Part shown: piece by piece, positions 1 to 49,315 of the stretch
How positions within the stretch are numbered: the stretch's first letter is position 1
Layout: each line of letters begins with the position of its first letter
DNA from: Solirubrobacteraceae bacterium
GTDB taxonomy: Bacteria > Actinomycetota > Thermoleophilia > Solirubrobacterales > Solirubrobacteraceae
Assembly: GCA_030690545.1 (NCBI GenBank)
Contig: JAUYGN010000110.1
Coordinates: 1 to 49,315, forward strand
Reading direction: 5' to 3'
DNA length: 49,315 nucleotides
Made by a program: the position numbers and the translations under genes
The notes under the pieces: model-generated
The model's database searches: none
Told to the model about the DNA's origin: nothing
Seen by the model: the letters and a program-made list of their open reading frames with translations, nothing else

Positions 1-1392
1 GGCGGCGGCCGCGCGCAGCGCGTCGAGCGCGGCCTCGACGGCGTCGCCGTCGCGTCGCGCGCGCCACTGCGCGAGCGCGGCCCGCGCCTCGGCCTCGACG
101 CCGGGATCGACGGTCATGATCCCGCCGTCCTCGCCCTCGGCGAGCGGCGACGGGGCGGTCTCGCGGTAGGAGTTGTGGCCGACGATGATCAGCTCGCCGG
201 CCTCGATCCGGCGGATCCGCTCGCGGTGCGAGTCGACGAGCGAGGACTTCATGTAGGGCACCGCCTCGACGGCGCCGCCGTGCTCCTCGACGATCGCCAT
301 CTCGGCGCGCGCATCCTCGACGAGCTCTGCCACGAGCCCCTCCATGACGACCGATCCCTCGAAGATGTCGGCGTACTCGAGCAGGTCGGTCTCGAAGGCG
401 AGGACCTGCTGGATGCGCAGCGACCACTGCTGATCCCACGGCCGCGGCAGCCCGAGCGCCTCGTTCCAGGCCGGCAGCTGGATCGCGCGCGCGCGAGCGT
501 TGCGCCCGAGCGTCACGCCGAGCGCCTCGAGCACGATCCGCTGGACGTTGTTCTCCGGCTGGGACTCCGTCAGCCCGAGCGAGTTGACCTGCACGCCGTA
601 GCGAAAGCGCAGCTGCTTGGGGTCCTGCACGCCGTAGCGCTCGCGGCCCAGCTGCTCCCACAGCTCGCTCATCGCGCGCAGCTTCGCGTGCTCCTCGATG
701 AAGCGCACGCCGGCGTTGACGAAGAACGAGATCCGCGCGAAGACCTTGCCCATCAGCGCTTCGTCGACCCGCGCGCGGACCGCGTCGAGCACGGCGATCG
801 CGTTGGCCAGCGCGTAGGCGATCTCCTGGACCGGCGTGGCGCCCGCCTCCTGCAGGTGGTAGGAGCAGATGTTGATCGGGTTCCAGCGCGGGACCTCGGT
901 CACCGTGTAGGCGATCAGGTCGGCGATCAGCCGCATCGACGGCGCCGGCGGGAAGGCGTACGTCCCGCGCGCGAGGAACTCCTTGATGATGTCGTTCTGC
1001 GTCGTGCCCTGCAGGGCCGCCCGGTCGACGGGGTCGGTGGGATGTGACTCGGCCGCGACGATGTAGAGCGCCAGCAGCCAGGCCGCCGTCGCGTTGATCG
1101 TCATCGAGGTGTTCATCGTCTCCAGCGGGATGCCGTCCATCAGCTCGGCCATCGCGCCGCGGTGGGCGATCGGCACGCCGACCTTGCCGACCTCGCCGCG
1201 CGCGAGCTCGTGGTCGGCGTCATAGCCCGTCTGCGTCGGCAGGTCGAAGGCGATCGACAGGCCGGTCTGGCCCCTGGCGAGGTTCGCGCGGTACAGCTCG
1301 TTGGACGCGCGCGCCGTCGAATGGCCCGCGTACGTGCGCATCATCCACGGCCGGTCGCGTTCGGGCAGCCGGTGAGCTGGCCTCTGGCTCAT
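1..1392 (-). CDS. ecm: Ethylmalonyl-CoA mutase (MeaA/Ecm-type), partial at C-terminus
   Basis: B12-dependent mutase that converts ethylmalonyl-CoA to methylsuccinyl-CoA in the ethylmalonyl-CoA pathway. The 464 visible residues cover the substrate-binding TIM barrel: RPWMMRTYAGHS (about 14-25), GQTGLSIAFDLPTQTGYD (41-58), GTTQNDIIKEFLARGTY and WNPINICSYHLQEAGATP. This wording matches MeaA-type ethylmalonyl-CoA mutases better than classical methylmalonyl-CoA mutase. The C-terminal cobalamin-binding domain would lie beyond position 1, so the gene is cut by the window edge. The ATG at 1392 is just upstream of the first conserved block. The crotonyl-CoA carboxylase/reductase gene lies about 5 kb away on the same strand, which supports the pathway assignment. 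An isobutyryl-CoA-type mutase is the main alternative. Confidence 0.88.
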   Translation of the reverse strand, partial: MSQRPAHRLPERDRPWMMRTYAGHSTARASNELYRANLARGQTGLSIAFDLPTQTGYDADHELARGEVGKVGVPIAHRGAMAELMDGIPLETMNTSMTINATAAWLLALYIVAAESHPTDPVDRAALQGTTQNDIIKEFLARGTYAFPPAPSMRLIADLIAYTVTEVPRWNPINICSYHLQEAGATPVQEIAYALANAIAVLDAVRARVDEALMGKVFARISFFVNAGVRFIEEHAKLRAMSELWEQLGRERYGVQDPKQLRFRYGVQVNSLGLTESQPENNVQRIVLEALGVTLGRNARARAIQLPAWNEALGLPRPWDQQWSLRIQQVLAFETDLLEYADIFEGSVVMEGLVAELVEDARAEMAIVEEHGGAVEAVPYMKSSLVDSHRERIRRIEAGELIIVGHNSYRETAPSPLAEGEDGGIMTVDPGVEAEARAALAQWRARRDGDAVEAALDALRAAAA

Positions 1393-1447
1393 CCCAGCGG
1401 ATCGTACCGCCGTGCCGTGGCTGCGCAGCGGGTAGCGTCGTGGGGCA

Positions 1448-2290
1448 ATGCGCGCGATCGACGTCTTCCACCAGGGCCTCGAGCACGTGATCTGCGCCTG
1501 GCAGGTCGACGACGTGATCGTCGACCCCGGGCCGGAGTCGACCGCGGACACGCTGCTGGATGCGATCGACGACGAGCAGCCGCGCGCGCTGCTGCTGACG
1601 CACATCCACTTCGATCACGCCGGCGCCGCCGGGGCGCTCGTGCGCCGCTGGCCGGACCTCGAGGTCTGGGTGCACGAGCGCGGCGCGCGCCACCTCGTCG
1701 ATCCGGTGCGGCTCGTCGCCTCGGCCAAGCGCCTGTACGGCGACACGTTCGATGCGCTCTGGGGCGAGGTCGTGCCGATCCCCGCCAGGAACCTGCGCGT
1801 GCTGCACGGCGGCGAGTCGGTCGACGGCTGGGACGTCGCCTACACGCCGGGCCACGCCTCCCATCACGTCTCCTACCGCCACCGCGACAGCGGCTGGGTC
1901 TTCCCGGGCGACACCGCCGGCGTGCGGCTGCCGCCGGGCGCGCTGCTGCTCGCGCCGACGCCACCGCCGGACTTCGACCTCGCGGCCTGGCGCGCCTCGA
2001 TCGACCTGATCGAGGCGTGGGAGCCGCAGACCCTGGCGATCACCCACTTCGGCGACTACGGCGACGTCGGCGAGCAGCTCGACCGCTTGCGCGAGGCGCT
2101 CACGTACTGGAGCGAGTTCGCGCGCACCACCGATCGCGCCGGCTACGCGGACGCGCTGCGGGCACGCGCCGGCGCGATCTTGAGCGCGGACGATGCCGCC
2201 TCGTTCGCGCAGGCGATGCCGCCCGACGATCAGTGGCCGGGCATCGATCGCTACTTCGAGCGGCTGCGCCAAGGTGGCACGAGCCGCTGA
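1448..2290 (+). CDS. Metallo-beta-lactamase-fold hydrolase
   Basis: A 280-residue protein of the MBL-fold superfamily, probably a cytosolic dinuclear-zinc hydrolase of unknown substrate. The metal motif THIHFDHAG spans residues 51-59 (H52, H54, D56, H57). Further ligands fit H136 in TPGHASHH, D155 in PGDTAG and H200 in AITHFGDYG, so all canonical metal positions are present. There is no signal peptide. It is divergent from the mutase gene, with a 55-bp gap that probably holds both promoters, and lies 22 bp upstream of the clpS-like gene. Glyoxalase-II-like or lactonase-like activity is possible, but nothing in the sequence fixes the substrate. Confidence 0.88.
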   Translation: MRAIDVFHQGLEHVICAWQVDDVIVDPGPESTADTLLDAIDDEQPRALLLTHIHFDHAGAAGALVRRWPDLEVWVHERGARHLVDPVRLVASAKRLYGDTFDALWGEVVPIPARNLRVLHGGESVDGWDVAYTPGHASHHVSYRHRDSGWVFPGDTAGVRLPPGALLLAPTPPPDFDLAAWRASIDLIEAWEPQTLAITHFGDYGDVGEQLDRLREALTYWSEFARTTDRAGYADALRARAGAILSADDAASFAQAMPPDDQWPGIDRYFERLRQGGTSR

Positions 2291-2312
2291 GCCTTCGTAT
2301 CCTGATGCGTGC

Positions 2313-2600
2313 ATGAGTCAGACAATCGAAAAGCCACGCACCGGACCGCCCGGCAGTGGCCTGGGCGGCCACTGGCGGGTCATCGTCCGCAACGACGATC
2401 ACAACACGTTCGATCACGTCGCGCACACGCTCGCGCGGTTCATCCCGGGCGTCAGCGTCGACGGTGGGTACCGGATCGCCGACACGATCCACCGCAGCGG
2501 CCTGGCGATCGTGTGGACGGGGCACCGCGAGGCAGCCGAGCTGTACTGGGATCAGCTGCAGGGCGCTGGCCTGACGATGGCCCCGCTCGAACAGGGCTGA
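2313..2600 (+). CDS. clpS: ClpS-like N-end-rule adaptor
   Basis: A 95-residue protein resembling ClpS, which binds the ClpA/ClpC N-domain and delivers proteins with destabilising N-terminal residues to ClpP. After a flexible 18-residue tail comes WRVIVRNDDHNTFDHVAHTL, matching the ClpS core (V-x-NDD followed by a helix). The region AIVWTGHREAAELYWDQL fits the later strand and helix. The ATG at 2313 gives a typical short ClpS; a longer reading frame upstream overlaps the preceding gene and is unlikely. It lies 60 bp before a stress-type sigma gene, so co-expression with the stress response is possible. Divergence from classical ClpS leaves some doubt about ligand specificity. Confidence 0.75.
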   Translation: MSQTIEKPRTGPPGSGLGGHWRVIVRNDDHNTFDHVAHTLARFIPGVSVDGGYRIADTIHRSGLAIVWTGHREAAELYWDQLQGAGLTMAPLEQG

Positions 2601-2659
2601 AGTCCACTGGCGGCGCTACGACGCTCGCTCCGCGCGCGGTGTGCGAGGCTGTGCCCAGC

Positions 2660-3424
2660 GTGAGCGACGGGCTCAGCACCAACGCCGATCGTGCCGATCG
2701 CGAACGCATGCTCCTGCGCGCGTATCACGAGGACGGCGATACGCGTGCCCGCGACACGCTGGCCGAGGAGATGGTGCCGCTGGCGCGCGCGCTGGCCGGT
2801 CGCTACAGCGGCCGTGGCGAGCCGATCGACGATCTCGTGCAGGTCGCCTGCATCGGCGTGATGAAGGCGATCGAGGGCTTCGACCTGACGCGCGAAGTGC
2901 GCTTCTCCTCCTATGCGACGCCGACGATGCTGGGCGAGATCAAGCGCCACTTCCGCGACAAGACGTGGGCGATGCGCGTGCCGCGCGGCATGCAGGAGCT
3001 GCAGATCCGCCTCGCCAAGGCGCGCGACGAGCTGACGACGACGCTGGGGCGCTCACCGACCGTGTCGGAGCTGGCGGACGCGGTCGGCGAGCCCTTCGAG
3101 GAGGTCCTGCTGACGATCCAGAGCCAGGAGGCGCGCCGCACCCGGTCGCTCGACGAGCCGACCGGCGAGGACGTGACGCTGGCCGACTCGATCGGCGCTC
3201 GCGACCCCGAGATCGGGCGTGCGGAGATGCGCGTCCTGCTCGACGACGCGTTCGACGTCCTCTCCGAGCGTGATCGCGAGGTCCTGCGTCTGCGCTTCGC
3301 CGAGGACCTGACGCAGACGGAGATCTCGCGCGTCGTCGGCGTCTCGCAGATGCAGGTCTCGCGGATCATCCGCCAGGCGCTGCGCGCGCTGCGCGCCGAC
3401 ATCGAGCGCAGCGACGCTGCGTAG
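2660..3424 (+). CDS. RNA polymerase sigma factor, SigB/SigF family
   Basis: A group 3 sigma-70 factor of about 254 residues, probably for general stress or envelope response. Region 2 is visible as DDLVQVACIGVMKAIEGFD followed by FSSYATPTMLGEIKRHFRD. Region 3 follows RVPRGMQELQ with GRSPTVSELADAVG. Region 4 is LSERDREVLRLRFAEDLTQTEI followed by the helix-turn-helix VVGVSQMQVSRIIRQAL. Region 1.1 is absent, as expected for SigB/F/G types. The frame is open far upstream through clpS; GTG at 2660 was chosen because it gives family length and has GAGG 12-15 bases before it, while GTG 2639 and 2651 remain possible. No RsbW/RsbV-type partner-switch genes are nearby, so its regulators are elsewhere. 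Confidence 0.92.
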   Translation: MSDGLSTNADRADRERMLLRAYHEDGDTRARDTLAEEMVPLARALAGRYSGRGEPIDDLVQVACIGVMKAIEGFDLTREVRFSSYATPTMLGEIKRHFRDKTWAMRVPRGMQELQIRLAKARDELTTTLGRSPTVSELADAVGEPFEEVLLTIQSQEARRTRSLDEPTGEDVTLADSIGARDPEIGRAEMRVLLDDAFDVLSERDREVLRLRFAEDLTQTEISRVVGVSQMQVSRIIRQALRALRADIERSDAA

Positions 3425-3610
3425 CGCAGTGCTCATGGCAGCCGGCCAGATCGGCCGTCCCAGGATCAGTATCACGCTCGACTAGAGGGTGAGCCTTGCA
3501 GGTTCGGTGAGCGCCGCCGCGAAGTCCGATACCGTGCGCAGCCGGCCGGGGGAACACGTCCCCGGCCCCTACGCGATGCGAGGACCCCCGATCGAGGCCC
3601 AGACAACGCC
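3425..3610 (+). promoter_or_regulatory. Leader of wall-hydrolase gene with strong GC hairpin
   Basis: The 186-base gap between the sigma gene and the wall hydrolase contains a perfect 8-bp hairpin (GGCCGGGG at 3544-3551, CCCCGGCC at 3560-3567, loop 3552-3559). It is preceded by GAAGTCCGATACCG. Part of this resembles the first half of actinobacterial ydaO (c-di-AMP) leaders, which often precede wall hydrolases, but the second conserved half is not recognisable. It may instead be a terminator or another structured leader. Confidence 0.35.
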
Positions 3611-5956
3611 ATGAGCAACGATCGCGTCACCCGGCGGTCTATCACGATCGTCGCGCTGAGCGCCGGTCTGCTCGGCCTGCCCGTAACGTCGCCGGCCTTC
3701 GCAGAGCAACCGCCGGCGCCCGATCCGGTCACGACGACGCCTGCACCCCCGCCCGCGCCGGTCCCGCCGCCGCCGCCCGCACCGCCACCGCAACCGCCGC
3801 CGAGCCCGCCCGCACCCGCGCCCGGCGGCCCGGCGCAGCCCGCACCGGCCCCCGGGGCGATCGACACGGCACCCGAGCCGTTCGCCGACCATCTGGACCT
3901 TCCGTCGCAGCGCACGCCTGAGCAGGTCAAGCGCGACTACCTCATCAGGCAACGGCGAGCCCGTGCGGAGAAGGAGGCGCAGGAGCGCAAGGAGCGGTCG
4001 GAGCGCGCCGCCGCCCGAGAGGATCGGGCCGAGGCCGATGCGGACGACGACGAGGCCGACGACGAGGACGACGAGGAAGGGGCGGACGAGACGGCCAGCG
4101 GCGCCGACGGCACGCCGCTGGCCGCCGGCACGCTGCCCGCCGAGATCCCGAACTTCTTCATCGGCAGCTTCCGCATCCCGCCGTTCCTGCTGTCGATCTA
4201 CCAGGCCGCCGGCATCCAGTACGGCGTTCCCTGGGAGGTGCTGGCGGCGATCAACGAGATCGAGACCGACTACGGTCGCAACCTCAACGTGTCGTCGGCC
4301 GGGGCGATGGGCTGGATGCAGTTCATGCCCAGCAGTTGGGCCGCCTACGGCGTCGACGCCAACGGGGACGGCGAGAAGGACCCGTACAACCCGGTCGACG
4401 CGATCTTCGCGGCCGCCCGCTACCTCAAGGCCGCGGGCGCCGGCGAGGATCTGCGCAAGGCGATCTTCGCCTACAACCATGCCGTCTGGTACGTCGACTC
4501 GGTGCTGCAGCGCGCGCGCCTGATCGCCGGAATGCCGTCCGAGCTCGTCAGCTCGCTGACGGGGTTGACGCAAGGGCGCACGCCGGTCGCGGGGACGCTG
4601 CGCTATGCGCAGCGCGAGGCCGGTTCCCCCGCCCGCACGAGCCTGCGGATCGATGCTCCGGCCGGCACGCCGGTCGTCGCCGTCCAGGATGGCGAGATCG
4701 TGCGGATCGGCCGCAGCGAGCGACTCGGCCGCTATGTGATCCTGCGCGACGCCTACGGCAACACGTACACGTACGCGAACCTCGCGAAGGTCGCCACCGA
4801 CGTGCTCGTCGCCAAGGAGCGCGCGCCGAAGCCGGGATCGGGGCCGCCGCCCCAGCCGCTTGCCGGCCCGGCGATCGATCCCGTCCCGAGCGGTCCCGCC
4901 AGCGCGGGCACGAACGACGAGCCCCCGCCGCAGAACGGCGCCGGCGCCGATCCGCAGGCAGATGCCGACGATCCCGATCGCGAGTCGGCCCCGCCGGCCA
5001 CCGTCAAGGAGCGCCTGTTCGCCCATCCCGGGCGGACTCGCTCGCTGCCGTCCGGTGGTCGCCAGCAGATCCTCGACGCGACGTTCGCGCTGCCCGCATC
5101 GGCGCGTCTGCGCTCCTACTTCGCCGGCGAGGTCGGCCTCGAGCGCGACGAGCTCGAGCTCAAGCGCCTGCTGGCCGGCCGGCGCGTCATCGCGGGCACG
5201 ATCCTCGGGCGCGTCGGCACGAACGGCGCGCCGGGCGAGCCGCACATGCGCTTCTCGATCCGTCCGCCCGGCGAGGACGCGCCCCGGATCGACCCTCAAC
5301 CGTTCCTCGAGGGATGGCGCCTGCTCGAGTCGACGGCGATCTACCGTCCGCGCGGTCCGCGCGCGCTGACCGGCGGCTCGATCGGCCAGATCATGCTGAT
5401 GAGCAAGGACACGCTCGCGCGCCGCGTGCTCGCCGACCCCGCGATCGAGGTCTACGCCTGTGGGCGGCGCGACATCCAGGCCGGGCTCGTCGACCGCCGC
5501 GTGCTCGCCACGCTCGAGTTCCTCGCCGCCAACGGCCTGCGGCCGACGGTGTCCTCGCTGCGCTGCGGCCACCGCTCGACGACCGCGAGCGGCCGCGTCT
5601 CGCAACACGCCTCAGGCAACGGCGTCGACATCGTAAAGATCAACGGCAAGCCGGTCCTCGGCAACCAGGGCGCCGGATCGATCGCCGACGCCACCGTGCG
5701 CCGCCTGCTCACGCTGCAGGGAGCGATGGCGCCCGCGCAGATCATCAGCCTGATGAGCTACACCGGCCAGCCGACCGCGCTCGCCCAGCACGATCACGCC
5801 GATCACATCCACATCGGCTTCCGCCCGCAGGGCGGCGCGGGCGGCCGTGGCATCCACGCGCGCGGCCTGCGCCCGTCGCAGTGGCTGCGGCTCGTCGACC
5901 GGCTGGGCCGGATCGAGAACCCGTCGGTCAGTCCGACGACGCCTCGCCGACCGTAG
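3611..5956 (+). CDS. Secreted multidomain wall hydrolase: lytic transglycosylase + M23-like + M15-like
   Basis: A 781-residue exported protein. Residues 1-32 form a signal peptide ending near SPAFAEQ, followed by a proline-rich stretch (about 35-85) and a charged coiled/acidic linker to about 165. Residues 180-305 are an MltB-like transglycosylase domain, with the likely catalytic Glu218 in NEIETDYGRN and GAMGWMQFMPSSWAAYG. Residues 345-400 and 525-551 look like an M23/LytM fold split by a 120-residue linker; the usual HxGxD zinc motif is replaced by LRIDAPAGTPV, so it is probably non-catalytic. Residues 640-740 resemble an M15-type peptidase fold, with SQHASGNGVDI (H666, D673) and HADHIHIGF (H732/H734). 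It likely acts on peptidoglycan. Its stop overlaps the convergent gene by 29 bp. Confidence 0.85.
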   Translation: MSNDRVTRRSITIVALSAGLLGLPVTSPAFAEQPPAPDPVTTTPAPPPAPVPPPPPAPPPQPPPSPPAPAPGGPAQPAPAPGAIDTAPEPFADHLDLPSQRTPEQVKRDYLIRQRRARAEKEAQERKERSERAAAREDRAEADADDDEADDEDDEEGADETASGADGTPLAAGTLPAEIPNFFIGSFRIPPFLLSIYQAAGIQYGVPWEVLAAINEIETDYGRNLNVSSAGAMGWMQFMPSSWAAYGVDANGDGEKDPYNPVDAIFAAARYLKAAGAGEDLRKAIFAYNHAVWYVDSVLQRARLIAGMPSELVSSLTGLTQGRTPVAGTLRYAQREAGSPARTSLRIDAPAGTPVVAVQDGEIVRIGRSERLGRYVILRDAYGNTYTYANLAKVATDVLVAKERAPKPGSGPPPQPLAGPAIDPVPSGPASAGTNDEPPPQNGAGADPQADADDPDRESAPPATVKERLFAHPGRTRSLPSGGRQQILDATFALPASARLRSYFAGEVGLERDELELKRLLAGRRVIAGTILGRVGTNGAPGEPHMRFSIRPPGEDAPRIDPQPFLEGWRLLESTAIYRPRGPRALTGGSIGQIMLMSKDTLARRVLADPAIEVYACGRRDIQAGLVDRRVLATLEFLAANGLRPTVSSLRCGHRSTTASGRVSQHASGNGVDIVKINGKPVLGNQGAGSIADATVRRLLTLQGAMAPAQIISLMSYTGQPTALAQHDHADHIHIGFRPQGGAGGRGIHARGLRPSQWLRLVDRLGRIENPSVSPTTPRRP

Positions 5957-6290
5957 CCGGCTCGGCGGCCGTGGCCGCGGCCGGCTCGCGCAGCTCGCCA
6001 CGGCAGACGAGGTCCTGCCAGACGTAGAGCAGCGGGACCTGGTACCAGCCGATGCAGGCGGCGCGCATCTCGGTGAACTCCGGGCCGAACCAGTAGGCGT
6101 CCCAATCGCTCTTGCGCTCGAAGTCGACCGACAGCAGGAACTTGTAGCGGTCGTCGCGCGAGCGGAAGACCTCGTAGCGCGTCGCGCCGTAGCGCGTCGA
6201 GATCTCCGCGATCCGGGTCAGCGCGGCCTGCAGGTTGTCGCCCTGGAAGCCGGTTGCGTAGAAGGGCAGGTGAACGACGCCGGCGGCCAT
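5928..6290 (-). CDS. Conserved small protein coupled to ccr, function unknown
   Basis: A 120-residue soluble protein with no motif I can assign. Its start codon overlaps the ccr stop (TGATG at 6288-6292), so it is translationally coupled to ccr and probably made in fixed proportion to it. The first 95 residues alternate short strands and helices, with aromatic-rich segments YKFLLSVDFE, WDAYWFGPEF and YQVPLLYVWQDL, compatible with a ferredoxin-like alpha/beta-barrel fold (inference). The last 25 residues are an Ala-rich low-complexity tail. A role in acyl-CoA metabolism with Ccr is inferred only from the coupling. The C-terminal codons overlap the convergent wall-hydrolase gene. Confidence 0.8.
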   Translation of the reverse strand: MAAGVVHLPFYATGFQGDNLQAALTRIAEISTRYGATRYEVFRSRDDRYKFLLSVDFERKSDWDAYWFGPEFTEMRAACIGWYQVPLLYVWQDLVCRGELREPAAATAAEPATVGEASSD

Positions 6291-7552
6291 CAGCTGCCGA
6301 CCTCCGCGCTGATCGCGCCCGGCCCGTCGGCGGTCTTGCCGAGGCCCGTCTCGCTCGCGCCCACGAGGACCGCGATCTTGCCCGAGTGCTTGTTCTCATA
6401 CATAAGCTGATGTGCCTCCGCGACGCCCTCGAAGGGCATCGTCTTCCACAGGACAGGACGTATCTTCGACTCCCGGATCAGGTCGTTGGCCTTCGTGCAC
6501 TCCCAGGCGTTTGCGAAGTGCGAGCCGATGATCTGCTTCTGGCGCATCCACAGGTAGCGCACGTCGAAGTCGAGGTGAAAGCCCGACGTCGCGCCGCAGA
6601 TGACGACCTTGCCGAACGGCTTGACGACGAACACGCTCGTCGGGAACGTCGCCTTGCCGACGTGCTCGAAGACGATGTCGGGCGCGTCGCCGAGGATCTC
6701 CTTGACGCGCTTGCCGAAGCGGCGTGACTCGGCGAAGCGCGCCTGCTCCTCGTCGGGCGTCTCGCCGCCCTCGCGCATCATCCCGGCGAACGCGCTGCGG
6801 TTGATGAAGTCCTTCGCGCCGAGCTGCTTGACGAGCTCGCCCTTCTCGTCGGAGGAGACGACGCCGACGCAGTCCGCGCCGGTCAGCGCGCACAGCTGGG
6901 TCGCGAAGACGCCGAGGCCGCCGGCGGCGCCCCAGACGAGGACCTTGTGGCCGGCCTGCAGCTTGCACTGGTCGATCAGCATCCGGTAGGCGGTGAAGTA
7001 CGTCAGCCCGTAGGCGGCCGCCTCCTCCCAGGTCAGGTGCTCGGGCTTGGCGAGCAGCTGCTGGGCCTGGACCTTGCAGAACTGCGCGAACGAGCCCCAG
7101 CTCGTCTCATAGCCCCAGATCTTCTGGCTCGGCGCGGCGAGTGGGTCCAGTCCGTGGACCTCGACGTCCTCGTAGGAGGCCTGGTTGCAGTGGATCACGA
7201 CCTCGTCGCCGATCTTCCAGCGCGTCACGCCGTCGCCGACCTTCCAGACGATGCCCGACGCGTCCGAGCCGCCGATGTGGTGATCCTCCTCGGGGTGGTA
7301 GCGAAAGACCGATACCGGGGTGCCGAGCGCCGCCCAGACGTTGTTGAAGTTCACGCCGGCGGCCATCACGCGCACGACGACCTCGAACGCCTGCGGCTGC
7401 GGAACCTCGATCTGCTCGAGCTGGAAGGCGTCTCGCGGCTCGCCCTCACGGTCCTGGCGGATGACCCAGGCGGTCATCGACGCGGGCAGCTCGCCTGGCT
7501 GCGCCTGGACGGTGGAGACTGCGCTGAGATCAACGGCCACGGTGTGGAGCAC
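6290..7552 (-). CDS. ccr: Crotonyl-CoA carboxylase/reductase
   Basis: NADPH-dependent reductive carboxylation of crotonyl-CoA with CO2 to ethylmalonyl-CoA, the key step of the ethylmalonyl-CoA pathway. At 420 residues it belongs to the MDR (zinc-free alcohol dehydrogenase-like) superfamily. Diagnostic segments are AAGVNFNNVWAALG (64-77), HIGGSDASGIVWKVG, HCNQASYEDVEVHG, WGYETSWGSFAQF (146-158), the Rossmann motif VWGAAGGLGVFATQ (206-219) and IIGSHFANAWE. These are typical of Ccr rather than ordinary enoyl reductases. GTG at 7552 was taken as start; a GAGGGG lies immediately before it, so in-frame GTG 7540 is an alternative. It lies 33 bp downstream of the MFS gene on the same strand and overlaps the downstream small gene. 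Confidence 0.95.
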   Translation of the reverse strand: MLHTVAVDLSAVSTVQAQPGELPASMTAWVIRQDREGEPRDAFQLEQIEVPQPQAFEVVVRVMAAGVNFNNVWAALGTPVSVFRYHPEEDHHIGGSDASGIVWKVGDGVTRWKIGDEVVIHCNQASYEDVEVHGLDPLAAPSQKIWGYETSWGSFAQFCKVQAQQLLAKPEHLTWEEAAAYGLTYFTAYRMLIDQCKLQAGHKVLVWGAAGGLGVFATQLCALTGADCVGVVSSDEKGELVKQLGAKDFINRSAFAGMMREGGETPDEEQARFAESRRFGKRVKEILGDAPDIVFEHVGKATFPTSVFVVKPFGKVVICGATSGFHLDFDVRYLWMRQKQIIGSHFANAWECTKANDLIRESKIRPVLWKTMPFEGVAEAHQLMYENKHSGKIAVLVGASETGLGKTADGPGAISAEVGS

Positions 7553-7585
7553 CCCTCGGTTCGCTTGCGCGCACGACGGCCAATC

Positions 7586-9049
7586 CTACGCGCCGACGGT
7601 CTCGCGCGCGGGCTCCACGGGCGGCGCGGCCGCCTCGCCCGCCGGCGGCGACGGGTGCGTCGCGCCGCCGGCCAGCTCCGGCGAGATCAGCACCCATGCG
7701 ACGGCCGCGCCGGCGGCGGCGACGAAGGCTCCGATCAGCAGGCCGTCGCCGAGCGCGTCGACGAACTGGGCCTGCGAGGTCGTGTGGCCGATGAACGTGC
7801 CGAGCACCGCGACGCCGAGCGTTCCGCCGACCATCCGGCTCATCGACAGGATCCCCGAGGCGACGCCGGCCTTCGTCTGGTCGACGGCGTTCATCGCGGC
7901 GGTGCTCATCGGCGACATCACGAGCGCGATCCCGACGCCCATCAGCACGAAGCCGGGCAGCAGGAACGCGAAGCTCGTGTCGGCCTGCAGGAAGGACTGC
8001 CACAGCAGTGCGCCGGCGACGAGCGCGAGCCCCGCGGTGATCAGCGGTCGCGGCCCGATGCGGTCGGTCTGGCGACCGGCGATCGGCGCGACGACGATCA
8101 CCATCAGCGTCGTCGGCAGGAAGCGGACGCCGGTCTCCAGCGGCGAGTAGTCGAGCACGTTCTGCATGTAGAGCGTCAGGAAGAAGAACATCCCGAGCAT
8201 CGCGAAGGAGATGATGAACGCGACGATGTTGGCGCCGAGGAACGTCCGCGAGCCGAAGAAGGCGAAGTCGACCATCGGCACGGCGACGCGGCGCTCGATC
8301 AGCGCGAACGCCGCCACGCCGCCGGCGGCGAGCGCGAACAGCGCGAGGATCTGCGGCGAGGTCCAGCCCCACGCTCCGGCCTCGACGAGCGCCAGCGTGA
8401 GCGCGGTCAGCCCGATCGTGATCGCCGCGACGCCCGCGAAGTCGATCTTCGGCAGGACCGTCTCGTCGCGCGACTCGCGCGTCGCGAAGAGCGTCACCGC
8501 CACGGCACCTGCGGCGACGGGCAGGTTGATGAAGAAGATCGACTGCCAGGAGACGTGCTCGACGAGCACGCCGCCGAGGACCGGCCCGATCGCCAGCGCG
8601 AGCGCCGAGACGCCGGCCCAGGTGCCGATCGCCTTGCCGCGCTCGTGCGGCGGGAAGGCGTTCGTGATGATCGACAGGGTGGCGGGCATCATCAGCGCCG
8701 CGCCGACGCCCTGCAGCGCGCGCCCGCCGATCAGCCAGGCGGAGGACTGCGAGAAGCCGATGAACAGGCTCGACGCGGCGAACAGCACGACGCCGATGAG
8801 GAAGACGCGCCGGCGCCCGAAGATGTCGCCCAGCCGGCCGCCCGTCACGAGCAGCACGCCGAAGGCGAGCGTGTAGGCGTTGACGGTCCACTCGAGGCCG
8901 GTGATCGACGTGCGCAGGTCGTCCTGGATCGACGGCAGCGCGACGTTGACGACGGTGTTGTCGAGCATGACCATGAACAGCGCGAAGCACATCGCCGCGA
9001 GCGTCCACCAGCGCCGGTTGTCGTCGGTGAGGGCGAGCCGTCCGGTCAT
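7586..9049 (-). CDS. DHA2-family MFS drug efflux transporter (EmrB/QacA type)
   Basis: A 487-residue integral membrane protein of the 14-helix DHA2 family, a proton-driven multidrug exporter. The N-terminus ends at the first helix with MCFALFMVMLDNTVVNVALPSI, whose LDNTVVNVALP is the family hallmark motif. TGGRLGDIFGRRRVFLIG is the MFS loop 2-3 motif A. Hydrophobic helices continue to about residue 455, followed by a Pro/Ala-rich cytoplasmic tail. Its ATG overlaps the marR stop by 4 bp, so the two form an operon and the pump is probably repressed by MarR. The substrate cannot be read from the sequence. Confidence 0.93.
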   Translation of the reverse strand: MTGRLALTDDNRRWWTLAAMCFALFMVMLDNTVVNVALPSIQDDLRTSITGLEWTVNAYTLAFGVLLVTGGRLGDIFGRRRVFLIGVVLFAASSLFIGFSQSSAWLIGGRALQGVGAALMMPATLSIITNAFPPHERGKAIGTWAGVSALALAIGPVLGGVLVEHVSWQSIFFINLPVAAGAVAVTLFATRESRDETVLPKIDFAGVAAITIGLTALTLALVEAGAWGWTSPQILALFALAAGGVAAFALIERRVAVPMVDFAFFGSRTFLGANIVAFIISFAMLGMFFFLTLYMQNVLDYSPLETGVRFLPTTLMVIVVAPIAGRQTDRIGPRPLITAGLALVAGALLWQSFLQADTSFAFLLPGFVLMGVGIALVMSPMSTAAMNAVDQTKAGVASGILSMSRMVGGTLGVAVLGTFIGHTTSQAQFVDALGDGLLIGAFVAAAGAAVAWVLISPELAGGATHPSPPAGEAAAPPVEPARETVGA

Positions 9050-9516
9050 CGGGCGGGCTCGTTGCGCAGGTCGTCGATGATCGGTCGCAGGGCGCCGATC
9101 AGCCGCCGGCGCTGGGCGGCCGGCATCGTCGCCGTGAAGCTCTCGAGGCCGGCGAGGCGGGCCTCGTCGAGGCGCTCGAGCGCGCGGCGGCCGGCGTCGG
9201 TGCAGCGCAGGCGCTTCATGCGGCGGTCGCTGGGGTCCTCGCGGCGGTCGAGCAGGTCGCGCTCGACGAGCGCGTCGACGGCGCGGCTGGCGCCGGGCAG
9301 CGAGAGGTCGAGCCGCTCGGCGAGGTGCTTGACGGTCAGCTCGTCGTCACGCAGCGCGCAGAGTGCCTTGACCTGCGTCAGCGTGAGATCGAGCTCCTCG
9401 AAGATCGCGTAGCTGCCGCTACCGCCGAGGTTGATGATCGTGCGCCAGAGCGCGAGCAGATGCTCGGCGAGCTCGGTCGCCGACGTCGCGTCCGGGATCG
9501 AGGTAGATGCTTGCAT
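9046..9516 (-). CDS. MarR-family transcriptional regulator
   Basis: A 156-residue winged-helix regulator, probably the repressor of the downstream pump. Motifs are LTLTQVKALCALRDDELTV, the recognition region LAERLDLSLPGASRAVDALVERDLL and the wing DPSDRRMKRLRCTDAG, the last typical of MarR. The reading frame is open to 9609, but ATG 9516 gives normal family length and lies in a 20-bp near-palindrome (9508-9527) that could be the autoregulatory operator. The gene overlaps the MFS start by 4 bp. An effector-sensing Cys is not obvious, so the ligand is unknown. Confidence 0.93.
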   Translation of the reverse strand: MQASTSIPDATSATELAEHLLALWRTIINLGGSGSYAIFEELDLTLTQVKALCALRDDELTVKHLAERLDLSLPGASRAVDALVERDLLDRREDPSDRRMKRLRCTDAGRRALERLDEARLAGLESFTATMPAAQRRRLIGALRPIIDDLRNEPAR

Positions 9517-9527
9517 GCACGCAAGTA
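9508..9527. promoter_or_regulatory. Putative MarR operator (near-palindrome)
   Basis: Arms TGCTTGC (9508-9514) and GCAAGTA (9521-9527) pair at six of seven positions around a 6-bp spacer. The site covers the marR start codon, as expected for an autorepressor site. Actual binding is inferred. Confidence 0.5.
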
Positions 9528-9668
9528 TTGCACGGGCGCATCTGTTGCTCGGCCCGGCGGAGGTCGCTGACGCCGGGTCGTCCCGGCCACGGCCGCGGCG
9601 TTGCGGCACGAGGCCGGCCGGTGAGCGTCGATCGCGAGCTCGGGCTGCCGGGACGTGGCCTGGGCCCG

Positions 9669-10202
9669 TCAGTCGGTCGGGCCGGCCGTCTCGTCGCTGC
9701 TGCGCAGGCGCAGCGTCTTGGCGCCCGCGCTCCAGACGTAGACGCGCTGGACGAGCTTCGCCGGGCAGCAGACGTCGTCGCCTTCCGCATAGCGCGGGGT
9801 GCGCAGGACGAGCGTTCCGTCGACGACCTCGGTGCTCGCGCGGTACAGGCGCTGCGAGCGGTAGACGGCGCGCAGCGCGCTGTCGGCGGCGGCACCGTCG
9901 GTGCTGAAGACGTACAGCGCGACCGCGCCCGCGACGCCGCCCGTGTCGACGCGCACGATCGCGTCCGAGCGCCCGTCACCGGTCAGGTCCGCGAACTCGA
10001 TGTCGGGGGCGACGAAGCCGCCGCCACCGCGCAGCAGCTCCTTGATCGCGCTCGTCGTCCGCTCGTCGGCGAGCAGCGTCTTCGTGAAGAGCTCCTGCGA
10101 CTTGGTGGGTGCCGCGCTCGAGCCGCCGGTCAAGACCAGCGCACAGGCGACGCCGAGCGCAAGTGCCGCGAGTGCGGCAAGGAGGGTGCGGGGCCAGGGC
10201 AT
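9669..10202 (-). CDS. Putative secreted or membrane-anchored protein, unknown
   Basis: A 177-residue protein starting MPWPRTLLAALAALALGV, a signal peptide or single membrane anchor; the Cys in GVACALV could act as a weak lipobox. The mature part has IEFADLTGDGRSDAIVRVD, resembling an FG-GAP/VCBS-type calcium loop, then mixed beta strands and a CC pair in DDVCCPAKLV. A TTG at 10220 would lengthen the N-terminus, but ATG 10202 puts the hydrophobic segment at the normal place. No ribosome binding site is clear for either. It is upstream of, and divergent in function from, the pump operon; it follows a lipoprotein gene on the same strand. Function unknown. Confidence 0.7.
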   Translation of the reverse strand: MPWPRTLLAALAALALGVACALVLTGGSSAAPTKSQELFTKTLLADERTTSAIKELLRGGGGFVAPDIEFADLTGDGRSDAIVRVDTGGVAGAVALYVFSTDGAAADSALRAVYRSQRLYRASTEVVDGTLVLRTPRYAEGDDVCCPAKLVQRVYVWSAGAKTLRLRSSDETAGPTD

Positions 10203-10236
10203 TTGCGCGCATTGTCGCAAGCGCGGCCATGCGACG

Positions 10237-10650
10237 CTACGGCTGCAAGAGCTGATCCGGCGCGCTGGACCGCTGTGGGCCGACGCGGATCCTGGCCGGT
10301 GTGGTCGTGGCGGGGCTCGTCGTGATGCGATACGTGCCCTGGACGAGCTCCGCGCTCAGCGCACCGGTGTCGCCGGGATTGATCGGTCCGGTGCTCTGCT
10401 GCAGCGGTGCGGTCCCGGCCGACAGCGCCTCGCTGCGCAACGTGACCTGCAGGGAGGCCGGCGTGAGGTTCCTCACGACCAGCTCGATCGGCCCGGCACC
10501 GATGCTGGCCGGTGCGACGGTGACCGCCCGCGGCGTGACCGATGCCTGCAGGGTGATCGGCGCCGGACGCTCGCGACCGTCGAACTCGTCGCCGCAGCCG
10601 CCGATCGCGATCATCAGCGCGACGACGAGCGCTACAGCGGCTCGCGGCAT
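10237..10650 (-). CDS. Putative lipoprotein, unknown function
   Basis: A 137-residue exported protein: MPRAAVALVVALMIAIGGC forms a lipoprotein signal with the acylated Cys near residue 19. The rest (PITLQASVTPRAVTV, PIELVVRNLTPASLQV, GTYRITTSPATTTPARIRV) reads like an all-beta, cupredoxin-like domain but lacks copper ligands. The frame is open to 10806; ATG 10650 was chosen because it begins the signal peptide. It lies 34 bp upstream of the preceding-strand gene ending at 9669-10202 and could be co-transcribed with it. No function can be assigned. Confidence 0.72.
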   Translation of the reverse strand: MPRAAVALVVALMIAIGGCGDEFDGRERPAPITLQASVTPRAVTVAPASIGAGPIELVVRNLTPASLQVTLRSEALSAGTAPLQQSTGPINPGDTGALSAELVQGTYRITTSPATTTPARIRVGPQRSSAPDQLLQP

Positions 10651-10730
10651 CGCGCGCTTCGCAGCATGCGTTCTCACCAACCCGCAGAACCTCTCCGGCT
10701 GCCGATGGTTGCGCAGTCGCGCGGCGTCGA

Positions 10731-10943
10731 TCAGGCGTCGACCGGCGCTGTCAGCGCAGCGCGGGCGATCTCGATCTCGCCCAGTGCGGCCTGCAAGCCG
10801 TCCCACTGCGCCGCCTCGGCGGCGTCGTACGCGGGCCCGTCGAGGCCGGCCAGCGCATCGCGATAGGACGACCAGGCGGAGCGCGTGCGTTCATCGAGCT
10901 GCGCCAGCAGGCGCGCGGCATCCGGCGTGGTGAACGTCGTCAT
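10731..10943 (-). CDS. Small hypothetical protein (70 aa)
   Basis: Encodes a 70-residue acidic, mostly helical protein: MTTFTTPDAARLLAQLDERT followed by SAWSSYRDALAGLDGPAYDAAEAAQWDGLQ. No Cys, no membrane segment. The ATG at 10943 has a good ribosome binding site (GGAG seven bases upstream), which supports this start over the longer open frame to 11186. The amphipathic pattern suggests a two-helix hairpin. I do not recognise the family. The gene stands alone between the lipoprotein gene and a structured intergenic region. Confidence 0.7.
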   Translation of the reverse strand: MTTFTTPDAARLLAQLDERTRSAWSSYRDALAGLDGPAYDAAEAAQWDGLQAALGEIEIARAALTAPVDA

Positions 10944-11101
10944 CGCGGTGCTCCATCGACCTGTGCGTGCATGAGGACAGGCTACCGGCGGCGCCGGTCG
11001 GCCCATCGCGAGGGGGATGCGGCGCCGCGAACCGCCCGAGCATGATTCGCGTGCTCGATCCAGCATCGTTCGGGGTGGACCCGGTGCTTCGTGGGTAGGC
11101 C

Positions 11102-11168
11102 TCCGTCCCAGGGGAATCTCGGACGGCCTGGAGAGGAGCACCCGGCTCGGTGGAAGACCTGCGCCGTC
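11102..11168. other. Candidate structured RNA with competing hairpins
   Basis: In the 239-base gap 10944-11182, CCGTCC (11103-11108) can pair with GGACGG (11121-11126), while overlapping GACGGC (11122-11127) can pair instead with GCCGTC (11163-11168). A smaller hairpin CACC/GGTG (11139-11142, 11149-11152) sits inside the second. The pairings are mutually exclusive, as in a switch, but could also be a terminator for the minus-strand ygfZ gene. GGAAGACCTGC (plus strand) resembles a B12-box fragment, but the rest of that riboswitch is not visible. Confidence 0.3.
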
Positions 11169-11182
11169 AGAACCCCGTGCGG

Positions 11183-12154
11183 TCAACTCGCAGCGAACGG
11201 CAGCTCGACGACCTCGGCGGTCGCGCCGCCCTCGACGTCGACGAGCTCGCCCGGCACTGCCTCGCGGCGCACGAGCGCGAGCGCGATCGGGCCGTGCGCG
11301 GGGGAGACGAGCGAGCTCGCCAGCCTGCCGACGACGCGCTCGCCGAGCGTCAGCTCGGCGCCGGTGGGCGCGGGCTCGGAGAGCTTCAGCCCGCGCAGGT
11401 GACGGTTGGGCTTGCCGCGGTAGAAGAGCCGCGCGACGGTCTCCTGGCCGACGTAGCAGCCCTTCGTGAAGCTCACGGCGCGCTCGTTGAGCCCGGCCTC
11501 CTGAGGGATCGTCGAGTCGTCGACGTCGAGGCCGTAGCGCGGGCGGCCGCGCTCGACGCGGATGATCTCGGTCGCCTCCTCCGAGACGGGCGTCGCGCCG
11601 GCGGCGAGCAGCGCCGCGCGCACCGCGGCGGTGTCGTCGGCATCGCAGAGCACGTCGACGCCGACGTCGGTGGCGATCAGGCGGACGGCGTGGCCGGCGA
11701 CCGTGCCGGCGCGGTGGGCATGCTCGTCGGCGGGCAGGTCCTCGGCGCCGGCGACGGCCCGCGCTCCGGGACCGACGAGCGTCAGCAGCCCGCGCTGGAC
11801 GGTGCGCTTGTGCAGCTGCACGTCGTAGCCGATCTTGAAGCGCCGAACGAGGTCGAACAGCGCCTGCAGCGTCGCGCGGTCGGTGTCGAGCAGCAACTCG
11901 GGCTCGGCGCCGGGATCCTCGGCGGCGAGCACGCGCAGGTCGCCGAGCATCTTGCCCTTGTGCGTCAGGAACGCCGCGTAGCAGCCGCCGCCGGCCTGCA
12001 GCCCCTCGATGTCGTTCGTCACCTGGCCGGCGAGGAACGACTTGCGCTCGCTGCCCGTCAGCGCGAGCTTGCCGCGCTCGGAACGGTCGATCAGCCCGCA
12101 GTCCTGCGTCAGCACCCGGTACTCGCTGGCAACGGCATCGGTCAGCGTGGCCAT
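11183..12154 (-). CDS. ygfZ: YgfZ/GcvT-like folate-binding protein
   Basis: A 323-residue member of the YgfZ/GcvT family, which binds tetrahydrofolate and assists maturation or repair of certain Fe-S proteins. The diagnostic YgfZ motif KGCYVGQE is present in SFTKGCYVGQETVARLFYRG. The N-terminal GcvT-like domain includes LALTGSERKSFLAGQVTNDI, and the C-terminal beta-barrel ends in VSPAHGPIALALVRRE. ATG 12154 begins the conserved region; the longer open frame to 13069 is not coding. Several Fe-S enzymes in this window (FbiC, formate dehydrogenase) are plausible beneficiaries, but that link is inference. It is divergent from the 120-residue gene at 12236. Confidence 0.93.
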   Translation of the reverse strand: MATLTDAVASEYRVLTQDCGLIDRSERGKLALTGSERKSFLAGQVTNDIEGLQAGGGCYAAFLTHKGKMLGDLRVLAAEDPGAEPELLLDTDRATLQALFDLVRRFKIGYDVQLHKRTVQRGLLTLVGPGARAVAGAEDLPADEHAHRAGTVAGHAVRLIATDVGVDVLCDADDTAAVRAALLAAGATPVSEEATEIIRVERGRPRYGLDVDDSTIPQEAGLNERAVSFTKGCYVGQETVARLFYRGKPNRHLRGLKLSEPAPTGAELTLGERVVGRLASSLVSPAHGPIALALVRREAVPGELVDVEGGATAEVVELPFAAS

Positions 12155-12235
12155 GCGCCGAGCATAGCCCCCGGCGGCGGCGGCCGATCGCGCCTGCGGT
12201 CCGCCACCCGCCGAATCATCTAGATTGGCGGGTCG

Positions 12236-12598
12236 ATGGCGCTTGCGGACACCTTCCAGCAGATCGTCGAGTCGCTGCCCGACGACTGGACCGACATGGA
12301 GCTCGACCTGCGGATCGCCGACGAGTCGCGCTACATCGACGCCGCGACGTACCTCGTCACCTGCAACGCACAGCCGTACTCCAGGCACGACTGGCACTGG
12401 CGGCTGCTCGTCGCCCACCGCTTCGGCCACGCCGCCGCGGCGCCGGCCGTGCACGGCACGCTGAACCTGCTCGACGAGGCCGGCATCGAGGGTGAGCTCG
12501 TCCTGCGCGAGATGCGCACCGGACGCGTCGAGGTGCGCCAGATGTGGGGCCGCCCGCAGTCCGTGCGCGACGAGTTCCGCAAGCTGCGGGCACAGTAG
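12236..12598 (+). CDS. Conserved hypothetical protein (120 aa)
   Basis: A soluble 120-residue protein of unknown family. It begins MALADTFQQIVESLPDDWTD, an amphipathic helix, and continues with short beta segments (MELDLRIADES, ATYLVTCNAQ, WRLLVAHRFGH). The C-terminal half contains TLNLLDEAGIEGELVLREM and a basic end. It is immediately followed by the receiver-like gene with no spacer (stop TAG 12596-12598, ATG 12599), so the two are translationally linked. A two-protein module is possible; nothing defines its activity. Confidence 0.8.
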   Translation: MALADTFQQIVESLPDDWTDMELDLRIADESRYIDAATYLVTCNAQPYSRHDWHWRLLVAHRFGHAAAAPAVHGTLNLLDEAGIEGELVLREMRTGRVEVRQMWGRPQSVRDEFRKLRAQ

Positions 12599-12949
12599 AT
12601 GGCGCGCGTCGTCGCGCATCTGCCAGATCTCCTGTTCGGCTCCAAGGTGCAGGGCATGCTCGCCGCGGCCGGCCACGACGTGCAGGTCGCCGGCACCGCG
12701 CAGGCGGCCGCCGACCTGCTCGACGGCGCCGACCTGCTCCTCGCCGACCTCTGCGAGGACGCAAGCGATCGCCTGGCCGCGCTGGAGGGCTCGACAACCG
12801 GCGTGAAGACGCTCGCCTTCTATCTGCACACCGACGTCGACACGCGCACCGCCGCGCTCGCCGCCGGCTTCGACCTCGTCGTGCCGCGCTCGCGGATGGC
12901 GCGCGAGGGCGCGTCGCTCGTCGATGGGCTCGTCACCGCGAACGCCTGA
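12599..12949 (+). CDS. Receiver-like protein lacking clear phosphorylation site
   Basis: A 116-residue single-domain protein that looks like a CheY-type alpha/beta fold. ARVVAHLPDLLFGSKVQGML takes the place of strand 1 and helix 1; DLLLADLCEDA resembles strand 3, where a phospho-acceptor Asp may sit (DLCE rather than the usual DxxMP). FDLVVPRSRM ends with Arg where receivers usually have the conserved Lys. The acidic pair after strand 1 is missing, so it is probably not phosphorylated in the standard way. It is directly joined to the gene before it. Alternative: another Rossmann-like fold. Confidence 0.75.
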   Translation: MARVVAHLPDLLFGSKVQGMLAAAGHDVQVAGTAQAAADLLDGADLLLADLCEDASDRLAALEGSTTGVKTLAFYLHTDVDTRTAALAAGFDLVVPRSRMAREGASLVDGLVTANA

Positions 12950-12984
12950 CGATCGCGGGCTCCGCGCCCGGGTGGGTTGGTGCG

Positions 12985-13005
12985 GGCGGGCGCCGGAGGC
13001 CCGCC
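12985..13005. terminator. GC hairpin, possible terminator
   Basis: Stem GGCGGGC (12985-12991) with GCCCGCC (12999-13005) and a 7-base loop lies 36 bases past the receiver-like gene, in the 193-base convergent gap. There is no T-run, so the call is tentative. I see nothing else in 12950-13142. Confidence 0.35.
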
Positions 13006-13142
13006 GCGTGCGCTTGCGCCTCGTGGGCGGTTGCCGGACCGGAGGCTGGAGGCTGGTCGACTTATGCACCTCCCCACATGCATGACTCGACCCGCCTCAG
13101 GTGCTGCGTCCCGATGGGCACGGCCGCGAGCGCGATCGTGCC

Positions 13143-14132
13143 TCAGTCGCGACCGGGCTCGGGCACGTAGCGCCCGTCGAACGCGAGGCCGACGTCGGGC
13201 TCGCGCTCGGTGATCCCGAACTGCTTCTCCCAGCGCGCCCAGGCCTCCAGCCGTCCGCGATTGAGCTCGCCGAAGCCGCGCGCTCCGGCCGTGAACGAGG
13301 CCGACACGGCGTCGAGCTCACGCTGGATCTGCGCGCGATCGAGGCCGGAGACCCCGTTGACGAGCGCGCTGACGCCGTTCTCCGGGTCGCTCAGCACCTC
13401 CTCGTAGCCGCGGGCCAGCGCGGCGACGGTCGCGCGGACGACGGCGGGCCGGTCCTGCAGGGTCTCGCGGGTGACGGTCAGCACGAGCTCGGGATAGGCG
13501 GGCGCGCCGAAGTCCTCGACGCGGAACTCGCGGATCTGCGGGCGGCGCTCGCGCAACGCGACGCCCTCGACGTTCCAGAAGCCGGTCGCCGCCGCGACGC
13601 GTCCGGTCAGCACGCTGCGCACGGCGGTGAAGCCGATCGTCGTGCTGCGCACGCGGCTCGGGTCGCCCTTCGCGCCCCGGACGATCGACTGCAGGACGGC
13701 GTCGTCGCTCGGCAGCCCCGTCACGCCGACGCGCTCGCCCTCGAGGTCGCGTGGCGTGCGGATCTGCGGCTGCGCGAGGATCGCCGCAAGCGGCGTCTGC
13801 ACGAGCGCCATGACGCCGACGAGGTCCTGGCCGCGCTCGCGCGCGATCGCGAGGTCGTGGATGTCGAGCACGGCGAGGTCGGCCCGCTCGGAGGCCAGCA
13901 GCTTGACGGAGTCCGTCGAGTCGGTCGGCACGCGCACGTTCAGGCCGACGCCGAGCGCGCGATCGTAGCCGCGCGCGACCGCCATGTAGATGCCCGTGTG
14001 GACGGCGTTGGGCTGGAAGTCCAGCAGCAGCGTGGCGTCGACGTTCGGCGCCCGCTCGCTGCTGTCGGCGCCGCAGCCGGCGAGCGCGAGCAGCGCGACG
14101 AGCACGGCCGCGAGGAGCTGGGGGCGACGCAT
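13143..14132 (-). CDS. ABC transporter substrate-binding lipoprotein, NMT1/THI5-like
   Basis: A 329-residue lipoprotein: MRRPQLLAAVLVALLALAGC is the signal with lipobox LAGC. The mature domain fits the NMT1/ThiY/SsuA fold: LLLDFQPNAVHTGIYMAVARGY, VKLLASERADLAVLDIHDLA, LEGERVGVTGLPSDDAVLQ. DFQPNAVHTGIY is close to pyrimidine-precursor binding proteins (ThiY-type), so a thiamine-precursor ligand is plausible but unproven. No permease or ATPase gene is adjacent and I see no TPP riboswitch in the 93-base upstream gap, so its transporter must be encoded elsewhere. It sits alone on the minus strand downstream of the RTX-like gene. Confidence 0.87.
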   Translation of the reverse strand: MRRPQLLAAVLVALLALAGCGADSSERAPNVDATLLLDFQPNAVHTGIYMAVARGYDRALGVGLNVRVPTDSTDSVKLLASERADLAVLDIHDLAIARERGQDLVGVMALVQTPLAAILAQPQIRTPRDLEGERVGVTGLPSDDAVLQSIVRGAKGDPSRVRSTTIGFTAVRSVLTGRVAAATGFWNVEGVALRERRPQIREFRVEDFGAPAYPELVLTVTRETLQDRPAVVRATVAALARGYEEVLSDPENGVSALVNGVSGLDRAQIQRELDAVSASFTAGARGFGELNRGRLEAWARWEKQFGITEREPDVGLAFDGRYVPEPGRD

Positions 14133-14225
14133 CGCGCCCGAGGATACGAGGCTCGCCGTCGCGCGTGGCCGCGGCCGGCGTCGTCTCGTCGCTCGGGAGC
14201 TCGACGCCCGCTCTGGGCCCGGAGC

Positions 14226-15557
14226 TCAGCGTGCGCGCAGCACGCGCGTGCGGGTGCGAGCGATGATCTCGCAGTTGCGCACGACGTCGCTGCGGTCGAC
14301 GTAGGCCTTGTCGCGGCCGGGGCCGCAGTCGATCACGTCGCGGCCCCCGCCCATCGCGATGACGATGTCGTTGCCGGGGCCGCCGTAGATGACGTCGTCG
14401 TCGAGGCCGCCGTTGAGGCGGTCGTTGCCGGGCCCGCCGCGCAGGGTGTCGTTGCCGCGGCCGCCTTCGAGCAGGTCGTCGCCCGGCCCGCCGTCGAGGC
14501 GGTCGTCGCCGGTGCGCCCGTACAGGCGGTCGTCGCCGGGGCCGCCGAACAGGCGGTCGTCGCCGCGCTCGCCCTCGAGATGGTCGTTGCCTCCCAGGCC
14601 GACGAGCGTGTCGTTGCCGTCGCCGCCGAGCAGCAGGTCGGCGTTGGGCTCGTCAGCGGTGGCGACGTCGAGGCCGACGATGTGGTCGTTGCCGCGGGTG
14701 CCGCGCACGACGCGCATGTGCACCTCGGTCAGGCTGCCGCTGGTCGCGGCCGCCGGACCGCCGACGAGGAAGCCGGCGTTCGTCGCGCCCTGCAGCGGGT
14801 CCTTGCCGAGATCGAGGTCGACGCGGCGCTCGACGCGCTCGCAGCCGGCGAGCGTCGCCTGCGACTCGCTGTCGATGATGACCGTGTCGTCGCCCGGGCC
14901 GCAGTCGATCAGCTGCGCGTCGCTCGCCACGATGCGGTCGTCGCCCGGTCCGCCGAAGACGCGGTCGGCCGTGCCGGTCGACACGATCAGGTCGTCGCCC
15001 GGTCCGCCGTCGGCGAGGTCGGGGCCGGTGCCCCCGTCGAGCGTGTCGTTGCCTTCGCCGCCGTACAGCACGTCGGTCCCCGATCCGCCGCGCAGGATGT
15101 CGTCGCCCGGGCCTCCCTCGAGGCGATCGTTGCCGCGGTGTCCGTCGATGTAGTCGTCGCCCGCTCCGCCGTCGAGCAGCTTGTCGTTGCCGAGGCCGTC
15201 CTCGACGATGAAGTCGTTGCCGAGGCCGCCGCGCACGATGTCGTCGCCGTCGCCGCCGTCGATCCGGTCGTCGCCGGTGCCGCCCTCGATGCGGTCGTTG
15301 CCCGTGCCGCCGTCGATCAGGTCGTTGCCGCCGCCGCCGAAGATCCGGTCGTTGCCCGAGTCGCCGTACAGCTCGTCGTTGCCGCCGCGCCCGTAGATGA
15401 TGTCGTTGCCGAAGCCGCCCGCGAGCAGGTCGCTGCCGCTCGTGCCGACGATCCGGTCCGACCGCGCCGTGCCGGCGCTGACGAGCGCGAGTGCCGGCAC
15501 GCTCGTGACCGCGAGGATCGCGACGAGAAAGCTCCCCACTCGTGCCCACCGTGGCAT
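14226..15557 (-). CDS. Secreted RTX-like calcium-binding repeat protein
   Basis: A 443-residue exported protein. Residues 1-30 form a signal peptide (FLVAILAVTSVPALALVSAG). From about 35 it consists of nonapeptide repeats of the GGxGNDxLx type that form a calcium-binding parallel beta-roll. There are two blocks (about 35-210 and 290-425) separated by an insert with SGSLTEVHMRVVRG. Each block ends in a similar module, IDCGPGDDTV and IDCGPGRDKAYV, followed by a second Cys (GCERVE, NCEII), suggesting disulfide caps. There is no protease or lipase domain and no C-terminal secretion signal, consistent with Sec export. Surface or matrix role is inferred. Confidence 0.9.
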   Translation of the reverse strand: MPRWARVGSFLVAILAVTSVPALALVSAGTARSDRIVGTSGSDLLAGGFGNDIIYGRGGNDELYGDSGNDRIFGGGGNDLIDGGTGNDRIEGGTGDDRIDGGDGDDIVRGGLGNDFIVEDGLGNDKLLDGGAGDDYIDGHRGNDRLEGGPGDDILRGGSGTDVLYGGEGNDTLDGGTGPDLADGGPGDDLIVSTGTADRVFGGPGDDRIVASDAQLIDCGPGDDTVIIDSESQATLAGCERVERRVDLDLGKDPLQGATNAGFLVGGPAAATSGSLTEVHMRVVRGTRGNDHIVGLDVATADEPNADLLLGGDGNDTLVGLGGNDHLEGERGDDRLFGGPGDDRLYGRTGDDRLDGGPGDDLLEGGRGNDTLRGGPGNDRLNGGLDDDVIYGGPGNDIVIAMGGGRDVIDCGPGRDKAYVDRSDVVRNCEIIARTRTRVLRAR

Positions 15558-15637
15558 CGAGACGGAACTCTAGAGCCCGCGGGGCCAATGGGGCATCAGG
15601 TCGCCGGCTCGGGGCGTCGTGGCCGCGCCGCGGCTCG

Positions 15638-16837
15638 TCAGCTGAACGTGACGAGCGGGCCGTTGAACGAGCGCGCGCCACGCCGGCAGGACTCCGGGCG
15701 CGCGACCTGCGAGCAGCCGCTCGTGGCGAAGCGCCCGTCGGTGATGACCGCGAGCACCTTGCCCAGCCACTCGTAGCAGCCGCTCGCCACGCGCCCGGAG
15801 AACCACGCGCAGCGGTCGATCACGCGCAGCTGGTTGATCGCCGGCGTACCGACGAGGTTCTGCACCTTGACGCCGCGCACGCAGGCCAGTGCATCGTCCG
15901 CTGCAAGCTGCGCGTGCGCGCAGACGCGCATCTGGCGCAGCGGGTTCGGCGAGCCGATCACCGACGCGGCGGTGATGCAGCCCGCGCGCTGCAGGCCGCT
16001 GGTGCCGGCACAGGTCCGAAGCAGGTCGTCCGCCGACTGCGTCTGGTATCCGGCCGGACGGGTGTCGATGAACGCGCGATACCAGCACGCCCGCACGAAC
16101 TCGCTCGGCTGCCGTTCGCAGAGCGCGCGCGGGTCGGTCGTCGCCCCGGCCGGGCGCGTCGTCTCGTCGGCGCCGGCGATCGCCAGCCAGTAGTCGTGAT
16201 AGGCCCCCTGCGCGCAGTCCGGAGCGGCGGTCGGCCCCAGCGCCCGGCAGAGCTTCAGCGCGGGCTCGAGCGCCTCGGCATGGAAGCGCATGTAGGCGTG
16301 CCCGAGCCCGTGCGTGCAGCTGTAGCGCTGAAAGCGCGTCGCCGCGCGGCTGCAGACCGCGTCGACGCCCGGTCCGGCACGCAGCACCGCGGGCGCGATC
16401 GCGGTGATCATGCCGTGCGCGAAGCCGGCCGCGCAGCCGGGATCGTTGCTGCGCGGGAGGTGGTCCATCAGCGTCGGCAGCGTGACGTCGCGCAGCGCTG
16501 CGTAGCGACGCCCGACGGTGTGCATCAGCGTGTGGCAGTTCGCGGCCGGGTACTCGCCGATCCGATTCACGTCGCGGTCGATCCGCGCGAGCACCGCCGT
16601 CGGGTCGCGCACCGGGCGCAGCTCGTCGAGCATCGCCGCCGTGTAGCAGTCGCGCATCTCCGCGCGGTCGGCGATCTGCGCGCAGTCCTCCAGCGTCGCG
16701 GCGCCGGCCGGCTCCGGCGCCGAGTCGCGGACGCGGGTCGCCGCGACGATGGCGGCGATCACGATCAGCGCGACGACGGCCGCGATCGCGAGTCGCGCGA
16801 CCGGACGCTGTCGTGGACCGGGCGCGCCGCGAACCAC
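15638..16837 (-). CDS. Cys/His-repeat exported protein, unknown
   Basis: A 399-residue protein with one N-terminal membrane segment (LAIAAVVALIVIAAIVAA, about residues 16-33) and a large Cys-rich outer domain. Repeated short motifs pair Cys and His: CHTLMHTVGRRY, CAAGFAHG, CTHGLGHAY, CAQGAYHDY, with extra Cys in between (DCYTAAM, ACWYRAF). There are no CxxCH haem sites. Start GTG 16837 overlaps the stop TAG of the upstream lipoprotein gene (TAGTG), so the pair is coupled. The frame is open far upstream inside the lipoprotein gene, but that part is a shadow. Metal binding or a disulfide-stabilised superhelix is possible. I know no characterised homologue. Confidence 0.82.
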   Translation of the reverse strand: MVRGAPGPRQRPVARLAIAAVVALIVIAAIVAATRVRDSAPEPAGAATLEDCAQIADRAEMRDCYTAAMLDELRPVRDPTAVLARIDRDVNRIGEYPAANCHTLMHTVGRRYAALRDVTLPTLMDHLPRSNDPGCAAGFAHGMITAIAPAVLRAGPGVDAVCSRAATRFQRYSCTHGLGHAYMRFHAEALEPALKLCRALGPTAAPDCAQGAYHDYWLAIAGADETTRPAGATTDPRALCERQPSEFVRACWYRAFIDTRPAGYQTQSADDLLRTCAGTSGLQRAGCITAASVIGSPNPLRQMRVCAHAQLAADDALACVRGVKVQNLVGTPAINQLRVIDRCAWFSGRVASGCYEWLGKVLAVITDGRFATSGCSQVARPESCRRGARSFNGPLVTFS

Positions 16838-17427
16838 TAGCAGCTCCGTCCGCGGCTCGTCAGGCGCACGCTGTTGCCGCGGCCGATCGCGAGCGCCTGG
16901 TCGAGCGTCGCGACCGACCGCGTCAGGGCGACGACGACGAGCTCGAAGTCCGTGATGCCGTCGGTGCGCAGTCGCGCGTCGGCCGGCCGGTGAACGGCCT
17001 CGACGGCCTCCCGGCGCGCGGCCGGCGTGAGCAGGCAGAACGCGGCGCGGTCGACGCCGGCGAAGACCCGCCGATCGCCTCGCGTCGTCGTCACCTGCTG
17101 CGCGACGAGCGGCGGGCGCTTGAACGGGAAGTCTTCCAGCATGCGCTCGAACGGATCGCGCGCCGACGACGTCCGCGCCGCCGCCGGATGGGTCTGCGCG
17201 AGGCGCTCGAGCGTGCTCTGGGCGCGCGCGACGGCCGCGCGATCGCCGCTCGCCGCCGCGCGCCGCATCGTCTCGAGCTGACGGTCGATCGCCGTGTCGT
17301 GACGGTCGACCGCCTCGCGGCTGACCGGTGGCGCCGGGGACGGCCGCTCGGACTCCTCCGCGCACCCCCCGGCGGAGCCGGCGATCAGGCCGACGGTCAC
17401 GGTCGTGATTGCCCGCCGTGCGCGCAC
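16837..17427 (-). CDS. Putative lipoprotein coupled to Cys/His-repeat gene
   Basis: A 196-residue protein starting at GTG 17427 with VRARRAITTVTVGLIAGSAGGC, a lipoprotein signal with the Cys near residue 22. The mature region is rich in Arg, Ala and Thr, with an amphipathic helical segment (AIDRQLETMRRAAASGDRAA) and ending SVRLTSRGRSC. No enzyme motif is visible. Its stop overlaps the start of the downstream membrane protein by one base, so they are probably made together and may interact at the membrane. The 125-base gap to fbiC holds divergent promoters. Confidence 0.78.
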   Translation of the reverse strand: MRARRAITTVTVGLIAGSAGGCAEESERPSPAPPVSREAVDRHDTAIDRQLETMRRAAASGDRAAVARAQSTLERLAQTHPAAARTSSARDPFERMLEDFPFKRPPLVAQQVTTTRGDRRVFAGVDRAAFCLLTPAARREAVEAVHRPADARLRTDGITDFELVVVALTRSVATLDQALAIGRGNSVRLTSRGRSC

Positions 17428-17552
17428 GACGGCAGCGTACGCCTCGCGCCGCTCTCGCTCGCCGGTTGCGCCGGGCGCCGCGCTGCCGGGTTGCGGTCGG
17501 CGGGCGCCGTGGCAGCTGGGGACGGCGCGACCGCGCGCCTAGACTTCCTGCC

Positions 17553-19784
17553 GTGCGCCGGCGCGTCACCTTCAGCCGCAACCTGACGCTCTCGCTGTCG
17601 CGCACGTGCCGGTGCTACTGCAAGTACTGCGCGTTCGCGACGCACAAGACCCACCTGCACGCGCCCGACGAGGTCCTCGCGCTGCTCGACGGCGCCGCGC
17701 GGCGCAACGTCAAGGAGCTGCTGGTGCTGACCGGCGAGCACCCGCAGGTCGACGCCGGCGTGCGCGCGCTGCTGGCCGAGTACGGCCACGAGGACTTCGT
17801 CGCCTACGTCGTCTGGGCCTGCGAGCAGGCGCTGGAGCGCGGGCTGCTGCCGCATACGAACCTCGGCGTCCTGCCGCACGGCGATCTCGCCCGGCTGCGC
17901 GAGGTGACCGCCTCGCAGGGGCTGATGCTCGAGTCCGTCAACCCCGATCTCGTCGCCCACCAGGGCTCGCCGACGAAGCACCCGCGGCGCCGGCTGGCGA
18001 CGATCCGCGCCGCCGGCGAGCTGCGGATCCCCTTCACGAGCGGCATCCTCGTCGGGATCGGCGAGTCCGAGGACGAGCGCGTCGCGGCGCTCGAGGCGCT
18101 CGCGGTCGTGCACGCCGAGCACGGTCACCTGCAGGAGGTGATCCTGCAGAACTTCGTCCCGCACGCGAGCTACTACGGCCGCGAGCCGGCGCAGATCGCC
18201 GACGCGGCGGCGCGCGAGCTGTGGCGCACGGGGATCGTGCACGGGGGAGGGCGGGATCCGATCGACCTGCCGCCGTGGGCGACGCCGGTCACGATCGCCG
18301 AGATGCGCCGGCTCGTCGCCGAGTGCCGCCGGCTGATGCCCGACGTCGGCGTGCAGATCCCGCCGAACCTCGCGGACTGGTGGTCGCAGCTCGTCGCCGC
18401 CGGCGCGACCGATCTGGGCGGCCTGAGCGCCAACGGCGACCACATCTCGCCCGAGCACCCGTTTCCCTCCCCGCACCAGGTGCGCAAGCGGCTGGCGGCC
18501 GACGGCGTCGCGCTGACCGAGCGGCTCTGCGTGTACCCGCGCTACATCGATGCGGACTGGATCGCGCAAGGCGTGCTCGACGTCGTCAAGGCGCGCTACT
18601 GGAGCTTCATCCCGCGACAGAAGCGGACCCCGCCCACCCGCACGGAGCCGCCGCGGCCGCTGCGTCGCGACCTCGTGGCCGGCGCGATCGCGCGCGGTCG
18701 CGCCGGCGCCGCCCTGACGCCCGACGAGCTGACGGCGCTGTTCGCCGAGACGCGACCGGAGGCGATCGAGGACCTGCGCCAGGCCGCCGACGAGCTGCGC
18801 CGCGAGCTCGCCGGCGACGACGTGACGTTCGTCGTCAACCGCAACGTCAACGTATCGAACGTCTGCATCGTCGGCTGCGCGTTCTGCGGCTTCGGTCAGG
18901 GCAAGCGCTCGCCCGACGCCTACCAGCTGCAACGCGCCGACTTCGTCACGCGCGTGCACGAGGCCGTCGAGTTCGGCGCGACCGAGCTGTGCATGCAGTC
19001 GGGGATCCATCCCGACTGGTCGATCGAGGACTACGAGGGCTGGCTGGCGCTGGCGAGGGAGACGGCGCCGCAGCTGCACCTGCACGCCTACTCGGCGATG
19101 GAGGTCGCGCACATGTGCGACGCCGCCGAGCTGTCGCCGGCAGCCGTCTTCGAGCGGCTGCGCGCGGCGGGGCTGGACTCGACGCCGGGCACCGCCGCCG
19201 AGGTCCTGCACGACGGCGTGCGCGAGCGGATCAGCCCCAACAAGCTGCCGGTCGCGCGCTGGGTGCAGATCATCGAGGCGTCGCATCGCGCCGGCCTGCG
19301 CTCGACGGCGACGGTCATGTTCGGGCACATCGAGGAGCCGTGGGAGCTCGCCGAGCACATGCGCGTCGTGCGCGAGCTGCAGGAGCGCACCGGCGGCATC
19401 ACGGAGTTCGTGCCGCTGAGCTTCATCCCGTTTCACACGCTGCTGGGCCGCACGCACGGCGTGCAGGAGATCTCGCGCGAGGAGAACCTCAAGCACACCG
19501 CCGTCTTTCGCCTCGCGCTCGGCCGTACCGTGCGCAACCTCCAGGCGAGCTGGGTGAAGATGGGGCTGGATGCCGCCACGGAGGCGCTGCGCTGGGGCGT
19601 CAACGACCTCGGCGGGACGCTGATGGAGGAGAACATCAGCCGGCTGGCGGGCAGCTACCACGGTGTGCGACTCGAGCCGGAGGACCTCGTCGCCGCCGCG
19701 CACCGCGCCGGCCGGCCCGCCGCCGAGCGCACGACGCTCTACGACCTGCGCCGCCGCTACGAGCCGCGCGGCGCCGCGGCATGA
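17553..19784 (+). CDS. fbiC: FO synthase, fused CofG-CofH (FbiC)
   Basis: Bifunctional radical-SAM enzyme of 743 residues that makes 7,8-didemethyl-8-hydroxy-5-deazariboflavin (FO), the chromophore of F420, from tyrosine and a pyrimidine precursor. The CofG half has its CxxxCxxC cluster motif at C19, C23, C26 (CRCYCKYC); the CofH half has the second at C438, C442, C445 (CIVGCAFC). Supporting segments are LMLESVNPDLVAHQGSPTKH and SISPNKLPVARW-like (ERISPNKLPVARW). Start GTG 17553 was chosen because it begins the conserved domain; upstream open frame is a shadow. The other F420 genes follow 1.4 kb downstream on the opposite strand. Confidence 0.97.
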   Translation: MRRRVTFSRNLTLSLSRTCRCYCKYCAFATHKTHLHAPDEVLALLDGAARRNVKELLVLTGEHPQVDAGVRALLAEYGHEDFVAYVVWACEQALERGLLPHTNLGVLPHGDLARLREVTASQGLMLESVNPDLVAHQGSPTKHPRRRLATIRAAGELRIPFTSGILVGIGESEDERVAALEALAVVHAEHGHLQEVILQNFVPHASYYGREPAQIADAAARELWRTGIVHGGGRDPIDLPPWATPVTIAEMRRLVAECRRLMPDVGVQIPPNLADWWSQLVAAGATDLGGLSANGDHISPEHPFPSPHQVRKRLAADGVALTERLCVYPRYIDADWIAQGVLDVVKARYWSFIPRQKRTPPTRTEPPRPLRRDLVAGAIARGRAGAALTPDELTALFAETRPEAIEDLRQAADELRRELAGDDVTFVVNRNVNVSNVCIVGCAFCGFGQGKRSPDAYQLQRADFVTRVHEAVEFGATELCMQSGIHPDWSIEDYEGWLALARETAPQLHLHAYSAMEVAHMCDAAELSPAAVFERLRAAGLDSTPGTAAEVLHDGVRERISPNKLPVARWVQIIEASHRAGLRSTATVMFGHIEEPWELAEHMRVVRELQERTGGITEFVPLSFIPFHTLLGRTHGVQEISREENLKHTAVFRLALGRTVRNLQASWVKMGLDAATEALRWGVNDLGGTLMEENISRLAGSYHGVRLEPEDLVAAAHRAGRPAAERTTLYDLRRRYEPRGAAA

Positions 19785-19797
19785 GACGATGCGTGCG

Positions 19798-20202
19798 ATG
19801 AGGTGGATCCTGCTCACCGCATGCCTGCTCGCCGGTCTCGCGCTGGCGGGATGCGGCGGCGGCGATGACGACGACGACGAGCGGGCCGACCGCCCGTGCC
19901 TGCCGGCCGGCGCGGCGTTCGAGGCCGCAGCGCGCGGGCACGTCGACACGATCGTCGTCGGGACGACCGCGGTCGATGGCGACGCCGAGCGCATCGAGGT
20001 CGATCCCTGCCGGATGTCCGACGACGACGGCACGGCGACGGTGACGGTCTTCGGGGTGCGCGACGACTCGATCCAGGACCAGCGCCACGAGGTCACGCTC
20101 GAGCGCCGCGACGGGACCTGGACGGTCGTGCGCGATCTCGATACGCATCGCTGTCGCGAGGGACGCGGGCACCGCGACTTCTCGACGCTGCCCTGCAGCT
20201 GA
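19798..20202 (+). CDS. Small lipoprotein, paralogue A
   Basis: A 134-residue lipoprotein: MRWILLTACLLAGLALAGC has lipobox LAGC, followed by a run of Gly and Asp. The mature domain has TATVTVFGVRDDSIQDQRHE, LERRDGTWTVVRD and a Cys-closing end, HRCREGRGHRDFSTLPC. It is clearly related to the product of 20790-21179, so greA is bracketed by two paralogues. It starts 13 bases after fbiC and may be read with it. ATG 19789 in the same frame is an alternative start. No known domain; four Cys beyond the lipobox-like pattern may form disulfides. Confidence 0.8.
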   Translation: MRWILLTACLLAGLALAGCGGGDDDDDERADRPCLPAGAAFEAAARGHVDTIVVGTTAVDGDAERIEVDPCRMSDDDGTATVTVFGVRDDSIQDQRHEVTLERRDGTWTVVRDLDTHRCREGRGHRDFSTLPCS

Positions 20203-20267
20203 CCGCTGCGCCCGGAGCGCCGGCGCGGCGGCGCGTCCGGGCGGGGAGGGCGCGCTACCCTGCGCGG

Positions 20268-20735
20268 ATGCTAGAGCCAGAGCAGATCACTGCCGAGGGG
20301 CTCGTCGCGCTGCGGGCCGAGATCGAGCAGCTCGAGACGGAGGGGCGCGCGGCGATGGCCGAGCGCATCAAGGCGGCTCGCGAGCTGGGCGATCTGAAGG
20401 AGAACGCCGAGTACCACATCGCCAAGGAGGACCAGGCGCATCTGGAGACGAAGATCAAGCGTCTCAACCAGCGCCTGCGCGCGGCGCGCGTCGTCGAGCC
20501 GGCGGGCGACCCGGACGTCGTCGCATTCGGCTCCAGCGTGGCGGTCGTCGACGAGGCGTCGGGTCGCTCGATGGAGCTGACGCTCGTCGGAGCGACCGAG
20601 GCGGACCTCAAGAGCGGGCGCATCTCGTTCGAGTCACCGGTCGCGCAGGGGCTCGTCGGCGCGCGCGCGGGAGAGACCGTGGCGGTGCAGACGCCGGCCG
20701 GCGAGCGTCGCTATCGCGTCGAGCGCGTCGGCTGA
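20268..20735 (+). CDS. greA: Transcription elongation factor GreA
   Basis: A 155-residue GreA-type factor that enters the RNA polymerase secondary channel and stimulates cleavage of backtracked transcripts. The N-terminal coiled coil contains ARELGDLKENAEYHIAKEDQ, carrying the tip acidic residues D and E of the DLKENAEY motif. The C-terminal FKBP-like domain has SVAVVDEASGRSMELTLVG and GARAGETVAVQTPAGERRYRV. ATG 20268 gives family length; the longer open frame is not coding. It sits between two paralogous lipoproteins on the same strand, an unusual setting. Confidence 0.94.
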   Translation: MLEPEQITAEGLVALRAEIEQLETEGRAAMAERIKAARELGDLKENAEYHIAKEDQAHLETKIKRLNQRLRAARVVEPAGDPDVVAFGSSVAVVDEASGRSMELTLVGATEADLKSGRISFESPVAQGLVGARAGETVAVQTPAGERRYRVERVG

Positions 20736-20789
20736 CCTTGCGCGACTCCCGCGACGAGTTTTGCCCCGGACCGGCATAGTTCCCGGCCG

Positions 20790-21179
20790 ATGAGACATCG
20801 CGCGATCGTTCCCGCCTGCCTGCTTGCCGCCGCCATCGCAAGCGGTTGCGGGTCTGGCGCGACGACGAACTGCAAGGTTCCGCCCGACCGCGCGCTGCTG
20901 CTCGCCGTGCGCGCGCACGCCGGTCCGATCCAGCTGCCCGACGGCCCGGACAAGGGCAACGCCTCGCGCCTGACGATCACCGCCTGCCAGCTGTCGTCGA
21001 GCGAGGCGACCGCGACGATGACCGTCTTCGGCCTCACCGGGGAGTCGATTCGCGACATCCGCTACGGCCTCAAGCTCGAGACCAGGGGCGGCGAGTGGAC
21101 GGTGACGGCGGATGCGCGGACGCAGCGCTGCCAGCCGGGTCGCGGCAGCCAGGAGTTCTCCAGCTCCAAGTGCAGGTAG
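20790..21179 (+). CDS. Small lipoprotein, paralogue B
   Basis: A 129-residue lipoprotein with signal MRHRAIVPACLLAAAIASGC. The mature part shares the architecture of the 19798-20202 product: TATMTVFGLTGESIRDIRYG against TATVTVFGVRDDSIQDQRHE, then ETRGGEWTV and a terminal QRCQPGRGSQEF with final Cys. Unknown function; probably an extracellular beta-sandwich-like domain. It is 54 bases downstream of greA and ends before the convergent cofE gene. Confidence 0.8.
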   Translation: MRHRAIVPACLLAAAIASGCGSGATTNCKVPPDRALLLAVRAHAGPIQLPDGPDKGNASRLTITACQLSSSEATATMTVFGLTGESIRDIRYGLKLETRGGEWTVTADARTQRCQPGRGSQEFSSSKCR

Positions 21180-21207
21180 CGCCGATACCGGTGTCGTGCG
21201 TCGCAGG

Positions 21208-21951
21208 TCAGAGGAAGAGGTCCTCATCGCGAGCCCGGACGAGCACGGCCGCCCCCGGGCCGTCGTGCTCGGTCACGTAGCGCTCGAGGCCGCGCACGAG
21301 CACGGCGGGCTCACGCGAGTCCTTGCCGCGCGTCAGGTCTGCCGCCGCAGCCGCCTCGTCGGCAATCGCGATCAGCGTCGCCTGCAACGGGCGGCCGGCG
21401 TCGTCGTCGCGCCCGCGCCAGTCGTCGAGCGCCGCCAGCCCGGCGATCCCGATCGCGACGTCGCACTGCCCGACGCGCCAGGCGCGACCGAACGAGTCGG
21501 CGATGATGACGCCGGGCGCGACGCCGGTCAGCTCACGCAGGCGCGCGCGCAGCGCGCGCGCCGACCCGTCGGGATCTTCCGGCAGCAGCACGACCTCGCC
21601 GGCGGCGCCGGCGTTCGAGGCGTCGACGCCGGCGTTCGCGCAGACGAAGCCGTGTCGCGTGCGGCAGATCAGCACGCCCGGCCGCGCCCGCACGACCTCC
21701 GTGCTCTCGCGCAGGATGACCTGCACGAGCCGCGGATCCTTGCCGTGCTCGGCGCCCAGCGCCAGCGCGCGCTCGCTCGGCACGACGTCGGTAAGCGCGA
21801 CGGTTCGCCCCTCGGCCTTGGACACGACCTTGTGGGCGACGACGAGCACGTCGCCGCCCGTCAGCCGATCTGCCGCCGCGACGAGGATCGCGGCGAGGTC
21901 GTCGCCCGCGCGCACGTCCGGGACGCCGGCCAGCGCGCACGCGACGATCAC
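21208..21951 (-). CDS. cofE: F420-0:gamma-glutamyl ligase, stand-alone CofE
   Basis: GTP-dependent ligase that adds glutamates to F420-0. At 247 residues it matches the CofE domain alone: DVLVVAHKVVSKAEGR near 34-49, RHGFVCANAGVDASN, GVIIADSFGRAWRVGQCD and a C-terminal LVRGLERYV. Mycobacterial FbiB carries an extra C-terminal nitroreductase-like domain; it is absent here. The start ATG overlaps the cofC stop by 4 bp. The order npdG-cofD-cofC-cofE on the minus strand forms an operon. Confidence 0.95.
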   Translation of the reverse strand: MIVACALAGVPDVRAGDDLAAILVAAADRLTGGDVLVVAHKVVSKAEGRTVALTDVVPSERALALGAEHGKDPRLVQVILRESTEVVRARPGVLICRTRHGFVCANAGVDASNAGAAGEVVLLPEDPDGSARALRARLRELTGVAPGVIIADSFGRAWRVGQCDVAIGIAGLAALDDWRGRDDDAGRPLQATLIAIADEAAAAADLTRGKDSREPAVLVRGLERYVTEHDGPGAAVLVRARDEDLFL

Positions 21952-22652
21952 GAAGCGCCCGGCGGCGGGGGCGGCTCCTTGCCGTACAGGCGGCTCAGCA
22001 TCCCGCGCGTGTGCGCGGCGCCGCCGCGGCGCTCGCGCAGCGCGTCGCGCAGCGCCTCCACGTCGTCGGCGGTGTCGACGTCGATCGCGAGCGTCGGCAC
22101 GTGCTCGACCGCCGCGGCGAGGCCGACCGCCGCGGCGGCCTGCTCATGCAGGGCGCGGCTGCCGGGCCCGAACGCCGGCTCGATGACGTCCGGCGGCGAC
22201 AGGACGAGCGCGTTCGTCCCGCTGCCGTGGCGGTCGGGGACGACGATCACCGAGCGCGCGTCCGTCTCGCGATCGAGCAGCTCGTCGAGCTCGACCGGAT
22301 CGAGCGCCGGGCAGTCGGCAGGCACGAGCAGCACGCGCTCTGCCCCGTGCTCGAGCGCCTGCGCGATCCCGATCAGCGCGGCCTCGCTCTGGCCGTCCTC
22401 GACGTCGTCGACGAGGACCGTCGCGCCGTAGCCGCGGCCGATCGCGTCGGCGGTCGGCTCGGACGTCACGACCAGCACCTCGTCGACGGTCTTCGCGCGC
22501 CGCAGGGCCATCAGCACGTCGGTCATCATCGACTCGGCGAGCGCGCGCCGCGCGCCGGACGAGACGTCGCCGCCGAGGCGCGCCTTGGCGGCCTCGAAGC
22601 GCTTGACCGGCAGGATCGCGTACGTTCGCGGGCGCTTGCGCGCGGGCGTCAT
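21948..22652 (-). CDS. cofC: Phospholactate/phosphoenolpyruvate guanylyltransferase CofC (FbiD)
   Basis: Nucleotidyltransferase of 234 residues that makes the activated three-carbon unit (GTP plus 2-phospholactate or PEP) used by CofD. Motifs are YAILPVKRFEAAKARLGG (11-28), LLVPADCPALDPVELDEL with the metal-binding Asp, and DRHGSGTNALVLSPPDVI. Whether the substrate is PEP, as in mycobacteria, or 2-phospholactate cannot be read here. It overlaps both neighbours by 4 bp (ATGA). Confidence 0.94.
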   Translation of the reverse strand: MTPARKRPRTYAILPVKRFEAAKARLGGDVSSGARRALAESMMTDVLMALRRAKTVDEVLVVTSEPTADAIGRGYGATVLVDDVEDGQSEAALIGIAQALEHGAERVLLVPADCPALDPVELDELLDRETDARSVIVVPDRHGSGTNALVLSPPDVIEPAFGPGSRALHEQAAAAVGLAAAVEHVPTLAIDVDTADDVEALRDALRERRGGAAHTRGMLSRLYGKEPPPPPGAS

Positions 22653-23560
22653 GCCGCCAGCCCCTCGGCGAAGCGCAGCGTCTCGCGGGCGACGCGGCGG
22701 CGGCTGTCGGCGTCGGTCATCAGCGTGTCGGTCCGCAGCACCGGTACGCCGGCATCGACCGGCTCGTCGGCGACGAGCCCGTCGAGCAGCCCGTCGTAGC
22801 AGGCGGCGATCGACGCCGTGCTGGCGTCGTAGCCGGCCCAGCGCATGAACGCCGCGGTCGGTCCCTTGAGCACCTCGCCCCCGACGATCGGCGAGACCGC
22901 GACGATCGGGGCCGGGCTGTCGAGCAGCGCCTCGCGCAGCCGCGGGACGCCGAGGATCGGCCCGATCGAGATGACGGGGTTCGAGGGGCCGATGACGATC
23001 GCGCTGGCGGCGGCGATCGCCTCGAGGACCTCGACCGTCGGCAGGGCACTGTCGACGCCGCGCAGCTGCGTGTCGCGTATCGCGCTCGCCGCATCGCCGC
23101 GGATCATGAACTCCTGGAAGGCGACCCACCGCGTGCCGACCTGAACCCACGTCCGCACGGGCTCGTCGGTCATCGGCAGCACGCGCGCGGCGACGCCGAG
23201 CGCGCTGCCGAGCTCGGCCAGCGCCTCGGTCAGCCGGGCGCCCTCGGCGAGCCGCCGCGCGCGCTCGATCCCGATCGCGAGGTCGCGGTCGCCGAGCGCA
23301 AACCAGACGTCGACGCCGATCTCGCGCAGACCGTCCATCACCGCGAACGTGTCGTCGCGCAGGCCCCAGCCGCGCTCGTCGATGCGGTCGGCGAGCCAGA
23401 ACGTGACGAGGTCCGGGTCGGGGCTGACGTAGGCCCCGTAGATCTCGATGTCGTCGGCCGTGTTGGCGATCACCGTCAGCTCGGCGCCGACGACGTCGAG
23501 CATGCCGCGCGCGAGCTTCGCGCCGCCGGTGCCGCCGGCGAGGACGACCGGGCCGGCCAT
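22649..23560 (-). CDS. cofD: 2-phospholactate/dehydro-F420-0 transferase CofD
   Basis: Transfers the phospholactyl-type group from the CofC product to FO, giving (dehydro-)F420-0. A 303-residue protein; it opens with the nucleotide-binding VVLAGGTGGAKLARGM (5-20), then NTADDIEIYGAYVSPDPD and IVIGPSNPVISIGPILGV, all family-typical. ATG 23560 overlaps the npdG stop (TGATG) and its own stop overlaps the cofC start, so all four genes are translationally chained. Confidence 0.96.
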   Translation of the reverse strand: MAGPVVLAGGTGGAKLARGMLDVVGAELTVIANTADDIEIYGAYVSPDPDLVTFWLADRIDERGWGLRDDTFAVMDGLREIGVDVWFALGDRDLAIGIERARRLAEGARLTEALAELGSALGVAARVLPMTDEPVRTWVQVGTRWVAFQEFMIRGDAASAIRDTQLRGVDSALPTVEVLEAIAAASAIVIGPSNPVISIGPILGVPRLREALLDSPAPIVAVSPIVGGEVLKGPTAAFMRWAGYDASTASIAACYDGLLDGLVADEPVDAGVPVLRTDTLMTDADSRRRVARETLRFAEGLAA

Positions 23561-24249
23561 CAGGGCGCCGGCCACAGCTCGTCGGGCAGGCCCGTGAGCC
23601 TGACGCCGGCGTGCGTCTTGTAGCGGACGTTGACCGAGATCATCAGCGCCGTCAGGCTCTCGGTCAGGCGGGCCATCTCCAGGCGCCCGGCGTCGACGCA
23701 GCGCAGCCCGTCGATGGTGTCCAGCAGCTGCGCGACGCGGCGCTTGTCGGCGCGCCTGTCGCCGCACAGCAGGACGTCCTCGTCGAGCTCGTGGTCGAGG
23801 TCGCGCAGCAGCGCCGCGCTGACCGTGTGCAGCGCGCTGAGCACGGTAACCCCGTCGGGCACCATCTCCTGCGCCTGCTGGGCGGCGGAGCCCTGCCAGA
23901 CGCCGATCGTGCGCGTCGCCTTGCCGCCGATCGCGGCCGCCAGCGGCACCGTGCAGTCGACGACGAGCTGGCCGGGGCGCAGGACGTCCCCGAGGTTGTG
24001 CAGCGTCTCGGCCTGGCTGCGAAACGGCACGGAGAGGATCACGAGCTCGTTGCCGGCCGCCGCCGTGGCGTTGTCGAGGCCCGCGACGAGCGCTCCCGGG
24101 ACGGCCTGCTGCGCGCGCACGGCGGCCTGCTCGGCGCGCGCGTGGTCGCGCGAGCCGATCGTGACGGCGCAGCCGGCGCGCGCCAGGCGCACGGCCAAGC
24201 CGAAGCCGAGCGCGCCGGAGGCGCCGATGATGGAGACCGGCTCGGGCAA
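23560..24249 (-). CDS. npdG: NADPH-dependent F420 reductase
   Basis: A 229-residue Rossmann protein that exchanges hydride between NADPH and F420. SIIGASGALGFGLAVRLARAG (6-26) is the NADPH-binding loop with TIGSRDHARAEQA after strand 2. The region LVVDCTVPLA and LSALHTVSAALLRDL fit F420 reductases. It heads the four-gene operon, linking F420 synthesis with its reduction. A general ketol-acid/prephenate-type reductase is less likely given the context. Confidence 0.92.
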   Translation of the reverse strand: MPEPVSIIGASGALGFGLAVRLARAGCAVTIGSRDHARAEQAAVRAQQAVPGALVAGLDNATAAAGNELVILSVPFRSQAETLHNLGDVLRPGQLVVDCTVPLAAAIGGKATRTIGVWQGSAAQQAQEMVPDGVTVLSALHTVSAALLRDLDHELDEDVLLCGDRRADKRRVAQLLDTIDGLRCVDAGRLEMARLTESLTALMISVNVRYKTHAGVRLTGLPDELWPAP

Positions 24250-24304
24250 GGCAGGGCGAGCATATCCACCGGCTGGTCGGCGGCCGCGCCAACCAGCGGT
24301 GACG

Positions 24305-25084
24305 TCAGCTTGCGCGAAACCGCGGCGCGCGACGCTCGGCGAGTGCTCGCGTGCCCTCGTTGAAGTCCTCGCTCGTCGCGCACAGCTCCTGTGCCGCGAC
24401 CTCCTGCTCGAGCGTCTGCGCGAGCGCGGGGCGCGCGGCGGCGTTGAGCACGCTCTTGGCGAGGCCGACCGCCAGCGGGGCGCAGGCGAGCAGCTCGCCG
24501 GCGAGCTGCGCCGTCGTCGCGTCGAGCTCGTCGGCCGGCGCGACGCGGTTGACGAGCCCGATCCGCTCGGCCTCGGTCCCGTCGATCAGCTTGGAGGCGA
24601 GGATCAGCTCCTTCGCGCGGCCGAGGCCGACGAGGGCCGGCAGCCGCGAGCAGCCGCCGACGTCGGGAATCAGCCCGATCCGCGTCTCGACGAGCCCGAG
24701 CACCGCGTCGGCCGCCATCACGCGCAGGTCGCAGGCCAGCGCGAGCTCCGCCGCGCCGCCGAGGCAGGCGCCGTGGATCTGCGCGATCGTCGGCTTGGCG
24801 ATCTCCTCGCAGAGGTTCCAGATCGCGAGGACCGAGGCGCGCCATTCGCGCAGGCGGGCCGGATCGGCGGCGAGCGCGCCGAGGTCGGCGGTGTCCATGC
24901 CGCTGGAGAACATCGGGCCCGCGCCGCGCAGCACGACGATCCGCACGGACGGCGTCGCGGCGGCCTCGCGCAGGGCGTCGCCGAGCTGCTGCACGACGGC
25001 CGTGCTGAGCGCGTTGCGCTTCTGGGGGCGGTCGAGGACGATGTGGCGGACCGCGTCGCGGTCCTCGACGAGGACGAGGCTCAT
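24305..25084 (-). CDS. Enoyl-CoA hydratase/isomerase family protein
   Basis: A 259-residue crotonase-fold enzyme, probably hydrating an enoyl-CoA or acting on a related thioester. HIVLDRPQKRNALS (14-27), the oxyanion-hole segment IHGACLGGAAELALACDLRV and ETRIGLIPDVGGCSRLPALVG are present, so both backbone oxyanion positions and the second catalytic Glu region are kept. The first Glu position is replaced by Ala or is shifted (GGAAEL), which fits the E of AAEL. The ATG at 25084 is 22 bp from the divergent amidase. Substrate unknown; a link to the ethylmalonyl-CoA genes is only possible. Confidence 0.9.
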   Translation of the reverse strand: MSLVLVEDRDAVRHIVLDRPQKRNALSTAVVQQLGDALREAAATPSVRIVVLRGAGPMFSSGMDTADLGALAADPARLREWRASVLAIWNLCEEIAKPTIAQIHGACLGGAAELALACDLRVMAADAVLGLVETRIGLIPDVGGCSRLPALVGLGRAKELILASKLIDGTEAERIGLVNRVAPADELDATTAQLAGELLACAPLAVGLAKSVLNAAARPALAQTLEQEVAAQELCATSEDFNEGTRALAERRAPRFRAS

Positions 25085-25106
25085 GGCGACTACTCTAGGC
25101 GGGCAG

Positions 25107-26504
25107 ATGGGCTCCCCGACCGCCACCGAGCGCCGCGAGCTGGCCTTCGCCGGGGTCGCCCGCCAGGCCGAGCTCGTGCGCAGCGGCGAGGTCACGCCGC
25201 GCGAGCTCGTCGAGACGGCGCTCGAGCGGATCGCGCAGCTCGACCCGCAGCTGAACGCCTTCCGCGTCGTGTTCGCCGAGCGCGCCCTGCAGGAGGCCGA
25301 CGAGGCCGGTCGTGCTGCTGTCGGCGGCGCCGGCGCTCGCGGCGAGCGGCCGCTGCTGGGGGTGCCGATCGCCGTCAAGGACGACACGCCCGTCGCCGGC
25401 GAGCCGCGCGTGCTCGGCTCCCACGCGCACGGCGATCCCGAGCCGGCCGACGCGGAGTTCGTGCGGATGCTGCGCGAGGCGGGGGCGATCGTGATCGGCA
25501 TCAACCGCACGCCCGAGCTGTGCGCGTGGCCGTTCATCGAGACCGTGCACGGCGGGATCACCCGCAACCCGTGGGACCTTCAGCGCACGTCGGGCGGTTC
25601 CAGCGGCGGCGCGGCGACCGCCGTCGCGGCGGCGCTCGTGCCCGGCGCGACGGCCTCCGACGGCGCCGGGTCGATCCGCATCCCGGCCGCCTGCTGCGGG
25701 CTGTTCGGGATGAAGGTCTCGCGCGGGCGCGTGCCGAGCGCACCCTACGAGGAGCCCTTCAACGGACTGTCGGTGTACGGCTTTCTCACGCGCGGCGTCG
25801 CGGACGCCGCACTGCTCTACGAGGTCGTGACCGGCGAGCCGTACGTCGCGGCCGCGGCGCAGGACCCGCCGCGCCTGAAGATCGCGCTGTCGACGCGGAT
25901 CCCGCCGGGCAGCTCGGCGCGGCTGCACGGCGACTGGCGTGCCGCGGCGGAGGCGACGGCGCAGCTGCTCGGATCGCTCGGGCACGAGGTCTGCGAGCGC
26001 GAGCCGGCGATCGGCCCGGTCGGGCTGAACACCCTCGCGCGCTATCTCGGCGGGATCGCCGAGGAGGCGCGGACGGTCGCGCATCCGGAGCGGCTCGAGC
26101 GTCGCACGCGGCGGCTGGCGCGGCTCGGCGTCGCCGCGCGGCGAGCCTCCGAGCGCGCGCGACGCCGCGAGCGCGCCGATGCCGCGCGCGTGAACGCGAT
26201 CTTCGACGAGGTCGACGTCGTGCTCGGCCCGACGCTCGCGCGCCCGGCGCTGCCGGTCGGGCAGTACGAGGGCCGCGGCGCGGCGTACACGCTCAACGGG
26301 GCGCTGCGCTGGGTGCCGTTCAACGGCGTCTGGAACCACCTCGGCAACCCGTCCTGCGCCGTGCCGGCGGGCTTCGACGCGGCCGGCCTGCCGCTGTCGG
26401 TGCAGCTCGTCGGTCGCCCCGACGGCGAGCAGACGCTGTTCTCGCTGGCGCACGAGCTCGAGGTCGCGCGGCCGTGGGCCGACGCGCGCCCGCCGGTCTC
26501 CTGA
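25107..26504 (+). CDS. Amidase signature family hydrolase
   Basis: A 465-residue amidase. The Ser-cisSer-Lys triad is visible as the Lys in [13 protein letters not shown], and the Ser pair in [18 protein letters not shown] followed by [19 protein letters not shown]. The C-terminal half includes an Arg-rich helix ([19 protein letters not shown]) and [18 protein letters not shown], typical of fatty-acid or general amidases. GatA function is unlikely because there is no gatC/gatB nearby. ATG 25107 gives the expected N-terminal helix; the longer open frame is non-coding. The inositol-phosphatase gene follows 2 bases after the stop. Confidence 0.92.
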
Positions 26505-26506
26505 GC

Positions 26507-27280
26507 GTGTCGGCGACCGAGCTGCTGGCGATCGCCGAGCAGGCCGCGCGCGCGGCGGGCGCGCTGCTGCGCGAGCGCTTCGAGGCCGGCGGGGAGCAGG
26601 CGACCGGCGCGAAGTCGACGCCGACCGACCTCGTCTCCGAGGCCGACCTGGCCGCCGAGCGGGCGATCCGCGAGATCATCGCCTCGAGGAGACCGGACGA
26701 CGCGATCCTGGGGGAGGAGGGCGGCGAGACCCAGCAGGGCTCCGGCCTGCGCTGGATCGTCGACCCGCTCGACGGCACCGTGAACTTCCTCTTCGGCGTG
26801 CCGCAGTGGTGCGTCAGCGTGGCCGTGCACGACGACGACGGAGGTGTCGCCGGCGTCGTCTACGACCCGCTGCGCGCCGAGCTCTTCGCAGGCGTGCGCG
26901 GTGGCGTGCCGACGTGCAACGGCGTCGCGCTGCGCGCGTCGCGGCAGACCGAGCTCGCGACCGCGCTGATCGCGACCGGCTTCGCCTACGACGCCGGCGT
27001 GCGGGCGCGGCAGGCGGCGGTCGTCGGCCGGCTGCTGCCGCGCGTGCGCGACGTGCGCCGGATGGGCAGCGCGGCGCTCGACGCCGCCTGGACGGCGGCC
27101 GGGCGCTACGACGCCTTCTACGAGCGCGGGGTGCAGATCTGGGACACGGCGGCGGGCGAGGTGCTCTGCCTCGCGGCCGGGCTCGAGCTGCGCCCGCTGG
27201 AGGCCGAGGGCGACCTGCCGGCGGGCATCGTGGTGGCTCCGGCGGGGCTGATCGACGAGCTCGCCGGCCTCGTCGCGTAG
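26507..27280 (+). CDS. Inositol monophosphatase family phosphatase
   Basis: A 257-residue Mg2+-dependent phosphatase of the IMPase/CysQ/HisN group. Metal motifs are LGEEGG (with Glu), WIVDPLDGTVNFLFGVP (the DPLDGTxNF signature) and VQIWDTAAGEVLCLAAG near the C-terminus. It starts at GTG 26507 two bases past the amidase stop, so they are co-transcribed. It could dephosphorylate inositol-1-phosphate, histidinol phosphate or PAP; the sequence does not decide. A tRNA-Leu gene converges on its 3' end. Confidence 0.92.
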   Translation: MSATELLAIAEQAARAAGALLRERFEAGGEQATGAKSTPTDLVSEADLAAERAIREIIASRRPDDAILGEEGGETQQGSGLRWIVDPLDGTVNFLFGVPQWCVSVAVHDDDGGVAGVVYDPLRAELFAGVRGGVPTCNGVALRASRQTELATALIATGFAYDAGVRARQAAVVGRLLPRVRDVRRMGSAALDAAWTAAGRYDAFYERGVQIWDTAAGEVLCLAAGLELRPLEAEGDLPAGIVVAPAGLIDELAGLVA

Positions 27281-27295
27281 CGGACGCCGCTCCAG

Positions 27296-27379
27296 TACCC
27301 GGGGTGGGATTCGAACCCACAATCCCTCACGGGCAATCGGTTTTGAGCCGATCCTGTATTCCAGTTCCAGCACCCGGGC
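27296..27379 (-). tRNA. tRNA-Leu (CAA)
   Basis: Cloverleaf of 84 nt: acceptor GCCCGGG (27379-27373) pairs with CCCGGGT; anticodon stem ATCGG/CCGAT with loop CTCAAAA, giving anticodon CAA. A long variable arm and T arm GTGGG-TTCGAAT-CCCAC identify a class II leucine tRNA; discriminator A. No CCA is encoded. Confidence 0.96.
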
Positions 27380-27388
27380 GAGGTGGCG

Positions 27389-27394
27389 ATTGTA
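27389..27394 (-). promoter_or_regulatory. Candidate -10 box for tRNA-Leu (CAA)
   Basis: TACAAT on the minus strand, nine bases before the tRNA. A TTGCGT-like -35 lies 19 bases upstream (27419-27414). The divergent tRNA-Leu also has TACAAT, which supports both. Confidence 0.4.
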
Positions 27395-27500
27395 GGCTCA
27401 GCTCGCGCACACGACGCAAGTCCGGCAGCCTCTGGCGCTTGCGGGTGAGCTCGGGCGCTGCACCGCTGGGCAACGCTGTCGTCGGCCAGCGCGGCCGACA

Positions 27501-27506
27501 TACAAT
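27501..27506 (+). promoter_or_regulatory. Candidate -10 box for tRNA-Leu (UAG)
   Basis: TACAAT lies 24 bases upstream of the tRNA in the 151-base divergent gap (27380-27530). No good -35 is seen. Confidence 0.4.
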
Positions 27507-27530
27507 CGGGCGGGCTGCCAGAAGACGCGC

Positions 27531-27612
27531 GCGGGCGTGGTGGAATTGGTAGACACGCCGGCTTTAGGTGCCGGTGGCGCAAGCCTTGGGGGTTCAAGTC
27601 CCTCCGCCCGCA
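27531..27612 (+). tRNA. tRNA-Leu (UAG)
   Basis: 82-nt class II cloverleaf: acceptor GCGGGCG with CGCCCGC, anticodon stem CCGGC/GCCGG and loop TTTAGGT giving anticodon TAG, long variable arm, T loop TTCAAGT, discriminator A. CCA is not encoded. Confidence 0.97.
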
Positions 27613-27635
27613 CTTTCTGACGACAGCGCGTGGCG

Positions 27636-27672
27636 GTGCGCCTTTCAACCGCTGAGCAGTTGAAAGGCGCAC
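27636..27672. terminator. Perfect 14-bp palindromic hairpin
   Basis: GTGCGCCTTTCAAC (27636-27649) is the exact reverse complement of 27659-27672, with a 9-base loop. It lies between tRNA-Leu (UAG) and the convergent VOC gene, so a bidirectional terminator is the simplest reading. There is no T-run. A REP-type repeat is an alternative. Confidence 0.55.
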
Positions 27673-27704
27673 GGCAAGCGTCGCGGGCCGCTCGCGCGCG
27701 ACGC

Positions 27705-28586
27705 TCAGCCGGCGATGAACGCGACCGCGGTCGCCCACGGATCGCGCACCATGAAGCCGCCCTCGTGGTCCTGCGGATCCAGGCCGGCGGCGGCCACGCG
27801 CTCGCGGACCGCCGCGACCTGCTCGAGCGACGCGAGCACGACCGTCCACTCGCGCAGCCCCGCGGTGCCCGGCGGCCGCGGCTTGACGTCGCGCCCGAGC
27901 CAGACGTTGAAGCCGAGGTGGTGGTGGTAGCCGCCGGCCGAGACGAACGCGGCGCTGCCGACGTTCACCATCACCTCGAATCCGAGCACGTCGCGGTAGA
28001 AGGCGAGAGCCCGCTCGACGTCGCCGACGTGCAGGTGCACGTGGCCCATGACGAGCCCGGCCCCGGCATGCGCGCGTGGCTGCTCGCCGTCGGCCTCGAG
28101 CATCAGGTCGTCGATGTCGAGCGCGATCGTGAACATCTCGACGCGCTCGCCGGCCGTGCGCGGCGCCGGCCACTGCTCGCGCGGGCGGTCGGCGTACAGC
28201 TCGATCCCGTTGTCGTCGGGATCGCGCAGGTAGATCGCCTCGGAGACGCCGTGGTCGGATGCGCCCTCGATCCGCGTGTGCGCCGTCGCCAGGCGCCGGA
28301 CCGCGCGGGCGAGCTCCCGGCGCGTGGGGAACAGCAGCGCGAAGTGGTAGAGGCCCGCGTGCCGGCCGCCGGGCGCGGCGCCCGTCTCCTGCGCGAGGAC
28401 GAGCAGATCCTCGCCGCCCGCGCCCATCGTCGCGACCTCGCCGTCGCGGTCGTGCAGCTGCAGGCCCAGCGCGCGCTCGTAGAACGCGATCGAGCCGTCG
28501 AGCGTCGAGACCGTCAGGTGGACGGGGCCGAGGCGCAGCGAGTCGGGCAGCTGCGGCACGGGGATCGAGTCGGCTGCGGTGCTCAT
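27705..28586 (-). CDS. Two-domain VOC family dioxygenase-like protein
   Basis: A 293-residue protein with two vicinal-oxygen-chelate domains: residues 15-150 (LGPVHLTVSTLDGSIAFYER, LRDPDDNGIELYADRP) and 175-290 (MGHVHLHVGDVERALAFYRD, then GFNVWLG). Metal ligands fit His in GPVHL, His in YHFALLF and Glu in GIELYAD of the first domain. It resembles YfiE/CatE-type catechol-2,3-dioxygenases, but no aromatic-degradation genes are nearby, so the substrate is unknown. ATG 28586 has the normal N-terminus before the first domain. Confidence 0.9.
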   Translation of the reverse strand: MSTAADSIPVPQLPDSLRLGPVHLTVSTLDGSIAFYERALGLQLHDRDGEVATMGAGGEDLLVLAQETGAAPGGRHAGLYHFALLFPTRRELARAVRRLATAHTRIEGASDHGVSEAIYLRDPDDNGIELYADRPREQWPAPRTAGERVEMFTIALDIDDLMLEADGEQPRAHAGAGLVMGHVHLHVGDVERALAFYRDVLGFEVMVNVGSAAFVSAGGYHHHLGFNVWLGRDVKPRPPGTAGLREWTVVLASLEQVAAVRERVAAAGLDPQDHEGGFMVRDPWATAVAFIAG

Positions 28587-28654
28587 CGGCCGATTCTAGG
28601 AGCGCTCTACTGAGCTGAGGCGGGGCCCGGTTCCCGGTACCCTGGAGAGCGCTT

Positions 28655-28727
28655 GGGGCACTAGCTCAACTGGCTGAGCGCCGGTCTCCAAAACCGGAGG
28701 TTGCAGGTTCGAGTCCTGCGTGCCCCG
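28655..28727 (+). tRNA. tRNA-Trp (CCA)
   Basis: 73-nt cloverleaf: acceptor GGGGCAC with GTGCCCC, anticodon stem CCGGT/ACCGG, loop CTCCAAA giving anticodon CCA, T arm GCAGG-TTCGAGT-CCTGC, discriminator G as expected for tryptophan. TACCCT at 28638-28643 may be its -10 box. The next gene's frame opens inside the acceptor 3' strand. Confidence 0.97.
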
Positions 28728-28782
28728 TCGCCGCGGGAAAGGGCGGCTCGTTGGCGTATCCGTCCGCACCGACGACGAACAT

Positions 28783-29526
28783 GTGTTCGTGTCGTACGGC
28801 GAGACGCACCACATCCTCGTTCGCAAGCTCGTCGCGCGCGGGCACTCTGACCGCGAGGTCGCCGCGATCAGCGGCGTCTCGCCGAATACCGTCGGGCGTT
28901 GGCGGCGGTCCTGGCCTGCGATCCGTGTCGAATGGCAGCCAGCGCACGAGCCGTCGTACACGTATCTGCTCGGGCTGTATCTGGGCGACGGGTGCCTCTC
29001 GGTCACTCGCGGCCGTGTCGTGCTGCGCGTCGCGCTCGACCTGCGCTACCCGCGGATCGTCGACGACTGCTGGACCGCGATGGTGCTCTCCCGGCCGAAC
29101 TCTCGCCCGAGCCTCGTGCCGTGTTCGGGGTCCGAGGCTGTGCACGTCCAGGCCTGCGGCAAGCTCTGGCTGCACGCCTTCCCACAGCACGGGCCGGGCC
29201 GCAAGCACGAGCGCAAGATCGCGCTGGAGCCGTGGCAGCAGGAGATCGTCGCGCGACATCCCGGGGAGTTCGTCCGCGGCCTGATCCACTCCGACGGCTG
29301 TCGCACGATCAATCGCTTCCGGACGACGCTGCCGAGCGGTCGGGTGGCCGAGTACGCCTACGCGCGCTACTTCTTCTCGAACCTCTCGGCCGACATTCGC
29401 GGTCTGTTCTGCGCGACGTGCGATGCCCTCGGCGTGCGCTGGACGCTCTCCAACCCGCGCAACGTCTCCGTCTCGCAGCGCAGCAGCGTCGCGACCCTCG
29501 ACGGTCTCGGGTGCGCGAAGGGCTGA
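28783..29526 (+). CDS. HTH + LAGLIDADG-like protein downstream of tRNA-Trp
   Basis: About 247 residues from GTG 28783; the frame is open back to GTG 28720, inside the tRNA-Trp acceptor stem. Domain 1 is a homeodomain-like helix-turn-helix: VRKLVARGHSDREVAAISGV then SPNTVGRWRRSW. Next come two LAGLIDADG-like motifs, YLLGLYLGDGCLS and FVRGLIHSDGCR, each with the acidic residue that binds metal in homing endonucleases. The end has FFSNLSADIRGLFCATCDAL. Similar free-standing genes recur next to tRNAs in actinobacteria (from memory). Homing nuclease, RNA-binding factor or regulator are all possible. The start is uncertain: no clear ribosome binding site. Confidence 0.82.
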   Translation: MFVSYGETHHILVRKLVARGHSDREVAAISGVSPNTVGRWRRSWPAIRVEWQPAHEPSYTYLLGLYLGDGCLSVTRGRVVLRVALDLRYPRIVDDCWTAMVLSRPNSRPSLVPCSGSEAVHVQACGKLWLHAFPQHGPGRKHERKIALEPWQQEIVARHPGEFVRGLIHSDGCRTINRFRTTLPSGRVAEYAYARYFFSNLSADIRGLFCATCDALGVRWTLSNPRNVSVSQRSSVATLDGLGCAKG

Positions 29527-29532
29527 GCGCGC

Positions 29533-30402
29533 TCAGCCCTTGCCGCGGTACAGCCGCACCGTCAGCGGCGCGAAGACCGCCGTCATCACGGCCGCCTCGC
29601 CGAGCACGAGGCCGATGTCGCCGGCCGAGCTGTCGCCCCCCATCAGGCCGCGCGTGGCGGTGATCAGGTGGGAGACCGGGTTGGCGTTGACGAACGCCTC
29701 CAGCGCGGACGGCAGCGTGCTGGGCTCGACGAAGGCGTTGCTCAGGAAGATCAGCGGGAAGAGCACCATGAAGCCCGTGTTCATGACGGCGCTCGGCGTG
29801 CGCATCAGCAGCCCGACGGTCGTGAACGTCCACGACAGGCTGAAGGCGAAGCCGACGACGAGCACCATCGCGAGCAGCACGCCGCCGATTCCGCCGCTTG
29901 CGTCGAAGCCCATCACGAGGCCGAGCAGCACGACGACGGTGGCCGCGATCGCGAAGCGCGCGGTGTCGCCGAGCACCGCGCCGACGAGCGGCGCCGGGCG
30001 CCAGATCGGCAGCGAGCGGAAGCGGTCGACGACGCCCTTCGTCATGTCGGTGTTCAGGGCGACGCCCGAGTACACGGCGGTGAACAGCACCGACTGCACG
30101 AGGATGGCGGGCAGGATGTACTGCAGGTACTCGCCCGTCGAGCCCGAGACGGCGCCGCCGAAGAGGTACGTGAACATCAGCAGGAACAGGACCGGCGTGA
30201 TCGTCACGTCGAGCAGCTGCTCGGGAACGTGCCTGATCTTCCGCATGCCGCGCCAGCCGAACGTGATCGCGGCGGACAGCGGCCCGGGACGCGGCGGCCG
30301 CGTCGCCGAGGACAGCGCGGCGTTCAGCGCCTGGCTGGTGGACGACGGCCGCGCGGACTCCGGGGAGGTCGATGCGGCGGGGGAGCTCTGGGTGGTGCTC
30401 AT
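29533..30402 (-). CDS. ABC-2 type exporter permease (DrrB-like)
   Basis: A 289-residue membrane protein of the ABC2 family. After a Ser/Pro-rich N-terminus (1-45) come six hydrophobic segments, including [38 protein letters not shown] and [20 protein letters not shown]. The segment [20 protein letters not shown] is typical of daunorubicin-type permeases. Its ATG overlaps the stop of the ATPase gene, forming a DrrAB-type exporter for hydrophobic drugs or lipids. Substrate unknown. Confidence 0.92.
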
Positions 30403-31373
30403 GCGGCGACCTCCACGTCGGTCTCGGCGTCTTCGGCGGGATGTCCGGTCAGGGCGAGGAAGACCTCGTCGAGGCTTGGCTGCGAGAGCGAGAAGCCGGC
30501 GAGCCCGAGGTCGGCGCGCGACAGCTCGGCGACCGCCTCGGCAGCCCGCTCGGCATCCTCGATGCGGATCGACAGCGCCGCGGGATCGGCCTCGAGCTGG
30601 GGCTCGGCGTCGAGCGTGCCGGCCAGCAGGCGGGCGGCGTCGTCGCGACGCTCGGGATCGAGCAGGCGCACGTGCAGGGCGCCCTGACCGACCGATGCCT
30701 TCAGCTGGGCCGGCGTGCCCTCGGCGATGACCTTGCCGCTGTCGATCACCGCGATCCGGTCGGCGAGCTGGTCGGCCTCGTCGAGGTACTGCGTGCACAG
30801 CAGCACGGTCGTTCCGAGCCCGACGAGCGCGCGGATGATGTCCCACACCTGGTTGCGCGAGCGCGGGTCCAGGCCGGTCGTCGGCTCGTCGAGGAACATC
30901 AGCTCGGGCGTCACGACGATGCTGGCCGCGAGGTCGAGCCGCCGGCGCATGCCGCCCGAGTAGTTCTTGACGAGGCGTCCGGCGGCGTCCTGGAGTCCGA
31001 ACGCGACGAGCAGCTCGTCGGCGCGCACGCGCGCCTGCTTGGTCGCGAAGCCGAGCAGGCGGCCCAGCAGGATGAGGTTCTCGCGGCCGGTCAGGTCGTC
31101 GTCGACGGAGGCGAGCTGACCGGTCAGGCTGACGAGCCCGCGGACGTCGTCCGCCTCCGACACGATGTCGTGGCCGAGCACGCGCGCGCTGCCGCCGTCG
31201 GGCCGCAGCAGCGTCGCGAGCATGCGGATCGTCGTGGTCTTGCCGGCGCCGTTGGGTCCGAGCACGCCGTACACGACGCCGCGCGCGACTTCGAGGTCGA
31301 CGCCGTCGACCGCGCGGGTGTCACCGAAGGTCTTTACGAGGCCGTTGGCCTCGATCGCAAGGGGGGAGGTCAT
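30399..31373 (-). CDS. ABC exporter ATPase (DrrA-like)
   Basis: A 324-residue ATPase: Walker [10 protein letters not shown] (about 40-48), Q-loop [10 protein letters not shown], signature [13 protein letters not shown], Walker [14 protein letters not shown] and switch region. The C-terminal 90 residues form the DUF4162-like tail ([27 protein letters not shown]) found in DrrA. The coupled permease lies downstream. No resistance or biosynthesis genes adjoin, so its substrate is open. Confidence 0.95.
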
Positions 31374-31532
31374 GCCGGCTCAGACGTTCGCCGTGTCCGA
31401 AACTCATCGCGGCATTTCGCAAGATCGCTCATGAACCGCAGGGTAGCCCGCCGCGCGTCGCTGCTCGTGAAGGATTCGAACCGTCGATCAGGCGCCGCGC
31501 CGGACGGGCGGATCGAAGAACGCGCCCGCGCC

Positions 31533-32027
31533 TCAGCGGCGCTTGCGCAACGCGAAGGTGAGGTTGCAGTCCCCGACCTTGACCGAGGCGGTCAGGGCGG
31601 CGCGGCCGGTCCTGTCGAAGAGGACGAGCGCCCGGCCCGACTGGGCCCTGCCGTTGACGATGAACGTCGCGCTGCGCTGCTGGATGAGCCGCGTCTTGGT
31701 GGAGAAGAAGCCCACGGCGGGCCGCTTGGAGGTCCCGAGCCGACGGATCGGCAGCGATCCGCGCAGGCGAACCGCTTCGGTGCTGCCGCAGGAGGTCGCG
31801 TTCCGTGCGCCGACCGTGACCTGCAGACCGCTGATCCGCTTCGCGTCGCGAGAGACCGTCATCCGACCGCCCGCGGTGTACTCGAACCGGTCCTGGACCG
31901 TCCATGCCCCGGCTGCCGGGAGCTTGTACGCCGAGACCGACGACGAGGAGGCGGCGGTCGCCCCGAGACCCAGGGCGATCCCGGCGACGGCGATCGAGAT
32001 CGTGGTCAGAACGCGGCGACGAAGCAC
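31533..32027 (-). CDS. Secreted protein of unknown function
   Basis: A 164-residue exported protein. Residues 1-33 are a signal peptide (LTTISIAVAGIALGLGATAA) with a likely cleavage near SVSAYKL. The mature part is beta-rich with two Cys (TSCGSTEAV and VGDCNLTF) that could form a disulfide, ending in a basic FALRKRR. No enzyme motif. It lies between the exporter and the tRNA-Gly gene and is divergent from both tRNA and tmk. Its 159-base downstream gap holds a tRNA-like fragment. Confidence 0.75.
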   Translation of the reverse strand: MLRRRVLTTISIAVAGIALGLGATAASSSSVSAYKLPAAGAWTVQDRFEYTAGGRMTVSRDAKRISGLQVTVGARNATSCGSTEAVRLRGSLPIRRLGTSKRPAVGFFSTKTRLIQQRSATFIVNGRAQSGRALVLFDRTGRAALTASVKVGDCNLTFALRKRR

Positions 32028-32145
32028 GCCGGCAGTCTATACACCGTCGTGCGGTGCGTCGGCGCATGACCGATGCGAGCGGCGTCGATTCGGCTACTCG
32101 GCGCCCTTCGCGGGCAACGGGCGCGGTATCCTGCGCGCTGGGCGT

Positions 32146-32216
32146 GCGGGCGAAGTGTTGTGGCTGCACAGAAGCCTTCCAAGCTTCTAGGGCGGGTTCG
32201 ATTCCCGTCGCCCGCT
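32146..32216 (+). tRNA. tRNA-Gly (UCC)
   Basis: 71-nt cloverleaf: acceptor GCGGGCG with CGCCCGC, anticodon stem GAAGC/GCTTC, loop CTTCCAA giving anticodon TCC, T loop TTCGATT, discriminator T as usual for Gly. TATCCT at 32127-32132 may be its -10 box. Confidence 0.96.
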
Positions 32217-32226
32217 TCATCAGCCA

Positions 32227-32300
32227 CGGGGAGTGGCGCAGTCTGGTAGCGCACCCGGCTGGGGGCCGGGCGGTCGCAGGTTCAAATCCTGTCTCCCCGA
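32227..32300 (+). tRNA. tRNA-Pro (GGG)
   Basis: 74-nt cloverleaf: acceptor CGGGGAG with CTCCCCG, anticodon stem CCCGG/CCGGG, loop CTGGGGG giving anticodon GGG, T loop TTCAAAT, discriminator A. It is only ten bases after tRNA-Gly, so the two are co-transcribed. Confidence 0.97.
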
Positions 32301-32378
32301 CTACGAAACGATGTCGTATGAAGTAGGAAACGTGGGACATCTGCCTGCACAGAGACCGGCCAACCGGAGCGAATTCGA

Positions 32379-33074
32379 GTGACCGACGAGCGTCCCCCGC
32401 GCGGGCGCTTCGTCGTCTTCGAGGGCCTGGACGGATCCGGCACGACCACGCAGGTGGCTCGGCTGGGCGAGCGCTTGTCGGAGCTGGGGCGGAGCGTCGA
32501 GCTCACGAAGGAGCCGTCGAACGGGCCGCTCGGCGCGGTCCTGCGGCAAGCGATCGAGGGTCGCCTCCGGCTCGACCCGACCGCCATGGCGCTCGCGTTC
32601 GCGGCCGATCGCGCCGATCACCTCTTCAACGAGCACAACGGGATCGTGGGGCTGCTGGAGCGCGGGCACTGGGTCCTGTGCGACCGCTACGTGCTGTCGT
32701 CGCTGGCCTATCAGCCGAGCGAGCAGATCGGCGCCGACTGGCTCGAGGAGGCCAACGCGTTCGCGATCGCGCCCGACATGACGGTCTTCGTCGACGTCGA
32801 CGTCGCGACGTGCATGCAGCGCATCTCGGCGCGCAGCGCGGCGGACGAGCTCTTTCATCAGGACGATCATCTCGCTCGCGTCCGCGCGAACTACCACCGG
32901 GTGCTGTCCGACGGCCCGGCGCTGGGCGAGCTGCTCGTCGTCGACGGCAGCGGGCCGATCGAGGACGTCGAGGAGGAGATCTGGCGCGGCGTGAAGGAGC
33001 GGCTGATCGACGCGGCCGAGGGCGCGCGAGAGGATCTCGGGGTCGCGCCGAACGCGCGCCCGCAGTCCGCGTGA
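32379..33074 (+). CDS. tmk: Thymidylate kinase with variant P-loop
   Basis: Phosphorylates dTMP to dTDP. A 231-residue protein matching the family: FVVFEGLDGSGTTTQ (11-25), KEPSNGPLGAVLRQAI, FAADRADHLFNEHN, CDRYVLSSLAYQPSEQIG and VFVDVDVATCMQRI. The P-loop carries Thr where most kinases have the lysine (GSGTTT, residue 22), though the DRY motif and TMP-binding Arg are retained. GTG 32379 has GGAG nine bases upstream. The C-terminal 20 residues are an acidic, low-complexity extension. It sits right after tRNA-Pro. Confidence 0.93.
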   Translation: MTDERPPRGRFVVFEGLDGSGTTTQVARLGERLSELGRSVELTKEPSNGPLGAVLRQAIEGRLRLDPTAMALAFAADRADHLFNEHNGIVGLLERGHWVLCDRYVLSSLAYQPSEQIGADWLEEANAFAIAPDMTVFVDVDVATCMQRISARSAADELFHQDDHLARVRANYHRVLSDGPALGELLVVDGSGPIEDVEEEIWRGVKERLIDAAEGAREDLGVAPNARPQSA

Positions 33075-33089
33075 CGCGCGCCGCCGGCC

Positions 33090-34223
33090 TCAGCCGCGCG
33101 GGGGCACGATGCGCATGAGGCGATCGTCGCCGTCACGCGGGGAACCGCGCCCGTCGGTGTTGCTCGTCAGCGCGTAGAGGGCGCCGTCGGGGCCCTCTAC
33201 GACGGTGCGCGTGCGTCCGAGCTGGTCGCCGAGCAGCGCCTGCTGGCTGGTGACCGTCGCGCCGTCGACCTGCAGCCGGCGGATCTGGGTTCCCGCCAGG
33301 CCGCCGAAGAGCAGGTCGCCGGTCCACGCCGAGTCGGGCAGCGTCACGAAGGTCGCGCCCGACGGGGCGATCGTCTCGTCGCCGTAGACGGCGGCGGGCG
33401 CCTCGAAGTCGCCGTGGTCGGTGCCCTGCGCCTCGGGCCAGCCGTAGTTGCGTCCCGCGCGCAGGACGTTGACCTCGTCGTCGCCCGTCGGCCCGTGCTC
33501 GGTTGAGAACAGGCGGTCCGAGCCCGGCTGCCAGGCCAGGCCCTGCGGGTTGCGATGGCCGGTCGTGAAGGTCTCGGGCGTCGCGCCGTCGCCGCGGTAG
33601 GCGGCGGGCTCCATCCGCAGCACCTTGCCGGCCAGGCCGTCGCGCTGGGACGAGCCCTCGTCGCCGGCGTCGCCCGTCGTGATGTAGAGGCGATCGTCGG
33701 GTCCGACGCCCAGCCGGCCGCCGTTGTGGATCGCGCCGGCCGGGATGTTCTCGACGATCGTCGCCTGCTCGGTCAGCGACTCGCCGTCCAGGCGCAGGCG
33801 CACGACCTCGTTGCCGTCGGCCGTCGTGCGGTAGGCATAGACGAAGCCGTTGTCGTCGAACTGCGGGTCGACGGCCAGGCCGAGCAGCCCGCCCTCGCCC
33901 TCGGCCTCGACGCGCTGCACCTCGGCGAGCGGCTCGTCGCGCAGCTCGCCGTCGGCGCTGAGCAGGCGGATCGTGCCGGGGCGCTCGCTGATCAGCGCGC
34001 GGCGGTCGGGCAGGAACGCGATCTCCCACGGCACGTCGAGCCCTTCGGCGATCGTCGTGACCTCCGGCTCGCCGTCGCTGCGCGCGAGCTCGCCGTCGGC
34101 CGGGATCGTCGCGGTGGTCGTCTGCGGCGGCGGCGATGCGGCGTCGTCGCCGCCATCGTCGTCCCCGCAGGCGACGAGCGCGAGGGCCAGCACGGCACAG
34201 AGGGCGGCGAGGCGAAGCGGCAT
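33090..34223 (-). CDS. PQQ-type sugar dehydrogenase lipoprotein (GDH/sorbosone type)
   Basis: A 377-residue exported lipoprotein: signal MPLRLAALCAVLALALVAC with lipobox LVAC, then an acidic linker and a six-bladed beta-propeller related to soluble glucose dehydrogenase/YliI. Family segments are GLDVPWEIAFLPDRRALISE, GGLLGLAVDPQF, AIHNGGRLGVGPDDRLYI-type strands and TGHRNPQGLAWQPGSDRL, with GPTGDDEVNVLRAGRNYGWP. Activity on aldose sugars is likely; cofactor use is inferred from family. An in-frame ATG 34259 exists, but ATG 34223 gives a clean signal. The downstream tmk gene converges. Confidence 0.92.
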   Translation of the reverse strand: MPLRLAALCAVLALALVACGDDDGGDDAASPPPQTTTATIPADGELARSDGEPEVTTIAEGLDVPWEIAFLPDRRALISERPGTIRLLSADGELRDEPLAEVQRVEAEGEGGLLGLAVDPQFDDNGFVYAYRTTADGNEVVRLRLDGESLTEQATIVENIPAGAIHNGGRLGVGPDDRLYITTGDAGDEGSSQRDGLAGKVLRMEPAAYRGDGATPETFTTGHRNPQGLAWQPGSDRLFSTEHGPTGDDEVNVLRAGRNYGWPEAQGTDHGDFEAPAAVYGDETIAPSGATFVTLPDSAWTGDLLFGGLAGTQIRRLQVDGATVTSQQALLGDQLGRTRTVVEGPDGALYALTSNTDGRGSPRDGDDRLMRIVPPRG

Positions 34224-34316
34224 CTCGCGCAGGGTGCTACCCGGAGGTCTCATACGCACACCGGACCGGCCATGGTCGGCACGCCGGCGCTGCGTGAGCC
34301 GGCAGGTCGGACGGGA

Positions 34317-35633
34317 TCACCCGCTCGGCAGCGACAGCCGGTGAGCGCGGGCGATCGCCGTGAGCTGCCGCTCGCCGACGCCGGCGTCCGCTGCGAACCG
34401 CTCCCAGTCAGAGACCGCCTCGGTCACCTCGGCGAGGATCCGCTCGGCGGCTCCGCGCTTCATCGCGGCGGTCCGACCGCAGGCGCGCAGGTCCTCGACG
34501 GTGAAGCCATCGCGCTTGCCCGCGACCGACATCTGATGCTGGCTGGTCCACTGCCCGGCGGGGTTGAAGGCGTAGGTCATGTCGTAGGCGGGCGACAGCG
34601 CCCAGTCGCCGTCGCGGTTCATCAGGAACGCGATGTTCTTGACGTGGTCGTCCTGGTTGCGCGCCACGATGTTGAACACCATGCGGCGAAACTGCTGCTC
34701 GACCGCGGCGTGCGAGAGGTCGAGCCGGCGGATGACCGCCAGCGCCTGCTCGTAGGAGTAGGCGCCGGCCTGCGTGAAGTCGTAGTGCGCGAGCGCCGCC
34801 AGTGACTGCATGTGCAGCTTCGCGTTGCCGACGCGGTCGAAGCGGCGCATCATGAAGTGTCGCCGGCCGCCCTCCTCGAGTAGCCGGCAGGGCGCCATCT
34901 CGATCCCCGCGACGCGCGCCATGTTCGCGTACGCGAACTCGATCGCGCCGTAGCCGAGCGGGTCGCCGAGCTCGCGCTGGCTGTCGACGCCGTCGAACTT
35001 CAACAGCCAATGATCGAAGCCGTCGGGCGCGTCGAGCTGACCCGAGCGGACCGTGCCGGTGCGTGGATCGAACGCGATCACGGCCTTGGCGCGCGCGCCG
35101 CCGGCCGAGGTGCCGACCGCGAGGATGTCGCGCATCGCGTCCTCGCGCTCGGATCCCGTGAGCGATGCGTGCAGCGCTTCGCGTTCCTCGAGCACCTCCG
35201 CGGCGAGCTGCACGAGCTCGGAGACCTGGAGGTCCCTGCCGGGGGCCGGCGCGGGTCCCAACGACGGCCGAAACTCCAGCGCGCCCATGCCTCGCGTCGC
35301 GATGTAGCACAGCCGCTCGACGGCGTCGAAGCTGTCGGGCACCCGGCCCTGGCGCGCCAGCCATGCGTCGATCAGCGCGTTGCCGAAGCGGTCGGGCAGC
35401 GAGTCGGCCAGCATCCCCGGAAGCCCGCGAAAGCTCGCCGGCGCCAGCGCCGCGAAGCTGTAGGGCTGCCGGCGCACCGGCATCTGCAGCGGCGCGGGCT
35501 CGATGCCGGCGCGCATGAACGCCGGGTCGTACTGGAACACGGCCGGCTGACCCGCGCCGTCCTGAGAGACCGCGCCGATGCGCGTGCCCCACAGGTCGAC
35601 GGCGGCGACGGTCACGGCGTCCCCCACCGCCAC
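34317..35633 (-). CDS. hipA: HipA-family Ser/Thr kinase toxin
   Basis: A 438-residue HipA-type kinase, in E. coli a persistence toxin that phosphorylates glutamyl-tRNA synthetase. The N-terminal part is HipA-like (AVDLWGTRIGAVS, PGMLADSLPDRFGNALID). The kinase core has the nucleotide loop VGTSAGGARAKAVIAF, the motif FNIVARNQDDHVKNIAFL with catalytic Asp and the metal Asp in LSPAYDMTYA. All catalytic residues appear present. The gene overlaps the HipB-like gene by 22 bp and is co-expressed with it. Target and toxicity are inferred. Confidence 0.93.
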   Translation of the reverse strand: MAVGDAVTVAAVDLWGTRIGAVSQDGAGQPAVFQYDPAFMRAGIEPAPLQMPVRRQPYSFAALAPASFRGLPGMLADSLPDRFGNALIDAWLARQGRVPDSFDAVERLCYIATRGMGALEFRPSLGPAPAPGRDLQVSELVQLAAEVLEEREALHASLTGSEREDAMRDILAVGTSAGGARAKAVIAFDPRTGTVRSGQLDAPDGFDHWLLKFDGVDSQRELGDPLGYGAIEFAYANMARVAGIEMAPCRLLEEGGRRHFMMRRFDRVGNAKLHMQSLAALAHYDFTQAGAYSYEQALAVIRRLDLSHAAVEQQFRRMVFNIVARNQDDHVKNIAFLMNRDGDWALSPAYDMTYAFNPAGQWTSQHQMSVAGKRDGFTVEDLRACGRTAAMKRGAAERILAEVTEAVSDWERFAADAGVGERQLTAIARAHRLSLPSG

Positions 35634-35959
35634 GGCGCGCGATCATCGCGCTCGGGGCGTGAGCCCGAGGCGCGCCGGCGCCTCGCGCCCTCGCGCTCGA
35701 GCTGCTCGATCGGGCTCGGAAGCGGCTCGGGCACGAGCAGCTCGATCCCCTCCAGCAGCTGGAGTGCGCGCAGCAGCCGCAGCAGCGCGGTCAGCGTGAC
35801 GCTGCGGCCGCCCTCCAGCCGCAGCACGGTGTCCCGCGAGACGCCCGCCTCGTCGGCCAGCTGCTGCTGCGTGAGGTCGCGGTCGAGGCGCAGACGGGTC
35901 AGTCGCCGCCCCAGCTCGGCGAGGACCGCGTCATCGACGAGCTCGTTCGTGATCTGCAT
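35612..35959 (-). CDS. hipB: HipB-like XRE antitoxin
   Basis: A 115-residue DNA-binding protein: the Cro/C1-type helix-turn-helix spans about 15-70 (LDRDLTQQQLADEAGVSRDT followed by VLRLEGGRSVTLTALLRLL). A C-terminal Arg-rich tail (about 90-115) is longer than in E. coli HipB and may contact HipA. ATG 35959 starts next to the palindromic AT-rich region, so autorepression is likely. Overlap with hipA ties the antitoxin and toxin doses. Confidence 0.9.
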   Translation of the reverse strand: MQITNELVDDAVLAELGRRLTRLRLDRDLTQQQLADEAGVSRDTVLRLEGGRSVTLTALLRLLRALQLLEGIELLVPEPLPSPIEQLEREGARRRRASGSRPERDDRAPWRWGTP

Positions 35960-35967
35960 AACGTAGT

Positions 35968-36004
35968 ACTATAACCAACTAATAGTCGCTTTAGGCGTCT
36001 AAAG
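35968..36004. promoter_or_regulatory. HipB operator region, AT-rich palindromes
   Basis: Two inverted repeats just upstream of hipB: ACTAT (35968-35972)/ATAGT (35982-35986) with a 9-base gap, and CTTTAG (35989-35994)/CTAAAG (35999-36004) with a 4-base gap. TATAGT (minus, 35973-35968) fits a -10 box inside the first repeat. The stretch about 35957-36025 is far richer in A/T than the rest of the window. I see no supported gene in 36005-36238. Confidence 0.6.
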
Positions 36005-36238
36005 TAGCTATTTAGCAATCTTATCGGCGCGCGTGTGGTGGGGCGGACGACGGTCCCCGCCGGGGCTACGAAGGTGCGCATGCGTGCGTGCCTGCGCCAT
36101 CGCGCGCAACGACAAGCGGATGCGCGTTCCACGTAGAGGAGGTCGACGACGGCCGCGTGCGCCTTGATCCCGAGCCGCGCGGGCCGAGCGCGCAGCGTTC
36201 GCTGCCTCGGCGGCTGACGCCGCACGGATCCAGGACGG

Positions 36239-36391
36239 CTATCGGCCGAGCACGCGAGCGATCGCCAGACCGACGACCACCACGACGGCCGCGATCAGCA
36301 GCAGCGTGAGGAACGCCGCCTCGAGCACCGAGCCCAATCCGAAGATCGCGATCAGCGCGATCAGCAGCAGCAACCACAGCATGTTGCGCAT
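36239..36391 (-). CDS. Small hydrophobic membrane protein (50 aa)
   Basis: A 50-residue protein made almost entirely of two membrane helices: MRNMLWLLLLIALIAIFGLG and then VLEAAFLTLLLIAAVVVVVG, ending ARVLGR. Small proteins of this type are widespread in actinobacteria with no known role (from memory). The start ATG 36391 has no strong ribosome binding site. The longer open frame to 36661 is a shadow that overlaps the ABC permease. Confidence 0.72.
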   Translation of the reverse strand: MRNMLWLLLLIALIAIFGLGSVLEAAFLTLLLIAAVVVVVGLAIARVLGR

Positions 36392-36521
36392 GCTACATCT
36401 GAGCGCTGCGCCGTGGGGCATTTCTTGTGACTTGGCGCACACCGCGCTCCTGGCGCCTCGCGGCCCTGTCGGCGCGCCGGCCGAGATCGCGGCTCGCGGC
36501 CGGCGCTCGACCTGCGCGACG

Positions 36522-37388
36522 TCAGCCGCCGGCCACGTCGCGCCGCACGAACGACACGAACGCCCAGCCGATCGCCGGCACCGCGTAGAGCGCCGAGACC
36601 CACGCCGCGCGGACGATCGGAGCCCAGTCGGCGGGCTCGCGCAGCAGCCCCTGCCAGGCATCGAACTGCATGCTGAGCAGGTACGGACGCAGCCATTCGA
36701 GCGCGTTGATGACGCCCAGCAGCTGCATCACGAAGGAGGCGATCAGCGTGCCGACGATCGCGGCGGCCGAGTTGCGCGTCACCGTCGACAGGAGGATCGC
36801 GATGCCGGCGATCCCGACCATCGGCAGGAAGTAGGCCAGCGTCGCGGCGCCGATCAGCACGCTGCCGCGACCGGCGCTGACCTGCGTGCCCGACAGCGTC
36901 GTGAGCGGATCGAAGCCCCAGATCAGGCCGCCGACGCCGAGTCCCACAAGGACGAACACGGCGAGCGCGACGAACGCGTAGCTCAGCGCCGCGAGCAGCT
37001 TGCCGGCGAAGATCTGCCAGCGCTCGGTCGAGCGCGTGAGGATCGTCTTCAGCGTCCCGTGGTTGTCCTCCGACGAGACGATGTCGCCCGCGACGAGCGA
37101 GGTGATCAGCGGAAACAGCCAGACCGAGCTGAACAGCAGGCCGACGAGCGGGATCGCCAGGCCGGTCTCGCGCACGTAGCGCCCGAACGGCACGTCGTCG
37201 GGACCGCCGCTGCCCGTCAGCAGCGCGGTGATGAAGATCAGCGGGACGGCCGCCGCGGCACCGAGGCCGAGGTAGGTGCGCTTCTGGGCACGCAGCTTGC
37301 GCAGCTCCCAGCGGTAGACCGTGCCGACGCCGGGGCCTCCTCGCGAGCCGGTGACGCGTCGGGCGGCGGGAGCCGTGGCGGCGCTCAT
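36522..37388 (-). CDS. ABC-2 type permease
   Basis: A 288-residue membrane protein with six predicted helices: YLGLGAAAAVPLIFITALL, AIPLVGLLFSSVWLFPLITS, LAALSYAFVALAVFVLVGL, and others to about 270. VAGDIVSSEDNHGTLKTILT is the conserved cytoplasmic loop of the ABC2 family that contacts the ATPase. Its start overlaps the ATPase stop by 4 bp. It is the last gene of a five-gene operon with a two-component system and a LolA-like protein, suggesting lipid or antimicrobial-peptide export. Confidence 0.92.
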   Translation of the reverse strand: MSAATAPAARRVTGSRGGPGVGTVYRWELRKLRAQKRTYLGLGAAAAVPLIFITALLTGSGGPDDVPFGRYVRETGLAIPLVGLLFSSVWLFPLITSLVAGDIVSSEDNHGTLKTILTRSTERWQIFAGKLLAALSYAFVALAVFVLVGLGVGGLIWGFDPLTTLSGTQVSAGRGSVLIGAATLAYFLPMVGIAGIAILLSTVTRNSAAAIVGTLIASFVMQLLGVINALEWLRPYLLSMQFDAWQGLLREPADWAPIVRAAWVSALYAVPAIGWAFVSFVRRDVAGG

Positions 37389-38416
37389 GTCCTCACCTGG
37401 GCGTGCTCGGCGGGTGACGTTGACGTGTCACCGGCGTCAGCCGCCGCGGTCTCGTCGGGCGCGGCGATCTCCGCTGGCCGCGCCTCCCCGCCCTCGGTCA
37501 TGCGGAAGAACAGCTCCTCGAGCGTCGCCGTCCGCGGTACCAGCGCGCTGATCCCGATGCCGGCCTCGGCCAGCGCCAGCGACAGGACCGGCACCACCTG
37601 CTCGGCGGCGCTGAACGCGATCCCGGACCCGGTCGGCGCCGGTGCGACGGCGCTCAGGCCGGCCAGCCCGCCGGCGATCTCCGATGCGCGCGCGTCGTCG
37701 GTCGTGCGCAGCTCGTAGCGCCCCGCCGTCGTCTCGAGCAGCTCGTGCAGCGAGCCCTCGTAGCGCACGCGCCCGTCGCTGACGATCGCGACGCGGTTGC
37801 AGAGCTCCTCGACCTCGGCCATCAGGTGCGACGACAGCAGCACGGTCATCCCCTGCGCCGCGAGCCGGTGGACGAGCCGGCGCATGTCGCGCATGCCCGC
37901 GGGGTCCAGGCCCGTCGCCGGCTCGTCGAGCAGCAGCAGCCGCGGGTCGCGCAGCAACGCCCCGGCGATCCCCAGGCGCTGGCGCATCCCGTGCGAGTAG
38001 CCGCCGACCTTGTCGCGCGCGCGGTCGGCGAGGTCGACGGTGTCGAGCGCCGCGTCGATCCGCCCCGCGGCGCCGTCACCGTCGAGCGCGGCGACGAGCT
38101 CGAGATTGCGCCGCCCGCTCAGATAGGGATAGAAGCGCGGCGCCTCGACGAAGCCGGCGACGCCGTCGAGCGCTCGCACCCCCTCGACGAGCGGGTCGCG
38201 ACCGAACAGCTGCGCCGAGCCCCCGTCGGGGCCGATCAAGCCGAGCAGCATCCGCAGCGACGTCGTCTTGCCCGCGCCGTTGGGCCCGAGGTAGCCGTAC
38301 ACGTCGCCGCGGCTGACCGTCAGGTCGACATGGTCGACGGCCGTGATACGCCCGTAGCGCTTGACGAGCCCGCGCGCCTGCACCGGCGGCGCGCCTGGAT
38401 CCACCGCGCGGCTCAC
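37385..38416 (-). CDS. ABC transporter ATPase
   Basis: A 343-residue ATPase: Walker [10 protein letters not shown] (around 43-51), signature YSHGMRQRLGIA, Walker B LLLLDEPATGLDP, and H-loop SSHLMAEVEEL. The C-terminal 60 residues are acidic and Ala-rich low complexity, longer than usual. It is coupled to the permease by a 4-bp overlap and lies 49 bp after the LolA-like gene. The BcrA/NatA group is the closest match; substrate unknown. Confidence 0.94.
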   Translation of the reverse strand: MSRAVDPGAPPVQARGLVKRYGRITAVDHVDLTVSRGDVYGYLGPNGAGKTTSLRMLLGLIGPDGGSAQLFGRDPLVEGVRALDGVAGFVEAPRFYPYLSGRRNLELVAALDGDGAAGRIDAALDTVDLADRARDKVGGYSHGMRQRLGIAGALLRDPRLLLLDEPATGLDPAGMRDMRRLVHRLAAQGMTVLLSSHLMAEVEELCNRVAIVSDGRVRYEGSLHELLETTAGRYELRTTDDARASEIAGGLAGLSAVAPAPTGSGIAFSAAEQVVPVLSLALAEAGIGISALVPRTATLEELFFRMTEGGEARPAEIAAPDETAAADAGDTSTSPAEHAQVRT

Positions 38417-38465
38417 GTCGGTCGCCGCGTCTCGCCGGCGCCGGCGGGCGGCCGCAGGTCGGCGC

Positions 38466-39686
38466 TCACTTGAGCCCCCGCGCCGCGTTCTCGGCGGCCA
38501 GCGGTGGCACCGATCCGGCGACGACGTAGGAGACGCCCTCGCGCTCGAACATCACGATCGTCCCAAGCGCGGTCGCGAGCTCGGTGCCCGTCACGCCGTC
38601 GATGTTGATCCGTGGCAGCGCGTCGGTGGCGGCGCCGTGCCGCCGCCGCGCCGGCTCGTCCTCGCCCGCCGCGCGCGGGTCCGGCTTGTGCTGGAGGACG
38701 ACGATCGCGCCGAGCCCCTCGCCGTACGTCACGAGCGCGCCGTTGCGGCCGTCCATCTCGACGAGGTGGACACCGCGTCGCGGCAGGCCCGCGAGCTCGT
38801 CCGGCGCGGCGAGCGCGAAGTCGAGCTCGTCGGCGACGGCAGCGACGCCACGGACCGCGTCGGCGGCACCCGACCGCGCGCCTGGCGCGGAGGCCGCCGG
38901 CCGCCCCTTCGGGCGCAGATCGACGACCTTGGCGCCCGCCGGCACCGTCGTGGCGACGTCGGCGTCGGCCACCTCGCCGTAGGAGATGTCGGTCGCCTCG
39001 AGCTCGAGCACCGGGCTCGACTGGCCCTGCGCGTAGACCGCAGCACGCAGCGGCACGCCGGTCACGGCGTCCCACGCGAGCCTGGCGGCGCCGAGCAGGC
39101 CGCCGTCGTCCTTCGGCGCGATCCGCACCGAGTACGCCGGCTGGTCGGCGACCGTCGTCGGGTCGGCGCCCGAGACGGTCCAGAGCTTCGTCAGCCGCTC
39201 GAGCGCCGCTTGCACCTTGGCCAGCGTGATGTTCCTCGCGTCATGCTTGGAGGACCGCCGGCGCTCGTCGACCGCCGGCAGCTTCGCCCGGTAGACCGTG
39301 TTCGAGGCGCTGTCGAAGAGCGTGATCCGCTCGCCGTCGGAGCTGATCTGCACGTCGCCGGAGTCCGCCTGCAGCTCGAGCCGCAGGCGGCCGTCCTTCG
39401 CCAGCCAGAGGCGGCCGTCGGCACCGGACGTCAGCGCGGAGGAGGCGCCGGGCAGCGAGCCGCCCGGCAGCAGGTCGTTGGTGAAGGTGATCCGTGCGGT
39501 GAGGCCGTCCGGGCTCGGCGCGCCGAGCGCGTCCTTGATCGCCTGGGCGAGCGCCTTCGGCGGTGGCACGGGGCCGGAGCCGCTCAGCGCGGCCTGCGCC
39601 GCGATCGCGACGGACATGACGAGCACGCCGGCACACGCGAGGGCGGTCAGCAGGCGGCGGGTGGAGGTGGTGCGCAGTCGTCTCAT
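38466..39686 (-). CDS. LolA/LppX-like secreted or anchored protein
   Basis: A 406-residue exported protein. The signal segment (LLTALACAGVLVMSVAIAAQA) spans about 11-33. The region ALAQAIKDALGA, then LTARITFTNDLLPG and GRLWLAKDGRLRLELQADSG, looks like the half-barrel of LolA/LppX/RseB proteins that hold a lipid. A second half (from about 265) repeats a shorter related fold with GVHLVEMDGRNGALVTYGEG. No enzyme residues. Overlapping the kinase gene stop by 4 bp, it may bind the lipid or signal exported by the ABC genes or sensed by the kinase. Confidence 0.78.
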   Translation of the reverse strand: MRRLRTTSTRRLLTALACAGVLVMSVAIAAQAALSGSGPVPPPKALAQAIKDALGAPSPDGLTARITFTNDLLPGGSLPGASSALTSGADGRLWLAKDGRLRLELQADSGDVQISSDGERITLFDSASNTVYRAKLPAVDERRRSSKHDARNITLAKVQAALERLTKLWTVSGADPTTVADQPAYSVRIAPKDDGGLLGAARLAWDAVTGVPLRAAVYAQGQSSPVLELEATDISYGEVADADVATTVPAGAKVVDLRPKGRPAASAPGARSGAADAVRGVAAVADELDFALAAPDELAGLPRRGVHLVEMDGRNGALVTYGEGLGAIVVLQHKPDPRAAGEDEPARRRHGAATDALPRINIDGVTGTELATALGTIVMFEREGVSYVVAGSVPPLAAENAARGLK

Positions 39687-41146
39687 GAGGACGTTGTACG
39701 CCCCGACCTTGAGAGATCTCTGAACGCCGGCAGCTCGATCGTGAAGCGCGAGCCCCGCACCGACACGCAGCCGCCGTGGCGCTCGGCGATCGCGCGCACG
39801 ATCGCCAGCCCGAGCCCTGACCCCTCGCCGCCGGCGCCCGGGGCGCGCCAGAAGCGCTCGAACGCCTGCTCGGCCGCCGCGTCGTCGAGGCCCGGTCCCT
39901 CGTCGCTGACGCTGATCGAGGCGCGCTCGTCCTCGACGCCGACGGTCACCGTGATCCGGCCGCCGGCCGGCCCGTGATCGCGCGCGTTGCGTATGAGGTT
40001 GGCGACCGCGCGCTCGAGGGCGAGCGGCTCGCCGAGCACCGCCGCCGCGCCGGCGCCCGGCTCGACGACGACGCGTACGCGCCCGGCGTCGTCGTCGCCG
40101 TCGCCGTCGCGCGCTGCAACCCGATCTCCATCTCCGCCGCCCGCTTCGTCCTCGCCGCCGCTCGCCGACGAGCGTGCCGCAGTCCGCGCGACCTTCGCCA
40201 GCACGACCGGCTCACCGGAGGTCAGCGCCGACGCGGCGGCAGCATCCTCGCGCGCGAGGGCGAGCAGGTCGTCGAGCAGCGCGCTGAGCCGCGCGGCGTC
40301 GGCCTCGATGTCGGCGAGCACTGCCGGATCGGCCCCGTGGCGCACGACGAAGGCGGCGTTGCCGCGCAGCGCGGTCAGCGGCGTGCGCAGCTCATGCGAG
40401 GCGTCGGCGACGAAGCGCTGCTCCGCCGCCCGCGCGCGCTGCAGCGACGCGAGCATCGCGTTCAGCGTGCCCGCGAGCTCGCCGACCTCGTCGCCCGCGC
40501 CGGGCACCGGCAGGCGCTCGGAGGCATCGCCGCTGTGCTCGATCGCCCGCGCGCCCGACGACAGCCGGCGTACGGGCGCCAGCGCCCGGCGCGCGAGCAG
40601 CGTCGCCAGCAGCGCCGCGAGCGCCGCGGCGACGAGCGCGCACAGCAGGATGATCCGGCGCGTCGTCGCGAGCGTGTCGTCGATGTCGGCCGTCGTGCCG
40701 GCGACGAGCACCGCGCCGCCGGCGGCGTCGCTGCCGCCGAGCTCGCCGAGCGGCGCCGCGTACAGGCGGATCGGCTCGCTGCCGAGCGCGCCGTCCGCGA
40801 ACCCGGTCCGGCGATGCGGTCCCAGCGCGCCGCGCAGCGCTGGGCTTGACGGCAGGACGCGGCCGCCGAGTCCGCCCGAGCGCGCGACGATCCGCTCGCG
40901 CGCGTCGACGACCTGGACGAACAGCGCGCCGCCCGTGATCCGCCCCTCCAGCGCGCCGGGCTCGGTCAGCAGGTCGGGCGTCGACGCAGCCAGCCGCGCG
41001 ACCTCGACGGCGCGCGAGCGCAGCGCGTCGTCCAGCGCGCCGGTCAGCTGCGCGCCCAGCAGCGTCGAGACGGTCACGCCGAGCAGCGCGACGGCGACGA
41101 CGATCGCGACGACCGCCGCGGCGGCGACGCGTGCGCGCAGGCTCAC
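39683..41146 (-). CDS. Two-component sensor histidine kinase
   Basis: A 487-residue membrane kinase. Helix 1 (about 8-30) and helix 2 (165-186) bracket an extracytoplasmic domain of about 130 residues. A HAMP domain follows (187-240), then the H-box with phospho-acceptor His251 in DASHELRTPLTALRG. N-box LIRNARDHGPAGG and G-box SDEGPGLD, then GSGLGLAIVRAI complete the ATPase. An insert rich in Gly and Asp (about 325-355) separates the dimerisation and ATPase domains. It starts 3 bases after the response regulator stop. Confidence 0.95.
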   Translation of the reverse strand: MSLRARVAAAAVVAIVVAVALLGVTVSTLLGAQLTGALDDALRSRAVEVARLAASTPDLLTEPGALEGRITGGALFVQVVDARERIVARSGGLGGRVLPSSPALRGALGPHRRTGFADGALGSEPIRLYAAPLGELGGSDAAGGAVLVAGTTADIDDTLATTRRIILLCALVAAALAALLATLLARRALAPVRRLSSGARAIEHSGDASERLPVPGAGDEVGELAGTLNAMLASLQRARAAEQRFVADASHELRTPLTALRGNAAFVVRHGADPAVLADIEADAARLSALLDDLLALAREDAAAASALTSGEPVVLAKVARTAARSSASGGEDEAGGGDGDRVAARDGDGDDDAGRVRVVVEPGAGAAAVLGEPLALERAVANLIRNARDHGPAGGRITVTVGVEDERASISVSDEGPGLDDAAAEQAFERFWRAPGAGGEGSGLGLAIVRAIAERHGGCVSVRGSRFTIELPAFRDLSRSGRTTSS

Positions 41147-41149
41147 CGG

Positions 41150-41824
41150 TCACCCATCGAGCCGGAAGCCGACTCCCCGCACCGTGTGGATCAGCGGCGG
41201 GTCGCCGAGCTTGCGCCGCAGGTAGGCGACGTAGCGGTCGACGACGTTCGCGCCGGCCTCGCCCTCGCCGCCCCACACCTCCTCGAGCGCCAGCTCGCGC
41301 GAGACGACCGTGCGGGCGTTGCGCAGCAGCAGCTCGAGCAGCTGGGCCTCGCGTCGGGTCAGCGCCAGGTCGATCCCGCCGCGGCGCGCGATCGCACCGT
41401 CGACGTCGAGCACGAGGTCGCCGAACGCGAGTCGGGAGGCGTCGCCGTCGGGCGCGTGGTTGCGGCGCAGCAGCGCCCGGATCCGCGCGGTCAGCTCGTC
41501 GATCTCGAACGGCTTGACGAGGTAGTCGTCAGCGCCGGCATCGAGGCCGGCGACGCGCTCGGACAGCCCGTCGCGCGCCGTCAGCAGCAAGATCGGCACC
41601 GGCAGCCCCTTGGCCCGCAGCCGCCGCGTGACGGCCAGGCCGTCGATTCCCGGCATCGCGACGTCGAGCACGATCACGTCGGGCAGCGATCGCTCGACCT
41701 GCGCGAGCGCCAGGCCGCCGTCGGCGACGGCGCGGACGTCGTAGCCCTCCGCGCTGAGCGAGCGCTCGAGCATCCGGCGGATCGGCGCGTCGTCATCGAC
41801 GAGCAGGACGGCGGCTTCGGGCAT
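41150..41824 (-). CDS. OmpR/PhoB-family response regulator
   Basis: A 224-residue regulator: receiver domain 1-120 with acidic D10-D12, phospho-acceptor Asp54 in VIVLDVAMPG, Thr in LLLTARDG and Lys in YLVKPFEI. The C-terminal winged helix (130-220) has LTRREAQLLELLLRNARTVV and VVDRYVAYLRRKLGD. ATG 41824 was chosen at the first receiver strand; a longer frame to 41926 is unlikely. It heads the operon with the kinase, LolA-like and ABC genes and probably regulates it. Confidence 0.95.
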   Translation of the reverse strand: MPEAAVLLVDDDAPIRRMLERSLSAEGYDVRAVADGGLALAQVERSLPDVIVLDVAMPGIDGLAVTRRLRAKGLPVPILLLTARDGLSERVAGLDAGADDYLVKPFEIDELTARIRALLRRNHAPDGDASRLAFGDLVLDVDGAIARRGGIDLALTRREAQLLELLLRNARTVVSRELALEEVWGGEGEAGANVVDRYVAYLRRKLGDPPLIHTVRGVGFRLDG

Positions 41825-41963
41825 GCCGAGCGAGTCTACGCGCGGGCTACACTGACGTCGCAGCTTCGATTCGCCCTGGGTTTCGTCCCTTCTTCCTTCG
41901 CGCGAACCACTGTTCGGAGGGGGCACGCGCGGGAAGGCCGGTCATGAGCCAAGGGTCGAACAC

Positions 41964-42164
41964 ATGAGCGGGAGCGGACGATCCAGCCGTCAGGCACAGG
42001 TGGAGTCGCAGGTCAACTACCACCGCCAGCGGCTCGCGCTGTACGTCAAGCTGCATGGCGACAAGCCCTGCCAGAAGCTGACGCAGCTCGAGGAGGCCGT
42101 CAGCGGAGCGCAGAAGCGGCTGGCCAAGTACTCGGCCGAGGAAGACGCGACCGCCGAGGCCTGA
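41964..42164 (+). CDS. Small coiled-coil-like protein, paralogue 1
   Basis: A 66-residue charged protein: [20 protein letters not shown], then a helical [19 protein letters not shown]. It matches the later half of the product of 42561-42833, which shares HRQRLALY and the pattern of the helix after it. Start ATG 41964 has AAGGG eight bases before it. Between the two genes lies a cold-shock gene. Family unknown; a nucleic-acid or ribosome partner is a guess. Confidence 0.72.
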
Positions 42165-42340
42165 CACCGGCCGCGACCAGCCTGCACGCAGCGGTCGCCA
42201 CGGTCCCGAGCAGGCCGTTCGGTACGCTTGGTCGCGATCATGTCGAGCGACATTCGCTCGATGCCAACAGTGTTACGCGCCCGCAGTCGTTCAATGAAGA
42301 CCTCCGCGACGTTGTGCACACACGTAGTGGAGGAACTGAC
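42165..42340 (+). promoter_or_regulatory. Leader of cold-shock gene with 8-bp hairpin
   Basis: The 176-base gap holds a perfect hairpin TCGAGCGA (42243-42250) with TCGCTCGA (42254-42261) and a 3-base loop. TACGCT (42223-42228) could be the -10 of a promoter giving a leader of about 100 bases. Long leaders that refold with temperature are common for cold-shock genes. The ribosome binding site GGAGGA (42329-42334) is strong. Confidence 0.45.
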
Positions 42341-42544
42341 ATGGCAACTGGAATCGTGAAGTGGTTCAACGACGACAAGGGCTTCGGCTTCATCACGCCG
42401 GACGACAACAGCAAGGACCTGTTCGTCCATCACAGCGGGATCAACTCGAGCGGCTTCAAGTCGCTGGCCGAGGGCGCGAAGGTGTCCTACGACGCCGAGG
42501 CCGGCGACAAGGGCCCGAAGGCCGTCAACGTCACCGCGCTCTAG
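42341..42544 (+). CDS. Cold-shock protein, CspA family
   Basis: A 67-residue single-domain cold-shock protein, an RNA/ssDNA chaperone with an OB fold. RNP1 is KGFGFITP and RNP2 is LFVHHSGI; the start [16 protein letters not shown] is typical. ATG 42341 follows a strong GGAGGA six bases upstream. It lies between two paralogous small genes and is followed after 6 bases by a strong hairpin. Confidence 0.97.
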
Positions 42545-42550
42545 CGACGA

Positions 42551-42570
42551 CGCCGGGCTGATGCCCGGCG
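42551..42570 (+). terminator. Terminator-like hairpin after cold-shock gene
   Basis: Perfect 8-bp stem CGCCGGGC (42551-42558) with GCCCGGCG (42563-42570) and 4-base loop TGAT. It starts six bases after the cold-shock stop. The ATG of the next reading frame lies in the loop, so it may also affect that gene's start. Confidence 0.6.
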
Positions 42571-42833
42571 CTCGCGAGCGGCCGCAACCGGACGCTCGCG
42601 AGCGAGAGCGCCAGGCGCAGCGCACCCTCGAAGTGCTCGAGGCCGAGGCGCGCCATCACCGCCAGCGCCTGGCGTTGTACAACGCGCGGATGCTCACCGG
42701 CAAGCCGTCCAGCCCGATGCGACTGGAGGAGCTCAAGCGCGTCTCCGCCGGCGCCGACGCGCGCCTGGTGCACGCGAAGGCCGAGCGCGGACGCGCCGAT
42801 CAGCCTGCCGGATCGTCCGGGCCGCGCGCCTGA
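42561..42833 (+). CDS. Small coiled-coil-like protein, paralogue 2
   Basis: A 90-residue highly charged protein. RQAQRTLEVLEAEARHHRQR and LALYNARMLTGKPSSPMRLE give a helical hairpin resembling the product of 41964-42164 (HRQRLALY shared). The ATG 42561 lies in the loop of a stable hairpin; an in-frame GTG (residue 25) is an alternative start that would keep the conserved core. The final codons overlap the convergent membrane-protein gene by 34 bp. Family unknown. Confidence 0.65.
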   Translation: MPGARERPQPDARERERQAQRTLEVLEAEARHHRQRLALYNARMLTGKPSSPMRLEELKRVSAGADARLVHAKAERGRADQPAGSSGPRA

Positions 42834-43057
42834 GCGGCCCGGTCGCGGTCCTCGCTGCGTCCGACCGCGTAGAAGGCGCCGGAGACGACGAACACGAACG
42901 CGACGCCGCCGAGCACGATCCCGATCGCGATCATCAACCGCGAGCCGCCGAACGCGATCAGCAGCGCGCAACCGGCGATGCAGACGACCGTCGCGATCAC
43001 GAGCCAGCGCATGATCGGGTCCGGCGGACGGGCGGCTGGGGAGGGAGTGTCGGTCAC
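42800..43057 (-). CDS. Small two-helix membrane protein (85 aa)
   Basis: An 85-residue protein with a short Pro-rich N-terminus and two hydrophobic helices, MRWLVIATVVCIAGCALLIA and MIAIGIVLGGVAFVFVVSG. A charged C-terminal tail follows (RSEDRDRAAQARG). Resembles unassigned actinobacterial membrane proteins. Its 3' end overlaps the convergent small gene. No function can be stated. Confidence 0.72.
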   Translation of the reverse strand: MTDTPSPAARPPDPIMRWLVIATVVCIAGCALLIAFGGSRLMIAIGIVLGGVAFVFVVSGAFYAVGRSEDRDRAAQARGPDDPAG

Positions 43058-43113
43058 GCTGTGCGTGGAGATGGTAGGGACGCCCGTGACACAGGGGGCG
43101 TAAGCTCGCGATC

Positions 43114-43698
43114 GTGCAGGACGGCGAGCATCGCGAGCTGATGATGGCGGCCATCGCGGCCGAGGGCACGGCGCACGCCGCGCTGCTGGAGGGCGACCGC
43201 GAGGCCGCGGCCGCAGCCTACGCGCGCGCCGTCGAGACGTACCGCGCGTCCTGGGCGCTGGCGCCGCCGAAGAGCTACGGACGGCTCGTCGGGCTGCTGA
43301 AGGCCGCGGTGCTCGGTGGTCAGCCGCAGGCCGGCGCGGAGGAGGTGCGGGCCGATCTCGACGGCGATCTCGACGCGGGCGGCTCGCCGGTCGCGTCCTA
43401 CGTGCTCGCGGTGGCGGCGCTGATCCTCGGCGACGACGATGCCGTCGCGCCGCTCGCCGACGTGATGGACCCGCGCGGGGGAGCGTTCGCGCGCACGGCG
43501 ACGGCGATGCGCGCGCTGGCGGCCCGCGACGGCGCTGACTACGCCGCCGCGGTCGCCGAGATCGAGGCCGACTTCGCGGGCCGCGACGAGCACCTGACCG
43601 GCGTGCCGATCGCCGACACGGCGATCATGCTCGAGCTGATCGCGCGCGAGCGCGGCCTCGGTGCGGCGCTCGACAGCCCGCTCGTGCCGCTGCCCTGA
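43114..43698 (+). CDS. TPR-like helical protein, unknown
   Basis: A 194-residue soluble helical protein starting at GTG 43114. It begins with MMAAIAAEGTAHAALLEGD and AAAAAYARAVETYRASWALA, repeating the spacing of tetratricopeptide helices. SPVASYVLAVAALILGDDDA and ARTATAMRALAARDGADYAA suggest further pairs. No catalytic residues. Its divergent neighbour is the membrane protein at 42800; it converges on a DUF4389-type gene. Confidence 0.78.
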   Translation: MQDGEHRELMMAAIAAEGTAHAALLEGDREAAAAAYARAVETYRASWALAPPKSYGRLVGLLKAAVLGGQPQAGAEEVRADLDGDLDAGGSPVASYVLAVAALILGDDDAVAPLADVMDPRGGAFARTATAMRALAARDGADYAAAVAEIEADFAGRDEHLTGVPIADTAIMLELIARERGLGAALDSPLVPLP

Positions 43699-43732
43699 GC
43701 GCCCGCGCCGGACCACCGCCGGCAGCGACGCC

Positions 43733-44377
43733 TCAGCTCGATGGCATCGCCGGAGCCGCCGGAGGCGCCGGAGGCGCCGGAGCTGCCGCCGGAGCTGCCG
43801 CCGGAGCTCCCGGATCGAACGGCGGCCAGTCCTCCGTGAGCAGGAAGAAGTAGGCGTTGGCGCGCAGGTAGAAGGCGGCCGGCATGCGCATCGTCTCCAT
43901 CAGACCGGGGCTCGTGCGGCCGGCGAAGACGCCGCAGAACCAGACCGCGATCGCGACGAGGAGCAGCCACAGCGTCAACACGTACTGCACGAAGTAGATC
44001 GGGATCGCGAGGATCAGCCGGAAGAACGTCTTCGCCCGACTGTAGGTCGCCTTCGGCGGCGCGATCGCGATCCGCACCGGATACTCCGGGTGCTCGCCGC
44101 CGTCGAAGGGCGGATACGTGTCGGTGATCAGGGAGCCGTAGGCGAAGACCCGCCCGGAGAGGCGCAGGAAGCCCGCCGTGAAGTCGTACAGGCCGAGCGG
44201 CCAGCGACCCGTGAACACGATCGCGAACCACGCGATGACCACCGCCACGTAGACGGCGATTCCGTAGAGGAGCAGCCACAGGGCATGGGGGATCAAGATC
44301 AGCAGCCGGAAGAACACCGTCAACCGGTTGCGCTCCACGGGCGGGACCTGCGCGTACGTGACGGGGTAGTTGCTCAT
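43733..44377 (-). CDS. DUF4389-family membrane protein
   Basis: A 214-residue protein with four membrane segments, arranged as two similar halves: RLTVFFRLLILIPHALWLLL and KTFFRLILAIPIYFVQYVL each begin a half, followed by VAVVIAWFAIVFTGRWPLGLY and VAIAVWFCGVFAGRTSPGL. This pattern fits DUF4389. The C-terminus is an Ala/Pro-rich low-complexity tail. Function unknown. The 106-base gap upstream has nothing I can call. Confidence 0.85.
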   Translation of the reverse strand: MSNYPVTYAQVPPVERNRLTVFFRLLILIPHALWLLLYGIAVYVAVVIAWFAIVFTGRWPLGLYDFTAGFLRLSGRVFAYGSLITDTYPPFDGGEHPEYPVRIAIAPPKATYSRAKTFFRLILAIPIYFVQYVLTLWLLLVAIAVWFCGVFAGRTSPGLMETMRMPAAFYLRANAYFFLLTEDWPPFDPGAPAAAPAAAPAPPAPPAAPAMPSS

Positions 44378-44483
44378 AGCCCATGTGTACAGCGGACCGT
44401 CAGCACAAGCAAGGCGCGTTCACGCTCATCCTCGCGTCGCCCTGCCGGCGCCAGCCGCACGTTCGGCCCGATTTCCGCTGTCG

Positions 44484-45263
44484 TCAGGCTGTGCGCACGC
44501 GCTGAGCGCCGCTGTAGACGTTCACGCTGCCGCCGCGCGCGAAGCCGGCCAGCGTCATCCCGCGGTCGGCGGCGAGCTCGACGGCGAGCGACGTCGGCGC
44601 CCCGACGCCGACGAGGACCGGCGCGCCCGCGACCGCCGCCTTCTGGACGAGCTCGAACGACAGCCGGCCGGAGACGCAGAGCACGCGGCGGTGCAGCGGC
44701 AGCAGCCCGTCGAGCAGGGCGCGGCCGACGACCTTGTCGATCGCGTTGTGGCGCCCGACGTCCTCGCGCACGAGCAGCAGTTCGCCGGCCGCGCTGAAGA
44801 GGCCCGTCGCATGCATCCCGCCCGTCCGCCCGAAGGCCGGCTGGCGCAGGCGGTCGGGCAGCGCGGCGAGCAGCGCGCGGTCGACCCGCGGGCCGCCGGG
44901 CAGCGCCGGCGCATGGACGGCGACCTCCTCCAGCGAGCCCTTGCCGCAGACCCCGCACGACGACGTCGTGTAGAAGCGCCGGGCGCCGGGATCGCGCAGC
45001 AGCGGGCCGCGCACGTCGACGACGTTCGCCGCGAGGTCGCCGGTCGGGCCGGCCGCGTGCGGGGCGTCGATCAGCCCCTCGCCGTAGAGGAAGCCGAGCG
45101 CGAGCTCCTCGTCGTGGCCGGGCGTGCGCATCGTCACGGTCAGCGCCGCGCCGTCGACGCGGATCTCCAGCGGCTCCTCGACGGCGACCTCGTCGCGCTC
45201 GCCGTCGCGTCGGACGACGGCGGTCATGCGCCCGGCGACGGGCGCCCCGTCGTCGGCCGTCAC
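44484..45263 (-). CDS. fdhD: Formate dehydrogenase sulfurtransferase FdhD
   Basis: Moves sulfur from a cysteine desulfurase to the molybdenum cofactor of formate dehydrogenase. A 259-residue protein with the catalytic Cys pair C103/C106 in TTSSCGVCGKGS, plus GRTGGMHATGLFSAAG and REDVGRHNAIDKVVG. These are family signatures. It lies 67 bp downstream of the catalytic subunit on the same strand, matching its role in maturing that enzyme. Start ATG 45263 gives full length. Confidence 0.96.
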   Translation of the reverse strand: MTADDGAPVAGRMTAVVRRDGERDEVAVEEPLEIRVDGAALTVTMRTPGHDEELALGFLYGEGLIDAPHAAGPTGDLAANVVDVRGPLLRDPGARRFYTTSSCGVCGKGSLEEVAVHAPALPGGPRVDRALLAALPDRLRQPAFGRTGGMHATGLFSAAGELLLVREDVGRHNAIDKVVGRALLDGLLPLHRRVLCVSGRLSFELVQKAAVAGAPVLVGVGAPTSLAVELAADRGMTLAGFARGGSVNVYSGAQRVRTA

Positions 45264-45330
45264 CGCGCTCGCCGTCCCGCCGCCGCACCGGCGGCGCGGC
45301 CCGCGCGGGATGCGGACGACGGCGCCACGC

Positions 45331-47424
45331 CTACGGCGCGGCGGCGATCGCGGGCATCCGGCTGGCCTGCTCGGCGACTGGCCGCACGTCGACCGCGACG
45401 ACCTTGTACTCCGGGCAGGAGGTGTTGACGTCCGCCGACGAGCCGATCAGCAGGTTCGTCCTCACCTCGGGGAAGTGGAAGGCGGTGAAGACGTGGCCGG
45501 GCTCGATCCGCTCGGTCACGCGCGCGGGCAGCTCGATGCGCCCGTGCGCGCTGCGCACCGACACGAGGTCGCCGTCGGATACCCACAGCCGCGCGGCGTC
45601 GTCGGGATGCAGCTCGAGCCAGTCGCTCGGCAGGAGCTCGAGGTTGCCGGTGCGGCGCGTCATCGTCCCGGCGTTGTAGTGCTCCAGGCGCCGTCCGGTG
45701 ACGAGCACGAGCGGGAACTCGTCGTCGGCCTCGCTGCCGGGCGGCTTGTAGGGCAGCGCGGCGAACCGGGCGCGCCCGCCGGGCAGCTCGAACCGCGAGC
45801 CGTACAGGATCGGCGAGTCCGTGCCGTCGGCGGCGACCGGCCACTGCAGCCCGCGGCGGCCGACGCGCTCGTGCGAGACGCCGGCCCAGTCGGGCGTCAG
45901 CGCGGCGATCTCGTCCATCGCGTCCGACGGCGAGGCGAACGGCATCTCGTGGCCGAGCGCGGCGGAGACGGCGAGCAGGATGTCGAAGTCGGTGCGCGCC
46001 TCGCCGGGCGGCTCGATCGCCGCCTCGACGAGCTGGATGCGGCGCTCGGCGTTCGTGAACGTGCCGCGCTTCTCCAGGAACGAGGACGCCGGCAGGACCA
46101 CGTCGGCGTACCGCGTCGTCTCGTTGCAGAAGATGTCCTGCACGACGAGGAACTCGAGCGCGTCCAATGCGGCGACGACATGCGTCGTGTTCGGGTCGGT
46201 CTGCGCGACGTCCTCGCCGAAGATGTACATCGCCTTCAGCTCGCCGGCGACGGCGGCGTCGAACATCTCGGGGATCTTCAGGCCCCGCTCGCGCTTCATC
46301 GACACGCCCCAGCGTGCCTCGAAGCGCTGCGCGACGTCCTCGTCGGCGACCGACTGGTAGCCGGTGAACGTGTCCGGCAGCGCGCCCATGTCCGACGAGC
46401 CCTGGACGTTGTTCTGCCCGCGCAGCGGCAGCAGCGCCGAGCCGGGCCGGCCGACCTTGCCGCACATCAGCGCGAGGTTGCAGATCAGCCGCACGACCTC
46501 CGAGCCGTACTTGTGCTCGGTCACGCCCAGCCCCCACAGCAGGCTGGCGTTCTCGGCCTCGGCGTAGATGTGCGCGGCGCGCTCGAGGTCGCCTGCGGGG
46601 ATCCCGCTGATGCGCTGCACGTCGGCCGGGGCGTAGTCGGCGAGCAGGTCCTCGACGGCGTCGTAGCCCTCGGTGCGCGCGTCCAGGAACGGGTGGTCGA
46701 CGAGGCCGTCGCGCGCGACGACGTGCGCGAGGCCGAGCATGACCGCGGCGTTGGAGCCCGGGCGCGGGCTGAGGTGCAGCACGCCGTAGTCCGACAGCTC
46801 GATCCGGCGCGGGTCGATCGTGACGAGCTGCAGGCCGCGCAGCGTCGCCTGCTTGATCCGCGCCCCGGCGACCGGGTGGCCCTCGGTCGGGTTGGCGCCG
46901 ATCAGGATCGCCGCGTCGGCGTGCTCGATGTCGTCGAACGAGCCGGTCGCGCCGGACAGGCCGAAGGACTGGCGCAGCGCCCACGACGTGGGGGAGTGGC
47001 AGACGCGCGAGCAGTTGTCGATGTTGTGCGTGCCGATCGCCGCGCGCATCAGGCGCTGCATGACGTAGCAGTCCTCGTTCGTCGCGCGCGAGGACGCCAG
47101 GCCGGCGATCGCGTCGGGCCCGCTCGTGTCGCGGATGCGCGACAGCTCGCGGGCGATCAGCGCGATCGCCTCGTCCCACGAGGCCGCGCGCAAGTCGCCG
47201 TCCGCGGCGCGGATCAGCGGCGTGCGCAGCCGCTCGCGCTTGCGCGAGAAGCCGTGCGCGAAGCGACCCTTCAGGCACGTGTGGCCCCTGTTCGCCGGCC
47301 CGTCGAGCGCGGGCGCGATCGAGACGACGCGGCCGTCGACGGCATGCGCCTCCAGGCGGCAGCCGACGCCGCAGTAGCCGCAGGTCGTCGTGACGTCGTG
47401 GTCGAAACGCTCGGACGGGGGCAT
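45331..47424 (-). CDS. fdhA: Formate dehydrogenase alpha subunit (Mo/W-bisPGD, Cys type)
   Basis: A 697-residue catalytic subunit oxidising formate to CO2. The N-terminal [4Fe-4S] motif is C15, C18, C22, C50 (CGYCGVGC ... HTC). The metal-binding Cys142 sits in RVCHSPTSW, replacing selenocysteine. Other motifs include LIGANPTEGHPVAG, GQNNVQGSSDMG and, at the C-terminus, the molybdopterin dinucleotide domain with TGRRLEHYNAGTMTRRTG. No twin-arginine signal, so it is cytosolic. It lies 11 bp after the HoxU/NuoG-like gene, forming an NAD-linked complex. Confidence 0.95.
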   Translation of the reverse strand: MPPSERFDHDVTTTCGYCGVGCRLEAHAVDGRVVSIAPALDGPANRGHTCLKGRFAHGFSRKRERLRTPLIRAADGDLRAASWDEAIALIARELSRIRDTSGPDAIAGLASSRATNEDCYVMQRLMRAAIGTHNIDNCSRVCHSPTSWALRQSFGLSGATGSFDDIEHADAAILIGANPTEGHPVAGARIKQATLRGLQLVTIDPRRIELSDYGVLHLSPRPGSNAAVMLGLAHVVARDGLVDHPFLDARTEGYDAVEDLLADYAPADVQRISGIPAGDLERAAHIYAEAENASLLWGLGVTEHKYGSEVVRLICNLALMCGKVGRPGSALLPLRGQNNVQGSSDMGALPDTFTGYQSVADEDVAQRFEARWGVSMKRERGLKIPEMFDAAVAGELKAMYIFGEDVAQTDPNTTHVVAALDALEFLVVQDIFCNETTRYADVVLPASSFLEKRGTFTNAERRIQLVEAAIEPPGEARTDFDILLAVSAALGHEMPFASPSDAMDEIAALTPDWAGVSHERVGRRGLQWPVAADGTDSPILYGSRFELPGGRARFAALPYKPPGSEADDEFPLVLVTGRRLEHYNAGTMTRRTGNLELLPSDWLELHPDDAARLWVSDGDLVSVRSAHGRIELPARVTERIEPGHVFTAFHFPEVRTNLLIGSSADVNTSCPEYKVVAVDVRPVAEQASRMPAIAAAP

Positions 47425-47435
47425 CGTGGCCAGGC

Positions 47436-48101
47436 CTACCTCTCTCCTGGTTCTACCATCGCAAGCAGGGAGATCTCGGTGATCGCGTCGGTCGGGCAGG
47501 TGTCGGCGCAGGCGCCGCAGGACACGCAGGTCGACTCGCGGAAGCTCTGGTGCAGGCCGGCGGCGATGTTCGCTTCGAAGCCGCGGCCGGTCGCCGTCAG
47601 CGCGAAGGCGCCCTGAACCTCGTCGCAGGCGCGGACGCAGCGTCCGCAGGAGATGCACAGCTCGTGGTGCAGCGTCAGGTACGGGTGGCGCTCGTCGTGC
47701 TCGACCTCGTGCTGCGCTCCCGGCCAGCGCAGCGCGCCGTGCTGCAGGCCGAACCCGCGCGCGACGATCGCCAGCTCGGTGTGCGCGGCCGGCGGTCCGG
47801 GCAGCTCGGAGAGCACGAGCTCGACGGTCGCCGCCGCGACCCGCAGCGCCGCCGGATCGCGCGTGTCGACCTTCATCCCGTCGCGGCAGGGCGTCGTGCA
47901 GGCGGCGACCGGCCCGGGCGCACCGTCGACGCCGATCAGGCAGACGCGGCAGGCGCCGAACGGCTCCTGGCGCTCGTCGAAGCACAGCGTCGCGATCTCA
48001 CCGCCGCGCGCGCGGACGGCGTCGAGCACCGTCGTGCCGGGCGCGACCTCGGTCGCGACGCCGTCGATCTCGACGCGGATCGTGGCGGTCGGCGTGCTCA
48101 T
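47436..48101 (-). CDS. Fe-S subunit of NAD-linked formate dehydrogenase (HoxU/NuoG N-terminal type)
   Basis: A 221-residue electron-transfer subunit. [2Fe-2S] ligands fit C40, C51, C54 and C68 (ATLCFDER, FGACRVC, AACTTPC). A second site is the CISCGRCVRACDEV motif with upstream His (LTLHHELC). The C-terminal end has a ferredoxin-type CVSCGACADTCPTDAITEI. This equals the N-terminal part of NuoG, and similar stand-alone subunits serve hydrogenases and formate dehydrogenases. It overlaps the diaphorase stop by 4 bp. Confidence 0.93.
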   Translation of the reverse strand: MSTPTATIRVEIDGVATEVAPGTTVLDAVRARGGEIATLCFDERQEPFGACRVCLIGVDGAPGPVAACTTPCRDGMKVDTRDPAALRVAAATVELVLSELPGPPAAHTELAIVARGFGLQHGALRWPGAQHEVEHDERHPYLTLHHELCISCGRCVRACDEVQGAFALTATGRGFEANIAAGLHQSFRESTCVSCGACADTCPTDAITEISLLAMVEPGER

Positions 48102-49315
48102 GCCGGCGCCAGCCCGAGCTCGTCGGGGAAGTGGGCGAGCAGGCTGCGGATCGGTGCCGGCATCCCGCCTCCGTGGGCGCACAGGCTGCCGAGCTCGAGC
48201 GTCTCGAGCAGTGCCTCGAGCCTCGCGCGGTCGACGGGCGGCGCGCCGCCCGCGAACATCTCCTGCGCGCGGCGCAGCCCGATCCGGCAGGGAAAGCACT
48301 TGCCGCAGCTCTCCTCGGCGCCGAAGCGCAGCAGGTGCTCGGCGAGCGCGCGCATCGACGTCGTCTCGTCGAAGGCGACGATCCCGCCGTGGCCGAGCAT
48401 GCAGCCGACGGCTGCCAGCTCGTCGAAGTCGAACGCCGTGTCGAGCAGCGACGCCGGCAGGATCCCGCCGAGCGGACCGCCGATCTGCAGCGCCTTGATC
48501 CGGTGGCCGTCGATCAGGCCGCCCGCGATGTCCTCGCACAGCTCGCGCACCGTCATCCCGAAGCGGACCTCGTAGACGCCCGGCCGCACGAAGCGCTCGT
48601 TGAAGCAGGCGAGCTTGGTGCCCGACGTCGGGCTGTCCGGGCTGAGCTCGCGGTAGGCGGCCGCGCCGTCGCGCGCGACGAGCGGGACGTTGCACAGCGT
48701 CTCGACGTTGTTGACGACGGTCGGCATCCCGTGCAGCCCGCGCTGGGCGGGGAACGGCGGCCGCGCCGAGACCGTGCCGCGCAGCCCCTGCAGGCAGGCC
48801 AGCAGCGCCGTCTCCTCGCCGACGACGTAGGAGCCCGCGCCCTCGACGATCGTGACGTCGAAGGCGAAGTCGCTGCCGAGCACGGAGGCGCCGAGGACGC
48901 CGTCGCGCCGCGCGCCGGCGACCGCCGCCTCCAGGCGCGGCTTGGACAGCGGATACTCCGAGCGCGTCAGCACGAAGCCGTGGTCGGCGCCGACGGCGTA
49001 GCCGGCCAGCGCCATGCCCTCGAGGAGCAGCTCCGGGTGGTCCTCCATCAGCAGCTTGTCGATGTAGGAGCCGGGGTCGCCCTCGTCGCCGTTGGCGACG
49101 ATGAACGTGCGCTCCCCGTCGGCACGGCGCGCGAACTCCCACTTCGACCCGGCGGGAAAGCCGGCGCCGCCGCGACCGCGCACCGTCGCCTCCTTGACCT
49201 CGTCGAGCAGCTCCTCGGGCGTCATCGTCGTCAGCGCGCGGCGCAGGCCCTCCCATGCCCGCCCCGGCGCCAGCAGCTGCGGTCCGCCCGCGAGCGCGCT
49301 GCGCGGCGCCGGCTC
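48098..49315 (-). CDS. NuoF-like diaphorase subunit, partial at N-terminus
   Basis: FMN/NAD-binding subunit that passes electrons from the formate dehydrogenase to NAD+. The visible 405 residues have GRGGAGFPAGSKW (NAD/FMN region), VANGDEGDPGSYIDK and the C-terminal [4Fe-4S] motif ESCGKCFPCRIG with LCAHGGG. The open frame continues unbroken past ATG 49225 to the window end, and the extra 30 codons (LRRALTTMTPEELL) fit NuoF-type N-termini, so the true start is outside. A NuoE-like thioredoxin-fold partner would be expected upstream. Confidence 0.93.
   Translation of the reverse strand, partial: EPAPRSALAGGPQLLAPGRAWEGLRRALTTMTPEELLDEVKEATVRGRGGAGFPAGSKWEFARRADGERTFIVANGDEGDPGSYIDKLLMEDHPELLLEGMALAGYAVGADHGFVLTRSEYPLSKPRLEAAVAGARRDGVLGASVLGSDFAFDVTIVEGAGSYVVGEETALLACLQGLRGTVSARPPFPAQRGLHGMPTVVNNVETLCNVPLVARDGAAAYRELSPDSPTSGTKLACFNERFVRPGVYEVRFGMTVRELCEDIAGGLIDGHRIKALQIGGPLGGILPASLLDTAFDFDELAAVGCMLGHGGIVAFDETTSMRALAEHLLRFGAEESCGKCFPCRIGLRRAQEMFAGGAPPVDRARLEALLETLELGSLCAHGGGMPAPIRSLLAHFPDELGLAPA

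What the first reader, a model, noticed from the sequence alone, without database searches (positions are those of the whole stretch)
28655..29526. HTH/LAGLIDADG-like gene abutting tRNA-Trp
A single reading frame begins inside the acceptor stem of tRNA-Trp and encodes a helix-turn-helix followed by two LAGLIDADG-like motifs with intact acidic residues (YLLGLYLGDG, FVRGLIHSDG) and a Cys pair near the end. It is not inside an intron or intein. It could be a free-standing homing nuclease, or a domesticated factor acting on tRNA or its locus. I recall similar genes next to tRNAs in actinobacteria, but no established function.
Basis: partly seen in the sequence, partly recalled or inferred. Interest (0 to 1): 0.75.

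Follow-up and report, generated by a model that had tools for sequence, protein, structure and literature searches.

The report
tRNA-linked homing endonuclease under SOS control
The gene beside the tryptophan tRNA looks like an intact free-standing DNA-cutting mobile gene of the LAGLIDADG type that is always found stuck to one kind of tRNA gene, appears to move between bacteria together with its own version of that tRNA, and here carries the switch of the DNA-damage response.

Summary
The protein (28789-29526, 245 aa) is an N-terminal HTH plus a monomeric LAGLIDADG endonuclease fold (pLDDT 95; best match I-Tsp061I, Z 16.1). Both acidic residues are kept in 110/110 relatives. Every full-length relative examined abuts a tRNA gene, always Leu or Trp, on either side. 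The tree follows the tRNA species (2 isotype changes; at least 10 in shuffles). The gene is gained, decayed and lost at orthologous sites. In Streptomyces the tRNA allele co-segregates with the nuclease, not with the neighbouring pyk gene; the exchanged block is tRNA promoter, tRNA and nuclease N-terminal half. In the window's genome a LexA/SOS box (28776-28789) abuts the start codon. It is one of only 11 perfect boxes; others precede lexA, dnaE2, uvrA and imuB, and two precede unrelated nucleases (HNH at tRNA-Gln, PD-(D/E)XK at tRNA-Ala). Best reading: a free-standing homing endonuclease whose target is the tRNA gene, carried with a resistant tRNA allele, often induced by DNA damage. Cleavage, target and induction were not tested.

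The parts
28654..28729 (+). tRNA-Trp(CCA) gene: the linked tRNA and the inferred target/resistant allele
   Evidence: ARAGORN; Rfam RF00005 67.2 bits
28776..28789 (+). perfect LexA/SOS (Cheo-type) box CGAACATGTGTTCG, last base = first base of the start codon
   Evidence: one of 11 such sites in the 3.53-Mb genome; others precede lexA, dnaE2, uvrA, imuB; same place in 24 of 41 Thermoleophilia loci, 0.28 expected
28789..29526 (+). LAGLIDADG endonuclease gene, 245 aa, inferred GTG start
28825..28914 (+). helix-turn-helix (HTH_23, residues 13-42)
   Evidence: Pfam PF13384 E 2.1e-6; helices in model
28963..28992 (+). LAGLIDADG motif 1, YLLGLYLGDG, catalytic Asp D67 at 28987-28989
   Evidence: invariant in 110/110 relatives
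29269..29298 (+). LAGLIDADG motif 2, FVRGLIHSDG, catalytic Asp D169 at 29293-29295
   Evidence: invariant in 110/110 relatives
28554..29155 (+). block that differs sharply from close relatives L031/L032 (upstream of tRNA, tRNA, first half of nuclease) inside better conserved flanks
   Evidence: 46-47%, 60-71%, 47-59%, 70-72% against 85-87% in the second half of the gene

Best explanation
The gene is a free-standing LAGLIDADG homing endonuclease that parasitises a tRNA gene. Shown here: (1) a complete, monomeric LAGLIDADG endonuclease fold with an N-terminal HTH and both metal-binding Asp, under purifying selection; (2) strict linkage to tRNA-Leu or tRNA-Trp genes, on either side and in either orientation, with the tree following tRNA identity; (3) gain, decay and loss at orthologous sites, with a clean 0.8-kb indel next to the tRNA; (4) in Streptomyces the tRNA allele travels with the nuclease, as one block of tRNA promoter, tRNA and nuclease N-terminal half, while host genes on both sides do not; (5) in the window's class a LexA box sits on the start codon. 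Inferred: the endonuclease cuts the standard allele of its tRNA gene (double-strand DNA); the element's own tRNA allele is changed enough to be resistant but still works; repair from the element-bearing locus copies tRNA and nuclease together; LexA control limits cutting to times of DNA damage or DNA uptake, when recombination repair is on. The N-terminal half (HTH plus first LAGLIDADG repeat) would be the part whose specificity must match the linked tRNA allele.
For: Fold and family: AF2 model pLDDT 95, pTM 0.90; I-Tsp061I Foldseek E 1.3e-7, Z 16.1 over 175 residues, I-DmoI Z 15.3; LAGLIDADG_3 hit in 27 of 31 family members. Intact: D67/D169 110/110; whole-gene dN/dS 0.13-0.37. Linkage: 110/110 fetched loci; in an unbiased phylum sample (396 genomes, 29 positive) all 30 loci abut a Leu or Trp tRNA; isotype 2 changes on a 100-row tree (shuffles 10-14), anticodon 7 (30-35), side 9. 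Dynamics: 60 Streptomyces loci sampled through pyk: 28 full, 13 fragment, 19 absent; empty-site pair L374/L368 homologous to +39/+46 after the tRNA and again from +66/+883. Co-movement: tRNA type changes 5 times on the nuclease tree, 15 times on the pyk tree; shuffles 14-21 on both; 48 close pairs: tRNA identity against N-half rho 0.69, against C-half 0.08, against flanks about -0.1. Target diversification: in one genus tRNA-Trp is 74% identical on average, tRNA-Gly and tRNA-Pro in the same cluster 96% and 99%. SOS: 24/41 loci with box against 0.28 expected; box shared with lexA, dnaE2, uvrA, imuB. Parallel cases: HNH at tRNA-Gln 30/30, PD-(D/E)XK at a tRNA 29/30.
Against: No cleavage, target site or homing was measured. 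tRNA divergence is not confined to nuclease-bearing genomes: type I tRNA-Leu is as common without the gene (8 of 12) as with it (17 of 25), and the unbiased tRNA-Trp survey shows varied alleles in nuclease-free genomes too, so 'resistant allele' is inferred. The first tRNA-Trp comparison was biased by how the nuclease-free set was picked. The 48 pairs are not independent. No perfect LexA box in 74 Streptomyces loci, so SOS control is not general. The window protein alone scores below the LAGLIDADG_3 gathering cut-off. N-half dS is high too, so the block reflects exchange rather than shown positive selection.
Confidence: 0.72

Rival explanations
1. SOS-induced tRNase with immunity: the protein cleaves the tRNA itself (as anticodon-nuclease bacteriocins do) and the linked tRNA allele is the self-immune version.
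For: Strict link to one tRNA species, allele co-segregation, LexA box, compensated anticodon-stem changes at linked tRNAs.
Against: Fold is that of dsDNA homing endonucleases, and the two parallel families are HNH and PD-(D/E)XK, mostly DNases. With a single-copy linked tRNA the enzyme would have no target in its own cell. Adjacency to the tRNA gene is explained by DNA homing, not needed for an RNase.
Confidence: 0.12
2. Domesticated tRNA factor: a LAGLIDADG protein needed for maturation or regulation of the adjacent unusual tRNA.
For: Matched tRNA and N-terminal half; LAGLIDADG proteins can be RNA maturases.
Against: The same tRNA alleles occur with no nuclease or only a fragment in about half of the Streptomyces loci; catalytic Asp pair invariant; patchy presence (29 of 396 genomes).
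Confidence: 0.05
3. DNA-binding regulator of the tRNA locus or others, like WhiA.
For: HTH plus LAGLIDADG; WhiA scores Z 15.2 against the model.
Against: HTH is N-terminal (C-terminal in WhiA, general knowledge); both acidic residues kept; HTH missing in L003/L034 whose box and nuclease domain remain; presence not conserved.
Confidence: 0.05
4. Passive hitchhiking: tRNA neighbourhoods are integration hot spots and the gene is carried by an ordinary integrative element.
For: tRNA genes are common attachment sites (general knowledge).
Against: No integrase or other cargo: a clean 0.8-kb indel; only Leu/Trp tRNAs, both sides; no match in 50,697 phage and 72,556 plasmid records.
Confidence: 0.03

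Closest known systems
Monomeric LAGLIDADG homing endonucleases of archaea (I-Tsp061I, I-DmoI)
   Same: Same fold (Z 16.1 and 15.3), two motifs with two acidic residues, one chain
   Different: Those are intron-encoded; this one is free-standing in bacterial chromosomes, with an added N-terminal HTH, linked to tRNA genes
SegB of phages T4/T6, a free-standing homing endonuclease of tRNA regions (PMC13096335)
   Same: Free-standing, next to tRNA genes, reported to cut within tRNA genes and to drive exchange of the tRNA region
   Different: SegB is GIY-YIG, in phages, with no preference for tRNA species; here LAGLIDADG, chromosomal, locked to Leu/Trp, moves with a tRNA allele, often under a LexA box
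WhiA (DUF199), domesticated LAGLIDADG regulator
   Same: LAGLIDADG core plus HTH in actinobacteria
   Different: HTH at the other end, catalytic residues lost in WhiA (general knowledge), kept here
Synthetic cleave-and-rescue / home-and-rescue drives (e.g. PMC7951863, PMC7968924)
   Same: Nuclease against an essential gene linked to a recoded copy of that gene
   Different: Those are engineered; here inferred in nature with a tRNA gene, rescue not tested
PD-(D/E)XK endonuclease family PF11645
   Same: Nuclease gene at tRNA genes; in this order also free-standing with a LexA box
   Different: Unrelated fold; mostly tRNA-Ala instead of Leu/Trp

Membership tests
LAGLIDADG homing endonucleases | Two LAGLIDADG motifs each ending in an acidic residue | tested here: met
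   D67 and D169, 110/110 relatives
LAGLIDADG homing endonucleases | Pseudo-symmetric LAGLIDADG fold | tested here: met
   Model pLDDT 95; I-Tsp061I Z 16.1, I-DmoI Z 15.3
LAGLIDADG homing endonucleases | Sequence-profile relationship | tested here: met
   LAGLIDADG_3 matched by 27 of 31 family members, best E 1.8e-6; the window protein alone E 0.012, under the cut-off
LAGLIDADG homing endonucleases | Site-specific double-strand DNA cleavage | not testable with these tools
   Needs protein
LAGLIDADG homing endonucleases | Homing: copying of the gene into the cut allele | tested here: inconclusive
   Indirect: block exchange and gain/loss
SegB-like tRNA-region endonucleases | GIY-YIG catalytic domain | tested here: not met
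   LAGLIDADG fold; so it may work like SegB but is not a member
WhiA / DUF199 | LAGLIDADG followed by C-terminal HTH | tested here: not met
   HTH at residues 13-42, before the LAGLIDADG core
LexA regulon (window's genome) | LexA box shared with lexA and DNA-repair genes at the promoter/start | tested here: met
LexA regulon (window's genome) | Induction by DNA damage | not testable with these tools
   Needs expression data
Cleave-and-rescue element | Linked copy of the target is resistant while other alleles are cut | tested here: inconclusive
   Allele linkage shown; resistance not measured

The most novel reading that the evidence does not exclude
A natural cleave-and-rescue supergene: a DNA-damage-induced endonuclease that destroys the standard allele of an essential single-copy tRNA gene, inherited as one block with a recoded, resistant tRNA. 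The block's two parts (tRNA allele and nuclease N-terminal half) are swapped as a matched pair between species. Unrelated nucleases (LAGLIDADG, HNH, PD-(D/E)XK) have converged on the same plan at different tRNAs, which drives the rapid and odd evolution of those tRNAs, including loss of the long variable arm of tRNA-Leu(CAA) in Streptomyces.
Probability: 0.4. Interest if true: 0.92.

Novelty: new variant of a known kind. Interest (0 to 1): 0.8.

Why it matters
It links three things not joined in the papers found here: free-standing homing endonucleases in bacterial chromosomes, tRNA genes as their homes, and the SOS response as their switch. If right, selfish nucleases are a force behind sudden changes in essential tRNA genes, and nature has a cleave-and-rescue drive that engineers built independently. 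It also offers a large set of natural endonucleases with predicted tRNA-gene targets, and matched tRNA alleles for testing specificity.

Tried and rejected
(a) Start inside the tRNA: rejected from relatives and the box/GTG arrangement. (b) Box as the protein's own HTH operator: rejected, as it precedes lexA, dnaE2, uvrA, imuB and two nuclease genes of other families, and remains in relatives lacking the HTH. (c) 'All nuclease-linked tRNA-Trp genes are recoded and nuclease-free ones are standard': first seen, but that set was chosen by similarity to the window's tRNA; the unbiased pattern search weakened it to a trend and I do not rest on it. (d) Loss of the variable arm as the mark of nuclease presence: no association. 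(e) LexA boxes in Streptomyces: none perfect in 74. (f) Phage or plasmid carriage: no match. (g) Clean empty site in the window's genus: G115 lacks the gene, but its next gene is decayed too, so the junction is not sharp. (h) Literature on type I tRNA-Leu in Streptomyces or tRNA-linked LAGLIDADG genes in actinobacteria: none found in the held library; subscription papers are not held. (j) Direct PDB sequence search with the single protein: no hit.

Full report
1. What is there. The window carries tRNA-Trp(CCA) at 28654-28729, followed by an open frame to 29526. The mechanical ORF start, GTG 28720 inside the tRNA, is not credible: in the closest relatives (L031, L032; 80% and 74% identical) the frame opens only after the tRNA, and across Thermoleophilia the conserved arrangement is a GAAC-N4-GTTC box directly followed by GTG. 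I take the gene as 28789-29526, 245 aa.

2. The protein. HTH_23 at residues 13-42 (E 2.1e-6) is followed by two LAGLIDADG motifs. The model (31-row alignment, pLDDT 95, pTM 0.90) is a monomeric LAGLIDADG endonuclease; best matches are I-Tsp061I (Foldseek E 1.3e-7; Z 16.1, rmsd 2.8, 175 residues) and I-DmoI (Z 15.3). WhiA, a domesticated relative, scores 15.2, so fold alone does not decide function. Both Asp are invariant in 110 relatives, and QHGPGxKHxR, HSDGCR and RYxFxNxSxDI-like blocks are nearly so. Whole-gene dN/dS in close pairs is 0.13-0.37.

3. Linkage to tRNA genes. All 110 loci of the first searches abut a tRNA. Because those came from one query, I repeated it with a family profile in 396 genomes drawn across the phylum: 29 have the gene and all 30 fetched loci abut a tRNA; of 16 further weak or second copies only two short fragments do not. 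The tRNAs are only Trp(CCA) and Leu(CAA, CAG, TAG, TAA). The gene lies on the 3' or the 5' side, in either orientation. On a tree of 100 members isotype changes 2 times (shuffles 10-14) and anticodon 7 times (30-35), while side changes 9 times. The tie is to the tRNA gene itself, not to a flank.

4. Gain, decay, loss. In the window's genus one relative has the gene intact (G072), one has it frameshifted (G030), one lacks it (G115). In Streptomyces the locus is livF - tRNA-Leu(CAA) - nuclease - pyk. Sampling 60 loci through pyk, without reference to the nuclease, gives 28 full, 13 fragmentary and 19 absent. The pair L374 (absent) and L368 (present), with the same tRNA allele, differ by a clean 0.8-kb indel just after the tRNA terminator. 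This is the life cycle expected of a homing gene rather than of a host function.

5. The tRNA allele travels with the nuclease. tRNA-Leu(CAA) at this locus exists in very different forms; 51 of 75 linked genes lack the long variable arm typical of tRNA-Leu. This type changes 5 times on the nuclease tree (shuffles 14-21) but 15 times on the tree of the neighbouring pyk gene, no better than chance (14-21). In 48 close species pairs (37 strains) tRNA identity correlates with identity of the nuclease N-terminal half (rho 0.69, unchanged given the flanks), not with the C-terminal half (0.08) or the flanks. When tRNAs differ, identity falls from 94-97% at -200 to -160 to 33-37% just before the tRNA, 52% in the tRNA and 40-67% in the first half of the gene, then recovers to 74-92%. 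So the exchanged block is tRNA promoter, tRNA and nuclease N-terminal half. A similar dip is seen between the window and L031/L032. The pairs are not independent and no positive selection is shown.

6. Divergence of the linked tRNA. In genus g27 the cluster Trp-Gly-Pro is syntenic in 12 genomes; tRNA-Trp averages 74% pairwise identity, Gly 96% and Pro 99%, with compensated changes in the anticodon stem. This fits escape from, or replacement around, a cut in the tRNA gene. It is not a simple presence mark: nuclease-free genomes also carry varied alleles, as expected if alleles outlive the nuclease. An earlier comparison overstated this through biased sampling and is not used.

7. SOS control. 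The box CGAACATGTGTTCG at 28776-28789 is one of 11 perfect CGAAC-N4-GTTCG sites in the 3.53-Mb genome. Others lie at lexA, imuB, dnaE2, uvrA and a radical SAM gene; at dnaE2 the box abuts the start as here. Among 41 Thermoleophilia loci 24 have a box near the start, 0.28 expected; 7 of 30 in the phylum sample (0.47 expected); 0 of 74 in Streptomyces. The motif agrees with the experimentally defined Streptomyces LexA consensus tCGAAC-N4-GNNCGa (PMC9380542). Expression was not tested.

8. Two parallel families. Two more of the 11 boxes precede an HNH gene right after tRNA-Gln (L120) and a frameshifted PD-(D/E)XK gene (PF11645) ending at tRNA-Ala (L115). In the order, 30 of 30 HNH loci lie at tRNA-Gln and 29 of 30 PF11645 loci near a tRNA, mostly Ala(GGC), most with a box. 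tRNA-Ala(GGC) shows 31 different paired anticodon stems; the common core TGCATGGCATGC is rare next to the nuclease (2 of 35 against 33 of 94, Fisher p 6e-4, not corrected for kinship). Three unrelated nucleases thus share home and switch.

9. Mechanism and rivals. The best account is homing into tRNA genes with co-conversion of a resistant tRNA allele, with SOS timing in this class (0.72). A tRNase with immune tRNA (0.12) explains the allele linkage but not the DNA-endonuclease folds or the need for adjacency. A needed tRNA factor is opposed by frequent absence with the tRNA unchanged. Simple hitchhiking is opposed by the clean indel, the tRNA specificity and the lack of phage or plasmid copies.

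10. Known and new. Free-standing homing endonucleases at tRNA genes are known in phages (SegB, GIY-YIG, reported to cut within tRNA genes; PMC13096335). I found no report of chromosomal LAGLIDADG genes locked to Leu/Trp tRNAs, of LexA control, or of co-inheritance with a tRNA allele, though the library lacks most subscription papers. I rate it a new variant of a known kind, with the cleave-and-rescue reading open.

Noticed in passing
L120 / L168 (G000:C118:6687-7424, - strand): Intact HNH endonuclease gene directly after tRNA-Gln(TTG), LexA box abutting its GTG; 30 of 30 relatives in the order lie at tRNA-Gln.
   Followed up: partly
L115:1501-2003 (G000:C40): Frameshifted PD-(D/E)XK (PF11645) gene with a LexA box at its start, running into tRNA-Ala(GGC); 29 of 30 relatives lie near a tRNA.
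   Followed up: partly
L035-L110, L347-L406 (Streptomyces, livF-pyk locus): Many tRNA-Leu(CAA) genes of 74-77 nt lack the long variable arm that tRNA-Leu normally has; the genus is polymorphic for it.
   Followed up: partly
Thermoleophilia genomes: Single-copy tRNA-Trp exists in at least two very different forms (GGGGCA... and GGGGGACTGGTGTA...) within one order and even within the window's genus.
   Followed up: partly
window 41903-41916: Second perfect CGAAC-N4-GTTCG site in the window, at the start of a response-regulator gene (41150-41926, - strand); may be chance or a LexA target.
   Followed up: no
L118, L121 (G000:C94, C131): dnaE2 and a radical SAM (spore photoproduct lyase-like) gene also have the LexA box abutting the start codon, suggesting this geometry is usual for the organism.
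   Followed up: no
L114:1501 (G000:C31): LexA-type box about 100 bp upstream of the replicative helicase gene dnaB.
   Followed up: no
L003, L034: A relative without the HTH domain still has the box, the nuclease core and the tRNA-Trp link.
   Followed up: partly
PF11645 loci L200-L227: tRNA-Ala(GGC) keeps acceptor and D arms almost constant while its anticodon stem shows 31 paired variants across the order.
   Followed up: partly
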